Made by a program: the position numbers and the translations under genes
NCBI GenBank assembly: GCA_938007995.1
Contig: CALLLW010000010.1
Span: forward strand, 62,001-126,000
Reading direction: 5' to 3'
DNA: 64,000 nt
Source: an uncultured Granulosicoccaceae bacterium
GTDB lineage: Bacteria; Pseudomonadota; Gammaproteobacteria; Granulosicoccales; Granulosicoccaceae
Notes under the pieces: generated by a model
Database searches by the model: none
What the model was told of the DNA's origin: nothing
What the model saw: the letters and a program-made list of their open reading frames with translations, nothing else
Shown: positions 1-64,000 of the stretch, in pieces
How positions within the stretch are numbered: the first letter of the stretch is position 1
How the letters are laid out: each line of letters opens with the position of its first letter

Positions 1-313
1 GGTAGATGCGCTGTCGCTTATCGCCCCTACGGGGATTGAGCGGATTGCGGAGATTGTGGCAAGTACGCTGTATGTGCAGAGCACGATGTCTTTCTATTAG
101 ACGGGTATGCGTATAGCCCACGTAGGCTGGATAAGCTGGAGGCGCATCCGGCAGTTAAAATGGTAGATGCGCTGTCGCTTATCGCCCCTACGAGGATTGA
201 GTGGATTGCGGAGATTGAGGCAAGTACGCTGTATGTGCAGAGTACGATGGCTTTCTATTAGACAAGTATGCGTATAGCCAACGTAGGCTGGATAAGCTGC
301 AGGCGCATCCGGC
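1..313. repeat. Tandem 161-bp-period repeat with REP/BIME-like units
   Basis: Two copies of a 152-bp segment (1-152 and 162-313) repeat with a 161-bp period and differ at about nine positions. Each copy begins with a REP-like unit in reverse orientation (GATGCGCTGTCGCTTATCG) and ends with one in forward orientation (CGTAGGCTGGATAAGC then GGCGCATCCGGC, at 121-152 and 282-313). These resemble enterobacterial REP/BIME elements, which are often transcribed as hairpins at gene ends. A further GGCGCATCC duplication sits at 302-314. The first copy may extend left of the window. I see no gene in 1-372; the dehalogenase gene ends at 373, so the array lies just past its 3' end. Confidence 0.8.
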
Positions 314-372
314 GCATCCGGCGATGATTAAGCTGTTAAACCCCAATGTTGAATAAATTTTAATTCACCGGT

Positions 373-3300
373 TTACAAATCAATTTCAAGAATCCCGTCT
401 CTCTGTGCTGCGCGTGACTGACACAGAATTACCTCCCGTTTTTGCTGCGATTTTGACAATACAAAATCCCGATGTTCGACCTCTCCACTCACGATCGAAC
501 ACTTACACACGCCACACAAACCATCAGAACACTTTACATCAATTTGAATCCCGTTTTCGGTAAGCACATCGGTTGCTGACTTATCAGCAGGTACTTCAAA
601 CTGTTTGCCGGATTGAATCAGCTTTAACGTGAACGGATAGTTGATGTATTCCGGCACTTCCGGCAGGGAAAAATACTCACTGTGTATTTGCTCATTAGAA
701 AGCCCGGCCTTCTCTGCTGCAGCAACGACGGATTGCATGTAGGCGTCTGGTCCGCAGGTGTATACATGAGTACCGGGTGAGTGGCTCGCAAGCAGAGCAT
801 CAAGATCTGCCCGGCTGCCTTCATCTGAAAAATGCAGATGAATACACTGATGCCATGGCACTGCAGCAAGGTCTTGCAGATACGCAGCATCTTTGCGCGT
901 CGAGCAGGAGTAGTGCATAACAAAAGATTGTTTTGCAGCGTGTAGTTCATGCGCCATGGCAATCATTGGAGTGATACCAATTCCGCCACCCATTAACAGA
1001 TGATGAGTAGCATTTGTCTGAACCGGAAAATGATTGATCGGCTTAGAGATAAACAGCTTACGATCTTCGGTAAAAATCCGATGCAACAGTTGCGAACCGC
1101 CGCGGCCGTTATCTTCACGCAGCACACCTATCTGATAGGTAGATCGATCAGCCGGGTCACCGGACATCGAGTACTGTCGCAGAAACTCGGGCGCGACCAC
1201 AATATCCAGATGTGCACCGGCTTTCCATTCGGGTAACGGTGTGCCATCAAGTGAGGTAAATTCATACTTAGTGGTGCGTTCTGTCATCACTTCGACTTTA
1301 CTCAGCCTGACGCGTAACACAGGTGCATCGCCTTCAATGCGATATTCATGTGCAAGCCCGTTGATTTCACCACGCACCAGTTTTGCCTTATATTGCTCAG
1401 CGGTGATCATTGCCTGGTAGGCTTCAATACCTTTTTCACGATCCATCGGGTAGGGAAAGGGCCAGGGCGGTGGCGCAAGGTTTGCCGGATAAACAGCGAG
1501 GGTTTGATCTTCGTATTTAAGATGCAGATTTTTATTTAAATTGCGTATATTAATTGGATGCAGTGTTTGGCGGTAACCTCCATCGTCCTGTTTTTCCAGG
1601 TCCCACCACCATTTTTTGACCGGATTGCGTTCACCATTACCAACGGCATCGTCCAGCTTTGCCAGAAGCTTTGCCGATCCCGGTAGTTTCATCGCAGCCC
1701 ATCTGAACGGTGCTTCTTTAAATAACCCTTCAAGATTCCATGGGCAGGTTTTCATGCATCTGCCGCACATGGCTCCGCCTTCTGTGGTTAGTCGATACGT
1801 TGTGCACTTCTGGCTGTCTGACTTCCAGATCTCATAACCGTTAAACATCAGCTTCGGGCCTGCGGTGATGGCACCTGACGGGCACTCGCGTGCACACTTG
1901 TTACAGTTTTCGCAGAAGTTCTGTAAGCCGAAGTCGATTGGCTTGTCGTGAGTGACAGGCATGGTGGTAGTGACAACACCGGACTTAAGGCGCGGCCCGA
2001 GGTACGGGTTAAGTATTACTTCACCGATGCGGCTGACTTCACCCAGGCCAGACAACAACAGTAACGGCGGTTGCAGCACTTCACCATCCATGACGGAGTG
2101 CGCTTTGGCCGGATACCCGAGATTTCTGATTTGTTTTGCGATAACCCCGCCAAGCACAGAAAATCGAAGGTAAGCTCGCATTGACTGTGAGACTGCGATC
2201 CAGTCATCACCCGAGGCGCCTTCCATGGTCTCGTAACCCTGATCGACAATCATTGAAATGGCCTGATCATGTGGCGGGTTGATCACGGCACCGGTGGCAT
2301 CGTGGGAGTACCAGGTCCACTCAGGGCAACGTGACAAACCAACTGCGTCAACACCCAGAAAGTAAGCAGTTGCCTTTATGTTATCTGCATTACGTTGTGG
2401 GTCAGTTGCGTGGGCAGGGATGTTATCAGCATGCGCGCCATCCTGTAGCAGGATACAGGCACCCAGTACGCGTCTTTGTCCCATAGAGGGCGCGGCTTTG
2501 CTGACATACTTGCCGCCTTTGGCTGCCTCCTGATTGATTTTACCCATGTCGCCAAACTGCGAGCGGGCAAACATGTCTGTGCGCTTGGGCACACGAGCCA
2601 CACGTTTTTCATCAATATAGGTGGTCGGTTGGTCTACGCGTTTGAGCTTTTCGAAAGGGTGTTCGCTATCGATAAATCGTCTGTTTGCAAAAGGTACGTT
2701 ATTGCGTGCGCTTTTAATTGTGCCTTTGCCAAGCTGCCAGGCAATACCATGGGTTTTTCTGTGCAGCTGTTCAGTTGCAAGCGGTTGATCGGTCTGTAAA
2801 TCAAAGGTGGTGGTAACTGCAGAAACACCAAAACGATTGCCAACGTAAGGGTTATGCAATTGAGCGTCTTTAACAATGGCCAGACCCGCACACACAGTCA
2901 GCTGATTAAGATCAACTTCTGCCATGGTGGCTGAATGACTGCGTGATTCATAGCCGAGCAATCTAAGATAATTTGCAATGACTACAGAAGTTTCAGTCGA
3001 TCGCAATGCAGCACGGCAGGCTTGAGCGTTTTGTATCCACTCTGTGCCTGGCTCCTGTGGCCACGGGTCTCTTGGATATTCATAAAGAAAAACGATTGCG
3101 TAGGTGTGACTGTCTATTGAACTGGGTGGCGACAGCATTGATTCCTTCAGATCAGCCATGATCACATCAATACCGGAAGCCAGTGTTTTGGTTTGTCTGG
3201 TTTTAAGATCTTCTGCCAGTTGATCTACATCGGGATTTCTGTAGGGAGTAGACAGTCTTGCAGAATCGGGTAATCGACAAATGCCAACCATGGAAGCATC

Positions 3301-3582
3301 GCAGAAATAGCCAAACGCTTTTATATGTTTGGCACGTTCTGATAAATCATCCGGGCACTCGGCAACTTGTTTGTTAGTTAGTCCGATGCGTATCGCATCC
3401 ATCAATGCCTGATATTCACTCATTGCATTGACTATGTTTTCAGGGGTTGCGTCATCCCTGAACTGCAAAGGGATATATTGCGGTACGACTGCCAGGTCTG
3501 CCTCACCACACCGATCAAGCCGCTCAAGCGGATACGGGCCAAGGTGTGGCAGTCGATCGCGGGTGGTAAAAAGTCTGGTCAT
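373..3582 (-). CDS. Self-sufficient reductive dehalogenase (RdhA fused to a ferredoxin reductase)
   Basis: Predicted to remove halogen from an organohalide with cobalamin, using electrons from NAD(P)H through its own reductase. Residues 330-620 are the RdhA catalytic region with two ferredoxin-type 4Fe-4S sites (Cys557/560/563/567 and Cys593/606/609/613). Residues about 735-850 bind FAD (RQYS at 802), 860-960 bind NAD(P) (GGGIGITP at 865), and 975-1069 form a plant-type 2Fe-2S domain (Cys1018, 1023, 1026, 1054). Tyr425, Lys493 and Arg565 are candidate counterparts of the catalytic residues of NpRdhA. Residues 1-300 look like a degenerate copy of the catalytic domain. There is no Tat signal and no rdhB, so it is probably cytoplasmic and catabolic, like NpRdhA and BhbA. 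The EamA gene lies 36 bp upstream on the same strand. The substrate is unknown. Confidence 0.88.
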   Translation of the reverse strand: MTRLFTTRDRLPHLGPYPLERLDRCGEADLAVVPQYIPLQFRDDATPENIVNAMSEYQALMDAIRIGLTNKQVAECPDDLSERAKHIKAFGYFCDASMVGICRLPDSARLSTPYRNPDVDQLAEDLKTRQTKTLASGIDVIMADLKESMLSPPSSIDSHTYAIVFLYEYPRDPWPQEPGTEWIQNAQACRAALRSTETSVVIANYLRLLGYESRSHSATMAEVDLNQLTVCAGLAIVKDAQLHNPYVGNRFGVSAVTTTFDLQTDQPLATEQLHRKTHGIAWQLGKGTIKSARNNVPFANRRFIDSEHPFEKLKRVDQPTTYIDEKRVARVPKRTDMFARSQFGDMGKINQEAAKGGKYVSKAAPSMGQRRVLGACILLQDGAHADNIPAHATDPQRNADNIKATAYFLGVDAVGLSRCPEWTWYSHDATGAVINPPHDQAISMIVDQGYETMEGASGDDWIAVSQSMRAYLRFSVLGGVIAKQIRNLGYPAKAHSVMDGEVLQPPLLLLSGLGEVSRIGEVILNPYLGPRLKSGVVTTTMPVTHDKPIDFGLQNFCENCNKCARECPSGAITAGPKLMFNGYEIWKSDSQKCTTYRLTTEGGAMCGRCMKTCPWNLEGLFKEAPFRWAAMKLPGSAKLLAKLDDAVGNGERNPVKKWWWDLEKQDDGGYRQTLHPINIRNLNKNLHLKYEDQTLAVYPANLAPPPWPFPYPMDREKGIEAYQAMITAEQYKAKLVRGEINGLAHEYRIEGDAPVLRVRLSKVEVMTERTTKYEFTSLDGTPLPEWKAGAHLDIVVAPEFLRQYSMSGDPADRSTYQIGVLREDNGRGGSQLLHRIFTEDRKLFISKPINHFPVQTNATHHLLMGGGIGITPMIAMAHELHAAKQSFVMHYSCSTRKDAAYLQDLAAVPWHQCIHLHFSDEGSRADLDALLASHSPGTHVYTCGPDAYMQSVVAAAEKAGLSNEQIHSEYFSLPEVPEYINYPFTLKLIQSGKQFEVPADKSATDVLTENGIQIDVKCSDGLCGVCKCSIVSGEVEHRDFVLSKSQQKREVILCQSRAAQRDGILEIDL

Positions 3583-3618
3583 TTTTTCATTCGCTGTGCG
3601 AAAAAATCATTATTGGAT

Positions 3619-4455
3619 TTATCTGCTCACCGGTTGGGCGGATTGCCTTCTGTAAAGAGTAAACAATCCCGCTGCGACAATAATCGCAGTGCCAACCCAG
3701 GTCCACAGATCCGGCAACTGACCGAATACAAAATACCCATAAAGTGTTCCCCAGATGATCAGTGTGTAGTGAATCGGTGCGACGACTACTGCTTCCGCTG
3801 CTTCGAGGGCTTTGATCACCAGAACCTCGGCAACTGCGGCCATGGTTGCCATAGAGACAATCAATAGTATCTGACCTGTTGAATGCGGTGTGTGCCAGAC
3901 CAGTGGCATAGGTAATGTGATCAATACAGTACCTACAATTGCCGTGTAGGCGACTGTGGTAGAGGTTTTATCTGTGTCTGCCAGTTTTCTACCGATAACC
4001 TGTCGCAACGCATAAGCCAGCGCCGCGATGAGCACCAGCAACACCGCAGGATGAACTGCATCAGTGCCGGGCCGGATGATTATCATCGCCCCGATAAAGC
4101 CAACCGCTACAGCACTCCATCTTCTGATGCCGACTTTTTCGCCAAGGAATAGTGCGCCGAGAATGGTCAGAAAAAATGGCGCTACAAAACTGACAGCAAC
4201 GGCATCAACCAACTTCGCATAGCGTATGGCATAGATAAACAGTAACCCTGAACAGATAGCCAGCGCACCACGACTCACCTGCAGTGGTAACTGACTTGTG
4301 ATGAAAATAGACTTTCCCTTAATCGCAAATAAAATAATCACACCGGCAAATAGCCCAAGCTGCCGGAACCACATGACTTGCGCCGGGTGAAATTCACCAG
4401 TGAGAAATTTCGCCTGAGTGTCGACTGCCGAGAACAGGAACATGCCGCCAAGCAT
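3619..4455 (-). CDS. EamA/DMT-family transporter
   Basis: Inner-membrane protein of the drug/metabolite transporter superfamily with about ten predicted helices arranged as two EamA repeats (about residues 1-130 and 140-270). Family members export or import small metabolites; the substrate here is not evident. It lies 36 bp upstream of the dehalogenase gene on the same strand, so the two probably form an operon and the transporter may move the halogenated substrate or a product. The start is uncertain: ATG at 4455 is the only conventional start, yet it falls inside the first helix, and the frame stays open for 38 more codons upstream with hydrophobic codons directly before it. A non-standard start such as ATC is possible. 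Confidence 0.8.
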   Translation of the reverse strand: MLGGMFLFSAVDTQAKFLTGEFHPAQVMWFRQLGLFAGVIILFAIKGKSIFITSQLPLQVSRGALAICSGLLFIYAIRYAKLVDAVAVSFVAPFFLTILGALFLGEKVGIRRWSAVAVGFIGAMIIIRPGTDAVHPAVLLVLIAALAYALRQVIGRKLADTDKTSTTVAYTAIVGTVLITLPMPLVWHTPHSTGQILLIVSMATMAAVAEVLVIKALEAAEAVVVAPIHYTLIIWGTLYGYFVFGQLPDLWTWVGTAIIVAAGLFTLYRRQSAQPVSR

Positions 4456-4739
4456 AAAAAGGATGCCGAGTTTACTGTTGCGTTGACGCGGTCTGACAGA
4501 AGCAACCGGAGCGACCGAGGGATTAGTGATTTGAAAGCTCCATGCGAAGTCTGAAAGGGAATCTAAACATCAGGCGGCTCTGCTAGCTGTTGCCGTGCGT
4601 TGATCTGAAGGCGAGCGCCCAACTTAAGTGTAAATGGCAGGGCGCTCTGGTAGAAGAGATTTATCCAGCACCATTAAGCAACAGCTCCGGCCCCAATGCG
4701 GTAAACTGATCTCCAGGGCAATCAACAGCAGAACTAACT
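4456..4739. promoter_or_regulatory. Divergent intergenic region with an inverted repeat
   Basis: The 284 bp between the EamA-dehalogenase operon and the NicX-like operon must hold both promoters. An inverted repeat with 8-bp arms, GAGCGCCC (4613-4620) and GGGCGCTC (4640-4647), separated by 19 bp containing CTTAAG, is a candidate operator or mRNA hairpin. I see no strong sigma-70 boxes, and no regulator gene is adjacent. Confidence 0.35.
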
Positions 4740-5774
4740 ATGTCGGCAGTGCTCGATCCGGTATGGCTGGATGCATTCAAACAGGTCTTTGAAAAGTGTC
4801 GTATTGGCGATGATGAATCGGTCATTGTGCTCGCCGAGTCAGGCAGTCGGCCTGCATTGATTCAGCTCGCCGAAACGGCATTGTCGCAACTGGGCTGCAA
4901 CTACTACCGATTGGTTCTGCCAGCGCCATCCGTCGTTGCAGGTCCATTGATACGCTCCAGTGGTGCCTCTGATGCACTGACCGGGCAACAGGGCGCAGTG
5001 GATGCATTGTGCGCATCAGATGTGGTAATTGACCTGACAATCGAAGGCCTGATGCATGCGCCGCAGACAGCGCAGATACTGAAGTCCGGCACCAGAATAA
5101 TGAACATTTCAAATGAGCACCCGGAAGTGCTCAGCCGTTTGCTACCCGATGACTCACTGAAAGCCCGCGTTAAAGAGGCGGTGCAAGAAATCAGATCGTC
5201 GTCGACAATGAAAGTAACTTCTGAGGCCGGTACGGATTTGTCAGTGCAGCTTGCAAAAGCCAGTACCGTCGGCGTCTGGGGCTGGACTGATCGGCCAGGC
5301 ACTCTGGCTCACTGGCCCGGCGGGCTGGTGGTGAGCTTCCCTGCCGCTAATTCCGTCAACGGCACGTTGGTACTGGCCGCCGGTGACCTGAATCTCACCT
5401 TCAAACGCTACATAGAATCGCCGGTAACGCTTACTATAAAAAATGACTATGTCACTGGAATCTCGGGCCATGGAGCTGATGCTGCTTTAATGAAAAACTA
5501 CCTGGTAGCGTTTGACGATAAAGCAGCCTACGCCACCAGCCATGTCGGCTGGGGATTAAATCCTGCTGCTCGGTATGAAGCAATGACTATGTACGATCGC
5601 AACGATACCAACGGTACCGAGCTCAGAGCAGTTGCGGGTAATTTTTTATACTCAACCGGTGCTAATGAGTTTGCCGGTCGATTCACTCGTGGTCATTTCG
5701 ATCTGCCGGTGATGGCGTGTACCATCACATTGGATGATCAGGTCGTGGTTGATAAGGGAATACCTGTGCAATGA
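4740..5774 (+). CDS. NicX-like 2,5-dihydroxypyridine 5,6-dioxygenase family protein
   Basis: The 344-residue protein resembles NicX, the iron(II) extradiol-type ring-cleavage dioxygenase of nicotinate degradation, which belongs to the M29 aminopeptidase-like fold and is about 350 residues long. Candidate metal ligands are His268 (SHVGWG), His319 and Asp321 (RGHFDLP), matching the His-His-Asp spacing of NicX. The N-terminal half is the alpha/beta domain typical of the family. It is the first gene of a tight plus-strand operon: the hydrolase that follows overlaps by ATGA. Its substrate is probably a hydroxylated pyridine or related ring, but homologues of this fold can have other roles, so the exact reaction is an inference. 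Confidence 0.75.
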   Translation: MSAVLDPVWLDAFKQVFEKCRIGDDESVIVLAESGSRPALIQLAETALSQLGCNYYRLVLPAPSVVAGPLIRSSGASDALTGQQGAVDALCASDVVIDLTIEGLMHAPQTAQILKSGTRIMNISNEHPEVLSRLLPDDSLKARVKEAVQEIRSSSTMKVTSEAGTDLSVQLAKASTVGVWGWTDRPGTLAHWPGGLVVSFPAANSVNGTLVLAAGDLNLTFKRYIESPVTLTIKNDYVTGISGHGADAALMKNYLVAFDDKAAYATSHVGWGLNPAARYEAMTMYDRNDTNGTELRAVAGNFLYSTGANEFAGRFTRGHFDLPVMACTITLDDQVVVDKGIPVQ

Positions 5775-6595
5775 CTGTCTATAGGTCATTGATAGCTGAT
5801 ATTGATTGCCTGATATCAGAACCTGCTAATGCCGACCATACTACGGATACACTTATTTGCCTGCATGGTATCGGTGGTGATGATGCGAGCTTTGCACCTC
5901 AGTCAGAAGGATTGTCTGATCAGTTCAGAGTGGTGGCTTGGAACATGCCGGGCTATCGGCTCTCTGCAAAAGCTGAAAGCCTGTCTTTTGCTTCATTGGC
6001 AGAGTCTGTTGTACAGCTTATAGACGGGCTTGATGTCGGGCCGGTCCATCTTGTTGGTCAGTCGATTGGTGGCATGATCGCACAAGAGATCTTTCACCGT
6101 TATCCCGAGTATTTTCAAAGTGGAAAAATCAGTTCACTGATTCCGGTAGCCACCACAGCAGCATTTGGTGGCCGGGACGATACCTTTAAGCAGAGTTTTT
6201 TACAGGCGCGGTTAAGACCACTGGACGATGGTTTATCTATGCAGCAGGTAGCTGAAGCTGCGATACCTGCTATTGTTGCAAAAAATGCTGATCCACAGGT
6301 TATTGATGCTGCGATACAGTCGATGGCGGCTCTGCCATCAGATGTTTATCGTCAAATACTGGATTGCCTGATCACGTTCAACCGGTGGCAGGAATGGCAG
6401 AGTATCGACTGCCCTGTGTGTCTTGTGGCAGGCACTGACGACACCAATGCACCGGCTGCTACAATGAAAAAAATGGCAGACAAACTGCCGCATGCCACGT
6501 ATCACGAGATTGAAAACACCGGACACCTGGTCAACCTTGAGCAAGGTGCGGCATTTAACGAAATAGTGCGTCACTTTATAAATAAATGTCGTTAG
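5771..6595 (+). CDS. Alpha/beta hydrolase (possible ring-fission product hydrolase)
   Basis: A 274-residue soluble alpha/beta hydrolase with the oxyanion motif HGIGG at 32-36, nucleophile elbow GQSIGG with Ser98, an acid at Asp223/224 (GTDD) and His252 (TGHLVN). The start overlaps the stop of the NicX-like gene, so the two are translationally coupled. In nicotinate degradation NicX is followed by a deformylase (NicD) of this fold. By analogy this enzyme may hydrolyse the ring-opened product, but the sequence alone does not fix the bond cleaved. Confidence 0.75.
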   Translation: MTVYRSLIADIDCLISEPANADHTTDTLICLHGIGGDDASFAPQSEGLSDQFRVVAWNMPGYRLSAKAESLSFASLAESVVQLIDGLDVGPVHLVGQSIGGMIAQEIFHRYPEYFQSGKISSLIPVATTAAFGGRDDTFKQSFLQARLRPLDDGLSMQQVAEAAIPAIVAKNADPQVIDAAIQSMAALPSDVYRQILDCLITFNRWQEWQSIDCPVCLVAGTDDTNAPAATMKKMADKLPHATYHEIENTGHLVNLEQGAAFNEIVRHFINKCR

Positions 6596-6611
6596 AAGCA
6601 CCACGAGAACA

Positions 6612-7868
6612 ATGATGAAACAGGACTCTCCAATATTTGAGCCTCAGCAGTGGCAACTCACCGGGCAACAAACAGAGCTCTGTGCATTGGCACGTCAGCT
6701 TGGCCAGTCAAAGTTCAGTGAACGTGCCACTGAGTATGATCGCAACGCGAGCTTTCCAACAGAAAACTTCAAAGATCTGCATCAGTCGGGCTTGTTGGGT
6801 GTTTGTATACCGAAAGACAACGGCGGTCACGGCGCAGACTTAAAGACCTACATGCTGATGGCTTCGGAAATCGGGCGCTACTGTGGAGCGACTGCACTGA
6901 CGTTTAACATGCACGTCAGTTCCTGCTTATGGACCGGGCCACTGGCAGACGGACTAACACTTGATGATGATCTCAGATCACGCTTACAGCAGGGTCGAAA
7001 AATTCATTACCAGAGAATCATTGAAGACGGTGCGATATACGCACAACCGTTTTCCGAAGGTGGTGCAGCTGCTGCCGGTAAAGCAGCGTTTGGTACACAA
7101 GCTATACGAACTGAAGGTGGCTGGCTGGTCAGTGGTAAAAAAATATTCGCGTCGTTATCCGGTCATGCCGATTATTATGGCGCGCTGTGTACCGAGCTTG
7201 CAGACGCTAATGACAAACCATCGCGCAGAAATACCATGTATGTGGCAATTCCGGCCAACGCCGATGGCGTTCGGGTCGAAGGTGAATGGGATCCGTTGGG
7301 TATGCGTGGCACCGTGTCACGCACACTAATTTTTGATGAAGTGTTTGTGACTGAAGAATCCCTGTTAATGCCGCAGGGTGTTTATTTTCAGGCGGCCAGC
7401 CAGTGGCCACACATGTTCATGACACTAACACCAGCCTATATGGGCATAGCGCAGGCGGCCTATGACTTTACTGTCGCATACCTTCGCGGTGAGATGCCGG
7501 GCACGCCACCGGTAAAGCGTCGCATGTTTCCAACCAAGCAGATTGCCGTTGCACAGATGCGTATTATGCTGGAGCAAACCAAAGCTCTCTGGTTTCAGAG
7601 TATCAGTGAGGCAAAACCAAATCCAGATAAAGAATCTCTGCTGCGTGCCTGGGCGGCACAATACAGTGTGATGGAAAACGCCAACGAAATTTCACAGCTT
7701 GCTATCCGTACCTGTGGCGGGCAGGCCATGCTCCGCTCGCTGCATCTTGAAAGGCTCTATCGCGACAGTCGCTGCGGTGCATTAATGCTGCCGTGGACTG
7801 CCGAGCTCTGTATGGACATGATAGGTAAGGGCGCGCTCTATGAAAAAGGTGAGAGTGACGAAGAATGA
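6612..7868 (+). CDS. Acyl-CoA dehydrogenase family flavoprotein
   Basis: A 418-residue flavoprotein with the three-domain acyl-CoA dehydrogenase layout: an N-terminal helical domain with PTENF and GLLGVCIP, a central beta domain (about 135-260) and a C-terminal helical domain with AIRTCGGQAML near 360. The usual catalytic glutamate in YEGT near the C-terminus is not seen; the equivalent segment after YRDSR reads ALMLPWT. The base may lie elsewhere, as in isovaleryl-CoA dehydrogenase, or the protein may be a related oxidase or monooxygenase. It starts with tandem ATG codons (6612, 6615) and overlaps the ligase gene by ATGA. It probably acts on a CoA ester from the ligase. Confidence 0.82.
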   Translation: MMKQDSPIFEPQQWQLTGQQTELCALARQLGQSKFSERATEYDRNASFPTENFKDLHQSGLLGVCIPKDNGGHGADLKTYMLMASEIGRYCGATALTFNMHVSSCLWTGPLADGLTLDDDLRSRLQQGRKIHYQRIIEDGAIYAQPFSEGGAAAAGKAAFGTQAIRTEGGWLVSGKKIFASLSGHADYYGALCTELADANDKPSRRNTMYVAIPANADGVRVEGEWDPLGMRGTVSRTLIFDEVFVTEESLLMPQGVYFQAASQWPHMFMTLTPAYMGIAQAAYDFTVAYLRGEMPGTPPVKRRMFPTKQIAVAQMRIMLEQTKALWFQSISEAKPNPDKESLLRAWAAQYSVMENANEISQLAIRTCGGQAMLRSLHLERLYRDSRCGALMLPWTAELCMDMIGKGALYEKGESDEE

Positions 7869-9400
7869 GTTTGTACCAACGGCTTCAGGTTCATGCTGAA
7901 CAACAGCCGGACAAGACTGCCATTGATAGCGCAGCCGGTGAGCTGTCTTATCACCAGTTAAAGGTACTCACCGACTGGTGTATTGAGTACTTCGAGTCTC
8001 AAGGTATAGCCGCCGGAGATCGGGTGGCACTACTGGCGTTGAATCATCCGGACTGGTTTATCGCAACGTTTGCAGCAGCGCAATGCGGTGTTGTGCTGGT
8101 GCCGCTTAACTGGCGATTGTCTACTGCAGAGTTACGCTTTGTTATCGAAGACTCTCAGCCAAAATTACTTTTGCATGATAGCGAGTTCATGCAGGTCGCC
8201 GTTGATTTGCAGAAGTCCGCAACCGACTTACAGGTAGCAATTTTCTGCAACTCTGATTTTCCGGCGCGCGGCTCGGTTACGTTTAAGCCCACGGCCAGTA
8301 GCACGGCCAGTCACACGACCAGTAACACGACCAGTTACGATAATACTGAGGCCGCCTTGTTTATCGTATACACCTCCGGCACTACCGGCAGACCCAAGGG
8401 GGCAGTGCTAAGTCAAAAAGCGGTGCTGTGCAGCGCTCAAATGAGCCGACACATGACCGATATGACACCGCACGACAATGTGCTTAACGTTTTGCCACTG
8501 TTTCATATAGGCGGATTAAATATTCAGCCGTTACCCGCCTTGATCTACGGCGCGACTCTGGTATTGCATGCGCGGTTTATACCTGATGAAGCCGTTGATG
8601 CATTGAGTGATAAGAACATCACATTAGTGAACTCAGTACCAACACTGTTGCAGGCCATGCTGGATTCTCCCGGTTGGCAACCACAGAAATATCATGCATT
8701 AAGGGCCATTTCTATTGGCTCTACTGACGTGCCACTGTCACTGATAAACCGGGTTCAGGACGCGAGTATTGCTTTGATACAAGTCTACGGCGCAACAGAG
8801 ACCGGACCAGTGGCGATTTATCAGTGTATTGAAGATGCAGATATTGTCGGCACCATCGGTAAAGCCGGAGCATGCTGCGAAATAAAAATATGTAACAAAG
8901 ACGGCGTGCAGGTGGCTCCGGGTGAATCCGGTGAGATACTGGTTAAAGGGGGCAATATTCTTTCTCATTACTGGCGTAACGAGAAAGCCACTTCCAACAG
9001 CATTAAAGAGGGCTGGTTCCGCACCGGTGATGTAGCGCACGTTGATTCAGACGGTTACTACTGGTTTGATGACCGGCTTAAGCATGTGGTGATATCCGGC
9101 GGCGAAAATATTTATCCAGCCGAGCTTGAACGTGTTATTCGTGAGGTGCCGGGCGTGGGTGAGGTAGCAGTGGTCGGCAGGCATGATGAGCGCTGGGGTG
9201 AAGTGCCGGTCGCAGTGATCTCGGGTAATGCGACGCCTGCATCAATCCATAGCGCCTGTGAAGTACTGGCCAGATTCAAGCGTCCTAAAGATGTTGTGTT
9301 TGTTGATTCATTACCGCGAAACGCCCTGGGTAAAGTGCAGGTGCATCAGGTAAAAAAGCTATTAGAAAATACTGGAGTAAGCACCTGTGAAAGTCAGTAA
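7865..9400 (+). CDS. AMP-dependent acyl-CoA synthetase/ligase
   Basis: A 511-residue adenylate-forming enzyme that would activate a carboxylic acid to its CoA thioester. It shows the P-loop YTSGTTGRPKG (169-179), YGATETGP, the hinge region FDDRLKH followed by GGENIYP, and the C-terminal lysine in ALGKVQ (Lys490). A Ser/Thr-rich linker at about 143-158, just before the P-loop, is encoded by four 12-bp repeats and is unusual for the family. The gene overlaps both neighbours, so it is translationally coupled to the acyl-CoA dehydrogenase and the VOC protein. The acid is likely to be the product of ring opening and hydrolysis. Confidence 0.87.
   Translation: MSLYQRLQVHAEQQPDKTAIDSAAGELSYHQLKVLTDWCIEYFESQGIAAGDRVALLALNHPDWFIATFAAAQCGVVLVPLNWRLSTAELRFVIEDSQPKLLLHDSEFMQVAVDLQKSATDLQVAIFCNSDFPARGSVTFKPTASSTASHTTSNTTSYDNTEAALFIVYTSGTTGRPKGAVLSQKAVLCSAQMSRHMTDMTPHDNVLNVLPLFHIGGLNIQPLPALIYGATLVLHARFIPDEAVDALSDKNITLVNSVPTLLQAMLDSPGWQPQKYHALRAISIGSTDVPLSLINRVQDASIALIQVYGATETGPVAIYQCIEDADIVGTIGKAGACCEIKICNKDGVQVAPGESGEILVKGGNILSHYWRNEKATSNSIKEGWFRTGDVAHVDSDGYYWFDDRLKHVVISGGENIYPAELERVIREVPGVGEVAVVGRHDERWGEVPVAVISGNATPASIHSACEVLARFKRPKDVVFVDSLPRNALGKVQVHQVKKLLENTGVSTCESQ
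8291..8338 (+). repeat. Four 12-bp in-frame tandem repeats in the acyl-CoA ligase gene
   Basis: Four consecutive 12-mers, ACGGCCAGTAGC, ACGGCCAGTCAC, ACGACCAGTAAC and ACGACCAGTTAC, encode four Thr-(Ala/Thr)-Ser-X units in a linker ahead of the ATP-binding loop. The copies differ by few bases and the frame is kept. Confidence 0.9.
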
Positions 9401-9746
9401 TCCCATACCTATCCTGCGTTCCTTTGATGAAGCAAAAGCCAAAGAGTTCTATGTTGAATTTCTGGGGTTTAGTGTCGATTGGGAACATCGCTTTGAGGAG
9501 GGGTTTCCGTTGTATATGCAGGTCTCCAAAGGTGACTGTGTTATTCATATATCGGAACATCACGGTGACAGTACGCCCGGGTCAGCGTTAAGGATCGAAG
9601 TGGATGAGCTCGATAGCTACCACAAAGCGCTTAACGATAAAAAATACGGCAACGCTCGCCCTGCAATAATGGATCAGCCGTGGGGCAGGGATATGTCCAT
9701 TCAGGATCCATTCGGCAATAAGATGATATTCAGCTGTTTGTCTTGA
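9387..9746 (+). CDS. VOC-superfamily protein (glyoxalase/bleomycin-resistance-like)
   Basis: A 119-residue single vicinal-oxygen-chelate domain with beta-alpha-beta-beta-beta modules: PILRSFDEAKAKEFYVEFLG at the N-terminus and a closing QDPFGNKMIF segment. Possible metal ligands include His52 or His57 (VIHISEHHGD) and a late acidic residue. The gene overlaps the end of the ligase gene, so it belongs to the same operon. Members include glyoxalases, epimerases, dioxygenases and drug-binding proteins; in this context an isomerase or epimerase for a CoA ester is plausible. It is the last gene of the operon. Confidence 0.8.
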   Translation: MKVSNPIPILRSFDEAKAKEFYVEFLGFSVDWEHRFEEGFPLYMQVSKGDCVIHISEHHGDSTPGSALRIEVDELDSYHKALNDKKYGNARPAIMDQPWGRDMSIQDPFGNKMIFSCLS

Positions 9747-9801
9747 GCCCTGGCGTATTAATGACAGCCCAGATTTGTGAGAGGTCCTGCCGCGCAGACT
9801 G

Positions 9802-10659
9802 CTAAAGTAAAGTCTCCTGTTGAGGCGCTGGCCACACCGGCAACGCCGGGAGATTTATGTTCGAATCTTTGCTGTGTAGCACATGGCGGAGTCGTTCATG
9901 AAACTGTAACGCCAGTGCAGGGCAGTGTTGGTTGTTCGGGCAGTGGATCATCATAAAACACTGACACCCTGCAAGCAGTGCAGTCGCTGTGCGCTGAACC
10001 CATTGCTCAATATAGTTGTCGTTGCTGACCAGATCCGGATGCAATAACAATCTCACCATCATCAAGCCGTTATACACTTTACCCGGCACAGGTAAATCGG
10101 GTTTCTTGTGTAACGCGGCCAGTACTTCAGGATGATTCCGATCTCCCTGAAATACCGGGCGCGTATCCATCATGACCCGGCCTGCGTTGTATTTTTCAAG
10201 CAATGGTTCAAGGGTTTCAGGTTGTGAGAAAAAGTCCGGGTGGCGCACTTCAATCGCACATCTCAAATAATCGGGCAGGCTTTGCAGCAGTGCACCAACA
10301 CGCAGCAGGTCAGTTGGCGTTACGGTCGATGGAAACTGCAGTAGCAAAGGTCCAAGGTTGTCTTTTAATGGTTCAATTCGACGCAGAAAAACCTCCAGAT
10401 CCCGTTGATTGGTCACACGTTCATGCGTGACTGTTTTTGGCAACTTGAAACAAAACCTGAAACCTGTACCAGCGACTGCCTGACCCCATTGATCAATCGT
10501 TCTGTCATCAGGTATGTGATAGAAAGTCGTATTCCCCTCAACAGTATTAAAAACCGAAGCATAGCCCGTCAGCGCAGATTGCGCGGCGTCAAAATAGACA
10601 TTGCTCCAGCCCGGAAATGCCCAGGCCGGTAGTCCGAGATGATAATTCGATGGTAGCAA
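9802..10659 (-). CDS. DUF72 (YecE-like) protein
   Basis: A 285-residue TIM-barrel-like protein of the DUF72 family. It shows the N-terminal LGLPAWAFPGW signature, NTVEGNTTFYHIP, FCFKLPKTVTHER, GPLLLQFP and AIEVRHPDFF. The cellular role of this widespread family is unsettled. It is convergent with the VOC gene and divergent from the MerF-like gene, and appears to be a single-gene unit. Confidence 0.88.
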   Translation of the reverse strand: MLPSNYHLGLPAWAFPGWSNVYFDAAQSALTGYASVFNTVEGNTTFYHIPDDRTIDQWGQAVAGTGFRFCFKLPKTVTHERVTNQRDLEVFLRRIEPLKDNLGPLLLQFPSTVTPTDLLRVGALLQSLPDYLRCAIEVRHPDFFSQPETLEPLLEKYNAGRVMMDTRPVFQGDRNHPEVLAALHKKPDLPVPGKVYNGLMMVRLLLHPDLVSNDNYIEQWVQRTATALLAGCQCFMMIHCPNNQHCPALALQFHERLRHVLHSKDSNINLPALPVWPAPQQETLL

Positions 10660-10900
10660 ATTCGTGCGGTTGATAGTCTGTGAACCGACAGATTAGCAGA
10701 CGAAGCCCTGCAGGCAAAAAAACAGCTGGTATGTGCTTTGACGTTGAGCGGCGGGACTGTTAAAAAGAAAACACGCGCATCAGAATCAGGCACATCGACA
10801 ATGCAAACACCGACAGGTGTTTTTGCAAAATGAAAGCGCCAGGTATTGCCTTTGTGTTAGCGTGATTCAGTTATTCCTAAATATGCACAAGGGTTCATCA

Positions 10901-11101
10901 ATGCGAAGAAAGCTCTTCACAGCCGGGCTGACAGGATCCGTAGTCGCTGCAGTGTGCTGCTTTACGCCATTACTGGTAACAGGCTTGAGTGTGGCAGGAT
11001 TGTCTGCGGCAATACCCTGGCTGGATTATGTTTTGTTACCGGCTTTGGGATTTTTTGTAATTCTTACGGTCTATGCGCTATTTTCAGGCAAGCGATCATG
11101 A
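10901..11101 (+). CDS. merF: MerF-like mercuric ion transporter
   Basis: A 66-residue inner-membrane protein with two helices and the MerF hallmark CCFTP vicinal cysteine pair in the first helix, followed by GLSA and LDYVLLP. MerF carries Hg(II) into the cytoplasm for MerA. I place the start at ATG 10901, preceded by AAGGG, because 28 extra residues from an upstream ATG at 10817 are not MerF-like. It is shorter than typical MerF (about 81 residues), mainly at the C-terminus, which may lack the second cysteine pair. No merA, merR or merP is nearby, so transport of mercury is uncertain here. Confidence 0.75.
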   Translation: MRRKLFTAGLTGSVVAAVCCFTPLLVTGLSVAGLSAAIPWLDYVLLPALGFFVILTVYALFSGKRS

Positions 11102-11150
11102 GCAGTGCCCGGTGTTCCACAGCGGGTTCAGGGTAGCTTACGCAAATATT

Positions 11151-11708
11151 TTAGTAACGGATGATATCGATATCCGCACCGGGTCTGCTGCGAATGTCTG
11201 CTGTATGAACCCGTTGTGTCGGTCGGTCTTCAAAGTAGCGCTGCAGGCTTTCTGTTACAACCGGGAAGGCCAGATCATTCCACGGGATTTCCTGCTCGCT
11301 AAACAGGGCTGCTTCGAGTGTTTCTTCCCCTGCTTGCAGGTAACCGTCTTTGAGTGTGCCGTGAAACATCAGATAAACCTGACTGATGCGCGGCAGGTTG
11401 TATAGTCCGAATAGCTGTAGATTTACCGCCGTGGCATTGGCTTCTTCAAGGGCTTCTCGTGCTGCACCTTGCATGGCAGTTTCACCGTTTTCCATAAAGC
11501 CTGCCGGTAACGTCCAGTACCCATAGCGCGGTTCGATAGCGCGTTTACACAGCAGTATTTTGTTTTGCCACGCGAGAATACAACCGCAGACGTTTTTCGG
11601 GTTTTGATAGTGAATGGTGTTACAGGAGCTGCAGACGTGCCGTTCGCGATTGTCACCGTCCGGAGTCTTTAATGAAGTCTCGTGACCACATTCAGCGCAA
11701 TGTTTCAA
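11151..11708 (-). CDS. NUDIX hydrolase with zinc ribbon
   Basis: A 185-residue NUDIX pyrophosphohydrolase. The N-terminus holds a zinc ribbon (CAECG near residue 4 and CSSC near 27), and the Nudix box runs from GFMENGE to REALEEANA with the standard Gx5Ex7RExxEE spacing. This zinc ribbon plus Nudix layout is typical of enzymes hydrolysing NADH, ADP-ribose or related nucleoside diphosphate derivatives. It probably stands alone. The 168 bp upstream contain a short direct repeat (AGTATTCGGG twice) but no clear promoter. Confidence 0.88.
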   Translation of the reverse strand: MKHCAECGHETSLKTPDGDNRERHVCSSCNTIHYQNPKNVCGCILAWQNKILLCKRAIEPRYGYWTLPAGFMENGETAMQGAAREALEEANATAVNLQLFGLYNLPRISQVYLMFHGTLKDGYLQAGEETLEAALFSEQEIPWNDLAFPVVTESLQRYFEDRPTQRVHTADIRSRPGADIDIIRY

Positions 11709-11876
11709 TGGGTTTCTCTATCTTAGTATTCGGGGTCAGTATTCGGGTGTTGTTGCTGCCTTCAAGCAGAGTAGCATACAACCTGTGACTGCATAGTTGC
11801 TCTTTGATATGGCCATGTTGGCAGCAGATCTAACAGCTATATGAGTACAAATGCTTTTGCCATAGTGAAATAAATA

Positions 11877-13031
11877 TTATCCTGATCTGTGCTTACGATG
11901 GCGAAAGCACAGCATCGCCAACTGTAGAAAAAGAAATTGCAATGCGGTGATACCGCCGCCCGAGCTGGCTGGCATTGCAGCGGCAAAGGGGTTTTCTGTA
12001 TCCGTTGCGTTACCTTCTACAACAGTATCTATTACTGCACCACTCTCGTCTATCTGCTGGTTTTCGTCGTTGTTACCATTGATTTGTTCCACTACGTGAG
12101 TCGGGCAGCCGCCACCGCAGAGAATTTCGAACTGTTGGGGTGGGAGTATAGTGACGTCGAGTCGTGCAGTATTGTCCTGCTCGTTGTCGTCTGGTTGTGT
12201 GGTGGATTGCGCTGCCGCTTCAACAGTCATTTCTGCATCGATTCGGTTTGGTCTTAACAACAGTCCTATGGTTTGTTCAGCGCCTGGTACCAGCGGCATT
12301 GCCAGGCATCTAAACAGTGCACCGGACTCTGCTGATTCTGCAACAGGGGTACAGTTGTTACTCTTTGACACGATGCTCCATCCTTCCGGTGTGACAATTT
12401 CAACAACAGGAGAATGTGCAGTAATGCTTGCATGGTTGTTACGCACAAGTAATTCGGTCAATGTAAAACTGTTGGTTACAAACTCGTGATCAGGTGGGAA
12501 TATCCATTCGATCGACAGATCAACCTGCGTTGCTTCCGGTACTGTACCGGGTGTTGTTTCGATGATCAGTGTGTCGGTGTCTTTATTCACCCACGGAACT
12601 GCAAGTATCTCCTGATCAGCAGATACAGTGGCTTGTAATACGTTGTGGATCGGATTCTCGAATGCAGCTGTGAAAGTCAGTGAGGTGCTTGAGTCAGGAG
12701 CTATTTCTGCCAGCGTGCACTGTAAAGTCAGTGCTGTAGACAAAACACAGTCGCTACTAACAATATTGGTGCTGTCAGCAGGCAGTGCAACAGTGATTAC
12801 CGGGTTGGTAGCGGTGGTGAACGCTGATCCATTATGTACTGTGACAGTGATGCTGGCGGATTCGCCGGCTGGTAGCGGTGAGTCACCGGTTGTGATCTCA
12901 GCGTATAGCGGTATGCTGTTTGCCAACGGCAGGTCAATATCGGGAATACCGGATTGAGCTTTGATTCCGGTCGGTATTAGTAACCCGCTTATCAGCAAGC
13001 CACGCGCGCAGAGTTGAGTGATACTTTGCAT
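11877..13031 (-). CDS. Secreted DUF11-like repeat protein with GlyGly-CTERM-like tail
   Basis: A 384-residue exported protein. Residues 1-25 form a signal peptide ending in KAQS. The body has at least two CARDB/DUF11-like beta-sandwich modules (about 40-150 and 165-300), seen in phrases such as AGESASITVTVHN and NSFTLTELLVRNN. The C-terminus reads SSGGG, then a hydrophobic helix and a basic HRKHR end, which resembles the GlyGly-CTERM sorting signal cut by rhombosortase. It is probably surface-attached or released; its partner is unknown. No rhombosortase is seen in the window. Confidence 0.65.
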   Translation of the reverse strand: MQSITQLCARGLLISGLLIPTGIKAQSGIPDIDLPLANSIPLYAEITTGDSPLPAGESASITVTVHNGSAFTTATNPVITVALPADSTNIVSSDCVLSTALTLQCTLAEIAPDSSTSLTFTAAFENPIHNVLQATVSADQEILAVPWVNKDTDTLIIETTPGTVPEATQVDLSIEWIFPPDHEFVTNSFTLTELLVRNNHASITAHSPVVEIVTPEGWSIVSKSNNCTPVAESAESGALFRCLAMPLVPGAEQTIGLLLRPNRIDAEMTVEAAAQSTTQPDDNEQDNTARLDVTILPPQQFEILCGGGCPTHVVEQINGNNDENQQIDESGAVIDTVVEGNATDTENPFAAAMPASSGGGITALQFLFLQLAMLCFRHRKHRSG

Positions 13032-13094
13032 TTTATGCAGTCCCTCGGTTAGCCGCTTATCACACGAGAGTGCATATTTTTTTACAACAGGCTG

Positions 13095-13754
13095 CTAATC
13101 GCTACTGGATCGCAGCAGCTCTAGTACGTCAAACATGCTCTCGAATACAGTGTGCTTAAGTTTCAGGAGTTCTTCAGATGGCGGCACCAGATTCGGAATC
13201 TGAATGACGTTGAGGCCTGCGGCGTGTGCCGCTTTGACGCCGTTGGCAGAATCTTCAAGCCCGTAGGAGCGACCCATATCAGCGTTTACCGAAGCGCCGG
13301 CCTTTTGGTAGATCTCCGGGTGGGGTTTGCTGATGGCTACCTGATCACCACAGGTCACTGTGAGAAAGTAATGGCGAATGCCAGCGTCAGTCAGCTTTTT
13401 CTCTGCTGCGGGAGTGGTCGATGAGGTTGCAACTGCGCACTTGATGCGTGCTTGTGCTGCATGGTCCAGTACCTCTGTGACACCGGGTAGTAAGTCAACG
13501 CTTTCCGTGTTGATAAGCTCATGAAAACGCGCATTCCAGTCGCGGCGGAAAGCGAGAGGATCTATCTGGTCTCTGAATTCCTCATCAATGCGGTTATTGT
13601 GATGTTGCTCGTTAGTACCAACCAGTGACAGAAAAAATTCTGTTTGATCGCCAAGTTTATATGCACTTGCTGTTTCATCGAATGCACGTTTAGAAAACAC
13701 TTCTGTATTGAGTAACAGACCATCCAGATCGAACAGCATTGCATCAGGTGTCAT
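13095..13754 (-). CDS. HAD-family phosphatase (beta-phosphoglucomutase-like)
   Basis: A 219-residue HAD hydrolase with motif I FDLDGLLLNTE (nucleophile Asp9 and Asp11), motif II ATSST, lysine in SKPHPEIY, and motif IV GLEDSANGV. A helical cap occupies about residues 20-85, as in subfamily IA enzymes such as beta-phosphoglucomutase and phosphatases of sugar phosphates. It should dephosphorylate or isomerise a small phosphorylated metabolite; the substrate is not evident. It lies 63 bp downstream of the DUF11-like gene start on the same strand, with no clear operon partner. Confidence 0.85.
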   Translation of the reverse strand: MTPDAMLFDLDGLLLNTEVFSKRAFDETASAYKLGDQTEFFLSLVGTNEQHHNNRIDEEFRDQIDPLAFRRDWNARFHELINTESVDLLPGVTEVLDHAAQARIKCAVATSSTTPAAEKKLTDAGIRHYFLTVTCGDQVAISKPHPEIYQKAGASVNADMGRSYGLEDSANGVKAAHAAGLNVIQIPNLVPPSEELLKLKHTVFESMFDVLELLRSSSD

Positions 13755-13832
13755 TGTATAGGTAGCTACTTTGGTTGATTGGTGGGAGGTAAACAGAAAG
13801 TATTTTAGTTGCTGTACTGCGTGGGGCTGGTA

Positions 13833-14636
13833 TCAAAACACGTAGCGTGCAAGCATCCAGACCGCCATCGCTACCATCATGACATTTTCAAGTAACGATA
13901 CAAACCCCAATGGCACCCGGCTGTTGCCGCCAACGCAGGCGCACTTGATATCCCGACGATCAATGTACACAGCTTTAAAAACTGACACCGCACCTATGGT
14001 GCCGATAATAAGCGCTACCGGTGCAGACAGCCAGGTCAGCGCGCCAGCGATCATCAGCACGCCAGCAAGCGTCTCTGCAAAAGGATAAAAGTAACCGTAG
14101 CGGACAAACCGGGCGGCAAGTAGGTCGTAGTTGATGAACATGGTGCTGAAGCTTTCGATATCCTGTAGCTTTTGCACACCGAGCAGGCACATAGAAACCG
14201 CGATAAACCATTCAATCGCTCGCAGAGTAAAAACCGACTGAAACACCACCCAGCTAATCGCCATGGCAATCAATGCGGCAGTTGCGAAGATGGCTATCAC
14301 CGGGCGATAGGTGGTTTTGTTGTCTGACTGTACCTTCAGGCCAAAATGGCGTCTGGTGTCTTCGTAGCCACCGATTCTTTGTTGGTCTATGAAAACCTGC
14401 GGCGTACTGGCGACCCCGTGTTTTGCCTTAAACGCATCGATAGACTCTCTGTCGGTCAGTTTGTTATCGACCACGGTAAATCCACGGCGCTGCAGCAGGT
14501 CTTTGGTTTTGACACCATGCGGGCATTGATGCTTCGGCATCACCATACGGTAAAGTGCCGCGGTTTTTAGGCCGGAGTCATCCGCTGAACTCGCTTGTGA
14601 ATTTGCTGCTTCCCGGTTTGTTGCTATCTGGGTCAT
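13833..14636 (-). CDS. Glutaredoxin domain fused to a MauE/DoxX-like membrane domain
   Basis: A 267-residue fusion. Residues 25-100 form a glutaredoxin with a single active-site cysteine in CPHG (38-41), the cis-proline loop TPQ (78-80) and GGYED. Residues 110-267 hold four to five membrane helices of the MauE type, with Cys232 and Cys234 (KCACVGG) after the third or fourth helix. MauE-like proteins help disulfide or quinol chemistry in the periplasm or membrane. The fusion suggests electron or thiol transfer from a cytoplasmic glutaredoxin through a membrane cysteine pair. The first 24 residues are Ser/Ala-rich and not part of either domain. Confidence 0.8.
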   Translation of the reverse strand: MTQIATNREAANSQASSADDSGLKTAALYRMVMPKHQCPHGVKTKDLLQRRGFTVVDNKLTDRESIDAFKAKHGVASTPQVFIDQQRIGGYEDTRRHFGLKVQSDNKTTYRPVIAIFATAALIAMAISWVVFQSVFTLRAIEWFIAVSMCLLGVQKLQDIESFSTMFINYDLLAARFVRYGYFYPFAETLAGVLMIAGALTWLSAPVALIIGTIGAVSVFKAVYIDRRDIKCACVGGNSRVPLGFVSLLENVMMVAMAVWMLARYVF

Positions 14637-14732
14637 GAGAAGGCCACCACTTTCTATCTACCACGTAGAATGTAGGGCCTTATGACTACAATAGCAACAA
14701 AGACGCGGGAAGTGCCTCAGCTGTTGTGGAAC

Positions 14733-15911
14733 CTAACGAAACATAGGCGGACGCGCGTCCACCCACGCAGCGTCAGCAGCACCCGATTCTGCCACTGCAC
14801 TGACCGCTGCCATCGAGCGAAGCCCGTCTTCGGCGCGCGGGTAAAGATTGGCAGCCGGATCCATAGTGCGGTCTTCTTTTTCAGCCGTGATCGCTTCAGC
14901 AATATCTTTATAGATGTTGGCAAATGCCAGTGGCATGCCTTCAGCATGGCCTACTGTGACACGACTGGTGCGGTCTGCCTCGGGTGAAAGATTGCCTTCA
15001 CCACGCTCAATAACCTGCAGCCGCTCATTCAATGGCATGTAGTACAACTGGTTGGGTTGTTCCTGTGCCCATCGCAAACCGCCTTTTTCGCCAAATACCT
15101 GAATCGACAAACCGTGTTGATTGCCAATTGCCACGGAAGAAGTCCACAGCCTGCCGACTGTACCGCCGTCCATGCGGAAGTTAACCAGTGCATCATCTTC
15201 GAGTTCGCGCGAGGCAATGCATGAAACAATATCCGCTGAAAGTTTAGTGACTTCCTGCCCGGTGACAAAGCTTGCCATATGCATTGCATGGATACCGCAG
15301 TCGGCAAACTGTGCAGAGACACCGGCCTGCGCGGGGTCATAGCGCCAGCGGACTCTGGGGTTATCTGCATCAGCGGCATCTGCATGATGACCATGCGCAA
15401 ACTCACACTTGACCAGTCTGATTTTGCCAAGATCACCGCGCGCTACCATCGCACGCATATGCCTGACCAGCGAGTAGCCGGTATAGCCGTAGTTCACGGC
15501 ACAAATGCGGCTAGTGCTTTTAGCGAGTTTAACGATCTCTTCACCTTCGGCAACGGTCATGGTCATTGGTTTTTCACACAGCACATGAAAGCCTGCCTTG
15601 AGAAACGCTTTGGTGATTTCAAAGTGTGTTGAGTTCGGCGTGGCTACGGTCACCAGATCAATCCGATCTTCTCTTTTGCTTTCACCTTCAAGCATTTCCT
15701 GCCAGTTGCCATAGGCGCGGTCTGCATCAAGCCCGAGTTCCTGACCGTAGCGTTTGCCTTCTTCGGGTCTGTGATCAAGTGCGCCTGCTTTAAATTGATA
15801 CAAACCATCAAGGCCGGCGCCTAATCGGTGTGCAGGTCCGATCTGGCTGCCTTCACCGCCACCGATAATGCCCCAGTTAAGTTTTGCCATTGCTTTTTTG
15901 TTGCCTGCCAT
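14733..15911 (-). CDS. Gfo/Idh/MocA-family oxidoreductase, probable inositol-type dehydrogenase
   Basis: A 392-residue NAD(P)-dependent dehydrogenase with a Rossmann start GIIGGGEGSQIG and the family signature CEKPMTM at about 114-120. It is the last gene of the minus arm of the inositol locus, so it probably oxidises myo-inositol or an isomer, filling the IolG role, although it is longer than classical IolG (about 340). The start is ambiguous: a 21-bp tandem duplication gives ATG codons at 15911 and 15890 with identical upstream sequence. The shorter form begins MAKLNWG, as expected for the family; the longer is retained here because translation could begin at either. Confidence 0.82.
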   Translation of the reverse strand: MAGNKKAMAKLNWGIIGGGEGSQIGPAHRLGAGLDGLYQFKAGALDHRPEEGKRYGQELGLDADRAYGNWQEMLEGESKREDRIDLVTVATPNSTHFEITKAFLKAGFHVLCEKPMTMTVAEGEEIVKLAKSTSRICAVNYGYTGYSLVRHMRAMVARGDLGKIRLVKCEFAHGHHADAADADNPRVRWRYDPAQAGVSAQFADCGIHAMHMASFVTGQEVTKLSADIVSCIASRELEDDALVNFRMDGGTVGRLWTSSVAIGNQHGLSIQVFGEKGGLRWAQEQPNQLYYMPLNERLQVIERGEGNLSPEADRTSRVTVGHAEGMPLAFANIYKDIAEAITAEKEDRTMDPAANLYPRAEDGLRSMAAVSAVAESGAADAAWVDARPPMFR

Positions 15912-15927
15912 TGCTTTTTTGTTGCCT
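15886..15927 (-). repeat. 21-bp tandem duplication creating a second start codon
   Basis: Two exact copies of a 21-bp unit (15886-15906 and 15907-15927) each contain an ATG and an A-rich run on the minus strand. They add the seven residues MAGNKKA in frame to the dehydrogenase. Confidence 0.92.
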
Positions 15928-15972
15928 GAAGTAGAGATGCCGACTTAGATAAGTTGCAGGTAAGGTTGATAA

Positions 15973-16866
15973 TCAGGAAAAACCAATTGACTGCAGATAC
16001 TCGCGATTGGCACGAGCATCACCGAGCGTGTCGGGATCCAGATTCGGGTCACAATCCTGCTCTATGGTGCACCAGCCCTGATAGCCACTGTCGAGCAGCA
16101 GGTCGCGAACTTTCGGGAAGTCTACTTCACCATCTGACAGATTACAGAAGATACCCTGACCACAGGCATCATAAAAACCGGTACGGTTAGCGATTGCCTG
16201 TTGCTTTATTTTCGCATCGGTACTTTTAAAGTGCACATAAGTGATGCGATCCATGTGTCGCTGCATAAAAGCAACCGGGTCAAAGCCTGCATAGGTGCAG
16301 TGACCGGTATCGATGCATATCTTTAAAAGGTCAGCATCAACTTCTTCAAGCAAGCGTTCCACTTCTGGCTCAAAGTCCATAAAGCCACCTGCATGCGGGT
16401 GTATTTCAGGGATCAAGCCGTATTCATCGCGGCCAATCTTTGCCACAGTTTCGATGCGTTGTTTGTAGGCATTCCATTCGTCTTTGTCCATCTGTTCGGC
16501 TTCAGATGCCCGGCCGGCAGTCGGGGCGCGTCTTTCAGCAATCGAATCGATCAGTACAAAGTGCGCCGCTCCGTGCGCTTTAAGTGCCGCGCAGGTGCGA
16601 TGTGTGCCATCGAGTACATCATCCCATTGGTCGGCATCATGAAAAGGTCGAAACACAACACCGCCGATCAGCTCAAGCTGATGTTGCTGCAAAGCATCAG
16701 CAAGCACAGATGGATCTTCAGGCATAAAGCCGACCGGTCCGAGCTCGATGCCTTTGTAGCCGGCATCGGCACATTGCTGAAGCACCGTTTGCCAGCTGGG
16801 GTTTCTTTCATCATCTGCAAACTCAACTCCCCAGGAGCAGGGTGCATTACCGATTCTGATGGTCAT
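15973..16866 (-). CDS. iolE: Myo-inosose-2 dehydratase
   Basis: A 297-residue xylose-isomerase-like TIM barrel. It matches IolE, which dehydrates 2-keto-myo-inositol to 3D-trihydroxycyclohexane-1,2-dione. Visible features are NAPCSWGVE at the start, KGIELGPVGF, PEIHPHAGGF, CIDTGHCTYAGF and YVHFKSTD, which carry the metal-binding acid and histidine residues of the family. It is read ahead of the Gfo/Idh/MocA dehydrogenase on the minus strand, 61 bp apart, and divergently from iolD, so the two arms together form one inositol pathway. Confidence 0.9.
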   Translation of the reverse strand: MTIRIGNAPCSWGVEFADDERNPSWQTVLQQCADAGYKGIELGPVGFMPEDPSVLADALQQHQLELIGGVVFRPFHDADQWDDVLDGTHRTCAALKAHGAAHFVLIDSIAERRAPTAGRASEAEQMDKDEWNAYKQRIETVAKIGRDEYGLIPEIHPHAGGFMDFEPEVERLLEEVDADLLKICIDTGHCTYAGFDPVAFMQRHMDRITYVHFKSTDAKIKQQAIANRTGFYDACGQGIFCNLSDGEVDFPKVRDLLLDSGYQGWCTIEQDCDPNLDPDTLGDARANREYLQSIGFS

Positions 16867-17136
16867 ATTCGTGTCGCGACCTGTGATTTTTTATCAAGTG
16901 AATACCACACCGTTACAGCCGCTGGGGCCGTGAGTGCTGTGGCGGGAAAAATGGAATGCCGAGGCTGGAATATTCCAGGGTCTATTTATATTGCAACCGG
17001 TTGCATGTTATCCTTCCGGTTTGCATACCGTCAACCGGAAATAGCGGTGAAAACACGCCCCGGTGAACCGGGCAACGCACTGTGACCGTTTTGTTCCGGT
17101 CATAATAAATTCTGGCAAACAACCGGGGTCAGCAAC
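16867..17136. promoter_or_regulatory. Divergent iolE/iolD control region with palindromic operators
   Basis: This 270-bp gap must contain promoters for both inositol arms. A perfect 14-bp palindrome TGCAACCGGTTGCA with a central CG (16992-17005) has the form of a LacI-family operator. Two further inverted repeats follow: TTCCGGTT/AACCGGAA (17014-17021 and 17033-17040) and TGACCG/CGGTCA (17083-17088 and 17097-17102), the last shortly before iolD. Regulation by a LacI-type or other inositol-responsive repressor is an inference; no regulator gene is present in the window. Confidence 0.6.
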
Positions 17137-19035
17137 ATGAGCGGTGACTCAACCACCAACGCGACGGATACCGTCCGGCTGACGCTGGCGCAGGCAATCG
17201 TCAGATGGCTGGCCAGTCAGTACATCACGATTGATGGCAGCGAGCAGCGATTGTTTGGTGGTGGTTTTGGTATTTTTGGCCACGGCAACGTGCCGTGCCT
17301 TGGTGAAGGTCTCTATCAGTATCGTGAAGAGCTGCCGTTGTATCGCGGTCAGAACGAGCAAAGCATGGGCTTTGCTGCAGTGGCCTACGCCAAGTATCAC
17401 CTGCGCCAGCGGATGATGTTTTGCACTGCGTCAGCCGGCCCGGGTACGGCAAACCTGCTTACCGCCTCTGCACTGGCGCATGCCAATCGCCTGCCTATGT
17501 TGATGTTGTGTGGTGATACTTTTATTACCCGATTACCTGATCCGGTATTGCAGCAACTTGAAAACTTTAACGATCCAACATTCGGTGTTAACGATGCATT
17601 CAAACCGGTCACCCGATACTGGGACCGGATCTGCCATCCGGCGCAGATCATTCAATCTCTGCCAGCTGCAATCGCAACCATGCTTGATCCAGCGGATTGT
17701 GGTCCTGCGTTCCTCGGCCTGCCGCAAGACGTACAAGGCTGGACCTACGACTACCCGGTAGTATTTTTTGAAAAGAAAGTGCACCGCATCAGACGTAACG
17801 GTCCTGATGACAATGAAATACAAGATGCCGCATCTCTGTTAAGTGGCGCTACCCGGCCAATGATCATCGCAGGTGGTGGCGTGCAGTATTCAAAGGCGGT
17901 GACTGAACTGACTGCGTTTGCTGAAAAGTATCAAATCCCCGTGGTAGAAACAATTGCAGGCCGCGCTAACCTTGAGTCAACTCATGCGTTAAATACCGGC
18001 CCGCTGGGCGTTACCGGTTCAGACTCGGCTAATGCCATTGCAGAGCAGGCAGATGTGATTCTTGCAGTCGGCACCCGCCTGCAGGACTTTACCACCGGCT
18101 CATGGACTGCATTTTCTAAAGACGCGCAGTTTATTTCATTAAATGCTGCCAGACATGATGCAAGTAAGCATCGATCGCTGCCAATCGTTGCAGATGCCAA
18201 ACTCGGAATCGAAGCGCTGGATGCTGCACTTGATTCTGGTAAGGACAGTTATAAAACACCTGCCGAATGGACCAGCCTCGCCAGTGAAGAGCGTGTTAAA
18301 TGGGATAAATACGTTGCAATGAATGTTGCACACGGCAATCGTCCCAACTCGTACGCGCAGGCAATAGGGGTTGTCAATGAGCTGTGTGACCCTGCAGATC
18401 GCGTAGTCGCTGCCGCTGGTGGTCTGCCGGCAGAAGTTACGGCCAACTGGCGTACGCTTAAAACCGGTACGGTCGATGTCGAGTTTGGTTTTTCCTGTAT
18501 GGGGTATGAGATAGCCGGTGGCTGGGGTGCGCGTATTGCACAGTCTGAAAATCAGCCGGATCAGGACACCATTGTATTCACCGGTGATGGCTCGTACCTG
18601 ATGCTTAACTCCGATCTTTATTCTTCTGTACTCAGTGATAAAAAATTAATTGTGCTGGTACTCGACAACGGTGGCTTTGCGGTGATCAACAAGCTGCAGA
18701 ACAATACCGGCAACGAAAGCTTTAACAACTTGATCAAAGACTGCCCCACAGTCAGCAAACCTTTTGCAGTAGATTTTGAAGCCCATGCAAAAGCCATGGG
18801 TGCCAATGCAGAAACAGTGCAAAATCCCGCTGAACTTGGTGAGGCATTTAAACGTGCAAAAGCCGCCGATAAATCCAGCGTGATAGTGATGCAGGTTGAT
18901 GCCTTTGAAGGCTGGACCACGGAGGGTCACACCTGGTGGGAGGTCGGTACACCGCAAGTGTCAGATTCTGAAAAAGTTCGCGCAGCCCATCAAGACTGGG
19001 AGTCTTCAAGAGAAAAGCAACGGCGCGGTGTGTAG
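17137..19035 (+). CDS. iolD: 3D-(3,5/4)-trihydroxycyclohexane-1,2-dione hydrolase
   Basis: A 632-residue thiamine-diphosphate enzyme, the expected length for IolD, which opens the inositol-derived ring to 5-deoxy-D-glucuronate. It shows the cofactor-activating glutamate in QNEQSMGFAAVAYAK, the central domain (about 225-370) and the ThDP/Mg motif starting GDGS at 483-486 and ending in LDNGGF. A GGGGT ribosome-binding site precedes ATG 17137. It heads the plus arm iolD-iolC-iolB-iolJ. Confidence 0.93.
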   Translation: MSGDSTTNATDTVRLTLAQAIVRWLASQYITIDGSEQRLFGGGFGIFGHGNVPCLGEGLYQYREELPLYRGQNEQSMGFAAVAYAKYHLRQRMMFCTASAGPGTANLLTASALAHANRLPMLMLCGDTFITRLPDPVLQQLENFNDPTFGVNDAFKPVTRYWDRICHPAQIIQSLPAAIATMLDPADCGPAFLGLPQDVQGWTYDYPVVFFEKKVHRIRRNGPDDNEIQDAASLLSGATRPMIIAGGGVQYSKAVTELTAFAEKYQIPVVETIAGRANLESTHALNTGPLGVTGSDSANAIAEQADVILAVGTRLQDFTTGSWTAFSKDAQFISLNAARHDASKHRSLPIVADAKLGIEALDAALDSGKDSYKTPAEWTSLASEERVKWDKYVAMNVAHGNRPNSYAQAIGVVNELCDPADRVVAAAGGLPAEVTANWRTLKTGTVDVEFGFSCMGYEIAGGWGARIAQSENQPDQDTIVFTGDGSYLMLNSDLYSSVLSDKKLIVLVLDNGGFAVINKLQNNTGNESFNNLIKDCPTVSKPFAVDFEAHAKAMGANAETVQNPAELGEAFKRAKAADKSSVIVMQVDAFEGWTTEGHTWWEVGTPQVSDSEKVRAAHQDWESSREKQRRGV

Positions 19036-19077
19036 TGCTTATCGGACGTTCCATTTTACTCGCGGTTGAGTACATCT

Positions 19078-20058
19078 ATGTTTGATCTTAAACAGCTGGC
19101 CAGTAACCGGTTTATTGTTATTGGTCGCGCCGGTATGGATTTTTACCCGGAGCCGCCAGGTACTAAAACACAGGAGGCTACACAGTTTTCTGCAAGTCTT
19201 GGCGGCTCTTCGGCAAACATTTGTGTGGCTATTCAAAAACACGGTGGTCAAACCTCTCTGGTCACCTGTGTCTCTGATGATGCTGTCGGGCGCTTCTGTA
19301 TCCGGCAACTGGAACAATATGGTGTAGATGTCACTTACGTCAGACCGCAGGGTGGCGAGTATCGCAACTCACTGGCAGTGTCTGAAAGCCGGGTAGAGGA
19401 TCACCAGACAGTGATCTATCGCAACGGTGCTGCTGATTTTCAAATGAACAAAGAAGATATCAACAGCATTGATTTCTCAGCGTACAGTGCATTGATTACC
19501 ACCGGCACCGTGCTAGCCGCCGAGCCATCGCGCAGCGCCACGTTTCATGCGTTTGCACTGGCAAAAGAAAAAGGCATCGGTTTAATCTTTGACGTTGACT
19601 ATCGCCCTTACAGCTGGGCCTCAGATGAAGAGGCGGCAGAAGTGTATTCAAAGGCAGGTGCCATATGTGACGTGATTATTGGCAACGATGTTGAGTTTGG
19701 CTTTATGGCAGGCGAATACAACAAAGGTCTTGATAAAGCCCGCGAGCTGGCGCAATCAACCGCCAGTCTGGTGATCTATAAAATGGGTGAAAAGGGTGCG
19801 ATCACACTCACCGGTGATGAAGAAATAACCACCGGAATCTACCCGGTAGAGGCGCTTAAACCCACCGGTGCCGGTGACAGCTTTATGGGTGGCTTTATCG
19901 CCTCTGTTGCCAATGGCTACCCGATCAAAGAATCAGTTTTGCGAGGTTCTGCGTGTGCGTCGATCGTGGTATCGCGGGTTGGCTGTGCGCCGGCAATGCC
20001 AACGCCTGAAGAGCTTGATAACTTCTTAACCGACCACGCAAACACGCTTACCATTTGA
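19078..20058 (+). CDS. iolC: 5-dehydro-2-deoxygluconokinase (PfkB family)
   Basis: A 326-residue PfkB/ribokinase-type sugar kinase that phosphorylates 2-deoxy-5-keto-gluconate. The first PfkB signature lies in SLGGSSANICVAI, and the second, PTGAGDSFMGGF, contains the catalytic aspartate. I prefer ATG 19078, giving MFDLKQLASNRF; a TTG at 19066 would add four residues and neither start has a strong ribosome-binding site. It lies between iolD and iolB in the same operon, which supports the substrate. Confidence 0.9.
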   Translation: MFDLKQLASNRFIVIGRAGMDFYPEPPGTKTQEATQFSASLGGSSANICVAIQKHGGQTSLVTCVSDDAVGRFCIRQLEQYGVDVTYVRPQGGEYRNSLAVSESRVEDHQTVIYRNGAADFQMNKEDINSIDFSAYSALITTGTVLAAEPSRSATFHAFALAKEKGIGLIFDVDYRPYSWASDEEAAEVYSKAGAICDVIIGNDVEFGFMAGEYNKGLDKARELAQSTASLVIYKMGEKGAITLTGDEEITTGIYPVEALKPTGAGDSFMGGFIASVANGYPIKESVLRGSACASIVVSRVGCAPAMPTPEELDNFLTDHANTLTI

Positions 20059-20081
20059 TTTACGTTACTTAAGGAACCGTT

Positions 20082-20924
20082 ATGCATATAGCCCCGTACG
20101 ACAATAAAAACCAGCCGATTGTTGATGCTGACAACGCAACGGTCCCGTTGAATTACTTTAACATCGTTAAGCTGACCAAAGGCCAGGCGTTTGAATATCA
20201 GGTACCGGGTTATGAAACCTGCATCGTACCTGCAACAGGCAGTATTGATGTAGAAGTTGAAGGAGTCGAATTTAAAGCACTGGGTAATCGTGGTGAAGAT
20301 GTTTGGGATGGCGAACCTGAAGGCATTTATGTGCCGGTAGGTGCGAAGGTAACATTGTCATGCGTCAGTGAAAGCACTGAAACATTCATCGCAGGTGCAA
20401 GGCATGACAAAGTACTTGAGCCTTTTGATGTACGAGCAGATGGCATTGATCTGGTTCAATACGGTTCTGATGACACCAAAACCCATCGCAAAATCAAACA
20501 TATTCTCGGTCAGAAGCAACACGACAAAGTCGGGCGCTTGCTAGTCAGTGAGCTATATACCGTGGGTGCCGGTGGCTGGTCCGGATTTCCTTCACACAAA
20601 CACGATACTGATCGGCTGCCTGACGAAACCCGCCATGACGAAACTTATAATTTCAGGTTCAAACCGAATCATGGTTCCGGCGTACAAATGTTGCAACGGG
20701 TAGATAACGAGCCCGGAGATGCTTATCACATAGTCGATGGATCAACCATCTGTCTTGATAACGGCTATCACCCGTGTGCTGTGTTGCCTGGCTATGAAAT
20801 GTATTACTTCACGATCCTTGGTGGTTTATCGCAGCGCTCACTGGTGCAGTATTTTCAGCCTACCCATGCCTATCAGATAGAAACCATCCCTGGCATTAAG
20901 GACATGATCGCCAAGTTCAAATGA
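20082..20924 (+). CDS. iolB: 5-deoxy-glucuronate isomerase
   Basis: A 280-residue double cupin-like isomerase that converts 5-deoxy-glucuronate to 2-deoxy-5-keto-gluconate between IolD and IolC. Characteristic segments are FPSHKHDTDRLPDETRHDETY (metal-binding histidines and acids around residues 165-185) and DGSTICLDNGYHP. An AAGGA ribosome-binding site precedes ATG 20082. The stop overlaps the aldolase start by four bases, indicating translational coupling. Confidence 0.92.
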   Translation: MHIAPYDNKNQPIVDADNATVPLNYFNIVKLTKGQAFEYQVPGYETCIVPATGSIDVEVEGVEFKALGNRGEDVWDGEPEGIYVPVGAKVTLSCVSESTETFIAGARHDKVLEPFDVRADGIDLVQYGSDDTKTHRKIKHILGQKQHDKVGRLLVSELYTVGAGGWSGFPSHKHDTDRLPDETRHDETYNFRFKPNHGSGVQMLQRVDNEPGDAYHIVDGSTICLDNGYHPCAVLPGYEMYYFTILGGLSQRSLVQYFQPTHAYQIETIPGIKDMIAKFK

Positions 20925-21745
20925 CCATTGCAACGCTTGCACAGGTGTTGCAGCCTGCGCTCGAAAACAATTATGCAGTGGCAGGAGTAGTGTGCCTTGG
21001 CTGGGAAGACATGCGTGCCTATGTGGAGGCCGCAGAAGAAGAGAACATGCCTGTCATTCTGCAGGCAGGTCCCGGTTGTCGTGAACACACACCGTTGCCG
21101 GTGCTGGGCAAGATGTTTCGTTATCTGGCAGAGCAGGCCACTGTACCGGTAGTCGCGCATCTTGATCACGGCTATACCATGGCAGATTGTCAGCAGGCAC
21201 TCGACAGCGGCTTCACATCATTAATGTACGATGGCTCGCGTAAACCGTTAAGTCAAAACATAGAAGAAACTGCAGCAGTGGCAGAGCTGGCGCATTCAGC
21301 TAATATTTCCTGCGAAGGTGAAATCGGCTTTGTCGGCTATGCCGATGGCGAAGCCTCAGCAGGTACTGATCCGGATGAAGCCTCACAATTTGCAGAGCAA
21401 ACGAGGGTTGATGCAATGGCAATTTCTGTTGGCAATGTGCATCTGCAAACCGAAAAATCAGACGGTCTTGATAAAGACCGTGTACTTGCAATACAGGCAA
21501 AAACCAAAATCCCGCTGGTTATACACGGTGGCTCAGGTGTGCCTGCAGAGCAGCGATCGGACTTTGCCAGAAACACGCACATCTGCAAGTACAACATCGG
21601 CACAGAACTGCGTATGGCGTTTGGCGATGCATTGCGCAGTGTAATAAAGCAGGATGAAAAACAGTTTGACCGCATAGCATTACTCAAACAAACGCATCAG
21701 CCAGTTAAGCTGGCTGCACGTGCTGTGTTGCGTTCAATGCGATAG
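20921..21745 (+). CDS. iolJ: Class II aldolase, probable 6-phospho-5-dehydro-2-deoxygluconate aldolase
   Basis: A 274-residue zinc-dependent class II aldolase of the fructose-bisphosphate/tagatose-bisphosphate type. It has HLDHG near residue 85, CEGEIGFVG with an acidic metal ligand, HGGSGVP and KYNIGTE, which bind zinc and phosphate. Placed last in the iol operon, it should split the IolC product into dihydroxyacetone phosphate and malonate semialdehyde. No iolA (methylmalonate-semialdehyde dehydrogenase) and no inositol transporter are in the window. Confidence 0.88.
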   Translation: MTIATLAQVLQPALENNYAVAGVVCLGWEDMRAYVEAAEEENMPVILQAGPGCREHTPLPVLGKMFRYLAEQATVPVVAHLDHGYTMADCQQALDSGFTSLMYDGSRKPLSQNIEETAAVAELAHSANISCEGEIGFVGYADGEASAGTDPDEASQFAEQTRVDAMAISVGNVHLQTEKSDGLDKDRVLAIQAKTKIPLVIHGGSGVPAEQRSDFARNTHICKYNIGTELRMAFGDALRSVIKQDEKQFDRIALLKQTHQPVKLAARAVLRSMR

Positions 21746-21852
21746 CAGTATGGACGGCGCTAATTCAAAGCCGTTCAACTGCTTTCGTATCTGTTGCAGA
21801 TGATTATTGAATACCAATGTGAACAGAGTAGCTTTCAGTTAAAAACATTGAT

Positions 21853-22036
21853 CTTAACCCGGTTTATTCGTGAAATGGCGAGCATAGCGCGCAGAGCATT
21901 GGTTTCACAGGGTATTTTCTTCTCGCGGCCCATGTTTTAACCTACTTGGCTTACTGATATTTGCAAGAGAAAAAATTCGCTGTGGAATCAAGGATCAAGC
22001 GGGATGCCGTCATTTTCACGAATAAACCGGGTTAAG
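21853..22036. repeat. 23-bp perfect inverted repeat around the VanZ-like gene start
   Basis: A 23-bp arm at 21853-21875 (begins CTTAACCCGG, ends TCGTGAAA) recurs as its exact reverse complement at 22014-22036, inside codons 4-11 of the VanZ-like gene. The 138 bp between the arms (21876-22013) hold the start codon and its AAGGA ribosome-binding site. If the segment inverted, an ATG from 21883-21885 would come into frame with the same gene (reading MLAISRIN) but without a ribosome-binding site. This is the layout of an invertible switch, though a chance or structural hairpin is possible. Confidence 0.85.
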
Positions 22037-23209
22037 GGCTCAGGGATCAGCCCGATACAGCTCAGATTAGCCATTGCTGTGAGTATTTGCTCTGTTGCGT
22101 ACCTGGGCTATCTGTTAACTGCAAAGGCAAGTCCGCAACTCGGTGCCTGGGCCGGGCCACCTCATCTCTCCAGCTCGGTCTTGCTAGCACTTGCCGTATC
22201 AACCGTTTTGTCAGCTTTTGTTGCCGGTAACTCATTACTCGGGTGGTGGACAATTGTCACAAGCACCGCCATTATCATTGGTTTCGAGTTTCTACAATTA
22301 CTCACACCAAATCGGGCATTTCAGTTTCTGGATATTGCCGAAGGCATCGCTGGCGCTGCTATTGCCGCTATGTTTGCGGTAGTTATTATCAAGGTTATTG
22401 GAAGATCAGTCTATGTCTGGCTCGCGTTAGCCGTTGTTGTTGCAGTGTTGATCGGATCTCTGCTGCTGTTGCGAATAGACAAGCCAGTACCGGATATCGA
22501 TTGTGTTCAGCCAATCAGCAAACAAGTGAACTGGGATCTGGTGTCTGTTGATACTTTTAGTGTGAGCCAACAAGACAAATCGCTGGTATCCACAAGCATT
22601 GGCAGCTTGTGTTTCTTTAATCCAGATACAAGCCCAACAGAAAACCTGTTGAAAGGTAGAGCAATATTGCCCACAGGAAAAAACCACAACCTGATCTTAA
22701 ACGGAACGGGGCTGGTATCTGCCGAGCTTACCGGTTTGCGTCAGGCATTATCAGCAAGTGGTGAAATTACCTTTGGCATCAGATTTAAAGCGGGTACTTT
22801 GGAAGCTGGCCGACCACCCAGACTAATTGCGTCACTGCAGAGCGTAGAGCAACCACTATCACCTGTTGCTCGATTGATTCAAAATGGCCCCAACGCGACA
22901 GCTGCATTCAGCTTCAGGCCGTGGCAGGGCAGCAGCACGGTGCTGGCTAACAGGTTGAGTGAGCAGTTTCACGAAGTCATACTGACTTATGACGGCACAA
23001 TGCAAACGACCTACTTCGATGGTGTACCGGTAGGCACTGAAACCACAAATATAAAATCGATTGAACCGTCAGAGGCGGAGTTGTTTTTGACTATAGGCAG
23101 ACGCACTGATGGACGCTGGCAGCCATTTGTCGGAGAGATAGACGCAATTGTTGTTGGAGCCAGGAGCATCAGTGATGGTGAGGTCGCGACTATTTTCCAG
23201 CACGATTGA
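22004..23209 (+). CDS. VanZ-like membrane protein with C-terminal LamG-like domain
   Basis: A 401-residue membrane protein. Residues 20-165 have about five helices in a VanZ-like arrangement, with GFEFLQLLTPNRAFQFLDI as the conserved VanZ segment. Residues 175-401 form a concanavalin-like LamG domain, probably periplasmic, ending in GEIDAIVVGARSISDGEV. VanZ domains are linked to glycopeptide resistance but mostly have unknown function; the LamG part suggests sugar or matrix binding. The start is ATG 22004, after AAGGA with 9-bp spacing, and lies within the inverted-repeat segment. Confidence 0.78.
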   Translation: MPSFSRINRVKGSGISPIQLRLAIAVSICSVAYLGYLLTAKASPQLGAWAGPPHLSSSVLLALAVSTVLSAFVAGNSLLGWWTIVTSTAIIIGFEFLQLLTPNRAFQFLDIAEGIAGAAIAAMFAVVIIKVIGRSVYVWLALAVVVAVLIGSLLLLRIDKPVPDIDCVQPISKQVNWDLVSVDTFSVSQQDKSLVSTSIGSLCFFNPDTSPTENLLKGRAILPTGKNHNLILNGTGLVSAELTGLRQALSASGEITFGIRFKAGTLEAGRPPRLIASLQSVEQPLSPVARLIQNGPNATAAFSFRPWQGSSTVLANRLSEQFHEVILTYDGTMQTTYFDGVPVGTETTNIKSIEPSEAELFLTIGRRTDGRWQPFVGEIDAIVVGARSISDGEVATIFQHD

Positions 23210-23302
23210 AGCGAGCTACACTGTAAGAATAGTATGTAATCGAATAACAGAGCCCGGATACTTTTCTAAGCAACCAACGTCCGCGTACCAGAGGGGAATA
23301 TT

Positions 23303-24235
23303 GTGCCTGCAGATACAGGTAACAACACAGAAGGTTTCAGTTTGCGCCGTCGTGTGCAAAACGGCGGCACTCAGCCACTAAAGAACTGGACGCTGCGCAA
23401 TGAAACCGATCCGTTGACCGATGTGTTACTGGGTTCGCCTGAACATCTGTACCATCGTGCTACCTCCAGCCTGTCCCGTAAACACCTACGCGAAGCCCCC
23501 TGTAATATCGAGCTGGCGCAGGCTCAACATGCAGAGCTGGTAGCGGCCTATAAGCACTTCAATGTTAACGTGCATATGCTGGATGCCGAGCCTGAGCTGA
23601 CCATGCAGGTCTATTCACGTGACTCAAGCGTGATGACACCGTATGGGGCCTTCATCACCGCAATGGCTAACTGGTGGCGGCGCGGTGAAAACTATGCAGC
23701 TATCAGAGCCTACGAAAAACTCGGCATTCCTGTTTATGACATGGTCACAGCGGGCACATTTGAAGGTGGCGATTTCAATGTGATAGAAGAAGGTTGCGTA
23801 CTGATCGGCTGCGGCGAAGCCAGAACCAATGAAGCCGGTGCACGCCAGGTCGCAGGTTGGTTTGAGGCAGAAGGCTGGGAAGTACGCCTTGCTTTTATTG
23901 ATGAATACTATGTACACATAGACCTGATGGTAGTGCCCATTGCAGAAAAACTGACCGCTGTATGCGTTGCCTGCACCGAGCCTGCCATTGTTGACTGGCT
24001 GGTAGCCAAAGGCCATGAGATCATCGATGTACCCTTTCAACATACAATGAATCTTGGCTGTAATCTGATGTCGTTAGGCAATGACAGAGTCATCGCCCCC
24101 ACATCTTCAACAGTACTAATAGATAACCTGCGAGCACGTGGCTTTGAGGTAGCAGCAGTTGATACCGCAGAGATATCAAAAACCGGTGGCGGGATACACT
24201 GCATGGCGCAGGCATTGCGGCGTGAGATTACGTGA
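23303..24235 (+). CDS. Arginine deiminase/DDAH-type amidinohydrolase
   Basis: A 310-residue guanidine-modifying enzyme of the amidinotransferase/DDAH fold. Catalytic features are Cys300 in GGGIHC, His205 and Asp207 (YVHID), EGGD at 154-157 and a substrate-binding RDS at 106-108. Family members hydrolyse arginine, N-methylarginines or related guanidino compounds to citrulline-type products. The start is GTG 23303 with a clear GAGGGG ribosome-binding site six bases upstream. It is not in an operon with the VanZ-like gene; the specific substrate is open. Confidence 0.85.
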   Translation: MPADTGNNTEGFSLRRRVQNGGTQPLKNWTLRNETDPLTDVLLGSPEHLYHRATSSLSRKHLREAPCNIELAQAQHAELVAAYKHFNVNVHMLDAEPELTMQVYSRDSSVMTPYGAFITAMANWWRRGENYAAIRAYEKLGIPVYDMVTAGTFEGGDFNVIEEGCVLIGCGEARTNEAGARQVAGWFEAEGWEVRLAFIDEYYVHIDLMVVPIAEKLTAVCVACTEPAIVDWLVAKGHEIIDVPFQHTMNLGCNLMSLGNDRVIAPTSSTVLIDNLRARGFEVAAVDTAEISKTGGGIHCMAQALRREIT

Positions 24236-24342
24236 AATTGAGTTTTTTGATCGGTAATGTAATCTGAGTGCTTGTGCAAAACAACGCGCCTGTGAATGGC
24301 AGCAACCTGATCAGAAAGAGAGCCTCTGGTCCAAATAATCAG

Positions 24343-24381
24343 CCTGAACGATAGGACCTGAACGATACAAACAGAACGATA
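24343..24381 (+). repeat. Short GAACGATA direct repeats
   Basis: CCTGAACGATA occurs at 24343-24353 and 24357-24367, with CAGAACGATA at 24372-24381. The three near-tandem copies lie just upstream of the truncated MFS gene and may be operator half-sites or simple slippage products. Confidence 0.6.
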
Positions 24382-24408
24382 AAACCAGAATGGCCCTGGC
24401 AGAGCGAA

Positions 24409-25179
24409 ATGGAAAACGGCAAAAGACAAAGGATCATCGTTATAGCATGCTGCTGTGCCATGACAACGGTACTCGGCACCATTCACGCATTTTCTGTGTT
24501 TGTGCCACAGCGGGAAATTTCATTTGATGCCAACAGGGCGAGTGTCAGCCTCGTCTATTCGACAGCACTTGTGTGTTTAACGGTCGCTGTACTGTTTGGC
24601 TACAAGATATTTAAACGGTTATCGCCTTCGGTGCTGTTTGCGCTTGCCGGTCTGTTTGCCGCTGCCGGTCTTGCGCTGTCATCCGTAAGTAGTTCTTTAC
24701 CTGAGTTGATGATTTTCTATGGCATTGTTTTTGGCGCTGCGAATGGAGTGGGGTACGGTTACGCACTGCAGCTTGCAGGGCAGGTGTCACCAACGGGTAA
24801 AGGGCTTGCGATGGGACTGGTGACTGCGTTCTATGCAGTCGGAGCAACATTAGCCCCTTTGTTGTTTGTTGCTTTAATCAATCACAGCGGCAACGCTCTC
24901 GCTCTCGTAGTCATGGCAGCTATTGTTTTAGTGTTCAGTTTTATATCTGCGGCAGCGGTGCAGTTATCAGGTGTTGTATTCACGAGTGAATCTATTGCCT
25001 CTGCGGCAAAGCCTCGCTCGCAAGGCTTAAAGCAAGTTCGATTGCTATTATGGTTAAGTTACGCAGGAGCAGTGGCGGCCGGACTGATGGTGATTGGTCA
25101 TGCCTTCGCTATTGCACTGTGGCTTAATCCGGAGAGTAGCTTATCTTCTAAGTCGCATATGTTGAATCGAAAAAAATAG
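24409..25179 (+). pseudogene. MFS transporter, C-terminal half missing
   Basis: The 256 residues match the N-terminal half of an OFA-like major facilitator: helices 1-6, a loop about 190-212, and helix 7 ending near GHAFAIAL. Full-length members have 12 helices and about 400 residues. After about residue 238 the sequence (PESSLSSKSHMLNRKK) is no longer transporter-like and the frame stops. No C-terminal remainder lies on either side of the CRISPR locus that follows. The simplest reading is a gene cut by the arrival of the CRISPR-Cas segment; the product is probably inactive. Confidence 0.8.
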
Positions 25180-25489
25180 ACTTAAGCTCCGATTGGGGCC
25201 GAATGCCTCATTGTATGTAATAACAACTACGTGATATTTTCCCTCAGATTCAGAGTGATTTAAGTTCCGTGCCTGGCTATCAGTCGTGTTGCCATTTAAG
25301 TCTTGATACTATGATGTAAAAACAGGGATTTATTGATTTGTTTCAAGATGCGATGTAGATCGGATGACTTCTTAGCATAGCCGGGTAGTACGCGTTCGCT
25401 GGATTTGTTAAAAGTAAAATTTGTGTCATACTGCAAAGCATCAGTAAGCTCTCACGCAGTTCTTGAAAAGATATAAAGCGGTAACCGAT
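25180..25489 (+). promoter_or_regulatory. Upstream region and candidate promoter of the cas operon
   Basis: This 310-bp gap separates the broken MFS gene from cas3. A sigma-70-like pair, TTGTTA (25405-25410) and CATACT (25427-25432) with 16-bp spacing, precedes cas3 by about 58 bp. The rest is AT-rich and shows no gene or transposase remnant; the junction with the foreign segment probably lies between 25120 and 25200. Confidence 0.5.
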
Positions 25490-27760
25490 ATGCAAGCTGC
25501 AGTGGCTCACCTTTACCAGAAATCAGATGGAAAGTGGGTTGAGCACTCGCTCATTCAGCATTGTGAGGATGTGGCGGAGCTTGCTGCGCTATTGTTGGGC
25601 AATTGCACGCCCGAGATTGCTTATCTGGCGGGAATGTGGCACGACCTCGGTAAGTATCAGCCTCGCTTCCAAAAATATATCCAGAATGCCAGCGGTTTTG
25701 ACCGTGAAAACGCACATGTTGAAACTGAATCAGCGCCTGCGCGTGCACCACATTCTACTGCCGGTGCAATCCACGCAAGCAAGCAAATTGCAGACTCACC
25801 GATAGGGCAAATACTTGCCTATCTGATTGCAGGGCATCATGCAGGGCTGCCAGATGGAAAACGTGCTGAGTTAACACCTCGTGCCTCACTGGAAGTACGT
25901 CTGGCAGAGAGCCTTGATGAATATCAAGCTGCAATAAAGCATGCTCCTCTAGAATTACTTGAACAATCTGTACCACCGCTAAGCGGACTGCCTTGCTCTT
26001 TGGTCGCCGATTATCACGTCTGGATTCGGATGTTGTTTTCCGCATTGGTCGATGCAGACTTCCTCGACACGGAAGCGTTTATGTCGCCGGAGAGGCAGCA
26101 CCAACGCAAAGGTACAAAGCAATGCCTGAAATCGCTAAACACTGCACTTGATACTCAGTTAGCACAATTTTCTGATTCCAGCGGTACCGCAGTCAATACA
26201 GCACGCGAGGCGATTCTTAGACAGTGTCAACAAGCGGCTGATTGGCAATCCGGGTTATTTAGTCTTAGCGCCCCCACAGGCGGAGGGAAAACTTTATCGA
26301 GTCTCTCGTGGGCACTACGACACGCCATAAAATACAACAAACGGCGTATCATTATTGCTATTCCGTACACCAGTATTATCGAACAAACCGCTTCAGTTTA
26401 CAGAAACATACTTGGAGATGACCAGGTACTTGAGCACCATAGCAACCTCGTTCCTGACAATACCAAGCAAAGCGCCAGAGCCCGTTTAGCTGCTGAAAAC
26501 TGGGATGCACCAGTGATCGTCACCACTAATGTGCAACTTTTTGAATCATTGTTCGCAGCCCGGACATCACGTTGTCGCAAGCTCCATAATATTCGGCATA
26601 GCGTCATTGTTCTGGATGAAGCACAGCAACTCCCCGGACAACTGTTAGCGCCAATAACTTCGGTGATCGATATTCTGCAACGCCATCACGGTGTCAGCTG
26701 GTTATTCTGTACTGCCACGCAGCCCGCACTGGACCACAACCAAGGCAAGCGAGGCATGCCTGCGTTCAGCAGCCTCAATGGTATTAGAGAGATTCTCACA
26801 GACCCGGATCCGTTAACTCTGGCAAAACAACTGAAACGAGTTACTGTTGAACTGCCGGCAGCTGACGCACCAAGAGAGACCGCAGATTCGCTGGCCGAAC
26901 AACTTTGCAAAGAACCACGTGCGCTGTCAATTGTCAGTACACGCCGTGACGCCGCTGAGTTGTTTCACGCGTGCAGGCATCATCCACATGTTATTCATTT
27001 GTCAGCAAGTATGTGTGCGGCACATCGTGAGCACACACTTTTTCAGGCTCGCAAGCTTTTAAAGGACAGCAACGATCCCTTATTAATTGTTGCCACTAAC
27101 CTGATAGAAGCCGGTGTCGATATCTCACTGCCAGTTGTGTATCGGGCATTGGCTGGTTTGGATAGCATTGCTCAGGCTGCAGGACGATGTAATCGAGAGG
27201 GAGAACTGCATGGCCTTGGAAGAGTGGTGGTGTTTAATCCGCCACGTGATGCTCCCCCCGGTCTGTTGCGGCATGCGCAACAAATCACTCGCGATATGCT
27301 GCCAGACATTAGTGAAGACCCACTGGCACCGGCTACGTTGCAAAAATTTTTCGAACGACTGCACCATCGCACAGATCACGATACGAAAGGGATAATGGAA
27401 TTACTCTCGACAAACGAGCGTCTGGACAACATTCAATTTCGCAGTGCGGCGGCAGCGTTTCAGATGATCGATCAGAGCAGCCAGTCGATAATTACGCCTT
27501 GGTGTCACCCCGATTCTGATGAATCACCCGTTTATAAATGGTTGGCAAATCTTGAAAAGGACAGTTCTCAGAAATGGATCTATCGCCACTTGCAACGCTA
27601 CACCGTCACGGTTCCCGAGACATTGGCGGAGCGTCTACAACGTGAGGGTTATGTTACACCCGAAGGTGGCCTGTGGCTGCTTAACAACAATTACTACGAT
27701 CCCCATCGGGGACTCAAACTCCCCGATGAAACGCTGTCGGCGGAACTCAGCGTTATCTAA
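25490..27760 (+). CDS. cas3: Type I-C Cas3 nuclease-helicase
   Basis: Degrades target DNA after Cascade recognition. Numbered from ATG 25490 (756 residues): an N-terminal HD nuclease with His51-Asp52 (WHDLGKY) and HHAGLPDG near 116, followed by an SF2 helicase with Walker A APTGGGKT (261-268), DEAQ (376-379), TATQP (408-412) and motif VI QAAGRCNRE (562-570). The HD and helicase parts are fused, as usual for I-C. A TTG at 25463 would add nine residues; I prefer the ATG because MQAAVAHLY fits the family N-terminus. First gene of the cas operon, 17 bp before cas5c. Confidence 0.96.
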   Translation: MQAAVAHLYQKSDGKWVEHSLIQHCEDVAELAALLLGNCTPEIAYLAGMWHDLGKYQPRFQKYIQNASGFDRENAHVETESAPARAPHSTAGAIHASKQIADSPIGQILAYLIAGHHAGLPDGKRAELTPRASLEVRLAESLDEYQAAIKHAPLELLEQSVPPLSGLPCSLVADYHVWIRMLFSALVDADFLDTEAFMSPERQHQRKGTKQCLKSLNTALDTQLAQFSDSSGTAVNTAREAILRQCQQAADWQSGLFSLSAPTGGGKTLSSLSWALRHAIKYNKRRIIIAIPYTSIIEQTASVYRNILGDDQVLEHHSNLVPDNTKQSARARLAAENWDAPVIVTTNVQLFESLFAARTSRCRKLHNIRHSVIVLDEAQQLPGQLLAPITSVIDILQRHHGVSWLFCTATQPALDHNQGKRGMPAFSSLNGIREILTDPDPLTLAKQLKRVTVELPAADAPRETADSLAEQLCKEPRALSIVSTRRDAAELFHACRHHPHVIHLSASMCAAHREHTLFQARKLLKDSNDPLLIVATNLIEAGVDISLPVVYRALAGLDSIAQAAGRCNREGELHGLGRVVVFNPPRDAPPGLLRHAQQITRDMLPDISEDPLAPATLQKFFERLHHRTDHDTKGIMELLSTNERLDNIQFRSAAAAFQMIDQSSQSIITPWCHPDSDESPVYKWLANLEKDSSQKWIYRHLQRYTVTVPETLAERLQREGYVTPEGGLWLLNNNYYDPHRGLKLPDETLSAELSVI

Positions 27761-27777
27761 CGGGAGGAGAAAATATT

Positions 27778-28446
27778 ATGCTCAGTCTTGAAGTTAGCGG
27801 CGACTACGCCTGCTTCACCCGACCGGAAATGAAAGTCGAGCGAGTCAGTTACGACGTCATTACCCCCTCCGCTGCACGTGCAATTTTTGAGGCGATCTTG
27901 TGGAAACCCGGTCTGCAGTGGCAAATCCGCCGCATAGAAGTACTGGAACCACTGCATTGGTGTACGGTGCGCCGCAATGAGGTAAACAGTCGCATTTCTG
28001 TACGCAATGTTCAGGCGGCAATGAAAACCAATACAGGTAACCTTGCGCAATACACGGAGGAAGATCGTGCGCAAAGAGCAGCGTTGCTGCTACGGGATGT
28101 GCGTTACCGATTGCATGCCGAGCCCACACTGACAAAAAAGGCGGCAAAAGGTGATTCACTGGCCAAGTTTGTGGCGATGTTTCAACGACGGGCTAAGCGC
28201 GGGCAGTGCTTTCATCAGCCATACCTGGGCTGCCGTGAGTTCGACTGTCGATTCGAACTGGTGGATGACAACACCGCTGGTGAGTCAAAACTACCAGCAC
28301 AGGAACGCAACAGAGACCTTGGCTGGATGCTTTACGACATGGATTTTACGAAGACTGATGATCCTTCACCTCTGTTTTTCAAGGCGCAACTTGACGATGG
28401 TGTGGTGCACGTTCCGGATGCAAAAAGCGAGCAGGTGCGCGGATGA
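27778..28446 (+). CDS. cas5c: Type I-C Cas5c (pre-crRNA endoribonuclease)
   Basis: A 222-residue Cas5d/Cas5c protein. In type I-C, which lacks Cas6, this protein cuts the pre-crRNA in the repeat and binds the 5' handle of the crRNA in Cascade. It starts with LEVSGDYACFTRPEMKVER, typical of the family, followed by SYDVITPSAARAIFEAILW. An inserted loop and GCREFDCRFEL follow at about 145-155. GGGAGGAG ahead of ATG 27778 is a strong ribosome-binding site. The stop overlaps cas8c by ATGA. Confidence 0.95.
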   Translation: MLSLEVSGDYACFTRPEMKVERVSYDVITPSAARAIFEAILWKPGLQWQIRRIEVLEPLHWCTVRRNEVNSRISVRNVQAAMKTNTGNLAQYTEEDRAQRAALLLRDVRYRLHAEPTLTKKAAKGDSLAKFVAMFQRRAKRGQCFHQPYLGCREFDCRFELVDDNTAGESKLPAQERNRDLGWMLYDMDFTKTDDPSPLFFKAQLDDGVVHVPDAKSEQVRG

Positions 28447-30227
28447 TTTTGCAAGCATTAAACGACTACTACGTTCGCAAGCAGCGTGCAAGCAACGGTG
28501 CGTTGCCGCCGCAGGGCTTTGAATTAGTGCCAATCAGCTATCTGATCGTGCTTGAAGAGGATGGCAGCTTTAAATATTTCGAACCTCGATATAAGGACTT
28601 TAAAAAAAAGCGCGAAGGCGAGCGATTTCTTTTACCTCAAGCCGTCAAACGCGCCTCTGGCATTGCACCCAATTTGCTATGGGATAAAGCCGAGTATGTA
28701 CTGGGTGTTCAGGCTCCGGTAGGCGAGATCGAGGATGAAGTAAAGCGTGAAAAAGCACAGGGAATTTTTGACAAAAAAGCGCCCCGGCTTCCAAGACAAC
28801 GAAGAGCATTTCTTGAAGCGATTGAGTCTCTAACAAAACTTACAGAAGATCCAGCTCTTACAGCAGTCCATACATTTGTATCCAACTTAAAGCTGGATAG
28901 TCTGAATGACGTCGAACACTTTGACGAAATCTGCAATGAAAACCCAAATTTGAGTTTCCGTATTCATGGCGATGAACTTCTAGTTGGCCAGCGCGCTGAC
29001 GTGCAGTCAGCTGTGGTGTCTCTACAGGCAACCAATTCAACAGATATAGCACTTTGTTTAGTCAGCGGTAACAACACATCTATGCAAAGACTACATCCAC
29101 CGATCAAAGGTGTATTTGGCGCCCAGGCGTCTGGCGGCAATATAGTTTCATTTAACGCTGATGCGTTCTGTAGCTACGGCAAACTTGGCAAACAATCCGC
29201 TGCCAACGCGACAGTAGGTGAAACAGCCGCCTTTGGTTATGCCACTGCATTAAACAGTTTGCTTGCACGTGACTCAAAGCAACGCTTTCAGGTAGGCCAT
29301 ACCTCAACCGTTTGCTGGGCGCAGTCATCAGTTGCTGATGCCATTCCACTGGAATTTGCACTGCCCGGCCTAATAGCAGAAAGTGACGACCCGGATCGAC
29401 GAACAGAGCAGGTAACCAATCTGTTTAAAAGCGTTCGCAACGGCGCTTATCTTAACGACGATGGTACTGATCTGTTCTACGTGCTTGGTCTTGCACCTAA
29501 CAACGCACGATTATCTGTGCATTTTTGGTTGCATGGCACAGTAGCCAGCTTCAGTGAAGCCATTGTGCGGTACTTCACCGAACTGGAAATTGATGGCAGA
29601 GACAAATTTGGTCACCCAACAATCTTCAGGCTGCTTTGCGCGACTGCCGCATTAGGCAAAGCAGATAACATTAACCCTTCACTCGAACGCGCACTGATCA
29701 ATGCCGCGCTTGGGCCTGCACCGTACCCACAAGCAATGCTCAGCGAAACACTTCGCCGCGCCAGAACTGAGCGGGATGTCAATTATTATCGAGCTGCACT
29801 AATCAAGGCGTGGCTGGTTCGCAATAAACATAAGGAGTTATCTGTGTCACTCAATCCTGAATACGAAGCCACTGGCTATCAGCTGGGCAGGCTGTTCGCC
29901 ACACTCGAAAGACTACAGGAAGCCGCAAACCCCGGGCTCAACGCCACCATTCGAGACCGTTATTTTAGCGCTGCCTCAAGCGCGCCGGTTACTGTTTTCA
30001 GTACGTTGATGAGATTATCCAATCATCACTTAAAAAAGCTCGACGGAGGCATGCCTGTGTACTTTGAAAAGCAACTTGGAGAAATTATCACACGGTTGCC
30101 AGCAGCACCGTTTCCGGCCCGTCTCGATCTTGAAGCACAAGGTGAGTTTGCCATCGGTTACTACCAGCAACGCCAGGAATTTTTTAAACCCAAAGAAGAA
30201 CAATCTGAAGTGGAGTCTGTAACATGA
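28443..30227 (+). CDS. cas8c: Type I-C Cas8c (Csd1), Cascade large subunit
   Basis: A 594-residue large subunit that recognises the PAM and helps unwind target DNA. The N-terminus [13 protein letters not shown] and [19 protein letters not shown] are typical of Csd1. Start and stop overlap the neighbouring cas5c and cas7 genes by ATGA. The last 127 codons also appear to be translated separately as Cas11c from an internal GTG. Length and ends match the family, so the effector looks intact. Confidence 0.94.
29844..30227 (+). CDS. cas11c: Cas11c small subunit translated from within cas8c
   Basis: An in-frame GTG at codon 468 of cas8c (29844) is preceded by a perfect AAGGAG (29832-29837) with six-base spacing. 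Translation from it would give 127 residues, the size of known Cas11c proteins (about 14 kDa), which type I-C systems make from an internal start in cas8c. The segment is helix-rich ([20 protein letters not shown]), as expected for the small subunit. Direct support comes from the strong ribosome-binding site; the function is known from other type I-C systems. Confidence 0.8.
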
Positions 30228-31105
30228 GCCTTAATAATCGCTACGATTTTGTTTTACTGTTTGATGTCCAGAATGGCAACCCCAACGGTGACCCGGACGC
30301 AGGCAATCTGCCTCGTGTAGATGCCGAGACCGGTCTTGGCTTAGTTACAGATGTGTGTCTGAAAAGAAAAATACGCAACTATGTAGGAATGGCTCACAGC
30401 GAAGATCCACCTTTCGATATATATGTCAAAGAGAAGGCTATTCTCAATCAGCAGCACGAAAAAGCCTATAAAGCCATTGGTGCAGAAGCAGAACTGAAAT
30501 CGGATAAAAAACGTAAGGGCGGGGATAAGGTTGCCGAGGCTCGTCAATGGATGTGTCAAAACTTTTTCGACGTGCGCACGTTCGGGGCAGTAATGTCGAC
30601 CGGGGTTAACTGCGGGCAAGTTCGAGGCCCGGTACAAATGACCTTTGCCCGCTCTATTGAACCAGTAGTTACGTTGGAGCACTCGATTACACGCATGGCC
30701 GTAGCGACAGAGAAAGAGGCAGAAAAGCAAGACGGTGACAACCGCACAATGGGACGTAAATTCACTATTCCCTACGGACTCTATCGGAGTCACGGCTTTG
30801 TCTCCGCACACCTTGCCGACCAAACCGGTTTTGGCGAAGAGGACCTTGCACTGTTGTGGCAATCACTCAGCCAGATGTTTGAACATGATCGTTCGGCGGC
30901 ACGTGGCGAAATGGCAGCCAGGGGGTTGTATGTGTTCAAGCACGAAAGCAAGCTTGGCAACGCGCCGGCGCACCAACTGTTCGACCGCATAACTATTGAC
31001 CGGGCGACTGAAGGCCCAGCCCGCAACTTTACCGACTTTAACGTGCAGGTAGACGAAAGCAATCTGCCTAACGGTGTGGAGTTGGATCAACTGCTCACAG
31101 GCTAA
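30224..31105 (+). CDS. cas7c: Type I-C Cas7 (Csd2), Cascade backbone
   Basis: A 293-residue RAMP-fold protein that polymerises along the crRNA spacer. It has the conserved N-terminus [20 protein letters not shown] and the segment [12 protein letters not shown], then [10 protein letters not shown] near 125. The start overlaps the cas8c stop and the stop is shared with the start of cas4 in TAATG, so translation is coupled. Complete and of the usual length. Confidence 0.95.
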
Positions 31106-31725
31106 TGACTGACACGAACGCCAAGCCTGTTCCAATATCGGCACTACAACATTATGCGTACTGCCCAAGACAGTGCGCATTAATTCATCTTGAGCAAAGT
31201 TGGGCAGAGAATCGATTCACAGCACAAGGACGTATTGTGCATCAACGTGTAGATAGCAAGAAGGCAGAAACTCGCCACGGCCTGCGAGTTGAGCGCAGCG
31301 TAGAAGTACGTTCTGAGAAATACAACCTCAGCGGCAAACTCGATGCGCTTGAAATAGATATTGATTCCGGCGAGCTGTGCCCTGTTGAATATAAACGTGG
31401 CAAACCAAAACTCCATGACTGGGACCGTATTCAACTTTGCGCACAAGCGCTATGCCTTGAGGAAATGCGAAATACACGTATCGAAGTTGCCGCTTTATGG
31501 TATTGGGAAACCCGCAGACGCGATCCGGTGTCTATTGATGATCAACTTAGAGCACTAACGATCAACACCATAGAGGCTGTGCGTTTACAGTTTGAATCCG
31601 GTATGACTCCGGCGGCAGTCAAAACGCCACGCTGCAGGGCCTGTTCTTTGAATGAACTTTGCTCACCTGATCTCTCTGCCAGTGATCATAGCGCCGACTA
31701 TGTCGAAGGATTGTATCGACCGTGA
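31105..31725 (+). CDS. cas4: Cas4 adaptation nuclease
   Basis: A 206-residue RecB-like nuclease that trims prespacers and selects their PAM in type I-C. Conserved cysteines for an Fe-S cluster are at Cys20/Cys24 (YCPRQC) and Cys177, Cys180, Cys186; the nuclease residues include Asp80, Glu95 and Lys97 (VEYKRGK). It sits between cas7 and cas1 with overlapping ends, the usual I-C order. Confidence 0.94.
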   Translation: MTDTNAKPVPISALQHYAYCPRQCALIHLEQSWAENRFTAQGRIVHQRVDSKKAETRHGLRVERSVEVRSEKYNLSGKLDALEIDIDSGELCPVEYKRGKPKLHDWDRIQLCAQALCLEEMRNTRIEVAALWYWETRRRDPVSIDDQLRALTINTIEAVRLQFESGMTPAAVKTPRCRACSLNELCSPDLSASDHSADYVEGLYRP

Positions 31726-32741
31726 AAAAACTTCTGAATACCTTGTTTATAACCCGCCAGGAGTGTTACGTACACAAAGAGCGGGAAACGCTGGTGATCG
31801 AACATAAGCGTGAAAAGCTAATGCAGCTACCAGCTCACAGCATCAGCCAGGTGCATTGCTTTGGACAAGTAATGGTATCACCGGCACTGATGGGATATTG
31901 CGGTGAAGAAGGAATTGGTATTAGCTTTTATACCGAGTATGGCCGCTTTCAAGCTCGGGTTCAGGGACCGCAAAGTGGCAATGTTTTACTACGGCGCGAA
32001 CAATACCGTCGAGCTGACGCTGACCCGGTGACAATTGCGAGACCTCTCATAGCAGCGAAAATAGCCAGCAGTCGTGCGGTGCTACAGCGGCATTTGCGTA
32101 ACCACGGTGAAGACAAGGTGATACGTGATTCTATCGATCGTATGGCAACACTACAGACACAGCTTCCAAGAGCGTCAGAACTGGATGCTATACGCGGCAT
32201 AGAAGGTGAAGCCGCATCGCGATATTTTACGTGCTTTACCAATCTAATATTGCAAAAGCAGCGGGAAAGCTTTCCCTTTAACGGTAGAAACCGAAGGCCA
32301 CCGCTCGACGCGGTTAATGCGCTACTGTCTTTTATTTACACACTAATTGCACAAGAGACAGCTTCCGCGCTTCAAGGCGTAGGCCTGGACCCTTATGTTG
32401 GTTTTTTGCATCGTGACAGGCCGGGGCGAGTCAGCCTTGCACTGGATGTGCTGGAAGAGTTTCGTTCTTTCTGGGCAGACAGACTTGTACTTTCAATGAT
32501 CAACAGAAAACAACTCAAACCGAATGATTTCGACATTCAGTCATCCGGTGCCGTGTTGCTGAAAGACGAACCAAGGAAAGCAGTGCTAACAGCCTATCAG
32601 GCACGTAAAAAGGAAGAGATCGTTCATCCGTATTTACAAGAGAAAGTTGCTATTGGATTGCTGCCTCATGTTCAGGCGCAACTGCTGGCCAGGCACTTGC
32701 GCGGAGACATCGCACACTACCCACCTTTCACACAGGTCTGA
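31722..32741 (+). CDS. cas1: Cas1 spacer integrase
   Basis: A 339-residue integrase subunit. It shows GEAASRYF with the metal-binding glutamate (about 167), [20 protein letters not shown] with the histidine and aspartate (about 231-245), and the usual N-terminal beta domain. The start is GTG 31722, overlapping the cas4 stop. It ends four bases before cas2. Confidence 0.95.
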
Positions 32742-32745
32742 TGTC

Positions 32746-33039
32746 ATGATGGTGCTCATCACGTACGATATAAAAACCGATCATGACAACGGCGCCAAAC
32801 GGCTTCGCCGCATAGCCAAGGCCTGTCTGGACTATGGCGTGAGAGTACAATACTCTGTTTTTGAATGTGACGTAGACCCTGCTCAATGGGTAGCGCTTAA
32901 AAACACACTTCTTAATCTCTACGATCAAGAAACTGACAGCCTGCGTTTTTATCATCTAGGTAAAAAGTGGCGGCTAAAGGTCGAGCACCACGGCGCAAAA
33001 CCAGCCCCGGACATCTTTGAAGACACCCTCATCCTTTAG
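32746..33039 (+). CDS. cas2: Cas2 adaptation protein
   Basis: A 97-residue ferredoxin-fold protein that bridges two Cas1 dimers. It begins [10 protein letters not shown] with the conserved Tyr-Asp and has YSVFECDVD and SLRFYHLG. The frame is open further upstream (to 32647) inside cas1, but ATG 32746, four bases after the cas1 stop, gives the normal Cas2 length. Last cas gene, followed by the leader. Confidence 0.95.
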
Positions 33040-33213
33040 GCGCTAACGTCTAGCTATCACTCAATCACCGGTCCGTTAGCGAAAAATAAGTCTCTGATAA
33101 ATATAATTAATAATAAACCCTTTGGCTTTATAGAATTATTTTCTCGCTAATTACGATAGTTTAGCGCTATGCTTTTCAATCGTTCCGCTACTTCAACAAC
33201 TTAGTGGACGACG
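33040..33213 (+). promoter_or_regulatory. CRISPR leader
   Basis: The 174 bp between cas2 and the first repeat contain an AT-rich core (about 33090-33150) and two inverted repeats: CGCTAACG/CGTTAGCG (33041-33048 and 33074-33081) and CGCTAA/TTAGCG (33145-33150 and 33161-33166). The shared CGCTAA motif appears four times. The leader should carry the array promoter and guide spacer integration at the first repeat. Its position beside cas2, with the degenerate repeat at the far end, sets the array orientation as plus. Confidence 0.75.
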
Positions 33214-35227
33214 GTCGCGCCCTATACGGGCGTGTGGATTGAAACCAATCCGCACCTTTTTCGGTGACCAGGTAATAGCGTCGCGCCCTATACGGGCGTG
33301 TGGATTGAAACAACCAAAGTGGCTGAATCGATGCTGCAATACTTGTCGCGCCCTATACGGGCGTGTGGATTGAAACAATAGCAACAGCATCTAATTTCTC
33401 TATCTGTGCAGTCGCGCCCTATACGGGCGTGTGGATTGAAACTTCACCCTCACCGCTGATAATCACGATATCACCGTCGCGCCCTATACGGGCGTGTGGA
33501 TTGAAACGGGTCGTCGAAGTGCTGCAGACCTATATCAACAGGTCGCGCCCTATACGGGCGTGTGGATTGAAACATCAGCTGTGCACGGAGGATTGGCAGC
33601 TTGTCGCGTCGCGCCCTATACGGGCGTGTGGATTGAAACATCTTGTATTATCTGCGTAGTCTCAAACACTATGTCGCGCCCTATACGGGCGTGTGGATTG
33701 AAACCTTTAGAGGAGGCGAAAAATGATTGCCAAGACAAGAGTCGCGCCCTATACGGGCGTGTGGATTGAAACACCCGTACACGATGGGGCAGATGGAGAT
33801 CGACATGGTCGCGCCCTATACGGGCGTGTGGATTGAAACATGGAACTGCAGCAATTCACCCCTGCGCAGGTTAGTCGCGCCCTATACGGGCGTGTGGATT
33901 GAAACATAATAAGGTCGCAGAGTTTTCTGCTCAGCATTATGTCGCGCCCTATACGGGCGTGTGGATTGAAACACTGTGTGTGGTGATGCGCACCGGATTG
34001 GCTTTGTCGCGCCCTATACGGGCGTGTGGATTGAAACCATACAGCAGCGCAATGCAGCGGAATACAAACTGTCGCGCCCTATACGGGCGTGTGGATTGAA
34101 ACGTGATATTCGGCGTTAGACAGTAGATGAACGAAGGTCGCGCCCTATACGGGCGTGTGGATTGAAACTCGGATATTAAGTTAATAGAGGTGATTAATAT
34201 GGTCGCGCCCTATACGGGCGTGTGGATTGAAACCATTGATGAACAGGCAAAGGAAGACTGCATAAAGGTCGCGCCCTATACGGGCGTGTGGATTGAAACG
34301 ACGGCAGTGCCGTGTTTGCTTTGCTGTCAGTTGGTCGCGCCCTATACGGGCGTGTGGATTGAAACATCAGGCATCGACTGTATGTAATCGACAACAGCGT
34401 CGCGCCCTATACGGGCGTGTGGATTGAAACGCTGTAATCCTTGCTGGTGTAATTTCATTCATATTGTCGCGCCCTATACGGGCGTGTGGATTGAAACGGA
34501 TTTGCGACTTTCTTGATGACCAGGCACCGCAGGTCGCGCCCTATACGGGCGTGTGGATTGAAACGAACTACCGGACCAAGCGACCGGCCACCCGTAGGGT
34601 CGCGCCCTATACGGGCGTGTGGATTGAAACATTTCCAAGTATGGCAGGGGTGCGGTGCTGATTGTGTCGCGCCCTATACGGGCGTGTGGATTGAAACAGC
34701 CGATGTTTGCAAAGCCTGAAGGCGGTGGTGGTCGCGCCCTATACGGGCGTGTGGATTGAAACGAGAAAGAAGCGCGAGATCTGTTTCATTCACTGAGTCG
34801 CGCCCTATACGGGCGTGTGGATTGAAACTTGTTGCTGTTCCGTCGCCCAGCTGATCGCCGGGTGTCGCGCCCTATACGGGCGTGTGGATTGAAACCTGCG
34901 CTCCATGCGCTTGTAGACTTCCTCACGAGTCGCGCCCTATACGGGCGTGTGGATTGAAACAGGAACGATGATGGAAAGAACCTGCATTATATCTCGTCGC
35001 GCCCTATACGGGCGTGTGGATTGAAACCGAGAATCAAAGAAAATGAATCCCTGCTTAATCAAGTCGCGCCCTATACGGGCGTGTGGATTGAAACGATTAC
35101 GTCAACCGGATCATCAAATACCAGCGCCTGTCGCGCCCTATACGGGCGTGTGGATTGAAACCACCTGAAGGTGATGTAGTGGTTGTGCTAGTCAGGTCGC
35201 GCCCTATGCGGGCGCGTGTTTTGTTAC
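33214..35227 (+). CRISPR. Type I-C CRISPR array, 31 repeats and 30 spacers
   Basis: The repeat is 32 bp, beginning GTCGCGCCCTATACGGGCG and ending GTGGATTGAAAC, the type I-C class with a short palindromic stem (CGCCC...GGGCG). I count 31 copies starting at 33214, 33280, 33345, 33411 and so on to 35196; spacers are 33-36 bp. The first 30 repeats look identical, while the last (35196-35227) has changes in its 3' half (ATGCGGGCGCG, then GTTTTGTTAC), as expected at the leader-distal end. Spacer 6 (33574-33607) ends in GTCGC, copying the repeat start. No repeated spacer was noticed. Confidence 0.98.
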
Positions 35228-35254
35228 ACGGCAAAATGCTGTAATAAATCAAAC

Positions 35255-37105
35255 CTAAAGCTCACTTCCACGCAGTTCCAGTATCTCCTTGCTTAGTCGC
35301 TCAACAGACACATCGGCTGGTGCGATCACTTTGCCGGTGCGAACATTGATTTTCTTTAACCAGGATCGGGGCCAGCCTTTCATTGCACGGCCTTTCACGC
35401 GTGAAAACCACGTTCCCCACAGGCCGCTGATTGCCATTGGTACTACCGGTGCCGGTGTGCGTTCAAGAATGCGGGTAATGCCCGGTTTTAATTCCTGTAG
35501 TTGTCCATCAGGTGTGAGGCTGCCTTCCGGAAATATCACCACCAGCTCGCCTTTCTCCAGTGCTTTGGTGATGCTGTGGTAGGCCTGTTCCAGTAGTTCA
35601 GCATTTTCCTTCATCGGTGCAATCGGTATGGCACCGCATTGTTTAAAGAAGTGATGAATCACTGGCAGGTTATAGATTTTGTGATACATGACGAAGCGCA
35701 TCGGCCGGGGGCTGACTGCGCCTATCACTATCGGGTCAACAAAGCTGACATGATTGCAGGCGATGATGGCAGCACCTTTTTCTGGAATGTTCTGTAGGTC
35801 GTGCTTGCCGATTCTGTATAGCGAATGCATCAACAACCACGCACCCAGCTGCATGGTAAATTCAGGTACGCGATTGAAGATAAACAAACCAACAACGGCG
35901 TTCATCAGTGCTGTGATTACAAAAAGGCTTTGTACATCATTGCCAAGCTTAAAACTGATAATCGCAAACACACCCGCTAAGACCATAAACAGTGCGTTGA
36001 GTATGTTGGTTGCTGCGATATTTCGTGATAAATACTCGATTGGAGTTCTGGCCTGAATATTTGCGTACAGAGGTACGATAAAAAGACCACCTGAAACAGC
36101 AAGTAGCACCAGTGCGAGCAGCGCTTTGATATACACAAATGATGTCAGCATATCGACAACAGAGTTTTGTTCTGCACTGAATGGCAGATTCATCATGCCA
36201 AGGTAGGCCCCGAATATTGTCATACCCAGCGCACCGATTGGCACCAGCCCGATTTCTACCTTGCCGCGTGAGAGTCTTGATGAAATCAGAGAGCCGATAC
36301 CAATACCAATAGAAAACATGGCCATTAGCAGAGTGGCGACATAAGGGCTGCCGAATAAAAACTCTCTTGAGAATATGGGTATCTGGGTGAGAAAGGTAGC
36401 GCCAAAAAACCAGAACCATGAAATACCGAATGCGGTATAAAAAATAGCTTTATCAGAGGCAAGTACAGAGAAAATGCTCTTTGCAGAGCGAATCAGATTT
36501 TTATCAATTTCAAGGTCGGGCTGTTCGGCCTGTGCCACAGGTATAAACTGACTGGTTAGTCTGCCAAGTATCGCAAACGCGATAATCGCCACAGATACCG
36601 GCATCAGGTATTGATCAAAGCTTGCCAGAATACCGCCAAGGATTGTGCCGAACAGAATAGCGAGGAATGTTCCGGCTTCTACCAGTGCATTACCGCTCAT
36701 CAATTCATCTTCACGCAGATGCTGGGGCAGGATGCTGTATTTGATGGGGCCAAAAAAGGCTGATTGCGTGCCCATTAAAAACAACACAGTCATTAACACC
36801 GGCAGTGAATTCAAATACAGGCCGACCACGCCGATGCACATGATGCCAATCTCGACCCATTTGATTTTACGGATCAACGCGCTCTTTTCATTTTTATCAG
36901 CTATTTGACCTGCCAGTGGTGAGAACAGGAAGAAAGGCAGGATAAAAACAATCGCAGCCACGTTCACTAATATGCTGCTGTGCTCGGAAACAATCTTGAA
37001 GGTCAGCAATATAACCAGTGCGTTTTTGAATACATTGTCGTTGAACGCACCGAGGAACTGGGTCAGAAAATAGGGTGCAAAACGTTTCTGTTTGAGAAGG
37101 CTCAT
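35255..37105 (-). CDS. LplT-like MFS transporter fused to a PlsC acyltransferase
   Basis: A 616-residue fusion. Residues 1-415 are an MFS domain of about 12 helices resembling the lysophospholipid flippase LplT (start KRFAPYFLTQFLGAFNDNVFK). Residues 425-616 are a 1-acylglycerol-3-phosphate acyltransferase domain with NHVSFVD (His452, Asp457) and PEGS (526-529). Related MFS-PlsC-ligase fusions re-acylate lysophospholipids; here the acyl-ACP synthetase domain of Aas is absent. It may import lysophospholipid and re-acylate it. The gene lies just past the CRISPR array and is divergent from the ggt-like gene. Confidence 0.88.
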   Translation of the reverse strand: MSLLKQKRFAPYFLTQFLGAFNDNVFKNALVILLTFKIVSEHSSILVNVAAIVFILPFFLFSPLAGQIADKNEKSALIRKIKWVEIGIMCIGVVGLYLNSLPVLMTVLFLMGTQSAFFGPIKYSILPQHLREDELMSGNALVEAGTFLAILFGTILGGILASFDQYLMPVSVAIIAFAILGRLTSQFIPVAQAEQPDLEIDKNLIRSAKSIFSVLASDKAIFYTAFGISWFWFFGATFLTQIPIFSREFLFGSPYVATLLMAMFSIGIGIGSLISSRLSRGKVEIGLVPIGALGMTIFGAYLGMMNLPFSAEQNSVVDMLTSFVYIKALLALVLLAVSGGLFIVPLYANIQARTPIEYLSRNIAATNILNALFMVLAGVFAIISFKLGNDVQSLFVITALMNAVVGLFIFNRVPEFTMQLGAWLLMHSLYRIGKHDLQNIPEKGAAIIACNHVSFVDPIVIGAVSPRPMRFVMYHKIYNLPVIHHFFKQCGAIPIAPMKENAELLEQAYHSITKALEKGELVVIFPEGSLTPDGQLQELKPGITRILERTPAPVVPMAISGLWGTWFSRVKGRAMKGWPRSWLKKINVRTGKVIAPADVSVERLSKEILELRGSEL

Positions 37106-37324
37106 CTAACTGGTCCGCAGCTGGCTCTGTCATCGTGCGACTATCATGCCCTTTTGTCGCGGCGCATGAGGAGGCTTTTGCTAAACGGTAAGTATAGGAA
37201 TAGTTCGGCGGTCTGTCGTGGTTACGGACAGGCAGTTTTTTGTGTCTGCGGCATCGCCATTTGGCGTTCTTGCAGTGTTGCCACAGTAAGGCATACTTCA
37301 CGTTTATCGAATTCGGAAACTTTG

Positions 37325-38923
37325 ATGCTCCACACGCGAAAATCCTACCACGGCATGGTTGTAGCACCACATCATCTGGCGGCTGAGGCCGGCAGCCGGG
37401 TACTGGCTGAGGGTGGCAATGCAGTAGAGGCGATGGTCGCTGCTGCCGCAGCAATTGCGGTGGTTTATCCGCACATGAACAGTCTGGGTGGAGACAATTT
37501 CTGGATTATCCATGAGCCAGGCACCACGCCGGTGGGGATTGATGCCTGTGGATCTGCCGGCTGCGAAGTTGATATTGCTCGCTATAAAAAGGCCGGGTAC
37601 AGCGCGATTCCCGGTCGTGGCGCGGATGCCGCGCTGACTATGGCGGGTGCTGTTTCAGGCTGGAACACCGCACTTGCGCACAGCGCAACATGGCGCGGCA
37701 AACTGCCAGTGTCACGTTTGTTTGAAGACGCAATTCATTATGCAGAAGCGGGTGTACCGGTTTGTGCAACGCTTGCCAACAATGCAGCTGCCAAACTTGC
37801 CGAGCTAAAGGATGCACCGGGTTTTGCAGAGGCATACTTAAAAACAGGTGAACCACCGGCGCTCGGTGATCTGCATAAGCAGACCGCACTGGCACAGACG
37901 CTCAGGCAGCTTGCCCGTGACGGGCTTGAGAGCTTTTACACCGGCGACCTGTCGAAAAATATTATCAGTGAGCTGGCCAGTGCCGGGTCACCACTCACCG
38001 CAGCAGACTTTGCTGATCATCAGGCGCGTCAAGTAGATCTGTTATCGCTTGAGATTGACGGGCATCAGCTTTACAACCTGCCGCCACCGACCCAGGGGCT
38101 GGCGTCGTTGATGTTGCTTGGTGTTTTTGATCGACTGAAAAACCAGTCGATTGATGATTTTGATTATATCCATGCGCTGCTTGAGTCGACCAAGCAGGCA
38201 TTCCGCGTGCGTGATAAACATGTGGGTGATCCCGCCTACATGCGCACCCCGGCTGAAGAGTTTTTAAAGCCGGATTATCTCGATGAGTTAGCCGCAAAGA
38301 TTGACAGAAAAGTCGCGCAGCCGTGGCCGGATGCCGTGCCGGGTGGCGATACCGTCTGGCTGGGTGCCATTGACAGTGAAGGCAGATCGGTGAGTTTTAT
38401 TCAGAGCATCTACTGGGAGTTCGGCTCCGGCGTGGTATTGCCGTCAACCGGCATTACCTGGCAGAACCGTGGCACCAGCTTCAGCCTGGATGAAAACCAC
38501 CACAACTGTCTTAAACCGGGCCGCAAACCTTTTCATACAATTCAACCGGCACTGGCTCTTTTAAATGATGGCAGAGTCATGCCATACGGCACGATGGGCG
38601 GCGAAGGGCAGCCGCAGACGCAAGCCATGGTGTTTTCGCGCTATGCGCTCGGTGGCTGTGATTTGCAGCAGTCGATTACCGCACCGCGATGGCTACTGGG
38701 TAAAACCTGGGGCAGCGACGTGACGAACCTCAGAATAGAAAACAGATTCGCGCCCGAGGTGTACGAGCAATTAAAATCAGCCGGCCACGATGTTGAGGTG
38801 ATCGGTGATTTTGATGAGGTCATGGGCCATGCCGGTGCGCTGGTACGCCACCCGAACGGATTGATCGAAGGCGCCAGTGATCCGCGCAGCGATGGTGCAG
38901 CAAGCGTAGCCGATAGAGCCTGA
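37325..38923 (+). CDS. Gamma-glutamyltransferase, YwrD-type
   Basis: A 532-residue N-terminal-nucleophile hydrolase. Autocleavage should occur before Thr343 (GGDTVWLGAID), and the small subunit shows FIQSIYWEFGSGVV and GRKPFHTIQPA, typical of the YwrD branch rather than classical Ggt. No signal peptide is seen, so it may be cytoplasmic. The start is ATG 37325 (MLHTRKSYHG); an open frame extends upstream to 36980 but overlaps the divergent transporter gene and is not GGT-like. It could split gamma-glutamyl compounds such as glutathione, feeding the sulfur genes that follow. Confidence 0.85.
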   Translation: MLHTRKSYHGMVVAPHHLAAEAGSRVLAEGGNAVEAMVAAAAAIAVVYPHMNSLGGDNFWIIHEPGTTPVGIDACGSAGCEVDIARYKKAGYSAIPGRGADAALTMAGAVSGWNTALAHSATWRGKLPVSRLFEDAIHYAEAGVPVCATLANNAAAKLAELKDAPGFAEAYLKTGEPPALGDLHKQTALAQTLRQLARDGLESFYTGDLSKNIISELASAGSPLTAADFADHQARQVDLLSLEIDGHQLYNLPPPTQGLASLMLLGVFDRLKNQSIDDFDYIHALLESTKQAFRVRDKHVGDPAYMRTPAEEFLKPDYLDELAAKIDRKVAQPWPDAVPGGDTVWLGAIDSEGRSVSFIQSIYWEFGSGVVLPSTGITWQNRGTSFSLDENHHNCLKPGRKPFHTIQPALALLNDGRVMPYGTMGGEGQPQTQAMVFSRYALGGCDLQQSITAPRWLLGKTWGSDVTNLRIENRFAPEVYEQLKSAGHDVEVIGDFDEVMGHAGALVRHPNGLIEGASDPRSDGAASVADRA

Positions 38924-38988
38924 CGCACTCTGCACCTGTATACTGACGGTCAGGCTCACGGGAGTCCTGAACTTCAGCGCTGCGGATC

Positions 38989-40197
38989 ATGAAAGACAAC
39001 TATTATTTCGATAATGCTGCTACCAGCTGGCCAAAGCCCGAGCCGGTGTATCAGTATATGGACAGCTTTTTCCGATCGCACGGTGTTAACCCGGGCCGGT
39101 CAGGGCATACGCTTGCGATAGAAGCCGAGCAGATGATTTTCTCTACGCGAAAAATGCTGGCGCAGTTTTTCGGCTTTACCGGTGATCCGAACCGGGTGGT
39201 GTTCACACAGAACGCGACTGATTCGTTAAACATGGCGCTCGGCGGGCTGCTGCAAAGCGGTGATCATGTGATTATTTCGCAGCTTGACCACAATGCCGTG
39301 CTGCGACCAATCAACCATATGCGTCGCGATAACGGCATTGAAGTGTCAGTGCTTACACCGGATGAATCAGGTCTGATATCAGTTGACTCGGTGGCAGCAT
39401 CGATCAAACAAAATACCAAAGCTGTTGTGGTTAACCATGCATCTAATGTGATTGGTATCGTGCAGGATTTAAGCTCAATTGCCGCTGTTGCCAGGCAGCA
39501 TGGCGTGTTAGTGATTGTTGATACCGCACAAACCGCCGGCGTGCTTGATGTAAACATGGCGGATGGTATCGATATACTCACCTTTACCGGCCATAAGGGA
39601 TTGTTCGGGCCGATGGGTATTGGCGGTATGGTGGTGGGAGAAAATGTTGATCTGCAATCCAGCCGCTTTGGTGGTACCGGGGTCGATTCAATTTCCGAGT
39701 ATCAACCGCAAGCCTACCCGCACAAGCTCGAAGCAGGCACGATCTCCATTCCGGGGGTTGCAGGACTTCACGCGGCGCAAAAGTGGTTTGCAGATCTGGG
39801 AAAATCAGTTTCTAACGGAAAATATTCCACGCATGCAGATGCATGCCGTGCTGCAAGACATCATATTCACCAAACTGAAACAGCGCATACGATCAGAATA
39901 TGGGATCATCTGCAGTCTTTGCAGCGCGTAAAAATGATGGGGCAGCGTTCTAATCAAAATCAGTATGTTGCGACCCTGAGTTTTCTGGCGGAGGAATTTT
40001 CGGCCCAGCAAATGGCCGATATGCTTGACGCTGACTACCATATTTGTGTACGTGCCGGATTGCACTGTGCACCAGCGATTCACAGCGCATTTAATACCGC
40101 TGATCAAGGCGGTGCGGTGCGTATCTCACCTGGCTTCTTTACGGAAGAATCCGATGTTGATCATCTTCTGGATTCACTGACTCAGTTACTTCATTGA
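38989..40197 (+). CDS. Cysteine desulfurase-like class V aminotransferase
   Basis: A 402-residue PLP enzyme of the class V cysteine desulfurase family. It has YYFDNAATSWPKP, ANPGRSGH-like VNPGRSGHTLA, the PLP lysine Lys203 in TGHKGLFGP and the persulfide-forming Cys360 in RAGLHCAP. This fits the family resembling TIGR01977 rather than IscS or SufS. It likely releases sulfur from cysteine or a related substrate. It lies between the ggt-like and CBS genes on the same strand with short gaps. Confidence 0.85.
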   Translation: MKDNYYFDNAATSWPKPEPVYQYMDSFFRSHGVNPGRSGHTLAIEAEQMIFSTRKMLAQFFGFTGDPNRVVFTQNATDSLNMALGGLLQSGDHVIISQLDHNAVLRPINHMRRDNGIEVSVLTPDESGLISVDSVAASIKQNTKAVVVNHASNVIGIVQDLSSIAAVARQHGVLVIVDTAQTAGVLDVNMADGIDILTFTGHKGLFGPMGIGGMVVGENVDLQSSRFGGTGVDSISEYQPQAYPHKLEAGTISIPGVAGLHAAQKWFADLGKSVSNGKYSTHADACRAARHHIHQTETAHTIRIWDHLQSLQRVKMMGQRSNQNQYVATLSFLAEEFSAQQMADMLDADYHICVRAGLHCAPAIHSAFNTADQGGAVRISPGFFTEESDVDHLLDSLTQLLH

Positions 40198-40230
40198 TAA
40201 TCGTTTAATCAACCTTACCCGGCAATCCAC

Positions 40231-41610
40231 ATGAAAGTGCATAACCATATAATCGATACCATCGGCAACACACCGCTGGTCAGGCTAAACAAAATTGGTG
40301 CTGACCTTCCATGTCAGGTTCTGGTCAAGGTAGAATATTTTAATCCCGGTAACTCCATGAAAGATCGCATGGCGATCAAAATGGTGGAAGATGCGGAAAA
40401 GGCCGGTACCCTCAAGCCGGGTGGCACTATTGTCGAAGGTACTTCCGGCAATACCGGTATGGGTTTGGCGCTGGCTGCAATTGCCAAAGGTTACAAATGT
40501 ATCTTTACACTGGCTGATAAACAGTCACAGGAAAAAATAGATATCCTTCGTGCGGTTGGCGCTGAAGTGATTGTTTGTCCCACCAGTGTTGATGCTGACG
40601 ATCCGCGATCATACTACTCTGTCGCAAAGCAGGCCCATCTGGATAACCCTAACTCTATTTACCCGAACCAGTACGACAACCTGTCTAACTCACAGGCACA
40701 CTATGAGACCACCGGCCCGGAGATCTGGGAAGATACAGACGGTAAGATAACCCACTATTTTGCCGGTGTTGGTACCGGTGGCAGTATGTGTGGCGTTTCA
40801 AAATACCTGAAAGAACAAAACAGTGATGTGGTGACGGTGGGCATTGATACATACGGCTCGGTGTTTAAAAAGTACAAAGAGACCGGTGTATTCGATGAGG
40901 CAGAAATCTATCCCTATATGACAGAAGGCATCGGTGAAGACATTCTGCCGAAAAACGTCGACTTTGATCTGATCGATCACTTTGTCAAAGTCACCGATAA
41001 AGACGCTGCAATAATGACCCGCAGGCTGGCACGTGAAGAGGGGCTGTTCTGTGGCTGGTCGTGTGGATCGGCAGTTGCCGGTGCGCTCGACTGGGCTGCT
41101 GAAAACAAACTTTCAGAAGATGATGTGCTGGTGATTATCCTGCCGGATCACGGTACGCGTTATCTGGGTAAAGTCTACAGTGACAGCTGGATGAAAGACC
41201 ATGGCTTTCTTGAAGAGCGGGATTACGCCACTGCCAGAGATATTATCTCTTCGTTTGATCAGGGTCGCACCATGCTGAGTGTTGATGTATCGACCACAGT
41301 CAATGATGCAGTAAAGCAATTGACTGAGGCCAATGTGTCACAGGCACCGGTTACAGACAACGGTAGTTTTGTGGGCAGTCTGATTGATTCTAAATTGCTC
41401 GGTATGATCATCGACAATCCGTCAATTAAGGAAACGCCGGTTGCTGATGTCATGGGCGCACCCTTTCAAATTGTGCCTAAAGACACAACGCTCGATGTAC
41501 TCGCGTCGTTAATCAATCGCGATAACCCGGCGGTGCTGGTGCCGGATGGTGGTGACAGCATGCGCATCATTACGCAGCACGATGTATTAAAAGCAGTTAC
41601 CGAGGCCTGA
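40231..41610 (+). CDS. cbs: Cystathionine beta-synthase with CBS domains
   Basis: A 459-residue fold-type II PLP enzyme with Lys44 (SMKDRMA), the phosphate loop EGTSGNTGMGLA and GVGTGGSMCG. Residues 335-459 form a pair of CBS domains for nucleotide or S-adenosylmethionine sensing. It condenses homocysteine with serine (or O-acetylserine/cysteine in some members) in reverse transsulfuration. It follows the desulfurase-like gene by 33 bp. No cystathionine gamma-lyase is seen in the window. Confidence 0.9.
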   Translation: MKVHNHIIDTIGNTPLVRLNKIGADLPCQVLVKVEYFNPGNSMKDRMAIKMVEDAEKAGTLKPGGTIVEGTSGNTGMGLALAAIAKGYKCIFTLADKQSQEKIDILRAVGAEVIVCPTSVDADDPRSYYSVAKQAHLDNPNSIYPNQYDNLSNSQAHYETTGPEIWEDTDGKITHYFAGVGTGGSMCGVSKYLKEQNSDVVTVGIDTYGSVFKKYKETGVFDEAEIYPYMTEGIGEDILPKNVDFDLIDHFVKVTDKDAAIMTRRLAREEGLFCGWSCGSAVAGALDWAAENKLSEDDVLVIILPDHGTRYLGKVYSDSWMKDHGFLEERDYATARDIISSFDQGRTMLSVDVSTTVNDAVKQLTEANVSQAPVTDNGSFVGSLIDSKLLGMIIDNPSIKETPVADVMGAPFQIVPKDTTLDVLASLINRDNPAVLVPDGGDSMRIITQHDVLKAVTEA

Positions 41611-41655
41611 GTGTTGGTTTAAGTGAGTTTCTGCCTTTAGTGAGTTCTTGTATTA

Positions 41656-41671
41656 AATGCGTGAACGCATT
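41656..41671. repeat. 16-bp palindrome upstream of the lipoprotein gene
   Basis: AATGCGTGAACGCATT has 7-bp arms around GA. It lies 45 bp past the cbs stop and 60 bp before the lipoprotein gene, and may be an operator or a weak terminator without a T run. Confidence 0.5.
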
Positions 41672-41731
41672 AAGTCAGTTCACACAAAGCGCCAATACAC
41701 CTGTACCTAATAAAAAAGATAGGTAGAAGTA

Positions 41732-42418
41732 ATGAACGATTTTATTAAACCGATGGCATTGTCTTTTTGTGTCTCTGTATTGGCATCCTGCGGTGTTTTA
41801 CAGTCGCCTATAGACGCGATATCTGATCGGGCTGAGTCCGGCCCGACAGAGGGTGGCCAAAAGCCACAGACAGCAGCGCCACTAACAACCAGTGGTGGTC
41901 AAAGAGTTACCGCGAACACCGGTGTTGTGGAAGCGGTATCGGGATCAATAAATATCGTTGAAGAGGTGGCGGCAACTTCTCATGCTGCAAGTGCAAGTAA
42001 CGCCGGGCCTATTGAGCAGGTATATCGTACAGACCGTTGCAATGTTTTATCGCGTGGTGGATTTATCTGGTTTACCAATGAAGTGGTATTGAATGACTGG
42101 CTATCACCATTGCAGAGTGATGTTGCTGCAAAGACTCGCGAGAAAATCGATTTTAAAACACAGGGTGCATTGTTACTTGACTATGGAGTGGCTGGCAGCA
42201 AGGGTGCTGGAGCAGAAGTCGTCAACAAAAGCCTTGAGATCAAGGGTCAGGAAGCGAGCGTCACAGTCAGACAATTCAAACCATCGCAAGGTAAGCGCAC
42301 CGCTCAGGTAGTCACGCATCCGTGTGCGCTGTACAGCATGCCGCGCAGCGGGTTCAATAAGCTGGTAGTGATAAGTGAATTCGGTGACAGGCTGGTGGAA
42401 TTTGACATTATAGAATAG
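41732..42418 (+). CDS. Lipoprotein with PrcB-like C-terminal domain
   Basis: A 228-residue exported lipoprotein with lipobox LASC (Cys25 near MALSFCVSVLASC). A Ser/Thr/Ala-rich linker (about 30-95) leads to a compact domain (100-228) with RFKTQGALLLDYGVAG-like KTQGALLLDYG and KGAGAEVV, resembling the PrcB C-terminal fold found in envelope protease partners. Cys103 and Cys198 could form a disulfide. I do not recognise a specific function. Convergent with the hydrolase gene that follows. Confidence 0.6.
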   Translation: MNDFIKPMALSFCVSVLASCGVLQSPIDAISDRAESGPTEGGQKPQTAAPLTTSGGQRVTANTGVVEAVSGSINIVEEVAATSHAASASNAGPIEQVYRTDRCNVLSRGGFIWFTNEVVLNDWLSPLQSDVAAKTREKIDFKTQGALLLDYGVAGSKGAGAEVVNKSLEIKGQEASVTVRQFKPSQGKRTAQVVTHPCALYSMPRSGFNKLVVISEFGDRLVEFDIIE

Positions 42419-42438
42419 AGCACCGATGACAGTAACGC

Positions 42439-43404
42439 TTATTTCAGTGGCTCTGTTAAAACATCATCCTGTATAAAATCGATAATCGCCACCGTGACTC
42501 TGTCGGTGTTTTGCGGCGCAAGAATATCACCCACAATCACATGCTGGCTCGGTGCAGATGGATCATCTATTTCCAGTATGCGTTTGCGGCTTGTGAGCTT
42601 CTGGTAAAACTTCTGAATCTGCAGCGGATCAACTGTGTCGTCATACGGTGAGTAAACAATAAAGGCAGGCTTTTCCCACAGTGACGGTTTAATTTTTCTG
42701 GCCAGTTTAACCATCCCCATCATCGGTAGCAGTGCTCTGGTGGGGTAGCGGGTTGCCCAGTATTTTGAGTGGGTATCTGAGTGCACTATGCCTTCACGGT
42801 ATTTGCCGGCAATGGCTTCCGCAAGCTGTCTGCCCCATCTGATTGTAAGAAGCGTGCCTCTTGGGTCTGCAGTGCCGAAGTTAGGTGAAAAGAAAATCAG
42901 CGCTGCTGTTTGTGCGGTAAAAGTTTTCTGGCATACCGTCCACCACGCAATAGTAGCGCCGGTAGAGCAGCCGATAACAATGGTCTGCTCACCGATTCTT
43001 CTGGCTATCTCCATGGCTTCGCTGGCATCGTTAACCCAGCTGTTTACCGTGCCGTTGGCAACCGCTTCAGAACCTCTGCCGTTGCCTGTTAAGCGGGTGT
43101 AGAAGATATTGCAGTTAAAGTGCTTTGCGACCAGTTCGGGTACCGGCATGGCCTCCTGGCGCGTGGCTGAAAAACCGTGAAAATAGACAAACGCAAAGCG
43201 GGTTTTGTTTTTTTGTTCGGGGTTCGCCCAGTGAATGATTTTTTCAGCACCGGGGGTGATGTCACCACAAATGTTTTCAGTTCGGTGCAGGTATTGATCA
43301 AGATCCTCAGGCAGCTCAGGGACGGTATAGCGGGTGTCGACCTTAACTTTGGGGCCCAGCAGATACAGCCCGATCACGGCAAGAAGTGTTAGAAACAGTA
43401 GCAT
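42439..43404 (-). CDS. Membrane-anchored alpha/beta hydrolase
   Basis: A 321-residue alpha/beta hydrolase with one N-terminal membrane helix (residues 1-17). It has FHGFSA with the oxyanion residues (75-79), the nucleophile Ser147 in GCSTGA, an acid near SPYDDTVD and a histidine in SQHVIVGD. It resembles serine aminopeptidase S33/monoacylglycerol-lipase-type enzymes facing the periplasm or inner membrane. The substrate is unknown. It stands between two lipoprotein genes. Confidence 0.78.
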   Translation of the reverse strand: MLLFLTLLAVIGLYLLGPKVKVDTRYTVPELPEDLDQYLHRTENICGDITPGAEKIIHWANPEQKNKTRFAFVYFHGFSATRQEAMPVPELVAKHFNCNIFYTRLTGNGRGSEAVANGTVNSWVNDASEAMEIARRIGEQTIVIGCSTGATIAWWTVCQKTFTAQTAALIFFSPNFGTADPRGTLLTIRWGRQLAEAIAGKYREGIVHSDTHSKYWATRYPTRALLPMMGMVKLARKIKPSLWEKPAFIVYSPYDDTVDPLQIQKFYQKLTSRKRILEIDDPSAPSQHVIVGDILAPQNTDRVTVAIIDFIQDDVLTEPLK

Positions 43405-43613
43405 GCGCGTCGGTTGTCCGGAGGTGAGTATCGCCAGACTTGCAGTGTGGCCTGAAGGCCGAGTATATCAAGTGTTTGCGCCAAAGTATTTTCAACCCGT
43501 GCCGATGCGCCGCGTCGGTATAAAAAACCACTACGGTATTCAACAGTGATCAGTGCATTCAGCAAGAATTAGAACAGACATACGTCTTGTCTTGTACAGC
43601 CGGACTGCAAAAG

Positions 43614-44270
43614 CTATTTTGCGTTTACTACTGGCGGCCAGTTTTGAGCTCCATCGGCAATCACCTGTTGCCAGTTGTTCAACGCACCGGCCATGTCGCC
43701 GGTAGAAACCTCCGACAGGTTATAAATCATCTGCTTCGCCAGACTGGAACTTCTGCTCATCAGGTAAGGGCCTTTCGAATTCACAATGGCTGCTGTTTCG
43801 CTGCTGACTTCGAGTGGTTCGTGTGCGCGTATCATGTCTCTGCAGTTACCTGAATCCTGCCCCTCAATAATTGGCCAGACAATCAGATTGCGGGCAGTTG
43901 GCGGAACTTCACTCGCCGTTGTGATCGGGTAAGTATTGAGTAACGCTTCGCACACAGCGGTTTCGCGGCGACCGCTCCTGTTAGTGAAATGTACAAACGA
44001 GAGATTTGGCACTGTCTCTGGTACGTCAAAAATTGATGCAACAATGAAGAAGGTATCGCCACTCTGCGCTGCTGTTGTCAGTCGGGTTTGCGTGGCGGTG
44101 TTTTGACTGGGTGACGGCAGCGGTGGCGAAGTGGGTGCCAACGCCGGTCCGACCGGGGCTGGAACGCCAGAGCTCTGATCATCAAATGGTTGATCAAAAA
44201 ATGCACAGGAGCTCAGTGCGCTGATGGCCAGCCAGCCTATTGTCAGTGTGCGTAGCATTTGCGTATTCAA
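43614..44270 (-). CDS. Hypothetical lipoprotein
   Basis: A 218-residue lipoprotein with lipobox LSSC (Cys22 in ALSSCAFF), then a Pro/Ser/Thr-rich linker (30-60). The remaining domain is about 155 residues long with a pair of cysteines near 109 and 144 that could be bridged. I find no recognised family. It has no clear similarity to the other lipoprotein at 41732 beyond the shared lipobox-linker-domain layout. Confidence 0.65.
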   Translation of the reverse strand: MNTQMLRTLTIGWLAISALSSCAFFDQPFDDQSSGVPAPVGPALAPTSPPLPSPSQNTATQTRLTTAAQSGDTFFIVASIFDVPETVPNLSFVHFTNRSGRRETAVCEALLNTYPITTASEVPPTARNLIVWPIIEGQDSGNCRDMIRAHEPLEVSSETAAIVNSKGPYLMSRSSSLAKQMIYNLSEVSTGDMAGALNNWQQVIADGAQNWPPVVNAK

Positions 44271-44601
44271 GGTACAGACTCCTGCAATTGATCACCGGGT
44301 GTAAGTAAGCTATCGGATCGATGGAAAAAGAATGAACCGTAGCAGCAATATGGTTTTGAAAATTTCTGTGCTGACTTTAACTTTTTTACACAACCGGAAA
44401 TGCACAACCGACTGATTTCGGTTGCCACTTAAACAAGACTTCAGTTTTTTCAAATAAGGTCGAATATACAGGGATAAACGTGGTTTTAGGGTCACGTAAG
44501 ACGTTTACCCGGATTCGGCAAAGTGCGGTTGTTTTGCGTTTTGAAACACGTTACTGTGCAGTCTAACAACAACATTTTTAGTAATCTTGCAGGAGAGCTA
44601 A
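44271..44601 (+). promoter_or_regulatory. Upstream region and candidate promoter of pckA
   Basis: This 331-bp gap separates the divergent lipoprotein gene from pckA. A sigma-70-like pair TTGAAA (44541-44546) and TAACAA (44564-44569), 17 bp apart, lies about 35 bp before the pckA start. The ribosome-binding site GGAG is at 44591-44594. No gene is seen in the rest. Confidence 0.45.
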
Positions 44602-46227
44602 ATGACTAGTAGTGCCGCACACTCGATGGGCGACGCTGTTGATATGTCTGTGTATGGCATCAATAGCGTGGTAGATGTAATTCACAACCCATCTTTTGAA
44701 ATCTTGTTTGCCGAAGAAACAAAAGATGATTTACAGGGCTTTGAACGAGCCGTCGTCACCGATCTGGGTGCGGTGGCAGTAGACACGGGCGAATTCACCG
44801 GACGTTCGCCAAAAGACAAATACATCGTTAAGGACGATGTCACTCGCAATACCCTCTGGTGGTCTGATCAGGGCCGCAATGATAATCAATCCATCGATCA
44901 ATCTGTCTGGAACGATCTGCGCAGCACAGTCACTCAACAGCTGTCCGGCAAACGATTGTTTGTTGTAGACACTTTCTGTGGTGCCAATACAGATACCCGC
45001 CTGGCAGTACGGTTTGTCACTGAAGTCGCATGGCAGGCTCACTTTGTGACTAACATGTTCATTCGCCCGACCGCTGCTGAGCTGGCCGTTTATGAGCCTG
45101 ATTTTGTGGTACTGAACGGTGCAAAAACCACCAATACCCAATGGCAGCAGCACGGACTCAACTCAGAAAACTTCATCGCCTTCAACCTGACCGAAAAAAT
45201 GCAGCTGATTGGCGGCACCTGGTACGGTGGTGAGATGAAGAAAGGCATGTTCGCTGTGATGAACTATCTGCTACCTGAAAAAGGCATTGCCTCGATGCAT
45301 TGCTCAGCCAACATGGGTAGCAGTGGTGATGTCGCAGTATTCTTTGGTCTGTCCGGGACTGGTAAAACCACGCTGTCTGCAGATCCCAAGCGACAACTTC
45401 TTGGTGATGACGAACATGGCTGGGATGACGATGGTGTTTTTAACTATGAAGGCGGCTGCTACGCAAAAACAATTCGCCTGAGCGCTGAAGCAGAACCCGA
45501 TATCTATGGTGCGATAAAGCGCAACGCGCTACTTGAAAACGTGGTGGTACGTGATGATGGCTCTGTTGATTTTGATGATGCATCAAAAACGGAAAATGCC
45601 CGCGTGTCCTATCCGATCGATCACATAAAAAATATCGTCAAGCCGGTTTCAAAAGGCGGTCACGCCAACAAGGTGATATTTTTATCGGCTGATGCGTTTG
45701 GTGTGTTGCCACCGGTATCACGCTTAACGCCTGAGCAAACCAAGTATCATTTTTTATCAGGCTTTACCGCGAAGCTCGCAGGTACCGAGCGTGGTGTTAC
45801 CGAGCCAACGCCAACATTCTCTGCCTGTTTTGGTGCTGCATTCCTGACACTGCATCCAACCCGTTATGGTGAGGAACTGGTCAAGCGTATGGAGCAGTCT
45901 AATGCAACTGCCTATCTGGTTAACACCGGTTGGAACGGTAGCGGTGACAGAATTTCTATCAAAGACACCCGTGCAATCATTGATGCCATACTAAGCGGCG
46001 AGATTGATGACGCTGAAACCCTGACAGTACCGGTATTTAATCTGGCGGTGCCGGTAACATTACCCGGTGTTTCAGATGGTATTCTTGATCCGCGACAAAC
46101 CTACAGTGATCAGTCAGAGTGGGATCGTAAAGCCCGAGATCTGGCACAGCGGTTTATTCAAAACTTTGATCGCTACACAGATACCGCAGAAGGCGGGTCT
46201 CTGGTGGCTGCAGGGCCGCAGTTGTAA
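44602..46227 (+). CDS. pckA: Phosphoenolpyruvate carboxykinase (ATP)
   Basis: A 541-residue cytosolic enzyme that converts oxaloacetate and ATP to phosphoenolpyruvate, the first step of gluconeogenesis. It has RSPKDKY (68-74), the substrate loop, the Walker [10 protein letters not shown] (249-257) and LLGDDEHGW with metal-binding acids (267-275). Preceded by GGAG and a candidate promoter; followed by a palindrome and a terminator. It is likely monocistronic and would supply PEP during growth on acids and the products of the catabolic loci nearby. Confidence 0.96.
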
Positions 46228-46243
46228 GTCACTGCAGTGACTT
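46226..46243. repeat. 18-bp perfect palindrome at the pckA stop codon
   Basis: AAGTCACTGCAGTGACTT overlaps the stop codon of pckA. It could form a short hairpin at the mRNA end or serve as a protein-binding site. Confidence 0.7.
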
Positions 46244-46255
46244 AACGGCTTGGAA

Positions 46256-46290
46256 AAAAGCGCTATCTTTTGATGGCGCTTTTGTCGTTT
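46256..46290. terminator. Bidirectional rho-independent terminator of pckA
   Basis: AAAAGCGC (46256-46263) pairs with GCGCTTTT (46276-46283) around a 12-base loop, ending in a T-rich tract. The reverse strand also ends in a T run, so it could serve both pckA and the convergent SnoaL-like gene that ends at 46308. Confidence 0.75.
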
Positions 46291-46307
46291 TATCGCTGCA
46301 GTAATTT

Positions 46308-47297
46308 TTACTGATCTGTTTCAGGTAAAACGTCTATACCCTGTTGCTTCCAGAAGTATGGCAGATCGATAAACACCCAGTTTTCAGCCAGTTTGTTTTC
46401 TTTACGGCGATAAATATCCACTACTCTGAAATCAGCCGGTTTATTCGTTGCCGTATGACCCATAAATGAACCACTTAGTGTTGCGGTAAAGTTTGGCCAG
46501 CCAAAGAATCCACCATAGTGACCTTCTGCCAGTCTGCAAATATGGTTGGTTTGACTGCGCTCGCTAAAAGCTGCACGAAACGGTCTTGAGTGTTGTTCGG
46601 CGTATCGTTCAATCGTATAAGTGGAGCCAATGCCTTCCGGTCCCCACCAGATCATGTCCTCATGCCAGTCCTGTCTGAGCTCTTCTTCCAGAGGTAACGG
46701 ATTTTGCCACTGCCCCAGGTTACTTATCATTGAATTTATTTTTGCCAGTGTTGCCTCACCTGCGGCGGTGGCCTGTGGCTCAAACATCAAACCATCGTGA
46801 GTGGCAGGTCCGGGTTGGACAAGATGCTGCGCGGTTTGCGATGTAAAAGGTGATGCGCCTGCTTGCGCCATCAAATGCGGAATGTCGATATAACAGGCGG
46901 TTTCGGTAATTTTCGAGTTCACAACCCGATGAAACTCTGCATAACGCAGAAAAGCCATCTTGCCGGTTGGCTGTATGCCCAACCACGGTTTGTCAAACAA
47001 CCCCAGCCAGTGTCCCATCGACACCACCCAGGTCGACTGAAACCCGTCGAGCTGATTGGCACCGGCAAAAAAGATATCCTGTCGACGTTGTAAATGACTC
47101 AGTGCGTGACTCAGCGGGTGCCAGAACTGCGGTGTGAGGGTGTCGCGGCAGAGCAGATTAAACGGGTAGTAGCCGCGCCAGCAATAATCCGCTGCGGTAA
47201 ACTGGTGAATTATCTGATCGTCGGTATACCGGCTGGCCTCGAGCGCGTTGAAATACTCCAGAACTGTTTTTTTCTCAGCTTGAAAAGACATACACAC
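46308..47297 (-). CDS. SnoaL/NTF2-like tandem-domain protein
   Basis: A 329-residue protein with two NTF2-like cone domains (about 10-165 and 185-320). The second half, with DMIWWGPEGIGSTYTIERYAEQHSR and GSFMGHTATNKPADFRVVDIYR, resembles SnoaL polyketide cyclase-like proteins. Such domains act as isomerases, cyclases, hydrolases or binding proteins. It is divergent from the ABC binding-protein gene and convergent with pckA, and is similar in layout to the 328-residue protein at 52485, so it probably belongs to the same pathway. Substrate unknown. Confidence 0.8.
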   Translation of the reverse strand: MCMSFQAEKKTVLEYFNALEASRYTDDQIIHQFTAADYCWRGYYPFNLLCRDTLTPQFWHPLSHALSHLQRRQDIFFAGANQLDGFQSTWVVSMGHWLGLFDKPWLGIQPTGKMAFLRYAEFHRVVNSKITETACYIDIPHLMAQAGASPFTSQTAQHLVQPGPATHDGLMFEPQATAAGEATLAKINSMISNLGQWQNPLPLEEELRQDWHEDMIWWGPEGIGSTYTIERYAEQHSRPFRAAFSERSQTNHICRLAEGHYGGFFGWPNFTATLSGSFMGHTATNKPADFRVVDIYRRKENKLAENWVFIDLPYFWKQQGIDVLPETDQ

Positions 47298-47610
47298 CGT
47301 TTGCGGTTTTGATCGTTATTGCTGCCGTGCGGGTTCATGCCGCGAGTGAATATGGCATGCGGTGAAAAATAATTGCAAGCGTTGATCCATATCAGTCTGG
47401 TTCGAGGCCGAATTGCTCGACGCTGACTACCCGGGTGTGGGCAGCTATGCTGAAGAGGCAGCGCGATGCAGTCGCAAATAGAATATTCGATAACGCAAGA
47501 CCAAAAAAAACGATGCCCTGTGAATTGCCGTATTGCACCGGCACGCGATGTTCGTCATTATCACCCCAGCAGCGTATTTATTCCTCACGCGCTGATTTAG
47601 GAGACGATTG
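47298..47610. promoter_or_regulatory. Divergent region before the ABC transporter operon
   Basis: A 313-bp gap between the SnoaL-like gene and the binding-protein gene must hold two promoters. TTGCAAGCGTTG near 47373-47384 is a weak LacI-like half-operator. A strong ribosome-binding site AGGAGA (47599-47604) precedes ATG 47611. I see no gene or clear -35/-10 pair. Confidence 0.35.
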
Positions 47611-48855
47611 ATGATTTCATTTAAGAACACCCTGCTTACCGGCTCGCTGCTGCTCGCTTTTGCGGGCACAGTTCAGGCAGAGTCAGCTTGCGGAATTAAA
47701 CAGGGCACAATAAGCATCCTCGGAAATGACTTTCCGGCGCTGCACGCAGTGGTAGACGCGGCTGAAAAATGTGCCGGTGGTGATGTGACATTCTCGAAAA
47801 ACCACAGCAAAGACTTCAAGGACGTGATGATTGCGGCCTTAACCGCCGATCCGGCAGAGTACACCTCTGTGATCGTTAACAACGGTGTGCTGGTTACCCT
47901 GATGAACGACGGGCTGGTAAAACCTCTCGATGATCTGGTTGCCAAACACGGTGCTGCTCTAAAAAAGAATCAGCTAATCACAGTAGATGGCAAGGTCATG
48001 GCTGTGGCATTCATGGCCAATGCACAGCATTTGTTCTATCGCAAAGACATTCTTGATGCAGCTGGTGTAGAAGTTCCCACAAGCTATGAAGAAGTGCTCA
48101 GCGCCTCCAAAGCGATTCAGGACAAAGGTTTAATGGAATACCCTTACGCCGGTACATTTAAAGCCGGATGGAATCTGGGTGAAGAGTTTGTCAATATGTA
48201 TATGGGCACTGGCGGCAGTTTGTTCAAACCCGGGTCAGCAGAGCTCGACATTAACAACGAGCACGGTGTTGCGACACTAAACATGCTGAAGTCGTTGACT
48301 GAATATATGAATCCTGACTACCTGACCTTTGACTCCAATGTTGTACAGGCTGAATGGGAAGCGGGTAATGTAGCGCTTTCCAATCTGTGGGGATCGCGTA
48401 CCGCCGCAGTGCTGGATGATGAAGGCTCATCTGAAGAAGTCACCTCGGCAACCATGTTCACTGCAGCACCTGTCCTTGGTGGTGGTTCTACACCTTCAAC
48501 AACACTCTGGTGGGATGGCTTTGCGATATCTACCAACACCAGTAATGAAGATGCCGAAGCGACTTTCATCGCTATGATGAACGGTATATCTTCGGATGTA
48601 GCCAACAACAACGCTGACGAAGCAGTGTGGCTGATTGATGGTTATACACCGGGTGCTGCAGCAGTTGGTGTTGCAGAAACAGCCGCCGCCGGTGCAAAAC
48701 CTTATCCGATGGTGCCGTACATGGGCGCATTGCATGGTGCTGCAGGAGATGAGCTCTCTGATTTCCTTCAGGGCAATGAAGACGCTGAAACAGCGCTTGC
48801 AGATATTGAAGCGGCGTACGTGGCTAAAGCCAAAGAAGCGGGCTTCCTACAGTAA
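47611..48855 (+). CDS. ABC transporter sugar-type solute-binding protein
   Basis: A 414-residue periplasmic binding protein of the CUT1 sugar family. Residues 1-21 form a signal peptide ending in VQAES. The body shows NNGVLVTLMNDGLVKPLDDLVAKHG, YRKDILDAAGVEVPTSYEE and GTGGSLFKPG, as in maltose or glycerol-phosphate-type binders. I start at ATG 47611 after AGGAGA; a TTG at 47608 would add only one residue. A 10-bp stem-loop follows the stop, consistent with a higher level of this mRNA segment. The ligand may not be a sugar, given the genes downstream. Confidence 0.9.
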   Translation: MISFKNTLLTGSLLLAFAGTVQAESACGIKQGTISILGNDFPALHAVVDAAEKCAGGDVTFSKNHSKDFKDVMIAALTADPAEYTSVIVNNGVLVTLMNDGLVKPLDDLVAKHGAALKKNQLITVDGKVMAVAFMANAQHLFYRKDILDAAGVEVPTSYEEVLSASKAIQDKGLMEYPYAGTFKAGWNLGEEFVNMYMGTGGSLFKPGSAELDINNEHGVATLNMLKSLTEYMNPDYLTFDSNVVQAEWEAGNVALSNLWGSRTAAVLDDEGSSEEVTSATMFTAAPVLGGGSTPSTTLWWDGFAISTNTSNEDAEATFIAMMNGISSDVANNNADEAVWLIDGYTPGAAAVGVAETAAAGAKPYPMVPYMGALHGAAGDELSDFLQGNEDAETALADIEAAYVAKAKEAGFLQ

Positions 48856-48866
48856 AAGCCTGACAG

Positions 48867-48891
48867 GGCAGGGAGTACCGAACTCCCTGCC
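48867..48891 (+). terminator. Intercistronic stem-loop after the binding-protein gene
   Basis: GGCAGGGAGT (48867-48876) pairs perfectly with ACTCCCTGCC (48882-48891) around a five-base loop. No T run follows. It lies between the binding-protein and permease genes, where such hairpins usually stabilise the upstream mRNA and reduce read-through. Confidence 0.75.
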
Positions 48892-48921
48892 TTACTCGCT
48901 TCAAGTACACTATAAAATCCT

Positions 48922-49950
48922 ATGCCGCACAGGGCATTCTTCTGGTTTATTCTGCCGTCTGCGTTAGCGATGCTGCTGTTTATAGCCGTGCCAATAGCAT
49001 CGGTTGTGATTCAGTCGGTGCACATTGAACACCCCAAGGTGATGGAAGAAGTCGAGACCTGCGGGCCGTTTAACTGCACCACTGAAATGCGGGTTGATGC
49101 CGAGGCAACCGCAAAGCTCAAGCAAGCGGAGCCACTCGGTAAATTTATCGGGCTGGAAACTTATTTCAATCGCAACCATCTGGCAATTGATTCAGTTAAA
49201 ACACAGTGGCAGCAACGAGACGGCTTTTTTTCGTTTGTTCGCGGCTTGTACAATCTGCCATTCTACAAAGCGCTGTCATTTACACTGGTTTATACATTTG
49301 TTGTTACGCCGCTGGTTATCGTGCTTGGCTTTATGATTGCGCTCGCGGTCAATTCCATTCCGAAAATTCTGCGCGGGCCTGCAATATTTGTGTCGTTATT
49401 ACCGATGATAGTAACGCCGTTGATCGGGTCGCTGGTGCTGTTCTGGATGGTCGATGCCAATGGCGTTCTCGGTTCAGCTATTCAGCGTATTTTTGATGAT
49501 CCGAATCTGTCACTTAAGGCGTCACCACCACTGACCTGGATCATGTTACTGGTCTATGGCGTATGGCATTCAGCACCATTTGCGTTCGTGGTTTTTTATG
49601 CAGGCCTGCAAACCGTTCCACAGGATACGCTCGAATCAGCCATGATTGATGGTGCCAGTCGCTGGGAACGGATTCGCTTTGTGGTACTGCCACATTCGGC
49701 ACCGCTGGTGACATTCGTTGGCTTGATACAGTTGATGGATAACTTCAGAGTCTTTGAACCGATCGTCGGGTTCAATGCGTCTGCCAGTGCCACCTCGTTG
49801 TCGTGGATTATCTTTAATGATTTGTTTGGACAACAGCAGTTGTTCGGTTCTGCGGCAGCTACGTCATTGCTGACTATCCTCGGCGTCTGCATCTTATTGA
49901 TGCCGGTGCTGATCCGTACCTGGCGGCAGAACAATAGAGTCGTGGCTTGA
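48922..49950 (+). CDS. ABC transporter permease (MalF-like)
   Basis: A 342-residue inner-membrane permease with six or more helices and an N-terminal periplasmic loop between helices 1 and 2 (about 40-110) larger than usual. The coupling EAA motif is ESAMIDGASRWERIRFVVLP at about 236-255. It pairs with the MalG-like permease, whose start overlaps its stop (TGATG). Confidence 0.9.
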   Translation: MPHRAFFWFILPSALAMLLFIAVPIASVVIQSVHIEHPKVMEEVETCGPFNCTTEMRVDAEATAKLKQAEPLGKFIGLETYFNRNHLAIDSVKTQWQQRDGFFSFVRGLYNLPFYKALSFTLVYTFVVTPLVIVLGFMIALAVNSIPKILRGPAIFVSLLPMIVTPLIGSLVLFWMVDANGVLGSAIQRIFDDPNLSLKASPPLTWIMLLVYGVWHSAPFAFVVFYAGLQTVPQDTLESAMIDGASRWERIRFVVLPHSAPLVTFVGLIQLMDNFRVFEPIVGFNASASATSLSWIIFNDLFGQQQLFGSAAATSLLTILGVCILLMPVLIRTWRQNNRVVA

Positions 49951-50843
49951 TGACGTCACCTTCTGCTACTCAATATGGTAAAACATCGCCGCTGATTCGC
50001 TTGATCCTAAGCGCGTTTTTGATTGTCTGGATCGTTCTCGCCGCGTTTCCGTTTTTGTGGACGCTGTGGGGATCGTTCAAGGTAGAAGCCGATTTTTTCT
50101 CCAAGGTAGACTGGACATTCGCCTTAAGCGGTGAACGCACTATTGCCGAGACAGGCAGTGCTTTCACTGGCGCGGGCTACTATGGCGCGTGGGTGCAGGA
50201 AGAATTCTGGCGGGCAGCGTTGAATACCATGATCGTGACCTTTTTTGTCGTGATTATATCGCTGACGCTCGGTACGCTCGGTGGCTATGCGCTATCAAGA
50301 TCAGGCTTCCGCTATACGTTCTGGATTCTGATTGCAGCGCTGGTATTCAGGGCAATGCCGCACATCACACTGGTGTCCGGTTATTTGCTGCCGTTCTTTG
50401 AATTAAATATCTGGGGTATTTTGCCCACCACCATTGTGGTTCTGGTGGCAATTAATCAACCGTTTACGTTATGGATGCTGCATTCATTCTTTTTAAATAT
50501 ACCGAAAGATCTTGATGAAAGCGCATTAGTAGACGGCTGCACCCGCTTTCAGGCATTCAGGCATGTAATAGTGCCGGTAATGTGGCCCGGTGTGATCACC
50601 ACCGGATTGTTCAGCTTTCTACTGGCATACAACGACTTTGCCATTACCACCATGCTGTTAAGTCAGGATAACCAGACTATGGTGCCAAAGATCGGCAGCT
50701 TTTTAGGCACCACACAAGTGCAGGGTAACGTGATGTTTGCAGTTGCAGCTGTTGTGTCTGCCACCGCGCCGTTATTTATACTGGTGTTATTTTTTCAACG
50801 GCAAATTGTCAGTGGCCTCACCGCCGGTGCAGTGAAGGGATAA
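49950..50843 (+). CDS. ABC transporter permease (MalG-like)
   Basis: A 297-residue permease with about six helices. The EAA motif, ESALVDGCTRFQAFRHVIVP, is present at about 190-209. I choose ATG 49950, which overlaps the previous stop codon by one base; an upstream TTG at 49947 is less likely. It completes the membrane pore with the MalF-like protein. Confidence 0.9.
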   Translation: MTSPSATQYGKTSPLIRLILSAFLIVWIVLAAFPFLWTLWGSFKVEADFFSKVDWTFALSGERTIAETGSAFTGAGYYGAWVQEEFWRAALNTMIVTFFVVIISLTLGTLGGYALSRSGFRYTFWILIAALVFRAMPHITLVSGYLLPFFELNIWGILPTTIVVLVAINQPFTLWMLHSFFLNIPKDLDESALVDGCTRFQAFRHVIVPVMWPGVITTGLFSFLLAYNDFAITTMLLSQDNQTMVPKIGSFLGTTQVQGNVMFAVAAVVSATAPLFILVLFFQRQIVSGLTAGAVKG

Positions 50844-50846
50844 GCG

Positions 50847-51893
50847 ATGGCTGAAATCAGACTCAATAACATCAGTAAGAGATGGGGCAGTTTTGTTGGT
50901 GTTGACTCGCTTGATCTGGATATTGCCGATCAGGAGTTTCTGGTGTTGCTTGGTCCGTCGGGTTGTGGAAAAACCACTACCATGCGCATGGTTGCAGGAC
51001 TTGAAGCAGTCACCACCGGGGAGATTTATATCGGTGATCGCATGGTCAATAAGCTTGAACCGAAGGATCGCGATGTTGCAATGGTCTTTCAAAGCTACGG
51101 TCTTTACCCGAACATGACGGTCTATGAAAACATACGCTTTCCGCTAAAAGTTAGAAAAGTAGACAAGCATACACACCATGAGCGTGTCATGCGCGCAGCA
51201 GAGATGGTGGAGCTAACGGAGTTTTTACACAGAAAGCCCGCTGAGTTGTCCGGTGGACAAAGACAAAGGGTTGCACTGGCAAGAGCAATTGTCAGGGAGC
51301 CGACGGTATTTCTGATGGATGAGCCTCTATCAAACCTTGATGCAAAACTACGTGTTTCCACCAGAGCGCAAATCAAAAATCTACAGCACTCTCTGGCCAC
51401 CACCACTATTTATGTCACACATGATCAGATAGAAGCCATGACGCTGGCAGACAAAGTGGTGGTAATGAACAAAGGTATCGTGCAGCAAGTGGATACACCA
51501 ACGGCAATCTATGAAAATCCGGTGAATACGTTTGTTGCAGGTTTTATCGGATCACCGGCCATGAACCTGATCAATGGTGATTTGCATCAGGGGGTATTCA
51601 GAAGCCAGGATATAATCATTGACGGATTACCGACTGACTTCAGTGGTGATGTCACACTGGGTTTTCGTGCCGAAGACGCCACCATTGTCAGTGAGCGCGG
51701 CAATGCTGTTGCACCGGCTTATTCGATAGAACTGCTGGGTGAGGCAACCATGGTCACTATGCGTATTGGTGGAGCACTGGTGTCTGTGAAAGCGGCAAAA
51801 GATTTTCGAATTGATATAGGTGAAGTGGTGCATGCTCTTATACGGCCCGATATCTGCCATCTGTATGACTACAAAAGCGGCCAGCGTCTTTAA
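50847..51893 (+). CDS. ABC transporter ATP-binding protein (MalK/UgpC-like)
   Basis: A 348-residue ATPase with Walker A GPSGCGKT (36-43), Q-loop Gln82, signature LSGGQ (134-138) and Walker B FLMDEP (155-160). A C-terminal regulatory domain (about 240-348) is of the MalK/UgpC TOBE type. It lies three bases after the second permease and drives the importer. The downstream enzyme genes follow after 66 bp on the same strand. Confidence 0.93.
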   Translation: MAEIRLNNISKRWGSFVGVDSLDLDIADQEFLVLLGPSGCGKTTTMRMVAGLEAVTTGEIYIGDRMVNKLEPKDRDVAMVFQSYGLYPNMTVYENIRFPLKVRKVDKHTHHERVMRAAEMVELTEFLHRKPAELSGGQRQRVALARAIVREPTVFLMDEPLSNLDAKLRVSTRAQIKNLQHSLATTTIYVTHDQIEAMTLADKVVVMNKGIVQQVDTPTAIYENPVNTFVAGFIGSPAMNLINGDLHQGVFRSQDIIIDGLPTDFSGDVTLGFRAEDATIVSERGNAVAPAYSIELLGEATMVTMRIGGALVSVKAAKDFRIDIGEVVHALIRPDICHLYDYKSGQRL

Positions 51894-51959
51894 AGATCTG
51901 GTCGCACCGTTGTCACCTGTTTGCTGCACCTTTAACATAAGCAAAGGTAACTTATTACA

Positions 51960-52472
51960 ATGACTAGCGACGATTCTTCTCTGCAACAACATGCACGTCA
52001 GTCTGCAGAGACACTGGCGGCAGTGAAAGCCATGGAAGCCGGGCTTGCCGCCGGTGAGAACGAAATGGCGCGCTACTTTACCGAAGATTTTGTCTGGCGT
52101 GGTAACTACGGTTGTGGTTTAAAACAATCACTACAGGAATTTCGCGCCAACTGGCAATTACCGTTGCGAGCAGCATTTACTGACAGAGAGTATAAAACCG
52201 AAAAGTTCCTGTCAGACGGTGACTGGGCATCCTGCTTTGGTCATATTGAAGCGACTCATTCAGGCACTTTTATGGGAATTGCAGCGACCGGTAAACGGGT
52301 AAAAATTCCGTACATGGACTTCTGGCAGGTTAAAGACGGTCGTATCGCAGATAACCCGGTATCGGTTGATTTCGCCTCTGTGCTGTCTCAGCTGGGTGTT
52401 GATGTTTTTAATGGCGAGGGCTGGGAAAAGTATGATCAGGGTCAGGCAACGCCTCCGAAGCCATCAGAGTAA
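51960..52472 (+). CDS. SnoaL/NTF2-like protein (single domain)
   Basis: A 170-residue single NTF2-like domain with a helical N-terminus and the conserved ATHSGTFMGIAATGKRVKIPYMDFWQVKDGRI strand region, typical of SnoaL-like proteins. It is the first of a run of four genes with overlapping or close ends and should share a pathway with the 328- and 329-residue tandem proteins. Its catalytic role is unknown. AAAGG lies 13 bases before the ATG, a rather long spacing. Confidence 0.8.
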   Translation: MTSDDSSLQQHARQSAETLAAVKAMEAGLAAGENEMARYFTEDFVWRGNYGCGLKQSLQEFRANWQLPLRAAFTDREYKTEKFLSDGDWASCFGHIEATHSGTFMGIAATGKRVKIPYMDFWQVKDGRIADNPVSVDFASVLSQLGVDVFNGEGWEKYDQGQATPPKPSE

Positions 52473-52484
52473 AAGGTAGCCACC

Positions 52485-53471
52485 ATGCAAGGCTTTGATA
52501 AAAAATTTAAGGACTTCCCTGATTATATTCTGGGTATCACCTATGAGATCTGGGAGCAGCGCGGCGTTGAAACGCTAAACCATTACTATGCACCGGACAT
52601 TATTGTACGCTCACCAGCGTCTGTGGTGGTTGGCAACAAAACAGTCATTGATGCCACTCGTAAAACGCTGGATGAATTTCCGGACCGTGAGTTACTTGGT
52701 GAAGATGTGATCTGGAGTGGCACACCAGAGACTGGCATGCTCAGTTCTCACCGTATTCTTAGTACTGCCACGCATGTCAATGATGGTGCTTATGGGGCGG
52801 CTACCGGTAAACGTGTGACCTACAGAGTCATTGCTGACTGCCACGCAAAAAATAATGCCATTGATGATGAATGGCTGATCAGAGATCAATCAGCCATATT
52901 GCAACAGCTCGGGGTGGATCCCAAAACCTGGGTTGCACAGCAACTTGTACTTGACTCTGAAAGCAATACACCGGTTGCACCACTGACCCCTGAAAATGAC
53001 GTAAAAGGCCCGTATACAGGAACGGGCAATCAGAATGTCTGGGGGCAAAAGCTTGCTGATATTATTCAGCAGATCGTCGCTGGTAATCCCGATGTCATCG
53101 CAAACGAATACGACAGGGCGGCTCACCTGGAGTATCCGGGTTACCTGACACTGCACGGTGCCACTCAGGCGCAACACTTCTGGTCGCGGCTGGTCAGTTG
53201 TTTTCCAAACGCAACCTTTCGTATTGACCATCAGATAGGACGCGAAGATGAAACCCTGCCGCCCAGAGCTGCAGTACGCTGGAGCATCACCGGTACTCAT
53301 GACGGCGCCGGCTACTTTGGTGAGCCAACCGGTGCACCGGTGTATTTGCTTGGCATGACACACGCAGAGTTTGGGTCATTACATGGCAATACAGCCTCTG
53401 CAAAATTGCGCCGTGAATACACTCTGTTTGATGAAACCGCCGTCTGGAAGCAGATTCTGTCAAGCCACTGA
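52485..53471 (+). CDS. SnoaL/NTF2-like tandem-domain protein
   Basis: A 328-residue protein with two NTF2-like domains (about 5-160 and 185-325). The first has FDKKFKDFPDYILGITYEIWEQRG and ATGKRVTYRVIADCH; the second has GNPDVIANEYDRAAHLEYPGYLTLHG and ATFRIDHQIGRED. Both are SnoaL-like and could bind or isomerise a hydrophobic ring compound. AAAGGT precedes ATG 52485. It is 13 bases after the single-domain gene and six bases before the possible TTG start of the bicupin gene (53478). Confidence 0.82.
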   Translation: MQGFDKKFKDFPDYILGITYEIWEQRGVETLNHYYAPDIIVRSPASVVVGNKTVIDATRKTLDEFPDRELLGEDVIWSGTPETGMLSSHRILSTATHVNDGAYGAATGKRVTYRVIADCHAKNNAIDDEWLIRDQSAILQQLGVDPKTWVAQQLVLDSESNTPVAPLTPENDVKGPYTGTGNQNVWGQKLADIIQQIVAGNPDVIANEYDRAAHLEYPGYLTLHGATQAQHFWSRLVSCFPNATFRIDHQIGREDETLPPRAAVRWSITGTHDGAGYFGEPTGAPVYLLGMTHAEFGSLHGNTASAKLRREYTLFDETAVWKQILSSH

Positions 53472-53492
53472 GCCGCGTTGAGTGCAAGCACA

Positions 53493-54473
53493 ATGAAAGA
53501 AGTCAAAGTAGTCAGATACGCCGAGCTGGTGCCATGCAAAACTGCATTTATAGATGCACATACGCCCGGCTCTGATCAAAAAGAGAACTTCACCATCATC
53601 GGTGGTGGTGTCAGTGAAAGCCCTGATCAGCATGTGCACATAAAGGAAACACCAGGCTTTAACATCGGTGCTGCGGGTCAGCCACCTAACTGTAGAAACT
53701 CACTTCACTCGCATCGTACGGCAGAGGTGTTTTTTGTATTAAAAGGCCGCTGGCGTTTTTTCTGGGGACGCTATGGCACTGCAGGGCAGGTGGTACTAGA
53801 GGAAGGCGATATCATTAATATACCCACCGGCATTTTCCGTGGCTTTGAAAACATTGGTACTGACTACGGCATGATCATGGCGGTACTGGGTGGTGATGAC
53901 GCAGGCGGTGGCGTGGTCTGGGCACCGCAGGTAATTGAAGATGCAGCTGATCACGGATTGGTGCTTTCTGAAAAAGGCTCGCTGATAAATACCGCAGCGG
54001 GAGAATCACTGCCTGCAGGTGTTGCAAAAATGCCGTTGCTAACCGAGTCAGAACTGGCTGAGTTTCCCGAGCCTTCGGCACAGCAGGTCGTGCCGAACTA
54101 TGTTGCCCGTTACTGGGATCTAATGGCTTTATCTGATAACGATGCCTGCCATGTGATTGGTGATGGTGCCGTATTGCAGGACAAGCCGGGCTTTGATTGT
54201 CACTTTTTATCAGCTAACTCTGTCGCTAATGATAATTTAAGCAAGGCCAGCCATTTCGACGGTCATGAAGTTTTTATGTGCATGCGTGGTCACTGGTCGC
54301 TGGAGAGTGAGTCCGGTATAACGCTATTGGCTCCGGGTGATACAGCGTGGGTGCCACCGGGTCTTAAAAAAAGTATCAAACCATCCATGTCAGGTGAAGC
54401 CAGCTTATACCGAATTCGTTCCAACGATGATCCGGCTGGTTTAACGCAAGGCTTCAAAGGAGGTCATTCATGA
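53493..54473 (+). CDS. Bicupin protein
   Basis: A 326-residue protein with two cupin barrels. In the first, His72, His74 and Glu78 (LHSHRTAEVFFVLKG) look like metal ligands; in the second, His254, His258 and Glu259 (SHFDGHEVFMCMRGHW) do. This layout is shared with gentisate- or quercetin-type dioxygenases and with sugar isomerases, but the reaction cannot be read off. I start at ATG 53493; a TTG at 53478 would add five residues. The stop overlaps the methyltransferase start by ATGA. Confidence 0.8.
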   Translation: MKEVKVVRYAELVPCKTAFIDAHTPGSDQKENFTIIGGGVSESPDQHVHIKETPGFNIGAAGQPPNCRNSLHSHRTAEVFFVLKGRWRFFWGRYGTAGQVVLEEGDIINIPTGIFRGFENIGTDYGMIMAVLGGDDAGGGVVWAPQVIEDAADHGLVLSEKGSLINTAAGESLPAGVAKMPLLTESELAEFPEPSAQQVVPNYVARYWDLMALSDNDACHVIGDGAVLQDKPGFDCHFLSANSVANDNLSKASHFDGHEVFMCMRGHWSLESESGITLLAPGDTAWVPPGLKKSIKPSMSGEASLYRIRSNDDPAGLTQGFKGGHS

Positions 54474-55597
54474 GCCGTATTCTTTGCACGCATGTGGGAT
54501 CACTGCCTCGCTCGCAACCGGTGGTTGATTATATTTTTGCCCGTGAGCACGAAGAGCAATACGACGAACATGCGTTTGATCAATGCATGGCAGAAGCGGC
54601 AGCAGAGACTGTGGCCAAACAAAAAGCAGCCGGTGTTGATATTGTCTCTGATGGTGAGACCTCTAAAATCAGTTACGCCACTTATGTCAAAGACCGATAC
54701 ACCGGTTTTGCAGGAGACAGCCCGAGGAATGCACCGGCTGATCTTAAGTTGTTTCCGGGATTTCTGAAGCGGCTTGCAGATGATGGAGGAACGCCGCAAT
54801 ACGCCCGCCCTATGTGTGTTGGAGAAGTAAAATCCAAAGGGCAGGACGAGCTTAAAAAGGACATAGCCAATCTAAAGAAAGGGATGCAGCAGTCCGGTAT
54901 TGAACGTGGCTTCATGAATGCTGCAAGCCCCGGAGTGATCTCTTTATTCCTGCAAAATGATTATTACGCTGATCGTGAAGCGTATCTGGCCGCACTGGCT
55001 GATGCAATGAAGCAGGAGTACGAAACCATTGTCGCCAGCGGGCTCGACATACAGCTCGATTGTCCTGATCTGGCACTCTCGCGGCACATGTTATTCAGCG
55101 ACTTATCGGATGATGAGTTTCTGAAGATTGCAAAGCTCCATGTAGAGGCGCTTAATCATGCGCTAAGTGATGTGCCTGAAGAAAACATCCGTATTCATAT
55201 TTGCTGGGGTAACTACGAAGGTCCGCACTGTTGCGATATTGGTATGGATAAAGTCTTTGATGTGCTGATGTCCACCAGGTCGCGCTATGTGTTGTTTGAA
55301 ACATCCAACCCGAGACACGCGCATGAGTGGGCAGTCTTTCGTGACCGCAAAAATGAGATCCCTGAAGATAAAATACTGGTACCCGGTGTAGTGGATACCA
55401 CCACCAATTTTATTGAACATCCGCAGTTAGTGGCGCAAAGGCTTCAACGCTTTGTTGATATTGTTGGCTCTGATCGGGTGGTAGCCGGATCTGACTGCGG
55501 TTTTGGTACGTTTGCGGGCTTTGGTACGATTGATCCGGAAATCGCATATGCCAAGCTGGAGGCGATGCGTCAGGGGGCGGACCTGGTATCAGGCTGA
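54470..55597 (+). CDS. MetE-like cobalamin-independent methyltransferase
   Basis: A 375-residue protein matching the C-terminal catalytic half of cobalamin-independent methionine synthase. Zinc ligands are present: His243 and Cys245 (HICWGNYEG), Glu277 (FETSN) and Cys343 (SDCGFG). The N-terminal folate-binding-like half of MetE is absent. Members of this family move a methyl group from small donors or act on coenzyme M-type or other thiols. It may demethylate the imported compound or an intermediate, with homocysteine as acceptor. It is translationally coupled to the bicupin and ends the operon. Confidence 0.84.
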   Translation: MSRILCTHVGSLPRSQPVVDYIFAREHEEQYDEHAFDQCMAEAAAETVAKQKAAGVDIVSDGETSKISYATYVKDRYTGFAGDSPRNAPADLKLFPGFLKRLADDGGTPQYARPMCVGEVKSKGQDELKKDIANLKKGMQQSGIERGFMNAASPGVISLFLQNDYYADREAYLAALADAMKQEYETIVASGLDIQLDCPDLALSRHMLFSDLSDDEFLKIAKLHVEALNHALSDVPEENIRIHICWGNYEGPHCCDIGMDKVFDVLMSTRSRYVLFETSNPRHAHEWAVFRDRKNEIPEDKILVPGVVDTTTNFIEHPQLVAQRLQRFVDIVGSDRVVAGSDCGFGTFAGFGTIDPEIAYAKLEAMRQGADLVSG

Positions 55598-55741
55598 TTT
55601 GGTATGGGCCAGAAGTGGCGTCGGCCAGAACTGCATCAATAAGAACTGTATCGGATTGTCACAGGCGAAAAGCAAGCCGCTATCTGGCTTAACGATCGCC
55701 TGCAATATCTCTAGCCTGAATGCTTTTAGCCAGAGTGGTTT

Positions 55742-57211
55742 CTAGCGCTCATTCAGCGCTCTGCGCACCTGTTGTATGCGCGCGTTGACTCTTGCAGAAG
55801 CACTGGAGTCTTCATCCGCCGCTCTCAGGGCAAGCTCAAGCTGTCCTATCGCATCTCGCGTTTCATCCAGTGAGAAGTAATGATCTGCCATGGCCTCGTG
55901 TGCTGCCGTGAGCTGACCTTTGAGCTGCAAAACGGTTGCATACTTTCGATAAACCGCCGGTACAGGTCGTGTGGTGCTGCGCAAATATTGTTGTATCGAT
56001 CTTTCAGCAAGGCGGGTTTTGCTCTGTGGCAAAAGGGCCTCTATTAACAACTCGGTTGCCGCATAGTTGTCAGGCTGCAGGTTTGTGATTGATCTCAGCA
56101 AAGACTCGGCACGCTCATAATCAAGCGTTTGCAGCGCTACCCGGGCTGCCGCCATTTTTGCGGCATTGTTATACGGCTGAATAAACAACAACTTCTCAGC
56201 CAGTGGCTTAGCATCTCTGGCGCGACCGGCATCGAGGTTGAGCAATATCTGGCCGTACAATCTTGTCGATTCACTGGTGCCAATATGACCGTTTTTCAGC
56301 GCACGCAGCATGTTCTGCGGATTGTCGCTGTGCAGAACCTTCAATTTCATTTGTTGAAACTGAAAGTCGGTGGTGTCCTGTATACCAACCGGGTTTTGCA
56401 GCCGGTCAGCGTTATTGCGAGCCTCTGATATCCGGTTGTTGGTTAACGGGTGGGTGCGCAGAAATTCGAGCTGTTCAGTAACGTTGAGTGCAATGCGCTT
56501 GCGCAAAACTTCAAAGAACTCCACCATGCCACGCGGATTGTAATTGGCGTCAGACAACAACTTGATACCGAGCCTGTCGGCATCGTACTCGTTGGTGCGG
56601 GTGAAGTTAATGGCTGATTGCCGGCTCGCTGCAAGACCGGTGAGCAAGGCTGCCTGGCCGGCTTCCGGTGACGACTGAGCCAGTATTATGGCCGCAAGGA
56701 TTGCTGCAGCGGTCTTCACACCCTGATTGCCCTGGCTGGCGTGCAGTCTGGCAATGTGGCGTTGCATCACGTGGGCGGCTTCGTGCGCCATGACACTTGC
56801 CAGCTGTGATTCGTTTGCTGCGGCGGTGATGAGGCCGCTATTGATTCCGATAAATCCACCCGGGATAGCAAAAGCGTTTATCTCGGGATCGTTGACGATA
56901 AAGAACGTGAAGTCTTTGGCATCCACACCTGGTTGTGAGGAAACCAGTCTTTCCCCCACTTGCTGCACATAGTGGTTCAGTTCGGGATCACGCACCAGAT
57001 TCAGGTGGGTGCGGATCTGGCGCATAAAGCCACGACCAATCCGTTTTTCATCGCGCGGCGACATGACCTGGTCAGCTGGCTCCCCCATTTGCGGAAGATT
57101 GAGCTTCGGGTAGGCGGCAGAGGACCCGGTGCTCAGCCCCACGCATGCGGTAAGCAGCGTTGTGGCGAGCAACCTGGTCGGTAGCTTCGTGCGAAAACGG
57201 ATATTCATCAT
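55742..57211 (-). CDS. bepA: M48-family metalloprotease with TPR repeats (BepA-like)
   Basis: A 489-residue exported metalloprotease. Residues 1-33 form a signal peptide. The M48 domain holds HEAAH (143-147) as zinc-binding motif and the third ligand Glu208 in NEYDADRLG. Residues about 280-480 are TPR-like helices. In E. coli BepA (YfgC) guards LptD and Bam assembly in the periplasm. It starts with tandem Met codons. The gene is convergent with the ABC/methyltransferase operon. Confidence 0.9.
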   Translation of the reverse strand: MMNIRFRTKLPTRLLATTLLTACVGLSTGSSAAYPKLNLPQMGEPADQVMSPRDEKRIGRGFMRQIRTHLNLVRDPELNHYVQQVGERLVSSQPGVDAKDFTFFIVNDPEINAFAIPGGFIGINSGLITAAANESQLASVMAHEAAHVMQRHIARLHASQGNQGVKTAAAILAAIILAQSSPEAGQAALLTGLAASRQSAINFTRTNEYDADRLGIKLLSDANYNPRGMVEFFEVLRKRIALNVTEQLEFLRTHPLTNNRISEARNNADRLQNPVGIQDTTDFQFQQMKLKVLHSDNPQNMLRALKNGHIGTSESTRLYGQILLNLDAGRARDAKPLAEKLLFIQPYNNAAKMAAARVALQTLDYERAESLLRSITNLQPDNYAATELLIEALLPQSKTRLAERSIQQYLRSTTRPVPAVYRKYATVLQLKGQLTAAHEAMADHYFSLDETRDAIGQLELALRAADEDSSASARVNARIQQVRRALNER

Positions 57212-57817
57212 TAAGTGTGACAGCGTCAGCAGCTCTTAGTTTTCTATCGGCAGCCAGTTTAGCAAGCTGTGCCATTCAGCGCTCTTAACACCTCAAATCC
57301 TAAAATTAGCGGAAAGAAATGTCGAAACCAGCCTACACCGTTAACGAGGTCATACTTTTGCGTTTATCAGTGAGCATCGATACCTGTAACTTAGTGACAA
57401 TTGACAGCAAAAACGCCTGTTCATGTGATATGCGCGTCTTTTCATGAATCGTCCGTGATAGTGAACTGAAATAATTTGGTGAAACACCACTGGACGCTGA
57501 AGACATGAAATGTCATATTTCGTGCTGGGCGACAAAAGAATCGCCGAACCCTTCGTTAATTCCGGGCGAATCCGTGGGAACAGACCGTGTTGATCAGCGG
57601 CCAGCAACCACCGCAGCGCAACTTACACCGGCCACACCCAGCAAGCCGGATGCAAATCGCGTGATGTGCTCTTTGCAAGCATGTGTTGTATGGCGGCTCG
57701 TGTGGGTTGGCGACCGTACCTGCATAACGTACAAGCTTTCTCGGGCGAAGTGGTTGCAAAAGCAGCCGCGAACCAGAACATTTATCCCCTAAACAAAGAT
57801 CTTACAGGTAAATCACA
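57212..57817 (+). promoter_or_regulatory. Upstream region of ilvI with candidate promoter
   Basis: This 606-bp gap lies between the divergent bepA and ilvI genes. A sigma-70-like pair TTGACA (57401-57406) and TGTGAT (57424-57429), 17 bp apart, could start a leader of about 390 bases. I find no Leu/Val/Ile-rich leader peptide or convincing attenuator hairpin, and the short open frames in the gap do not look like genes. Nothing else is evident. Confidence 0.4.
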
Positions 57818-59539
57818 GTGGAATTATCCGGCGGTGAGATAATCATCAGGTCACTCCAAGATGAAGGCGTTGAATATGTCTTCGGTTATCCCGGTGGCGC
57901 AGTACTTCATATTTATGATGCGATTTTCAGACAGCAGCAGGTGCAGCACATTCTGGTGCGGCACGAGCAAGGCGCCACACACATGGCCGATGGCTATGCG
58001 CGTGCAACAGGCAAACCGGGTGTGGTACTGGTAACTTCCGGTCCTGGTGCCACCAATGCGATTACCGGCATCGCAACGGCACACCTTGACTCTATTCCCA
58101 TGGTCATTATCACAGGCCAGGTGACATCTAAATTTATCGGCACCGATGCCTTCCAGGAAGTCGATGCCATCGGTTGCACAAGGCCCTGCGTCAAACATAA
58201 CTTCATGGTTAAGAATGTAGAAGAAATAGCCACGGTTATAAAGAAGGCGTTTTACGTTGCAACCACCGGCAGACCCGGGCCGGTAGTGGTTGACATACCT
58301 AAAGACTTCACCGCACCCAATGTAAAGATTCCTTACGAGTATCCCAAAGATATTTCCATGCGCTCCTATGCCCCGGTCAGTGGCGGTCATGTCGGTCAGG
58401 TTCGCAAGGCAGTTGAGTTACTTGCTCAGGCGAAGCAGCCGATGATTTACTCAGGTGGCGGCGTGCTTATGAGTGAATCGCATGAAGAATTAAGGCAGCT
58501 TGTTCGTGAACTTGGTTATCCGATAACCAACACTCTAATGGGCCTCGGGGCATATCCTGCCACCGATAAACAGTTTATTGGCATGCTCGGCATGCACGGT
58601 ACCTATGAAGCAAACATGGCAATGCACAACTGCGACGTACTGCTGGCAGTCGGCGTGCGCTTTGATGATCGGGTAACCGGTGAGATTGAGCATTTTTGCC
58701 CCAACGCTAAAATTATCCATGTGGATATTGATCCAACTTCGATCGCCAAGAATGTTGATGTTGATGTGCCAATCGTTGGTGATCTAAAAGTTGTTTTAAA
58801 GCGTATGCTCGAGTTACTGGCAGAAGACAGCCGTCGCGCCAACCCGGAAGATATCGCTGCCTGGTGGCAACAGATTGAAGAGTGGCGTGGCATAAAGAGT
58901 CTTGCTTACGAATACTCTGATGAAGTGATTAAGCCGCAGTATGTGGTGCAGAAACTATGCGAGGTCACCAATGGCGATGCTTACGTCACTTCAGATGTTG
59001 GTCAGCATCAAATGTGGGCGGCGCAGTACTATGATTTTAATGAACCGCGGCGCTGGATAAACTCGGGAGGGCTGGGCACCATGGGCTTCGGTCTGCCGGC
59101 GGCGCTGGGTGTCAAGCTGGCTTTTCCAGACGCGGATGTTGCCTGTGTGACTGGTGAAGCAAGTATTCAGATGTGCCTGCAGGAGTTATCAACGGCAATG
59201 CAGTACGGGTTGCCGGTCAAGATCGTTAACCTGAATAACCGCTACCTGGGTATGGTCAGGCAATGGCAGGAGTTCCAGTACGAAGGACGTTATTCAAACT
59301 CTTATGTAGATGCGTTGCCGGACTTTGTGAAACTTGCCGAGTCTTACAACCACGTAGGTATGATCATAGAAAAGCCTGCCGATGTTGAAGGCGCATTACG
59401 TGAAGCTTTCTCTATGAAAGACAAACTGGTATTCCTGGACTTTCAAACCGACGATTCGGAAAACGTGTACCCGATGATTGAAGCCGGTAAGGGGCATCAC
59501 CAGATGCGCTTGCACCCGAAGACCGGAGCGCTTAACTAA
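57818..59539 (+). CDS. ilvI: Acetolactate synthase large subunit
   Basis: A 573-residue ThDP enzyme for the first common step of valine, leucine and isoleucine synthesis. It shows the activating glutamate in [18 protein letters not shown] (about 49), the central FAD domain, and the ThDP motif as GEASIQM in place of the more usual GDGSxQM, followed by [14 protein letters not shown]. The start is GTG 57818. The stop is shared with the ilvH start (TAATG), so the subunits are coupled. Confidence 0.95.
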
Positions 59540-60039
59540 TGGCTGTTAGTAAGCACGTTATTTCTCTGTTGCTTGAAAACGAGTCAGGTGCGTTATCACG
59601 AGTCGCCGGGCTATTCAGCATGCGTGGCTATAACATTGAGTCGCTCACAGTAGCGCCCACCAACGACCCGACTTTATCGCGTACAACACTGGTCACCAGT
59701 GGAGACGATCGAACCATCGAGCAAATCACCAAGCAACTGAACAAACTGGTTGATGTAGTCCGGCTTGTCGATCTAACTGAAACATCGCACGTAGCGTATG
59801 AGTTAATGATGATCAAGGTTCGGGCGGCAGGGCCTCAGAGAGAAGAGGTCAAGCGGCTTGCAGACATCTACAAAGGCAAAGTCGTTGATGTCACCGAAAG
59901 CACGTTCATCATTGAGCTCACCGGCAACAGTGAAAAGCTGGATTCGTTTGTGAAGACTGTTGGTGATGAGCAGATACTTGAGGTGGTGCGCTCCGGTGCG
60001 ACCGGTATTGCCCGAGGTGAACGCGGTCTGAAGGTCTAG
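59539..60039 (+). CDS. ilvH: Acetolactate synthase small subunit
   Basis: A 166-residue regulatory subunit. The N-terminal ACT domain (about 1-80) begins VISLLLENESGALSRVAGLF and binds valine for feedback inhibition; the C-terminal domain (85-166) includes VVDVTESTFIIELTG. Translationally coupled to ilvI. ilvC, often next in line, is not here. Confidence 0.95.
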   Translation: MAVSKHVISLLLENESGALSRVAGLFSMRGYNIESLTVAPTNDPTLSRTTLVTSGDDRTIEQITKQLNKLVDVVRLVDLTETSHVAYELMMIKVRAAGPQREEVKRLADIYKGKVVDVTESTFIIELTGNSEKLDSFVKTVGDEQILEVVRSGATGIARGERGLKV

Positions 60040-60239
60040 CCGTGTGAGGCGAGATATTGCGGCCAGGTGGCAGCTTTGGCACTTGAATCAGCTCGTGATA
60101 ACACCACCATGGATGATAGCTGTCAGGTTGCAGCGTCTTGATTGCAGCCTGATACTCGTGTCATTGCCCTGTTACCCGATCGCCGTATATTGCAGCTGAA
60201 TATCAGGTGACACTGCAACAAAGCCAGCTCTGAGACTCA

Positions 60240-61178
60240 ATGAACTCACCACCAGATCAGCCGAAACGTCACGACAATACCCCCCGGATTGATTCCTTTC
60301 AATCCGGATCCGACCAGCCGGGTAACAGCGTCGGCCAGGGGCATCCTGACCACTCTAACTCTGGCCAGGCTAACCCTGACCAGGCTTTTCCTCACGTGGT
60401 CAATCCGGGGCACGGTAAACAGCATCCGGATGGCAGAGGTCGCGGTATTTACCTGTTGCCGAATCTTTTCACCACAGCGGCACTGTTTGCAGGTTTCTAT
60501 GCGGTCATTGCAGCAATCAACAATCGCTTCGAATACGCAGCCATCGCGGTGCTGGTTGCCATGGTGCTGGATGGTCTTGACGGACGCATCGCACGACTTA
60601 CTAACACCATGAGTGCTTTTGGCGCTGAATACGACAGTCTCTCTGATATGGTGTCATTCGGGCTGGCACCTTCACTGATTATTTATGAATGGTCGCTGCA
60701 TAATGTTACCCGGCAGGGATTCGGTCAGGCCGGATGGGTTGCAGCGTTCCTTTTTACTGCCTGCGCGGCATTGCGCCTGGCGCGATTTAACGTACAGATC
60801 GGCACGATAGATAAGAAATTCTTTAAAGGACTCGCCAGTCCGGCGGCCGCCGCCGTGCTGGTTTGTACCGTCTGGGTTTTTCATGACAACGGTTACACTG
60901 GCAGCCAGCTGACAGTGTTGGCGATGATTGTCACCATCAGTGCTGCGTTATTGATGGTATCGAACTTCCGTTACTACAGTTTTAAGGATATTGGTGGCAA
61001 TAAGCGCGTGCCGTTTTTTGTTATGTTGATGCTGGTAATGGTGTTTGTTTTTACCTCGCTTGATCCGCCCAAAGTGCTGTTCTCGGGATTTGTCGTCTAT
61101 GCATTGTCAGGTCCGGTGTTTGAACTGGTACGCTGGGTTCGGCGGCGAAAACGACGCGCAGAATCTTCTTCTGCATAA
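60240..61178 (+). CDS. pssA: CDP-diacylglycerol-serine O-phosphatidyltransferase
   Basis: A 312-residue membrane enzyme making phosphatidylserine. The CDP-alcohol phosphotransferase motif DGx2ARx8Gx3Dx3D is complete (Asp114, Gly115, Ala118, Arg119, Gly128, Asp132, Asp136). About eight helices follow. Residues 1-68 form a Gly/Pro/His/Asp-rich, repeat-like extension not seen in typical PssA, possibly expanded by slippage. It lies 200 bp after ilvH, in a gap with no gene, and 15 bp before the next gene. Confidence 0.92.
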   Translation: MNSPPDQPKRHDNTPRIDSFQSGSDQPGNSVGQGHPDHSNSGQANPDQAFPHVVNPGHGKQHPDGRGRGIYLLPNLFTTAALFAGFYAVIAAINNRFEYAAIAVLVAMVLDGLDGRIARLTNTMSAFGAEYDSLSDMVSFGLAPSLIIYEWSLHNVTRQGFGQAGWVAAFLFTACAALRLARFNVQIGTIDKKFFKGLASPAAAAVLVCTVWVFHDNGYTGSQLTVLAMIVTISAALLMVSNFRYYSFKDIGGNKRVPFFVMLMLVMVFVFTSLDPPKVLFSGFVVYALSGPVFELVRWVRRRKRRAESSSA

Positions 61179-61193
61179 CGCTTTGGCTGCACT

Positions 61194-61859
61194 GTGACTA
61201 AACCTGACAACCAGGCCCATATTGATCGCCAGTATCTTAAGGCCATGGGCATCGACTTATGGACGTCCAGAGAGAACGGTCAGCAGGGTCCCCAAAGCAC
61301 AATGTCGAGCACAACGTCGAGCACAATGTTGCCAACAGAGTTGCCACCAGAGGCGTCAACAGGGCCGCCTGTGGGCTCAGATTCAATCGTCAAGACAAAT
61401 AGATCTGTCAGGCCACTGGTTGAATTTTCTACCAGTGAAATCACAGCAGCGATCAGTAGTTTCAGGATTAACTGTGACGAGCCAATCCGCAACGCCGAAT
61501 GCCTCGTGCTTACCGAAGACCCTGAGCTTAATGATCAAAGCCGAAGCCTGCTTGGCTCAATGTTCAAGGCAATCGAACTCGATGCCAGTGGATGGTTACA
61601 GGCAAACCTGCAGCAAACCGGTGATGGTCAATCATTGGTTGATTTTGCACAAGGCGTTAATCCAGGGGCTGTTGTGCTGATGCTAAATAGTGGTGGTGGC
61701 GATAGCGCGCTGGATCATCTGCGGGGCTTGCAGCTGAGAGTGCCAGAGGTGCCCTGGTTTGCCGTGGCGAGCTATCACCCGCAGAACCTGCTTGACAATC
61801 CGTCTACCAAACGCCCGGCGTGGGAAGACCTGAAACAACTTCGCCAATGGCTTTCATAG
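61194..61859 (+). CDS. HolD/uracil-DNA-glycosylase-like protein beside rimI
   Basis: A 221-residue protein whose N-terminus (DRQYLKAMGIDLWTSR) resembles the start of HolD, the psi subunit of DNA polymerase III, which is encoded next to rimI in many gammaproteobacteria. The C-terminus (SYHPQNLLDNPSTKRPAWEDLK) resembles the end of family-4 uracil-DNA glycosylases. Residues 35-58 are a Ser/Thr-rich linker made by three 12-bp repeats (61296-61331). It starts at GTG 61194. Its role in replication is inferred from context; catalytic UDG residues are not evident. Confidence 0.55.
   Translation: MTKPDNQAHIDRQYLKAMGIDLWTSRENGQQGPQSTMSSTTSSTMLPTELPPEASTGPPVGSDSIVKTNRSVRPLVEFSTSEITAAISSFRINCDEPIRNAECLVLTEDPELNDQSRSLLGSMFKAIELDASGWLQANLQQTGDGQSLVDFAQGVNPGAVVLMLNSGGGDSALDHLRGLQLRVPEVPWFAVASYHPQNLLDNPSTKRPAWEDLKQLRQWLS
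61296..61331 (+). repeat. Three 12-bp in-frame tandem repeats in the HolD-like gene
   Basis: AGCACAATGTCG, AGCACAACGTCG and AGCACAATGTTG follow one another in frame and encode Ser-Thr-Met/Thr-Ser/Leu units in a linker. Confidence 0.88.
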
Positions 61860-61925
61860 CCAGCTGCAAGATTAGAAGGGCGGTTTGCATATCAACACTT
61901 TGCAGCGATCAATCAGTAGCAGCCA

Positions 61926-62498
61926 ATGACAACTGAAACCGAGTTGTCAATTGAGGCAATGAAAATTGCCGATATGCCGGAAGTGTTGCGTATAGAACGT
62001 GCCTGTTATGATTTTCCGTGGTCGGAAGATCTTATTCTCAATTGTCTTAAAATTGGTTATCACATACTGGTGTTGCGTGAGGCGCAGCAGATCAGGGCTT
62101 ATATATTTGCAAGTAGTGCGGCAGGTGAATCACATGTACTCAATTTATGTGTTGATCCGTCACATCGTGGCAAAGGCTACGCCAAAGTGTTGTTGCAGCA
62201 GAGTATTGCAACCGTGATGGTGCATGGTGCTAAAGTGATGTTTCTGGAAGTGCGTGAATCTAACCATGCAGCGATAGCGCTCTATGAATCACTGAACTTT
62301 GTTGAGATAGGCCGACGCGACAATTATTATCGACGCAAACCGGGCCGAGACAAGCCGGGCCGAGGCAGGCCGACCAATAATAAAAAGACCAAAAAATCAC
62401 GGGGATCCGGTGCCGATTCAAACGGAGTACAGGGCAAAGAAGATGCATTAGTGATGTCGCGGGATCTAACCGTGATAACAGATGTCAGTAATATATAA
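61926..62498 (+). CDS. rimI: Ribosomal protein S18 alanine N-acetyltransferase with basic insertion
   Basis: A 190-residue GNAT enzyme that acetylates the N-terminal alanine of S18. The acetyl-CoA loop is RGKGYA (81-86), with Glu108 in FLEVRESNHAA and the closing strand FVEIGRRDNYY. E. coli RimI goes almost directly from NYY to its C-terminal EDAIIM segment; here about 30 basic, Gly/Lys-rich residues (138-170) are inserted before the equivalent EDALVM. Part of the insertion comes from two 15-bp tandem copies (62341-62370). The gene lies 66 bp after the HolD-like gene. Confidence 0.88.
   Translation: MTTETELSIEAMKIADMPEVLRIERACYDFPWSEDLILNCLKIGYHILVLREAQQIRAYIFASSAAGESHVLNLCVDPSHRGKGYAKVLLQQSIATVMVHGAKVMFLEVRESNHAAIALYESLNFVEIGRRDNYYRRKPGRDKPGRGRPTNNKKTKKSRGSGADSNGVQGKEDALVMSRDLTVITDVSNI
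62341..62370 (+). repeat. Two 15-bp in-frame tandem repeats in rimI
   Basis: CGGGCCGAGACAAGC (62341-62355) and CGGGCCGAGGCAGGC (62356-62370) are near-identical copies inside the basic insertion of RimI. Confidence 0.88.
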
Positions 62499-62526
62499 CT
62501 AACCTCGCCAAACACGCTGCAGTATT

Positions 62527-63939
62527 TTACCTGCTATCAAACTGAAGCTGAATATCCTGCATGGTTTCTAGTAGCGCGTTTTCGCGCCATGCTATTTCCG
62601 CTGCGATTTGATTAAGCTGTTGCTCTCTGAGATTGAGTCTTTCTTCTTTGAGCTTTAGTCGCTCTGCTATCACATCGAGATTTTCATCACGAACTGCTGA
62701 TATCTTACGTTGGATACCAGTGGCGGTTTGCAAGCCTGGATCCTGCATTGTTGAGGTTGTCGAGGGACTGTTTGCTATTGCTTGCGTTTGCATAGCCAGG
62801 GGCTGATCAGCACTATGTGCATAGTGACCGATGACCGTATTCGTTTTCTGTTCGCAGTCAGCGATGTTTGCATCGTTACAGTCGCTGTAGCCGGCATCGC
62901 CCCGGTTCCACACAGGTTTTGAGATCAGGTTGTTGCGGATGGTATTGCCATTGGCTTTCCATACTTCAACAACCCCCGGATACTCGCCTGCAAGCATGAC
63001 GGTATTGCCTTCTACCACTACGTTACTGGCACCAATCAGACTGATACCCGTATCCGCTTCGATAAATTCGCCAACACCTTCCTGGCCGCTAAACCTGCGA
63101 TAGATGAAATTGTTTTTTACTAAACCGCCGGAATAGAGGGTGTTTAAGCCGAGTACGATCCCTCTGAATGATTCGGTAATCACGTTTCGTTCGATGATGT
63201 TTTCGCTTGCGTCATTCCACAGCAGTATGGCGGCACCACCTCCCGGGTATTGTGTGCCGCATTCGCTGTCAACCACACAACCGCTGCCATCGCCAAAGAT
63301 GTTATAGATATGGTTATCTCTGATCACCCAGTTGTTTGCGCCGTGCAGGTTGATTCCACCGTTATAGTCACCTGTGCCGGTCGGTTGCCCGTAACCGATA
63401 CTTGAACACGCAATCAAACCGTTCGGCCCCATGCCGTTACCTTTGATGTGTTGTGTACCGATATCGATCAGCTCAACGTTGTAAATCACTGTGCCGGCTG
63501 ACACACCCTGTAATGAGATAGCGTGGTGATGTACATCACGAATAGTTAGATCGGCAATATGAACGTCCGGAGCCATGACCATCAATCCTTCGGCCTCCTG
63601 TCCGTAACCACGGCCCTGAATCGTCACGTTAGAAGCGATACCGGACTTGCCGCGTAGTGTTATTGGCTTTTCCAGCACGACTGCATAGCTGTCGTAGGTG
63701 TAGACACCGTCTTCGAGCAGTACTTCATCACCTGCTGCTGCCTGGTTGATGACCTGAATCCAGTTGTCCGGACTGGCGGTGAGCGTGTTAGCAGGGGCGC
63801 GGTAATGTGGCGACTCAATAAAAGCCGGACAATGCAGTGAGGTGCGGAGCGCTTCCGTTTCAGCCATCGCAATGGGAGATGCCGTCAGATATGCCACTAA
63901 ATATAAAAGCGGTGAAAAAAAGCTTCTGAGGTATGGCAT
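62527..63939 (-). CDS. Secreted right-handed beta-helix protein with coiled-coil tail
   Basis: A 470-residue exported protein. I start at ATG 63939 (MPYLRSFFSPLLYL), which directly begins a signal peptide ending in AMAE; an ATG at 63969 would add ten residues before it. Residues about 60-345 form a parallel beta-helix with NosD/pectate-lyase-like turns (NNWVIRDNHIYNIFG, SENIIERNVITESFRGIVLG). Residues 405-460 form a charged coiled coil (IAERLKLKEERLNLREQQLNQIAAEI-type heptads). It may be a polysaccharide-active or adhesive surface protein; no catalytic residues can be assigned. Confidence 0.78.
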   Translation of the reverse strand: MPYLRSFFSPLLYLVAYLTASPIAMAETEALRTSLHCPAFIESPHYRAPANTLTASPDNWIQVINQAAAGDEVLLEDGVYTYDSYAVVLEKPITLRGKSGIASNVTIQGRGYGQEAEGLMVMAPDVHIADLTIRDVHHHAISLQGVSAGTVIYNVELIDIGTQHIKGNGMGPNGLIACSSIGYGQPTGTGDYNGGINLHGANNWVIRDNHIYNIFGDGSGCVVDSECGTQYPGGGAAILLWNDASENIIERNVITESFRGIVLGLNTLYSGGLVKNNFIYRRFSGQEGVGEFIEADTGISLIGASNVVVEGNTVMLAGEYPGVVEVWKANGNTIRNNLISKPVWNRGDAGYSDCNDANIADCEQKTNTVIGHYAHSADQPLAMQTQAIANSPSTTSTMQDPGLQTATGIQRKISAVRDENLDVIAERLKLKEERLNLREQQLNQIAAEIAWRENALLETMQDIQLQFDSR

Positions 63940-64000
63940 GGATAGCGACCTGTGGTTTGCGAAATCCATTGATCGCAGTAAAGTGGAGTGCGCAGGGTAG

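What the first reader, a model, noticed from the sequence alone, without database searches (positions are those of the whole stretch)
46308..55597. Sugar-type ABC importer linked to SnoaL-like, bicupin and MetE-like enzymes: a possible undescribed catabolic pathway
A CUT1-style ABC importer is followed by a single and a tandem SnoaL-like protein, a bicupin and a MetE-like zinc methyltransferase, in close or overlapping order, with another tandem SnoaL-like gene divergent from the importer. Five NTF2-like domains in one locus, with a methyltransferase but no usual sugar kinase, dehydrogenase or hydrolase, match no pathway I know. Import and demethylation of a methylated ring or polyol-like compound, with the methyl passed to a thiol, is one reading.
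Basis: partly seen in the sequence, partly recalled or inferred. Interest (0 to 1): 0.72.

Follow-up and report, generated by a model that had tools for sequence, protein, structure and literature searches.

The report
Methyl-recovering operon, possibly eating algal sunscreens
A gene cluster found, with variations, in many sea and soil bacteria encodes an importer and enzymes predicted to break down a methylated ring compound, likely of the kind that makes up natural algal sunscreens, and it would likely save the compound's methyl group as methionine.

Summary
In detail: 46308-55597 holds a CUT1 importer, three SnoaL-like genes (five NTF2-like domains), a bicupin and a single-domain MetE-like protein. 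It is no local oddity. The MetE-like protein recovers 80 kept loci, mostly Rhodobacteraceae, and bicupin, SnoaL, LacI, HisD-like and SDR genes sit beside it in 65-76 of the 80. The window's own genome keeps a HisD-SDR pair on another contig. The MetE-like protein keeps the zinc and homocysteine residues but has no folate domain, in a genome that has MetH: a likely catabolic homocysteine methyltransferase. A HisD-less variant carries 3-oxo-tetronate kinase instead. One scaffold fits these parts: a C7 cyclitol with a methoxy-enol ring and a C(OH)(CH2OH) centre, i.e. gadusol/mycosporine. Ring opening would then give pyruvate plus oxaloacetate or 3-oxo-tetronate. The substrate is inference only; nothing was assayed. 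Ten paper searches found no described pathway in the library held.

The parts
46308..47297 (-). tandem SnoaL-like protein (SnoD), divergent from the importer
   Evidence: homologues near the importer in relatives
47608..48855 (+). CUT1 solute-binding protein (SBP_bac_1)
48922..49950 (+). importer permease 1
49947..50843 (+). importer permease 2
50847..51893 (+). importer ATPase, UgpC/MalK type (over the curated cut-off of NF008653)
51960..52472 (+). single SnoaL-like protein (Sno1)
52485..53471 (+). tandem SnoaL-like protein (Sno2), two NTF2-like domains
53478..54473 (+). bicupin; HxHx3E metal site in the first cupin, invariant Arg where the second cupin motif usually has its His (motif recalled); nearest folds are ring-cleaving bicupin dioxygenases
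54470..55597 (+). MetE-like single-domain (folate-free) zinc methyltransferase

Best explanation
This nine-gene importer-and-enzyme locus, which in relatives also carries dehydrogenase, hydrolase and aldolase genes, is predicted to import a methylated ring polyol, likely a mycosporine/gadusol-type C7 cyclitol, and would break it down to pyruvate and a C4 acid while likely passing its methyl group to homocysteine. Shown: gene content, conservation, intact active-site residues, predicted folds. Inferred, step by step: the CUT1 importer takes the compound up; SnoaL-like enzymes (and an amidase in some relatives) remove the amino-acid arms or rearrange the enol ring; the HisD-like dehydrogenase oxidises the CH2OH on the tertiary carbon to COOH; the MetE-like enzyme moves the enol-ether methyl to a zinc-bound homocysteine, giving methionine; the bicupin opens the resulting reductone ring with O2; the alpha/beta hydrolase cleaves an ester or ring intermediate; RraA or HpcH/HpaI aldolase splits the C7 acid (4-carboxy-4-hydroxy-2-oxoadipate for 4-deoxygadusol) into pyruvate and oxaloacetate. 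In the HisD-less variant the same cut on gadusol would give pyruvate and 3-oxo-tetronate, the substrate of the OtnK found there. The SDR step is unassigned.
Confidence: 0.33

Rival explanations
1. The same operon logic (import, oxidation, methyl transfer to homocysteine, aldol cleavage) serves another methylated compound: an O-methyl cyclitol or sugar, or a betaine-type osmolyte or betaine-lipid head group. The MetE-like enzyme takes an N-, S- or O-methyl group from it.
For: CUT1 importer and LacI regulator suggest a sugar- or polyol-like compound; the zinc/homocysteine site suits any activated methyl donor; rhizobia, Deinococcus and Priestia carry the core, which fits a substrate wider than marine sunscreens.
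Against: Does not by itself explain the bicupin, the exchange of RraA for HpcH/HpaI, or OtnK in HisD-less loci.
Confidence: 0.37
2. The core is a pathway for ascorbate-like or lactone sugar acids: the bicupin splits an enediol, the alpha/beta hydrolase frees a C4 acid, and HisD-SDR or OtnK-OtnC consume it. MetE-like and SnoaL genes serve derivatives.
For: OtnK and OtnC with bicupin, hydrolase and HpcH in four plasmid loci; the hydrolase's best NCBIfam scores are enol-lactonases, far below cut-off.
Against: No tetronate dehydrogenase is annotated in the four OtnK operons; leaves the aldolase, amidase and MetE-like parts without a clear role.
Confidence: 0.12
3. The MetE-like protein is not a methyltransferase here; it uses its zinc-thiol site for another step such as opening an activated ring by thiol addition, as epoxyalkane:CoM transferase of the same superfamily does (recalled).
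For: Family-level resemblance only (scores far below methionine-synthase cut-offs); loci without the gene exist.
Against: All three homocysteine-binding and four zinc positions of MetE are kept.
Confidence: 0.12
4. A small biosynthetic (polyketide-type) cluster, as the SnoaL annotation suggests.
For: SnoaL/AclR/IdmH folds.
Against: No synthase among the nine genes; importer, LacI, HisD, SDR and class II aldolase point to catabolism.
Confidence: 0.03

Closest known systems
Core (folate-free) methionine synthases MesA-MesD and the catalytic domain of MetE (PMC7857596)
   Same: Single domain, same zinc (H, C, E, C) and homocysteine (S, E, D) residues
   Different: Only 27.6 bits by phmmer to the MesD structure 3rpd, encoded in a catabolic operon, in a genome with MetH; methyl donor likely a catabolic substrate. 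MesA-C were not compared one by one
Salicylate/gentisate 1,2-dioxygenases and quercetin 2,3-dioxygenase (bicupins)
   Different: No PDB sequence match at E 0.001; HxHx3E plus Arg instead of the usual last His
HpsN, sulfopropanediol (DHPS) dehydrogenase of the HisD family
   Same: Best PDB matches of a cluster HisD-like protein (E 4e-107)
   Different: Different gene company; substrate unknown; this genome has a further, 46% identical HisD-like gene on C4
3-oxo-tetronate pathway (OtnK, OtnC, OtnI)
   Same: OtnK over its equivalog cut-off in 4 of 4 and OtnC in 3 of 4 HisD-less plasmid loci
   Different: No dehydrogenase that makes oxo-tetronate is annotated in those operons; combined with bicupin, hydrolase and HpcH aldolase
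HMG/CHA aldolases of the RraA family and HpcH/HpaI aldolases
   Same: Families by Pfam; E-x20-R-D-x2-[ED] in 58 of 59 RraA proteins, near the recalled [DG]-x20-R-D-x2-[ED] motif
   Different: LigK/PcmE model only 25 bits against a cut-off of 304.5 for the one protein scanned

Membership tests
CUT1 ABC importer | SBP_bac_1 binding protein, two BPD_transp_1 permeases, MalK/UgpC-type ATPase in one operon | tested here: met
SnoaL-like (NTF2 superfamily) | SnoaL Pfam match and alpha+beta cone fold | tested here: met
MetE catalytic domain / core methionine synthase | zinc ligands H, C, E, C | tested here: met
   25 of 25 aligned, motifs in 96 of 96 near-full ORFs (residues from PMC7857596)
MetE catalytic domain / core methionine synthase | homocysteine residues S, E, D | tested here: met
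   25 of 25
MetE catalytic domain / core methionine synthase | lack of the folate-binding domain (core type) | tested here: met
   375 aa, PF01717 only
MesD | close sequence similarity (the paper's cut is 390 to ACIAD3523 by BLASTp) | tested here: not met
   by proxy: 27.6 bits by phmmer to 3rpd, a MesD; ACIAD3523 itself not compared
MesD | partner MesX (DUF1852) | tested here: inconclusive
   no match in this genome, but the controls rang nowhere
Gentisate/salicylate dioxygenase bicupins | bicupin fold | tested here: met
   other cupins score nearly as high
Gentisate/salicylate dioxygenase bicupins | three-His iron site (recalled) | tested here: not met
   HxHx3E and an Arg at the usual third His in 105 of 105
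Gentisate/salicylate dioxygenase bicupins | O2-dependent ring cleavage | not testable with these tools
   needs enzyme assay
Mycosporine/gadusol catabolic pathway (proposed) | growth on or turnover of the compound | not testable with these tools
   inference from enzyme classes only

The most novel reading that the evidence does not exclude
This is the genetic pathway by which bacteria eat mycosporine/gadusol sunscreens: NTF2-type enzymes strip the amino acids, a fifth, catabolic family of folate-free MetE moves the enol-ether methyl straight to homocysteine, a bicupin opens the naked reductone ring, and a class II aldolase yields pyruvate plus oxaloacetate (or 3-oxo-tetronate in the OtnK variant).
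Probability: 0.28. Interest if true: 0.88.

Novelty: new variant of a known kind. Interest (0 to 1): 0.62.

Why it matters
The operon recurs across Rhodobacteraceae and other surface-ocean lineages, so its substrate should be a widespread part of marine organic matter whose breakdown genes are not known. A methionine synthase that takes its methyl group directly from a food molecule would be a new branch of one-carbon metabolism. If the substrate is a mycosporine or gadusol, it would supply the missing genes for turnover of a major natural sunscreen class.

Tried and rejected
Homarine as substrate: two paper searches (listings of 5 and 10 papers, none opened for it) gave no lead; dropped. Searches for a described pathway by enzyme names gave 0 papers; searches on mycosporine or gadusol breakdown by bacteria gave 0, 2, 3, 24 and 6 papers, seen as listings (15 of the 24 listed); of these only PMC3083659 was opened (passages), and it names Vibrio harveyi but no genes in the passages seen.

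A shared LacI-type operator between 47298-47607 and the promoter side of the HisD-SDR pair in L115: none found. Neighbours of the MetE-like gene where it lies outside the operon (L162-L165) were uninformative in the five genes scanned from L163, L164 and L165; L162 was not scanned. A canonical [GD]-x20-RD motif scan of RraA gave 0 of 59; with Glu at the first place it gave 58 of 59. RraA is not found in this genome (that search had no positive control). The mutual-exclusion counts use 19 of 52 plasmid records with a bicupin match, chosen by hand to spread over taxa; 33 were not opened, and one of the 19 (L142) is cut at a record end. A tblastn check of the 19 gave the same counts; for the hydrolase it found 17, and an eighteenth (L144) is by annotation only. 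Pantothenate, kojate, apiose and betaine-lipid head groups were weighed from recall; the first three were set aside because they leave more parts unexplained, the last is kept within a rival.

Full report
What is there. Pfam confirms each class and NCBIfam the importer type; five NTF2-like domains are present. Base composition does not set the locus apart.

Conservation. The MetE-like protein found 201 relatives in genome contigs; the best 80 were kept, mostly Rhodobacteraceae by record title, with a few gammaproteobacteria and others. In these 80 (ORFs matched by BLAST at 80 bits or more, with identity floors for HisD, SDR, LacI and hydrolase) the bicupin is seen in 75, Sno2 in 76, Sno1 in 57, SnoD/E in 65, LacI in 75, HisD-like in 67, SDR in 65, the hydrolase in 52, RraA in 48, HpcH in 2, the binding protein in 44; 58 of the 80 are 18 kb or longer, the rest are shorter. 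A bicupin ends within 1.5 kb upstream of the MetE-like gene, same strand, in 66 of 80. In 57 genomes around the window's own (36 of its family), bicupin is in 30, MetE-like (55% identity or more) in 30, Sno2 in 28, HisD-like orthologue (73% or more) in 29; all four in 25, none in 24; Fisher p within the family of 36 from 1.4e-5 to 7.6e-3. Relatedness is not corrected. One MetE hit at E 5.5e-7 (G017) was left out of that count; partial bicupin matches were kept in.

The missing enzymes. In relatives the operon adds a HisD-family dehydrogenase whose best PDB matches are DHPS dehydrogenases (one protein), an SDR, a LacI regulator, an alpha/beta hydrolase and an RraA-type aldolase. In the window's genome a HisD-like gene (77% identical) and an SDR lie together on contig C25; an HpcH/HpaI aldolase (48%) lies on C6; RraA was not found, the hydrolase only weakly, LacI only distantly. 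The assembly is 94 contigs and 91% complete, so absence is weak.

Modules. I opened 19 of the 52 plasmid records with a bicupin match and checked gene presence by tblastn. Cupin, hydrolase and one aldolase occur in the same fetched stretch in 18 of 19 (the hydrolase by annotation only in L144); the aldolase is RraA in 8, HpcH-type in 10, never both. HisD is in 13, OtnK in 4, both in none, neither in 2. SnoaL genes are in 13, the MetE-like gene in 2. Deinococcus and Priestia have a single-cupin form. In three same-family relatives the MetE-like gene sits with HisD, SDR and a more distant bicupin, with no SnoaL detected (L157-L159), and in two it sits with HisD and SDR but no bicupin (L160, L161). 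So cupin, hydrolase and aldolase look like a lower pathway; HisD and SDR, SnoaL genes, importer and MetE-like look like upper-pathway parts.

MetE-like. PMC7857596 (abstract; passages) lists the E. coli MetE residues: zinc H641, C643, E665, C726 and homocysteine S433, E484, D599. The matching positions here (S11, E63, D197, H243, C245, E277, C343, placed from the alignments to 3rpd, 1ypx and 1u1h) are invariant in 25 of 25. There is no folate domain, the protein is far from MesD (27.6 bits to 3rpd), and the genome has a MetH over its cut-off. The simplest reading is a catabolic homocysteine methyltransferase that uses an activated methyl group of the imported compound; the donor is inferred.

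Retro-synthesis (inference; structures recalled). 4-Deoxygadusol has a 2-methoxy-enol ring and a C5 with OH and CH2OH. CH2OH to COOH (HisD), loss of methyl (MetE-like) and O2 cleavage of the 2,3-enediol (bicupin) give 4-carboxy-4-hydroxy-2-oxoadipate, whose aldol cleavage gives pyruvate and oxaloacetate (RraA or HpcH). Gadusol, with one more ring OH and no HisD step, would give pyruvate and 3-oxo-tetronate, the substrate of the OtnK that stands in the HisD-less loci of Vibrio, Salinivibrio, Thioclava and Ensifer NER9; Ensifer has no OtnI annotated there and none of the four has an annotated tetronate dehydrogenase (elsewhere in those genomes was not searched). The tertiary carbinol is what lets an aldol cut give a keto acid. 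Where the MetE-like gene is absent, the ring could be cut with the methyl in place and the hydrolase would act on a methyl ester. Against: the fit was made after the fact, the SDR has no step, nothing points to nitrogen, and substrate and order are untested.

Literature. Ten searches of the held library listed no paper that describes this gene set or bacterial genes for mycosporine breakdown (two papers were opened). [quoted passage not shown] Subscription papers and preprints are not in the library, so novelty is provisional.

Verdict. A real, widely conserved, apparently undescribed catabolic operon with known enzyme families in a new combination. The generic reading (import, oxidation, methyl transfer to homocysteine, aldol cleavage) I hold at about 0.7; the sunscreen substrate at about 0.3.

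Noticed in passing
L157 5918-12201, L158 5776-12044: Compact operon LacI-HisD-SDR-bicupin-MetE-like-hydrolase with no SnoaL gene detected and only 39-41% bicupin identity: a likely sister pathway that would show which step the MetE-like enzyme serves.
   Followed up: partly
L114 7291-12578, L143 9001-14357, L144 3177-10113, L145 6299-11596: HisD-less variant with OtnK/OtnC next to bicupin, HpcH and hydrolase, no tetronate dehydrogenase annotated.
   Followed up: partly
L146 8938-9561, L147 8938-9555: Single-cupin versions of the core with SnoaL, HisD, SDR and LacI in Priestia and Deinococcus.
   Followed up: partly
L116 9345-10646: A second HisD/HpsN-like gene (46% to the cluster type) with LacI-like and HpcH-like genes nearby on contig C4 of the window's genome; could be a DHPS-type pathway.
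   Followed up: no
L162-L165: The MetE-like gene lies apart from the operon in four relatives that also have the bicupin; neighbours scanned are two peptidyl-prolyl isomerases and a phosphoesterase in L165, a phosphoesterase in L163 and a DUF1045 gene in L164.
   Followed up: partly
L109 15939-16541: A SAM-dependent methyltransferase gene annotated between bicupin and MetE-like gene in Ruegeria sp. THAF33.
   Followed up: no
L097 (G003:C70:35427-36383): The match to the bicupin in one same-genus genome is listed with one TAG stop.
   Followed up: no
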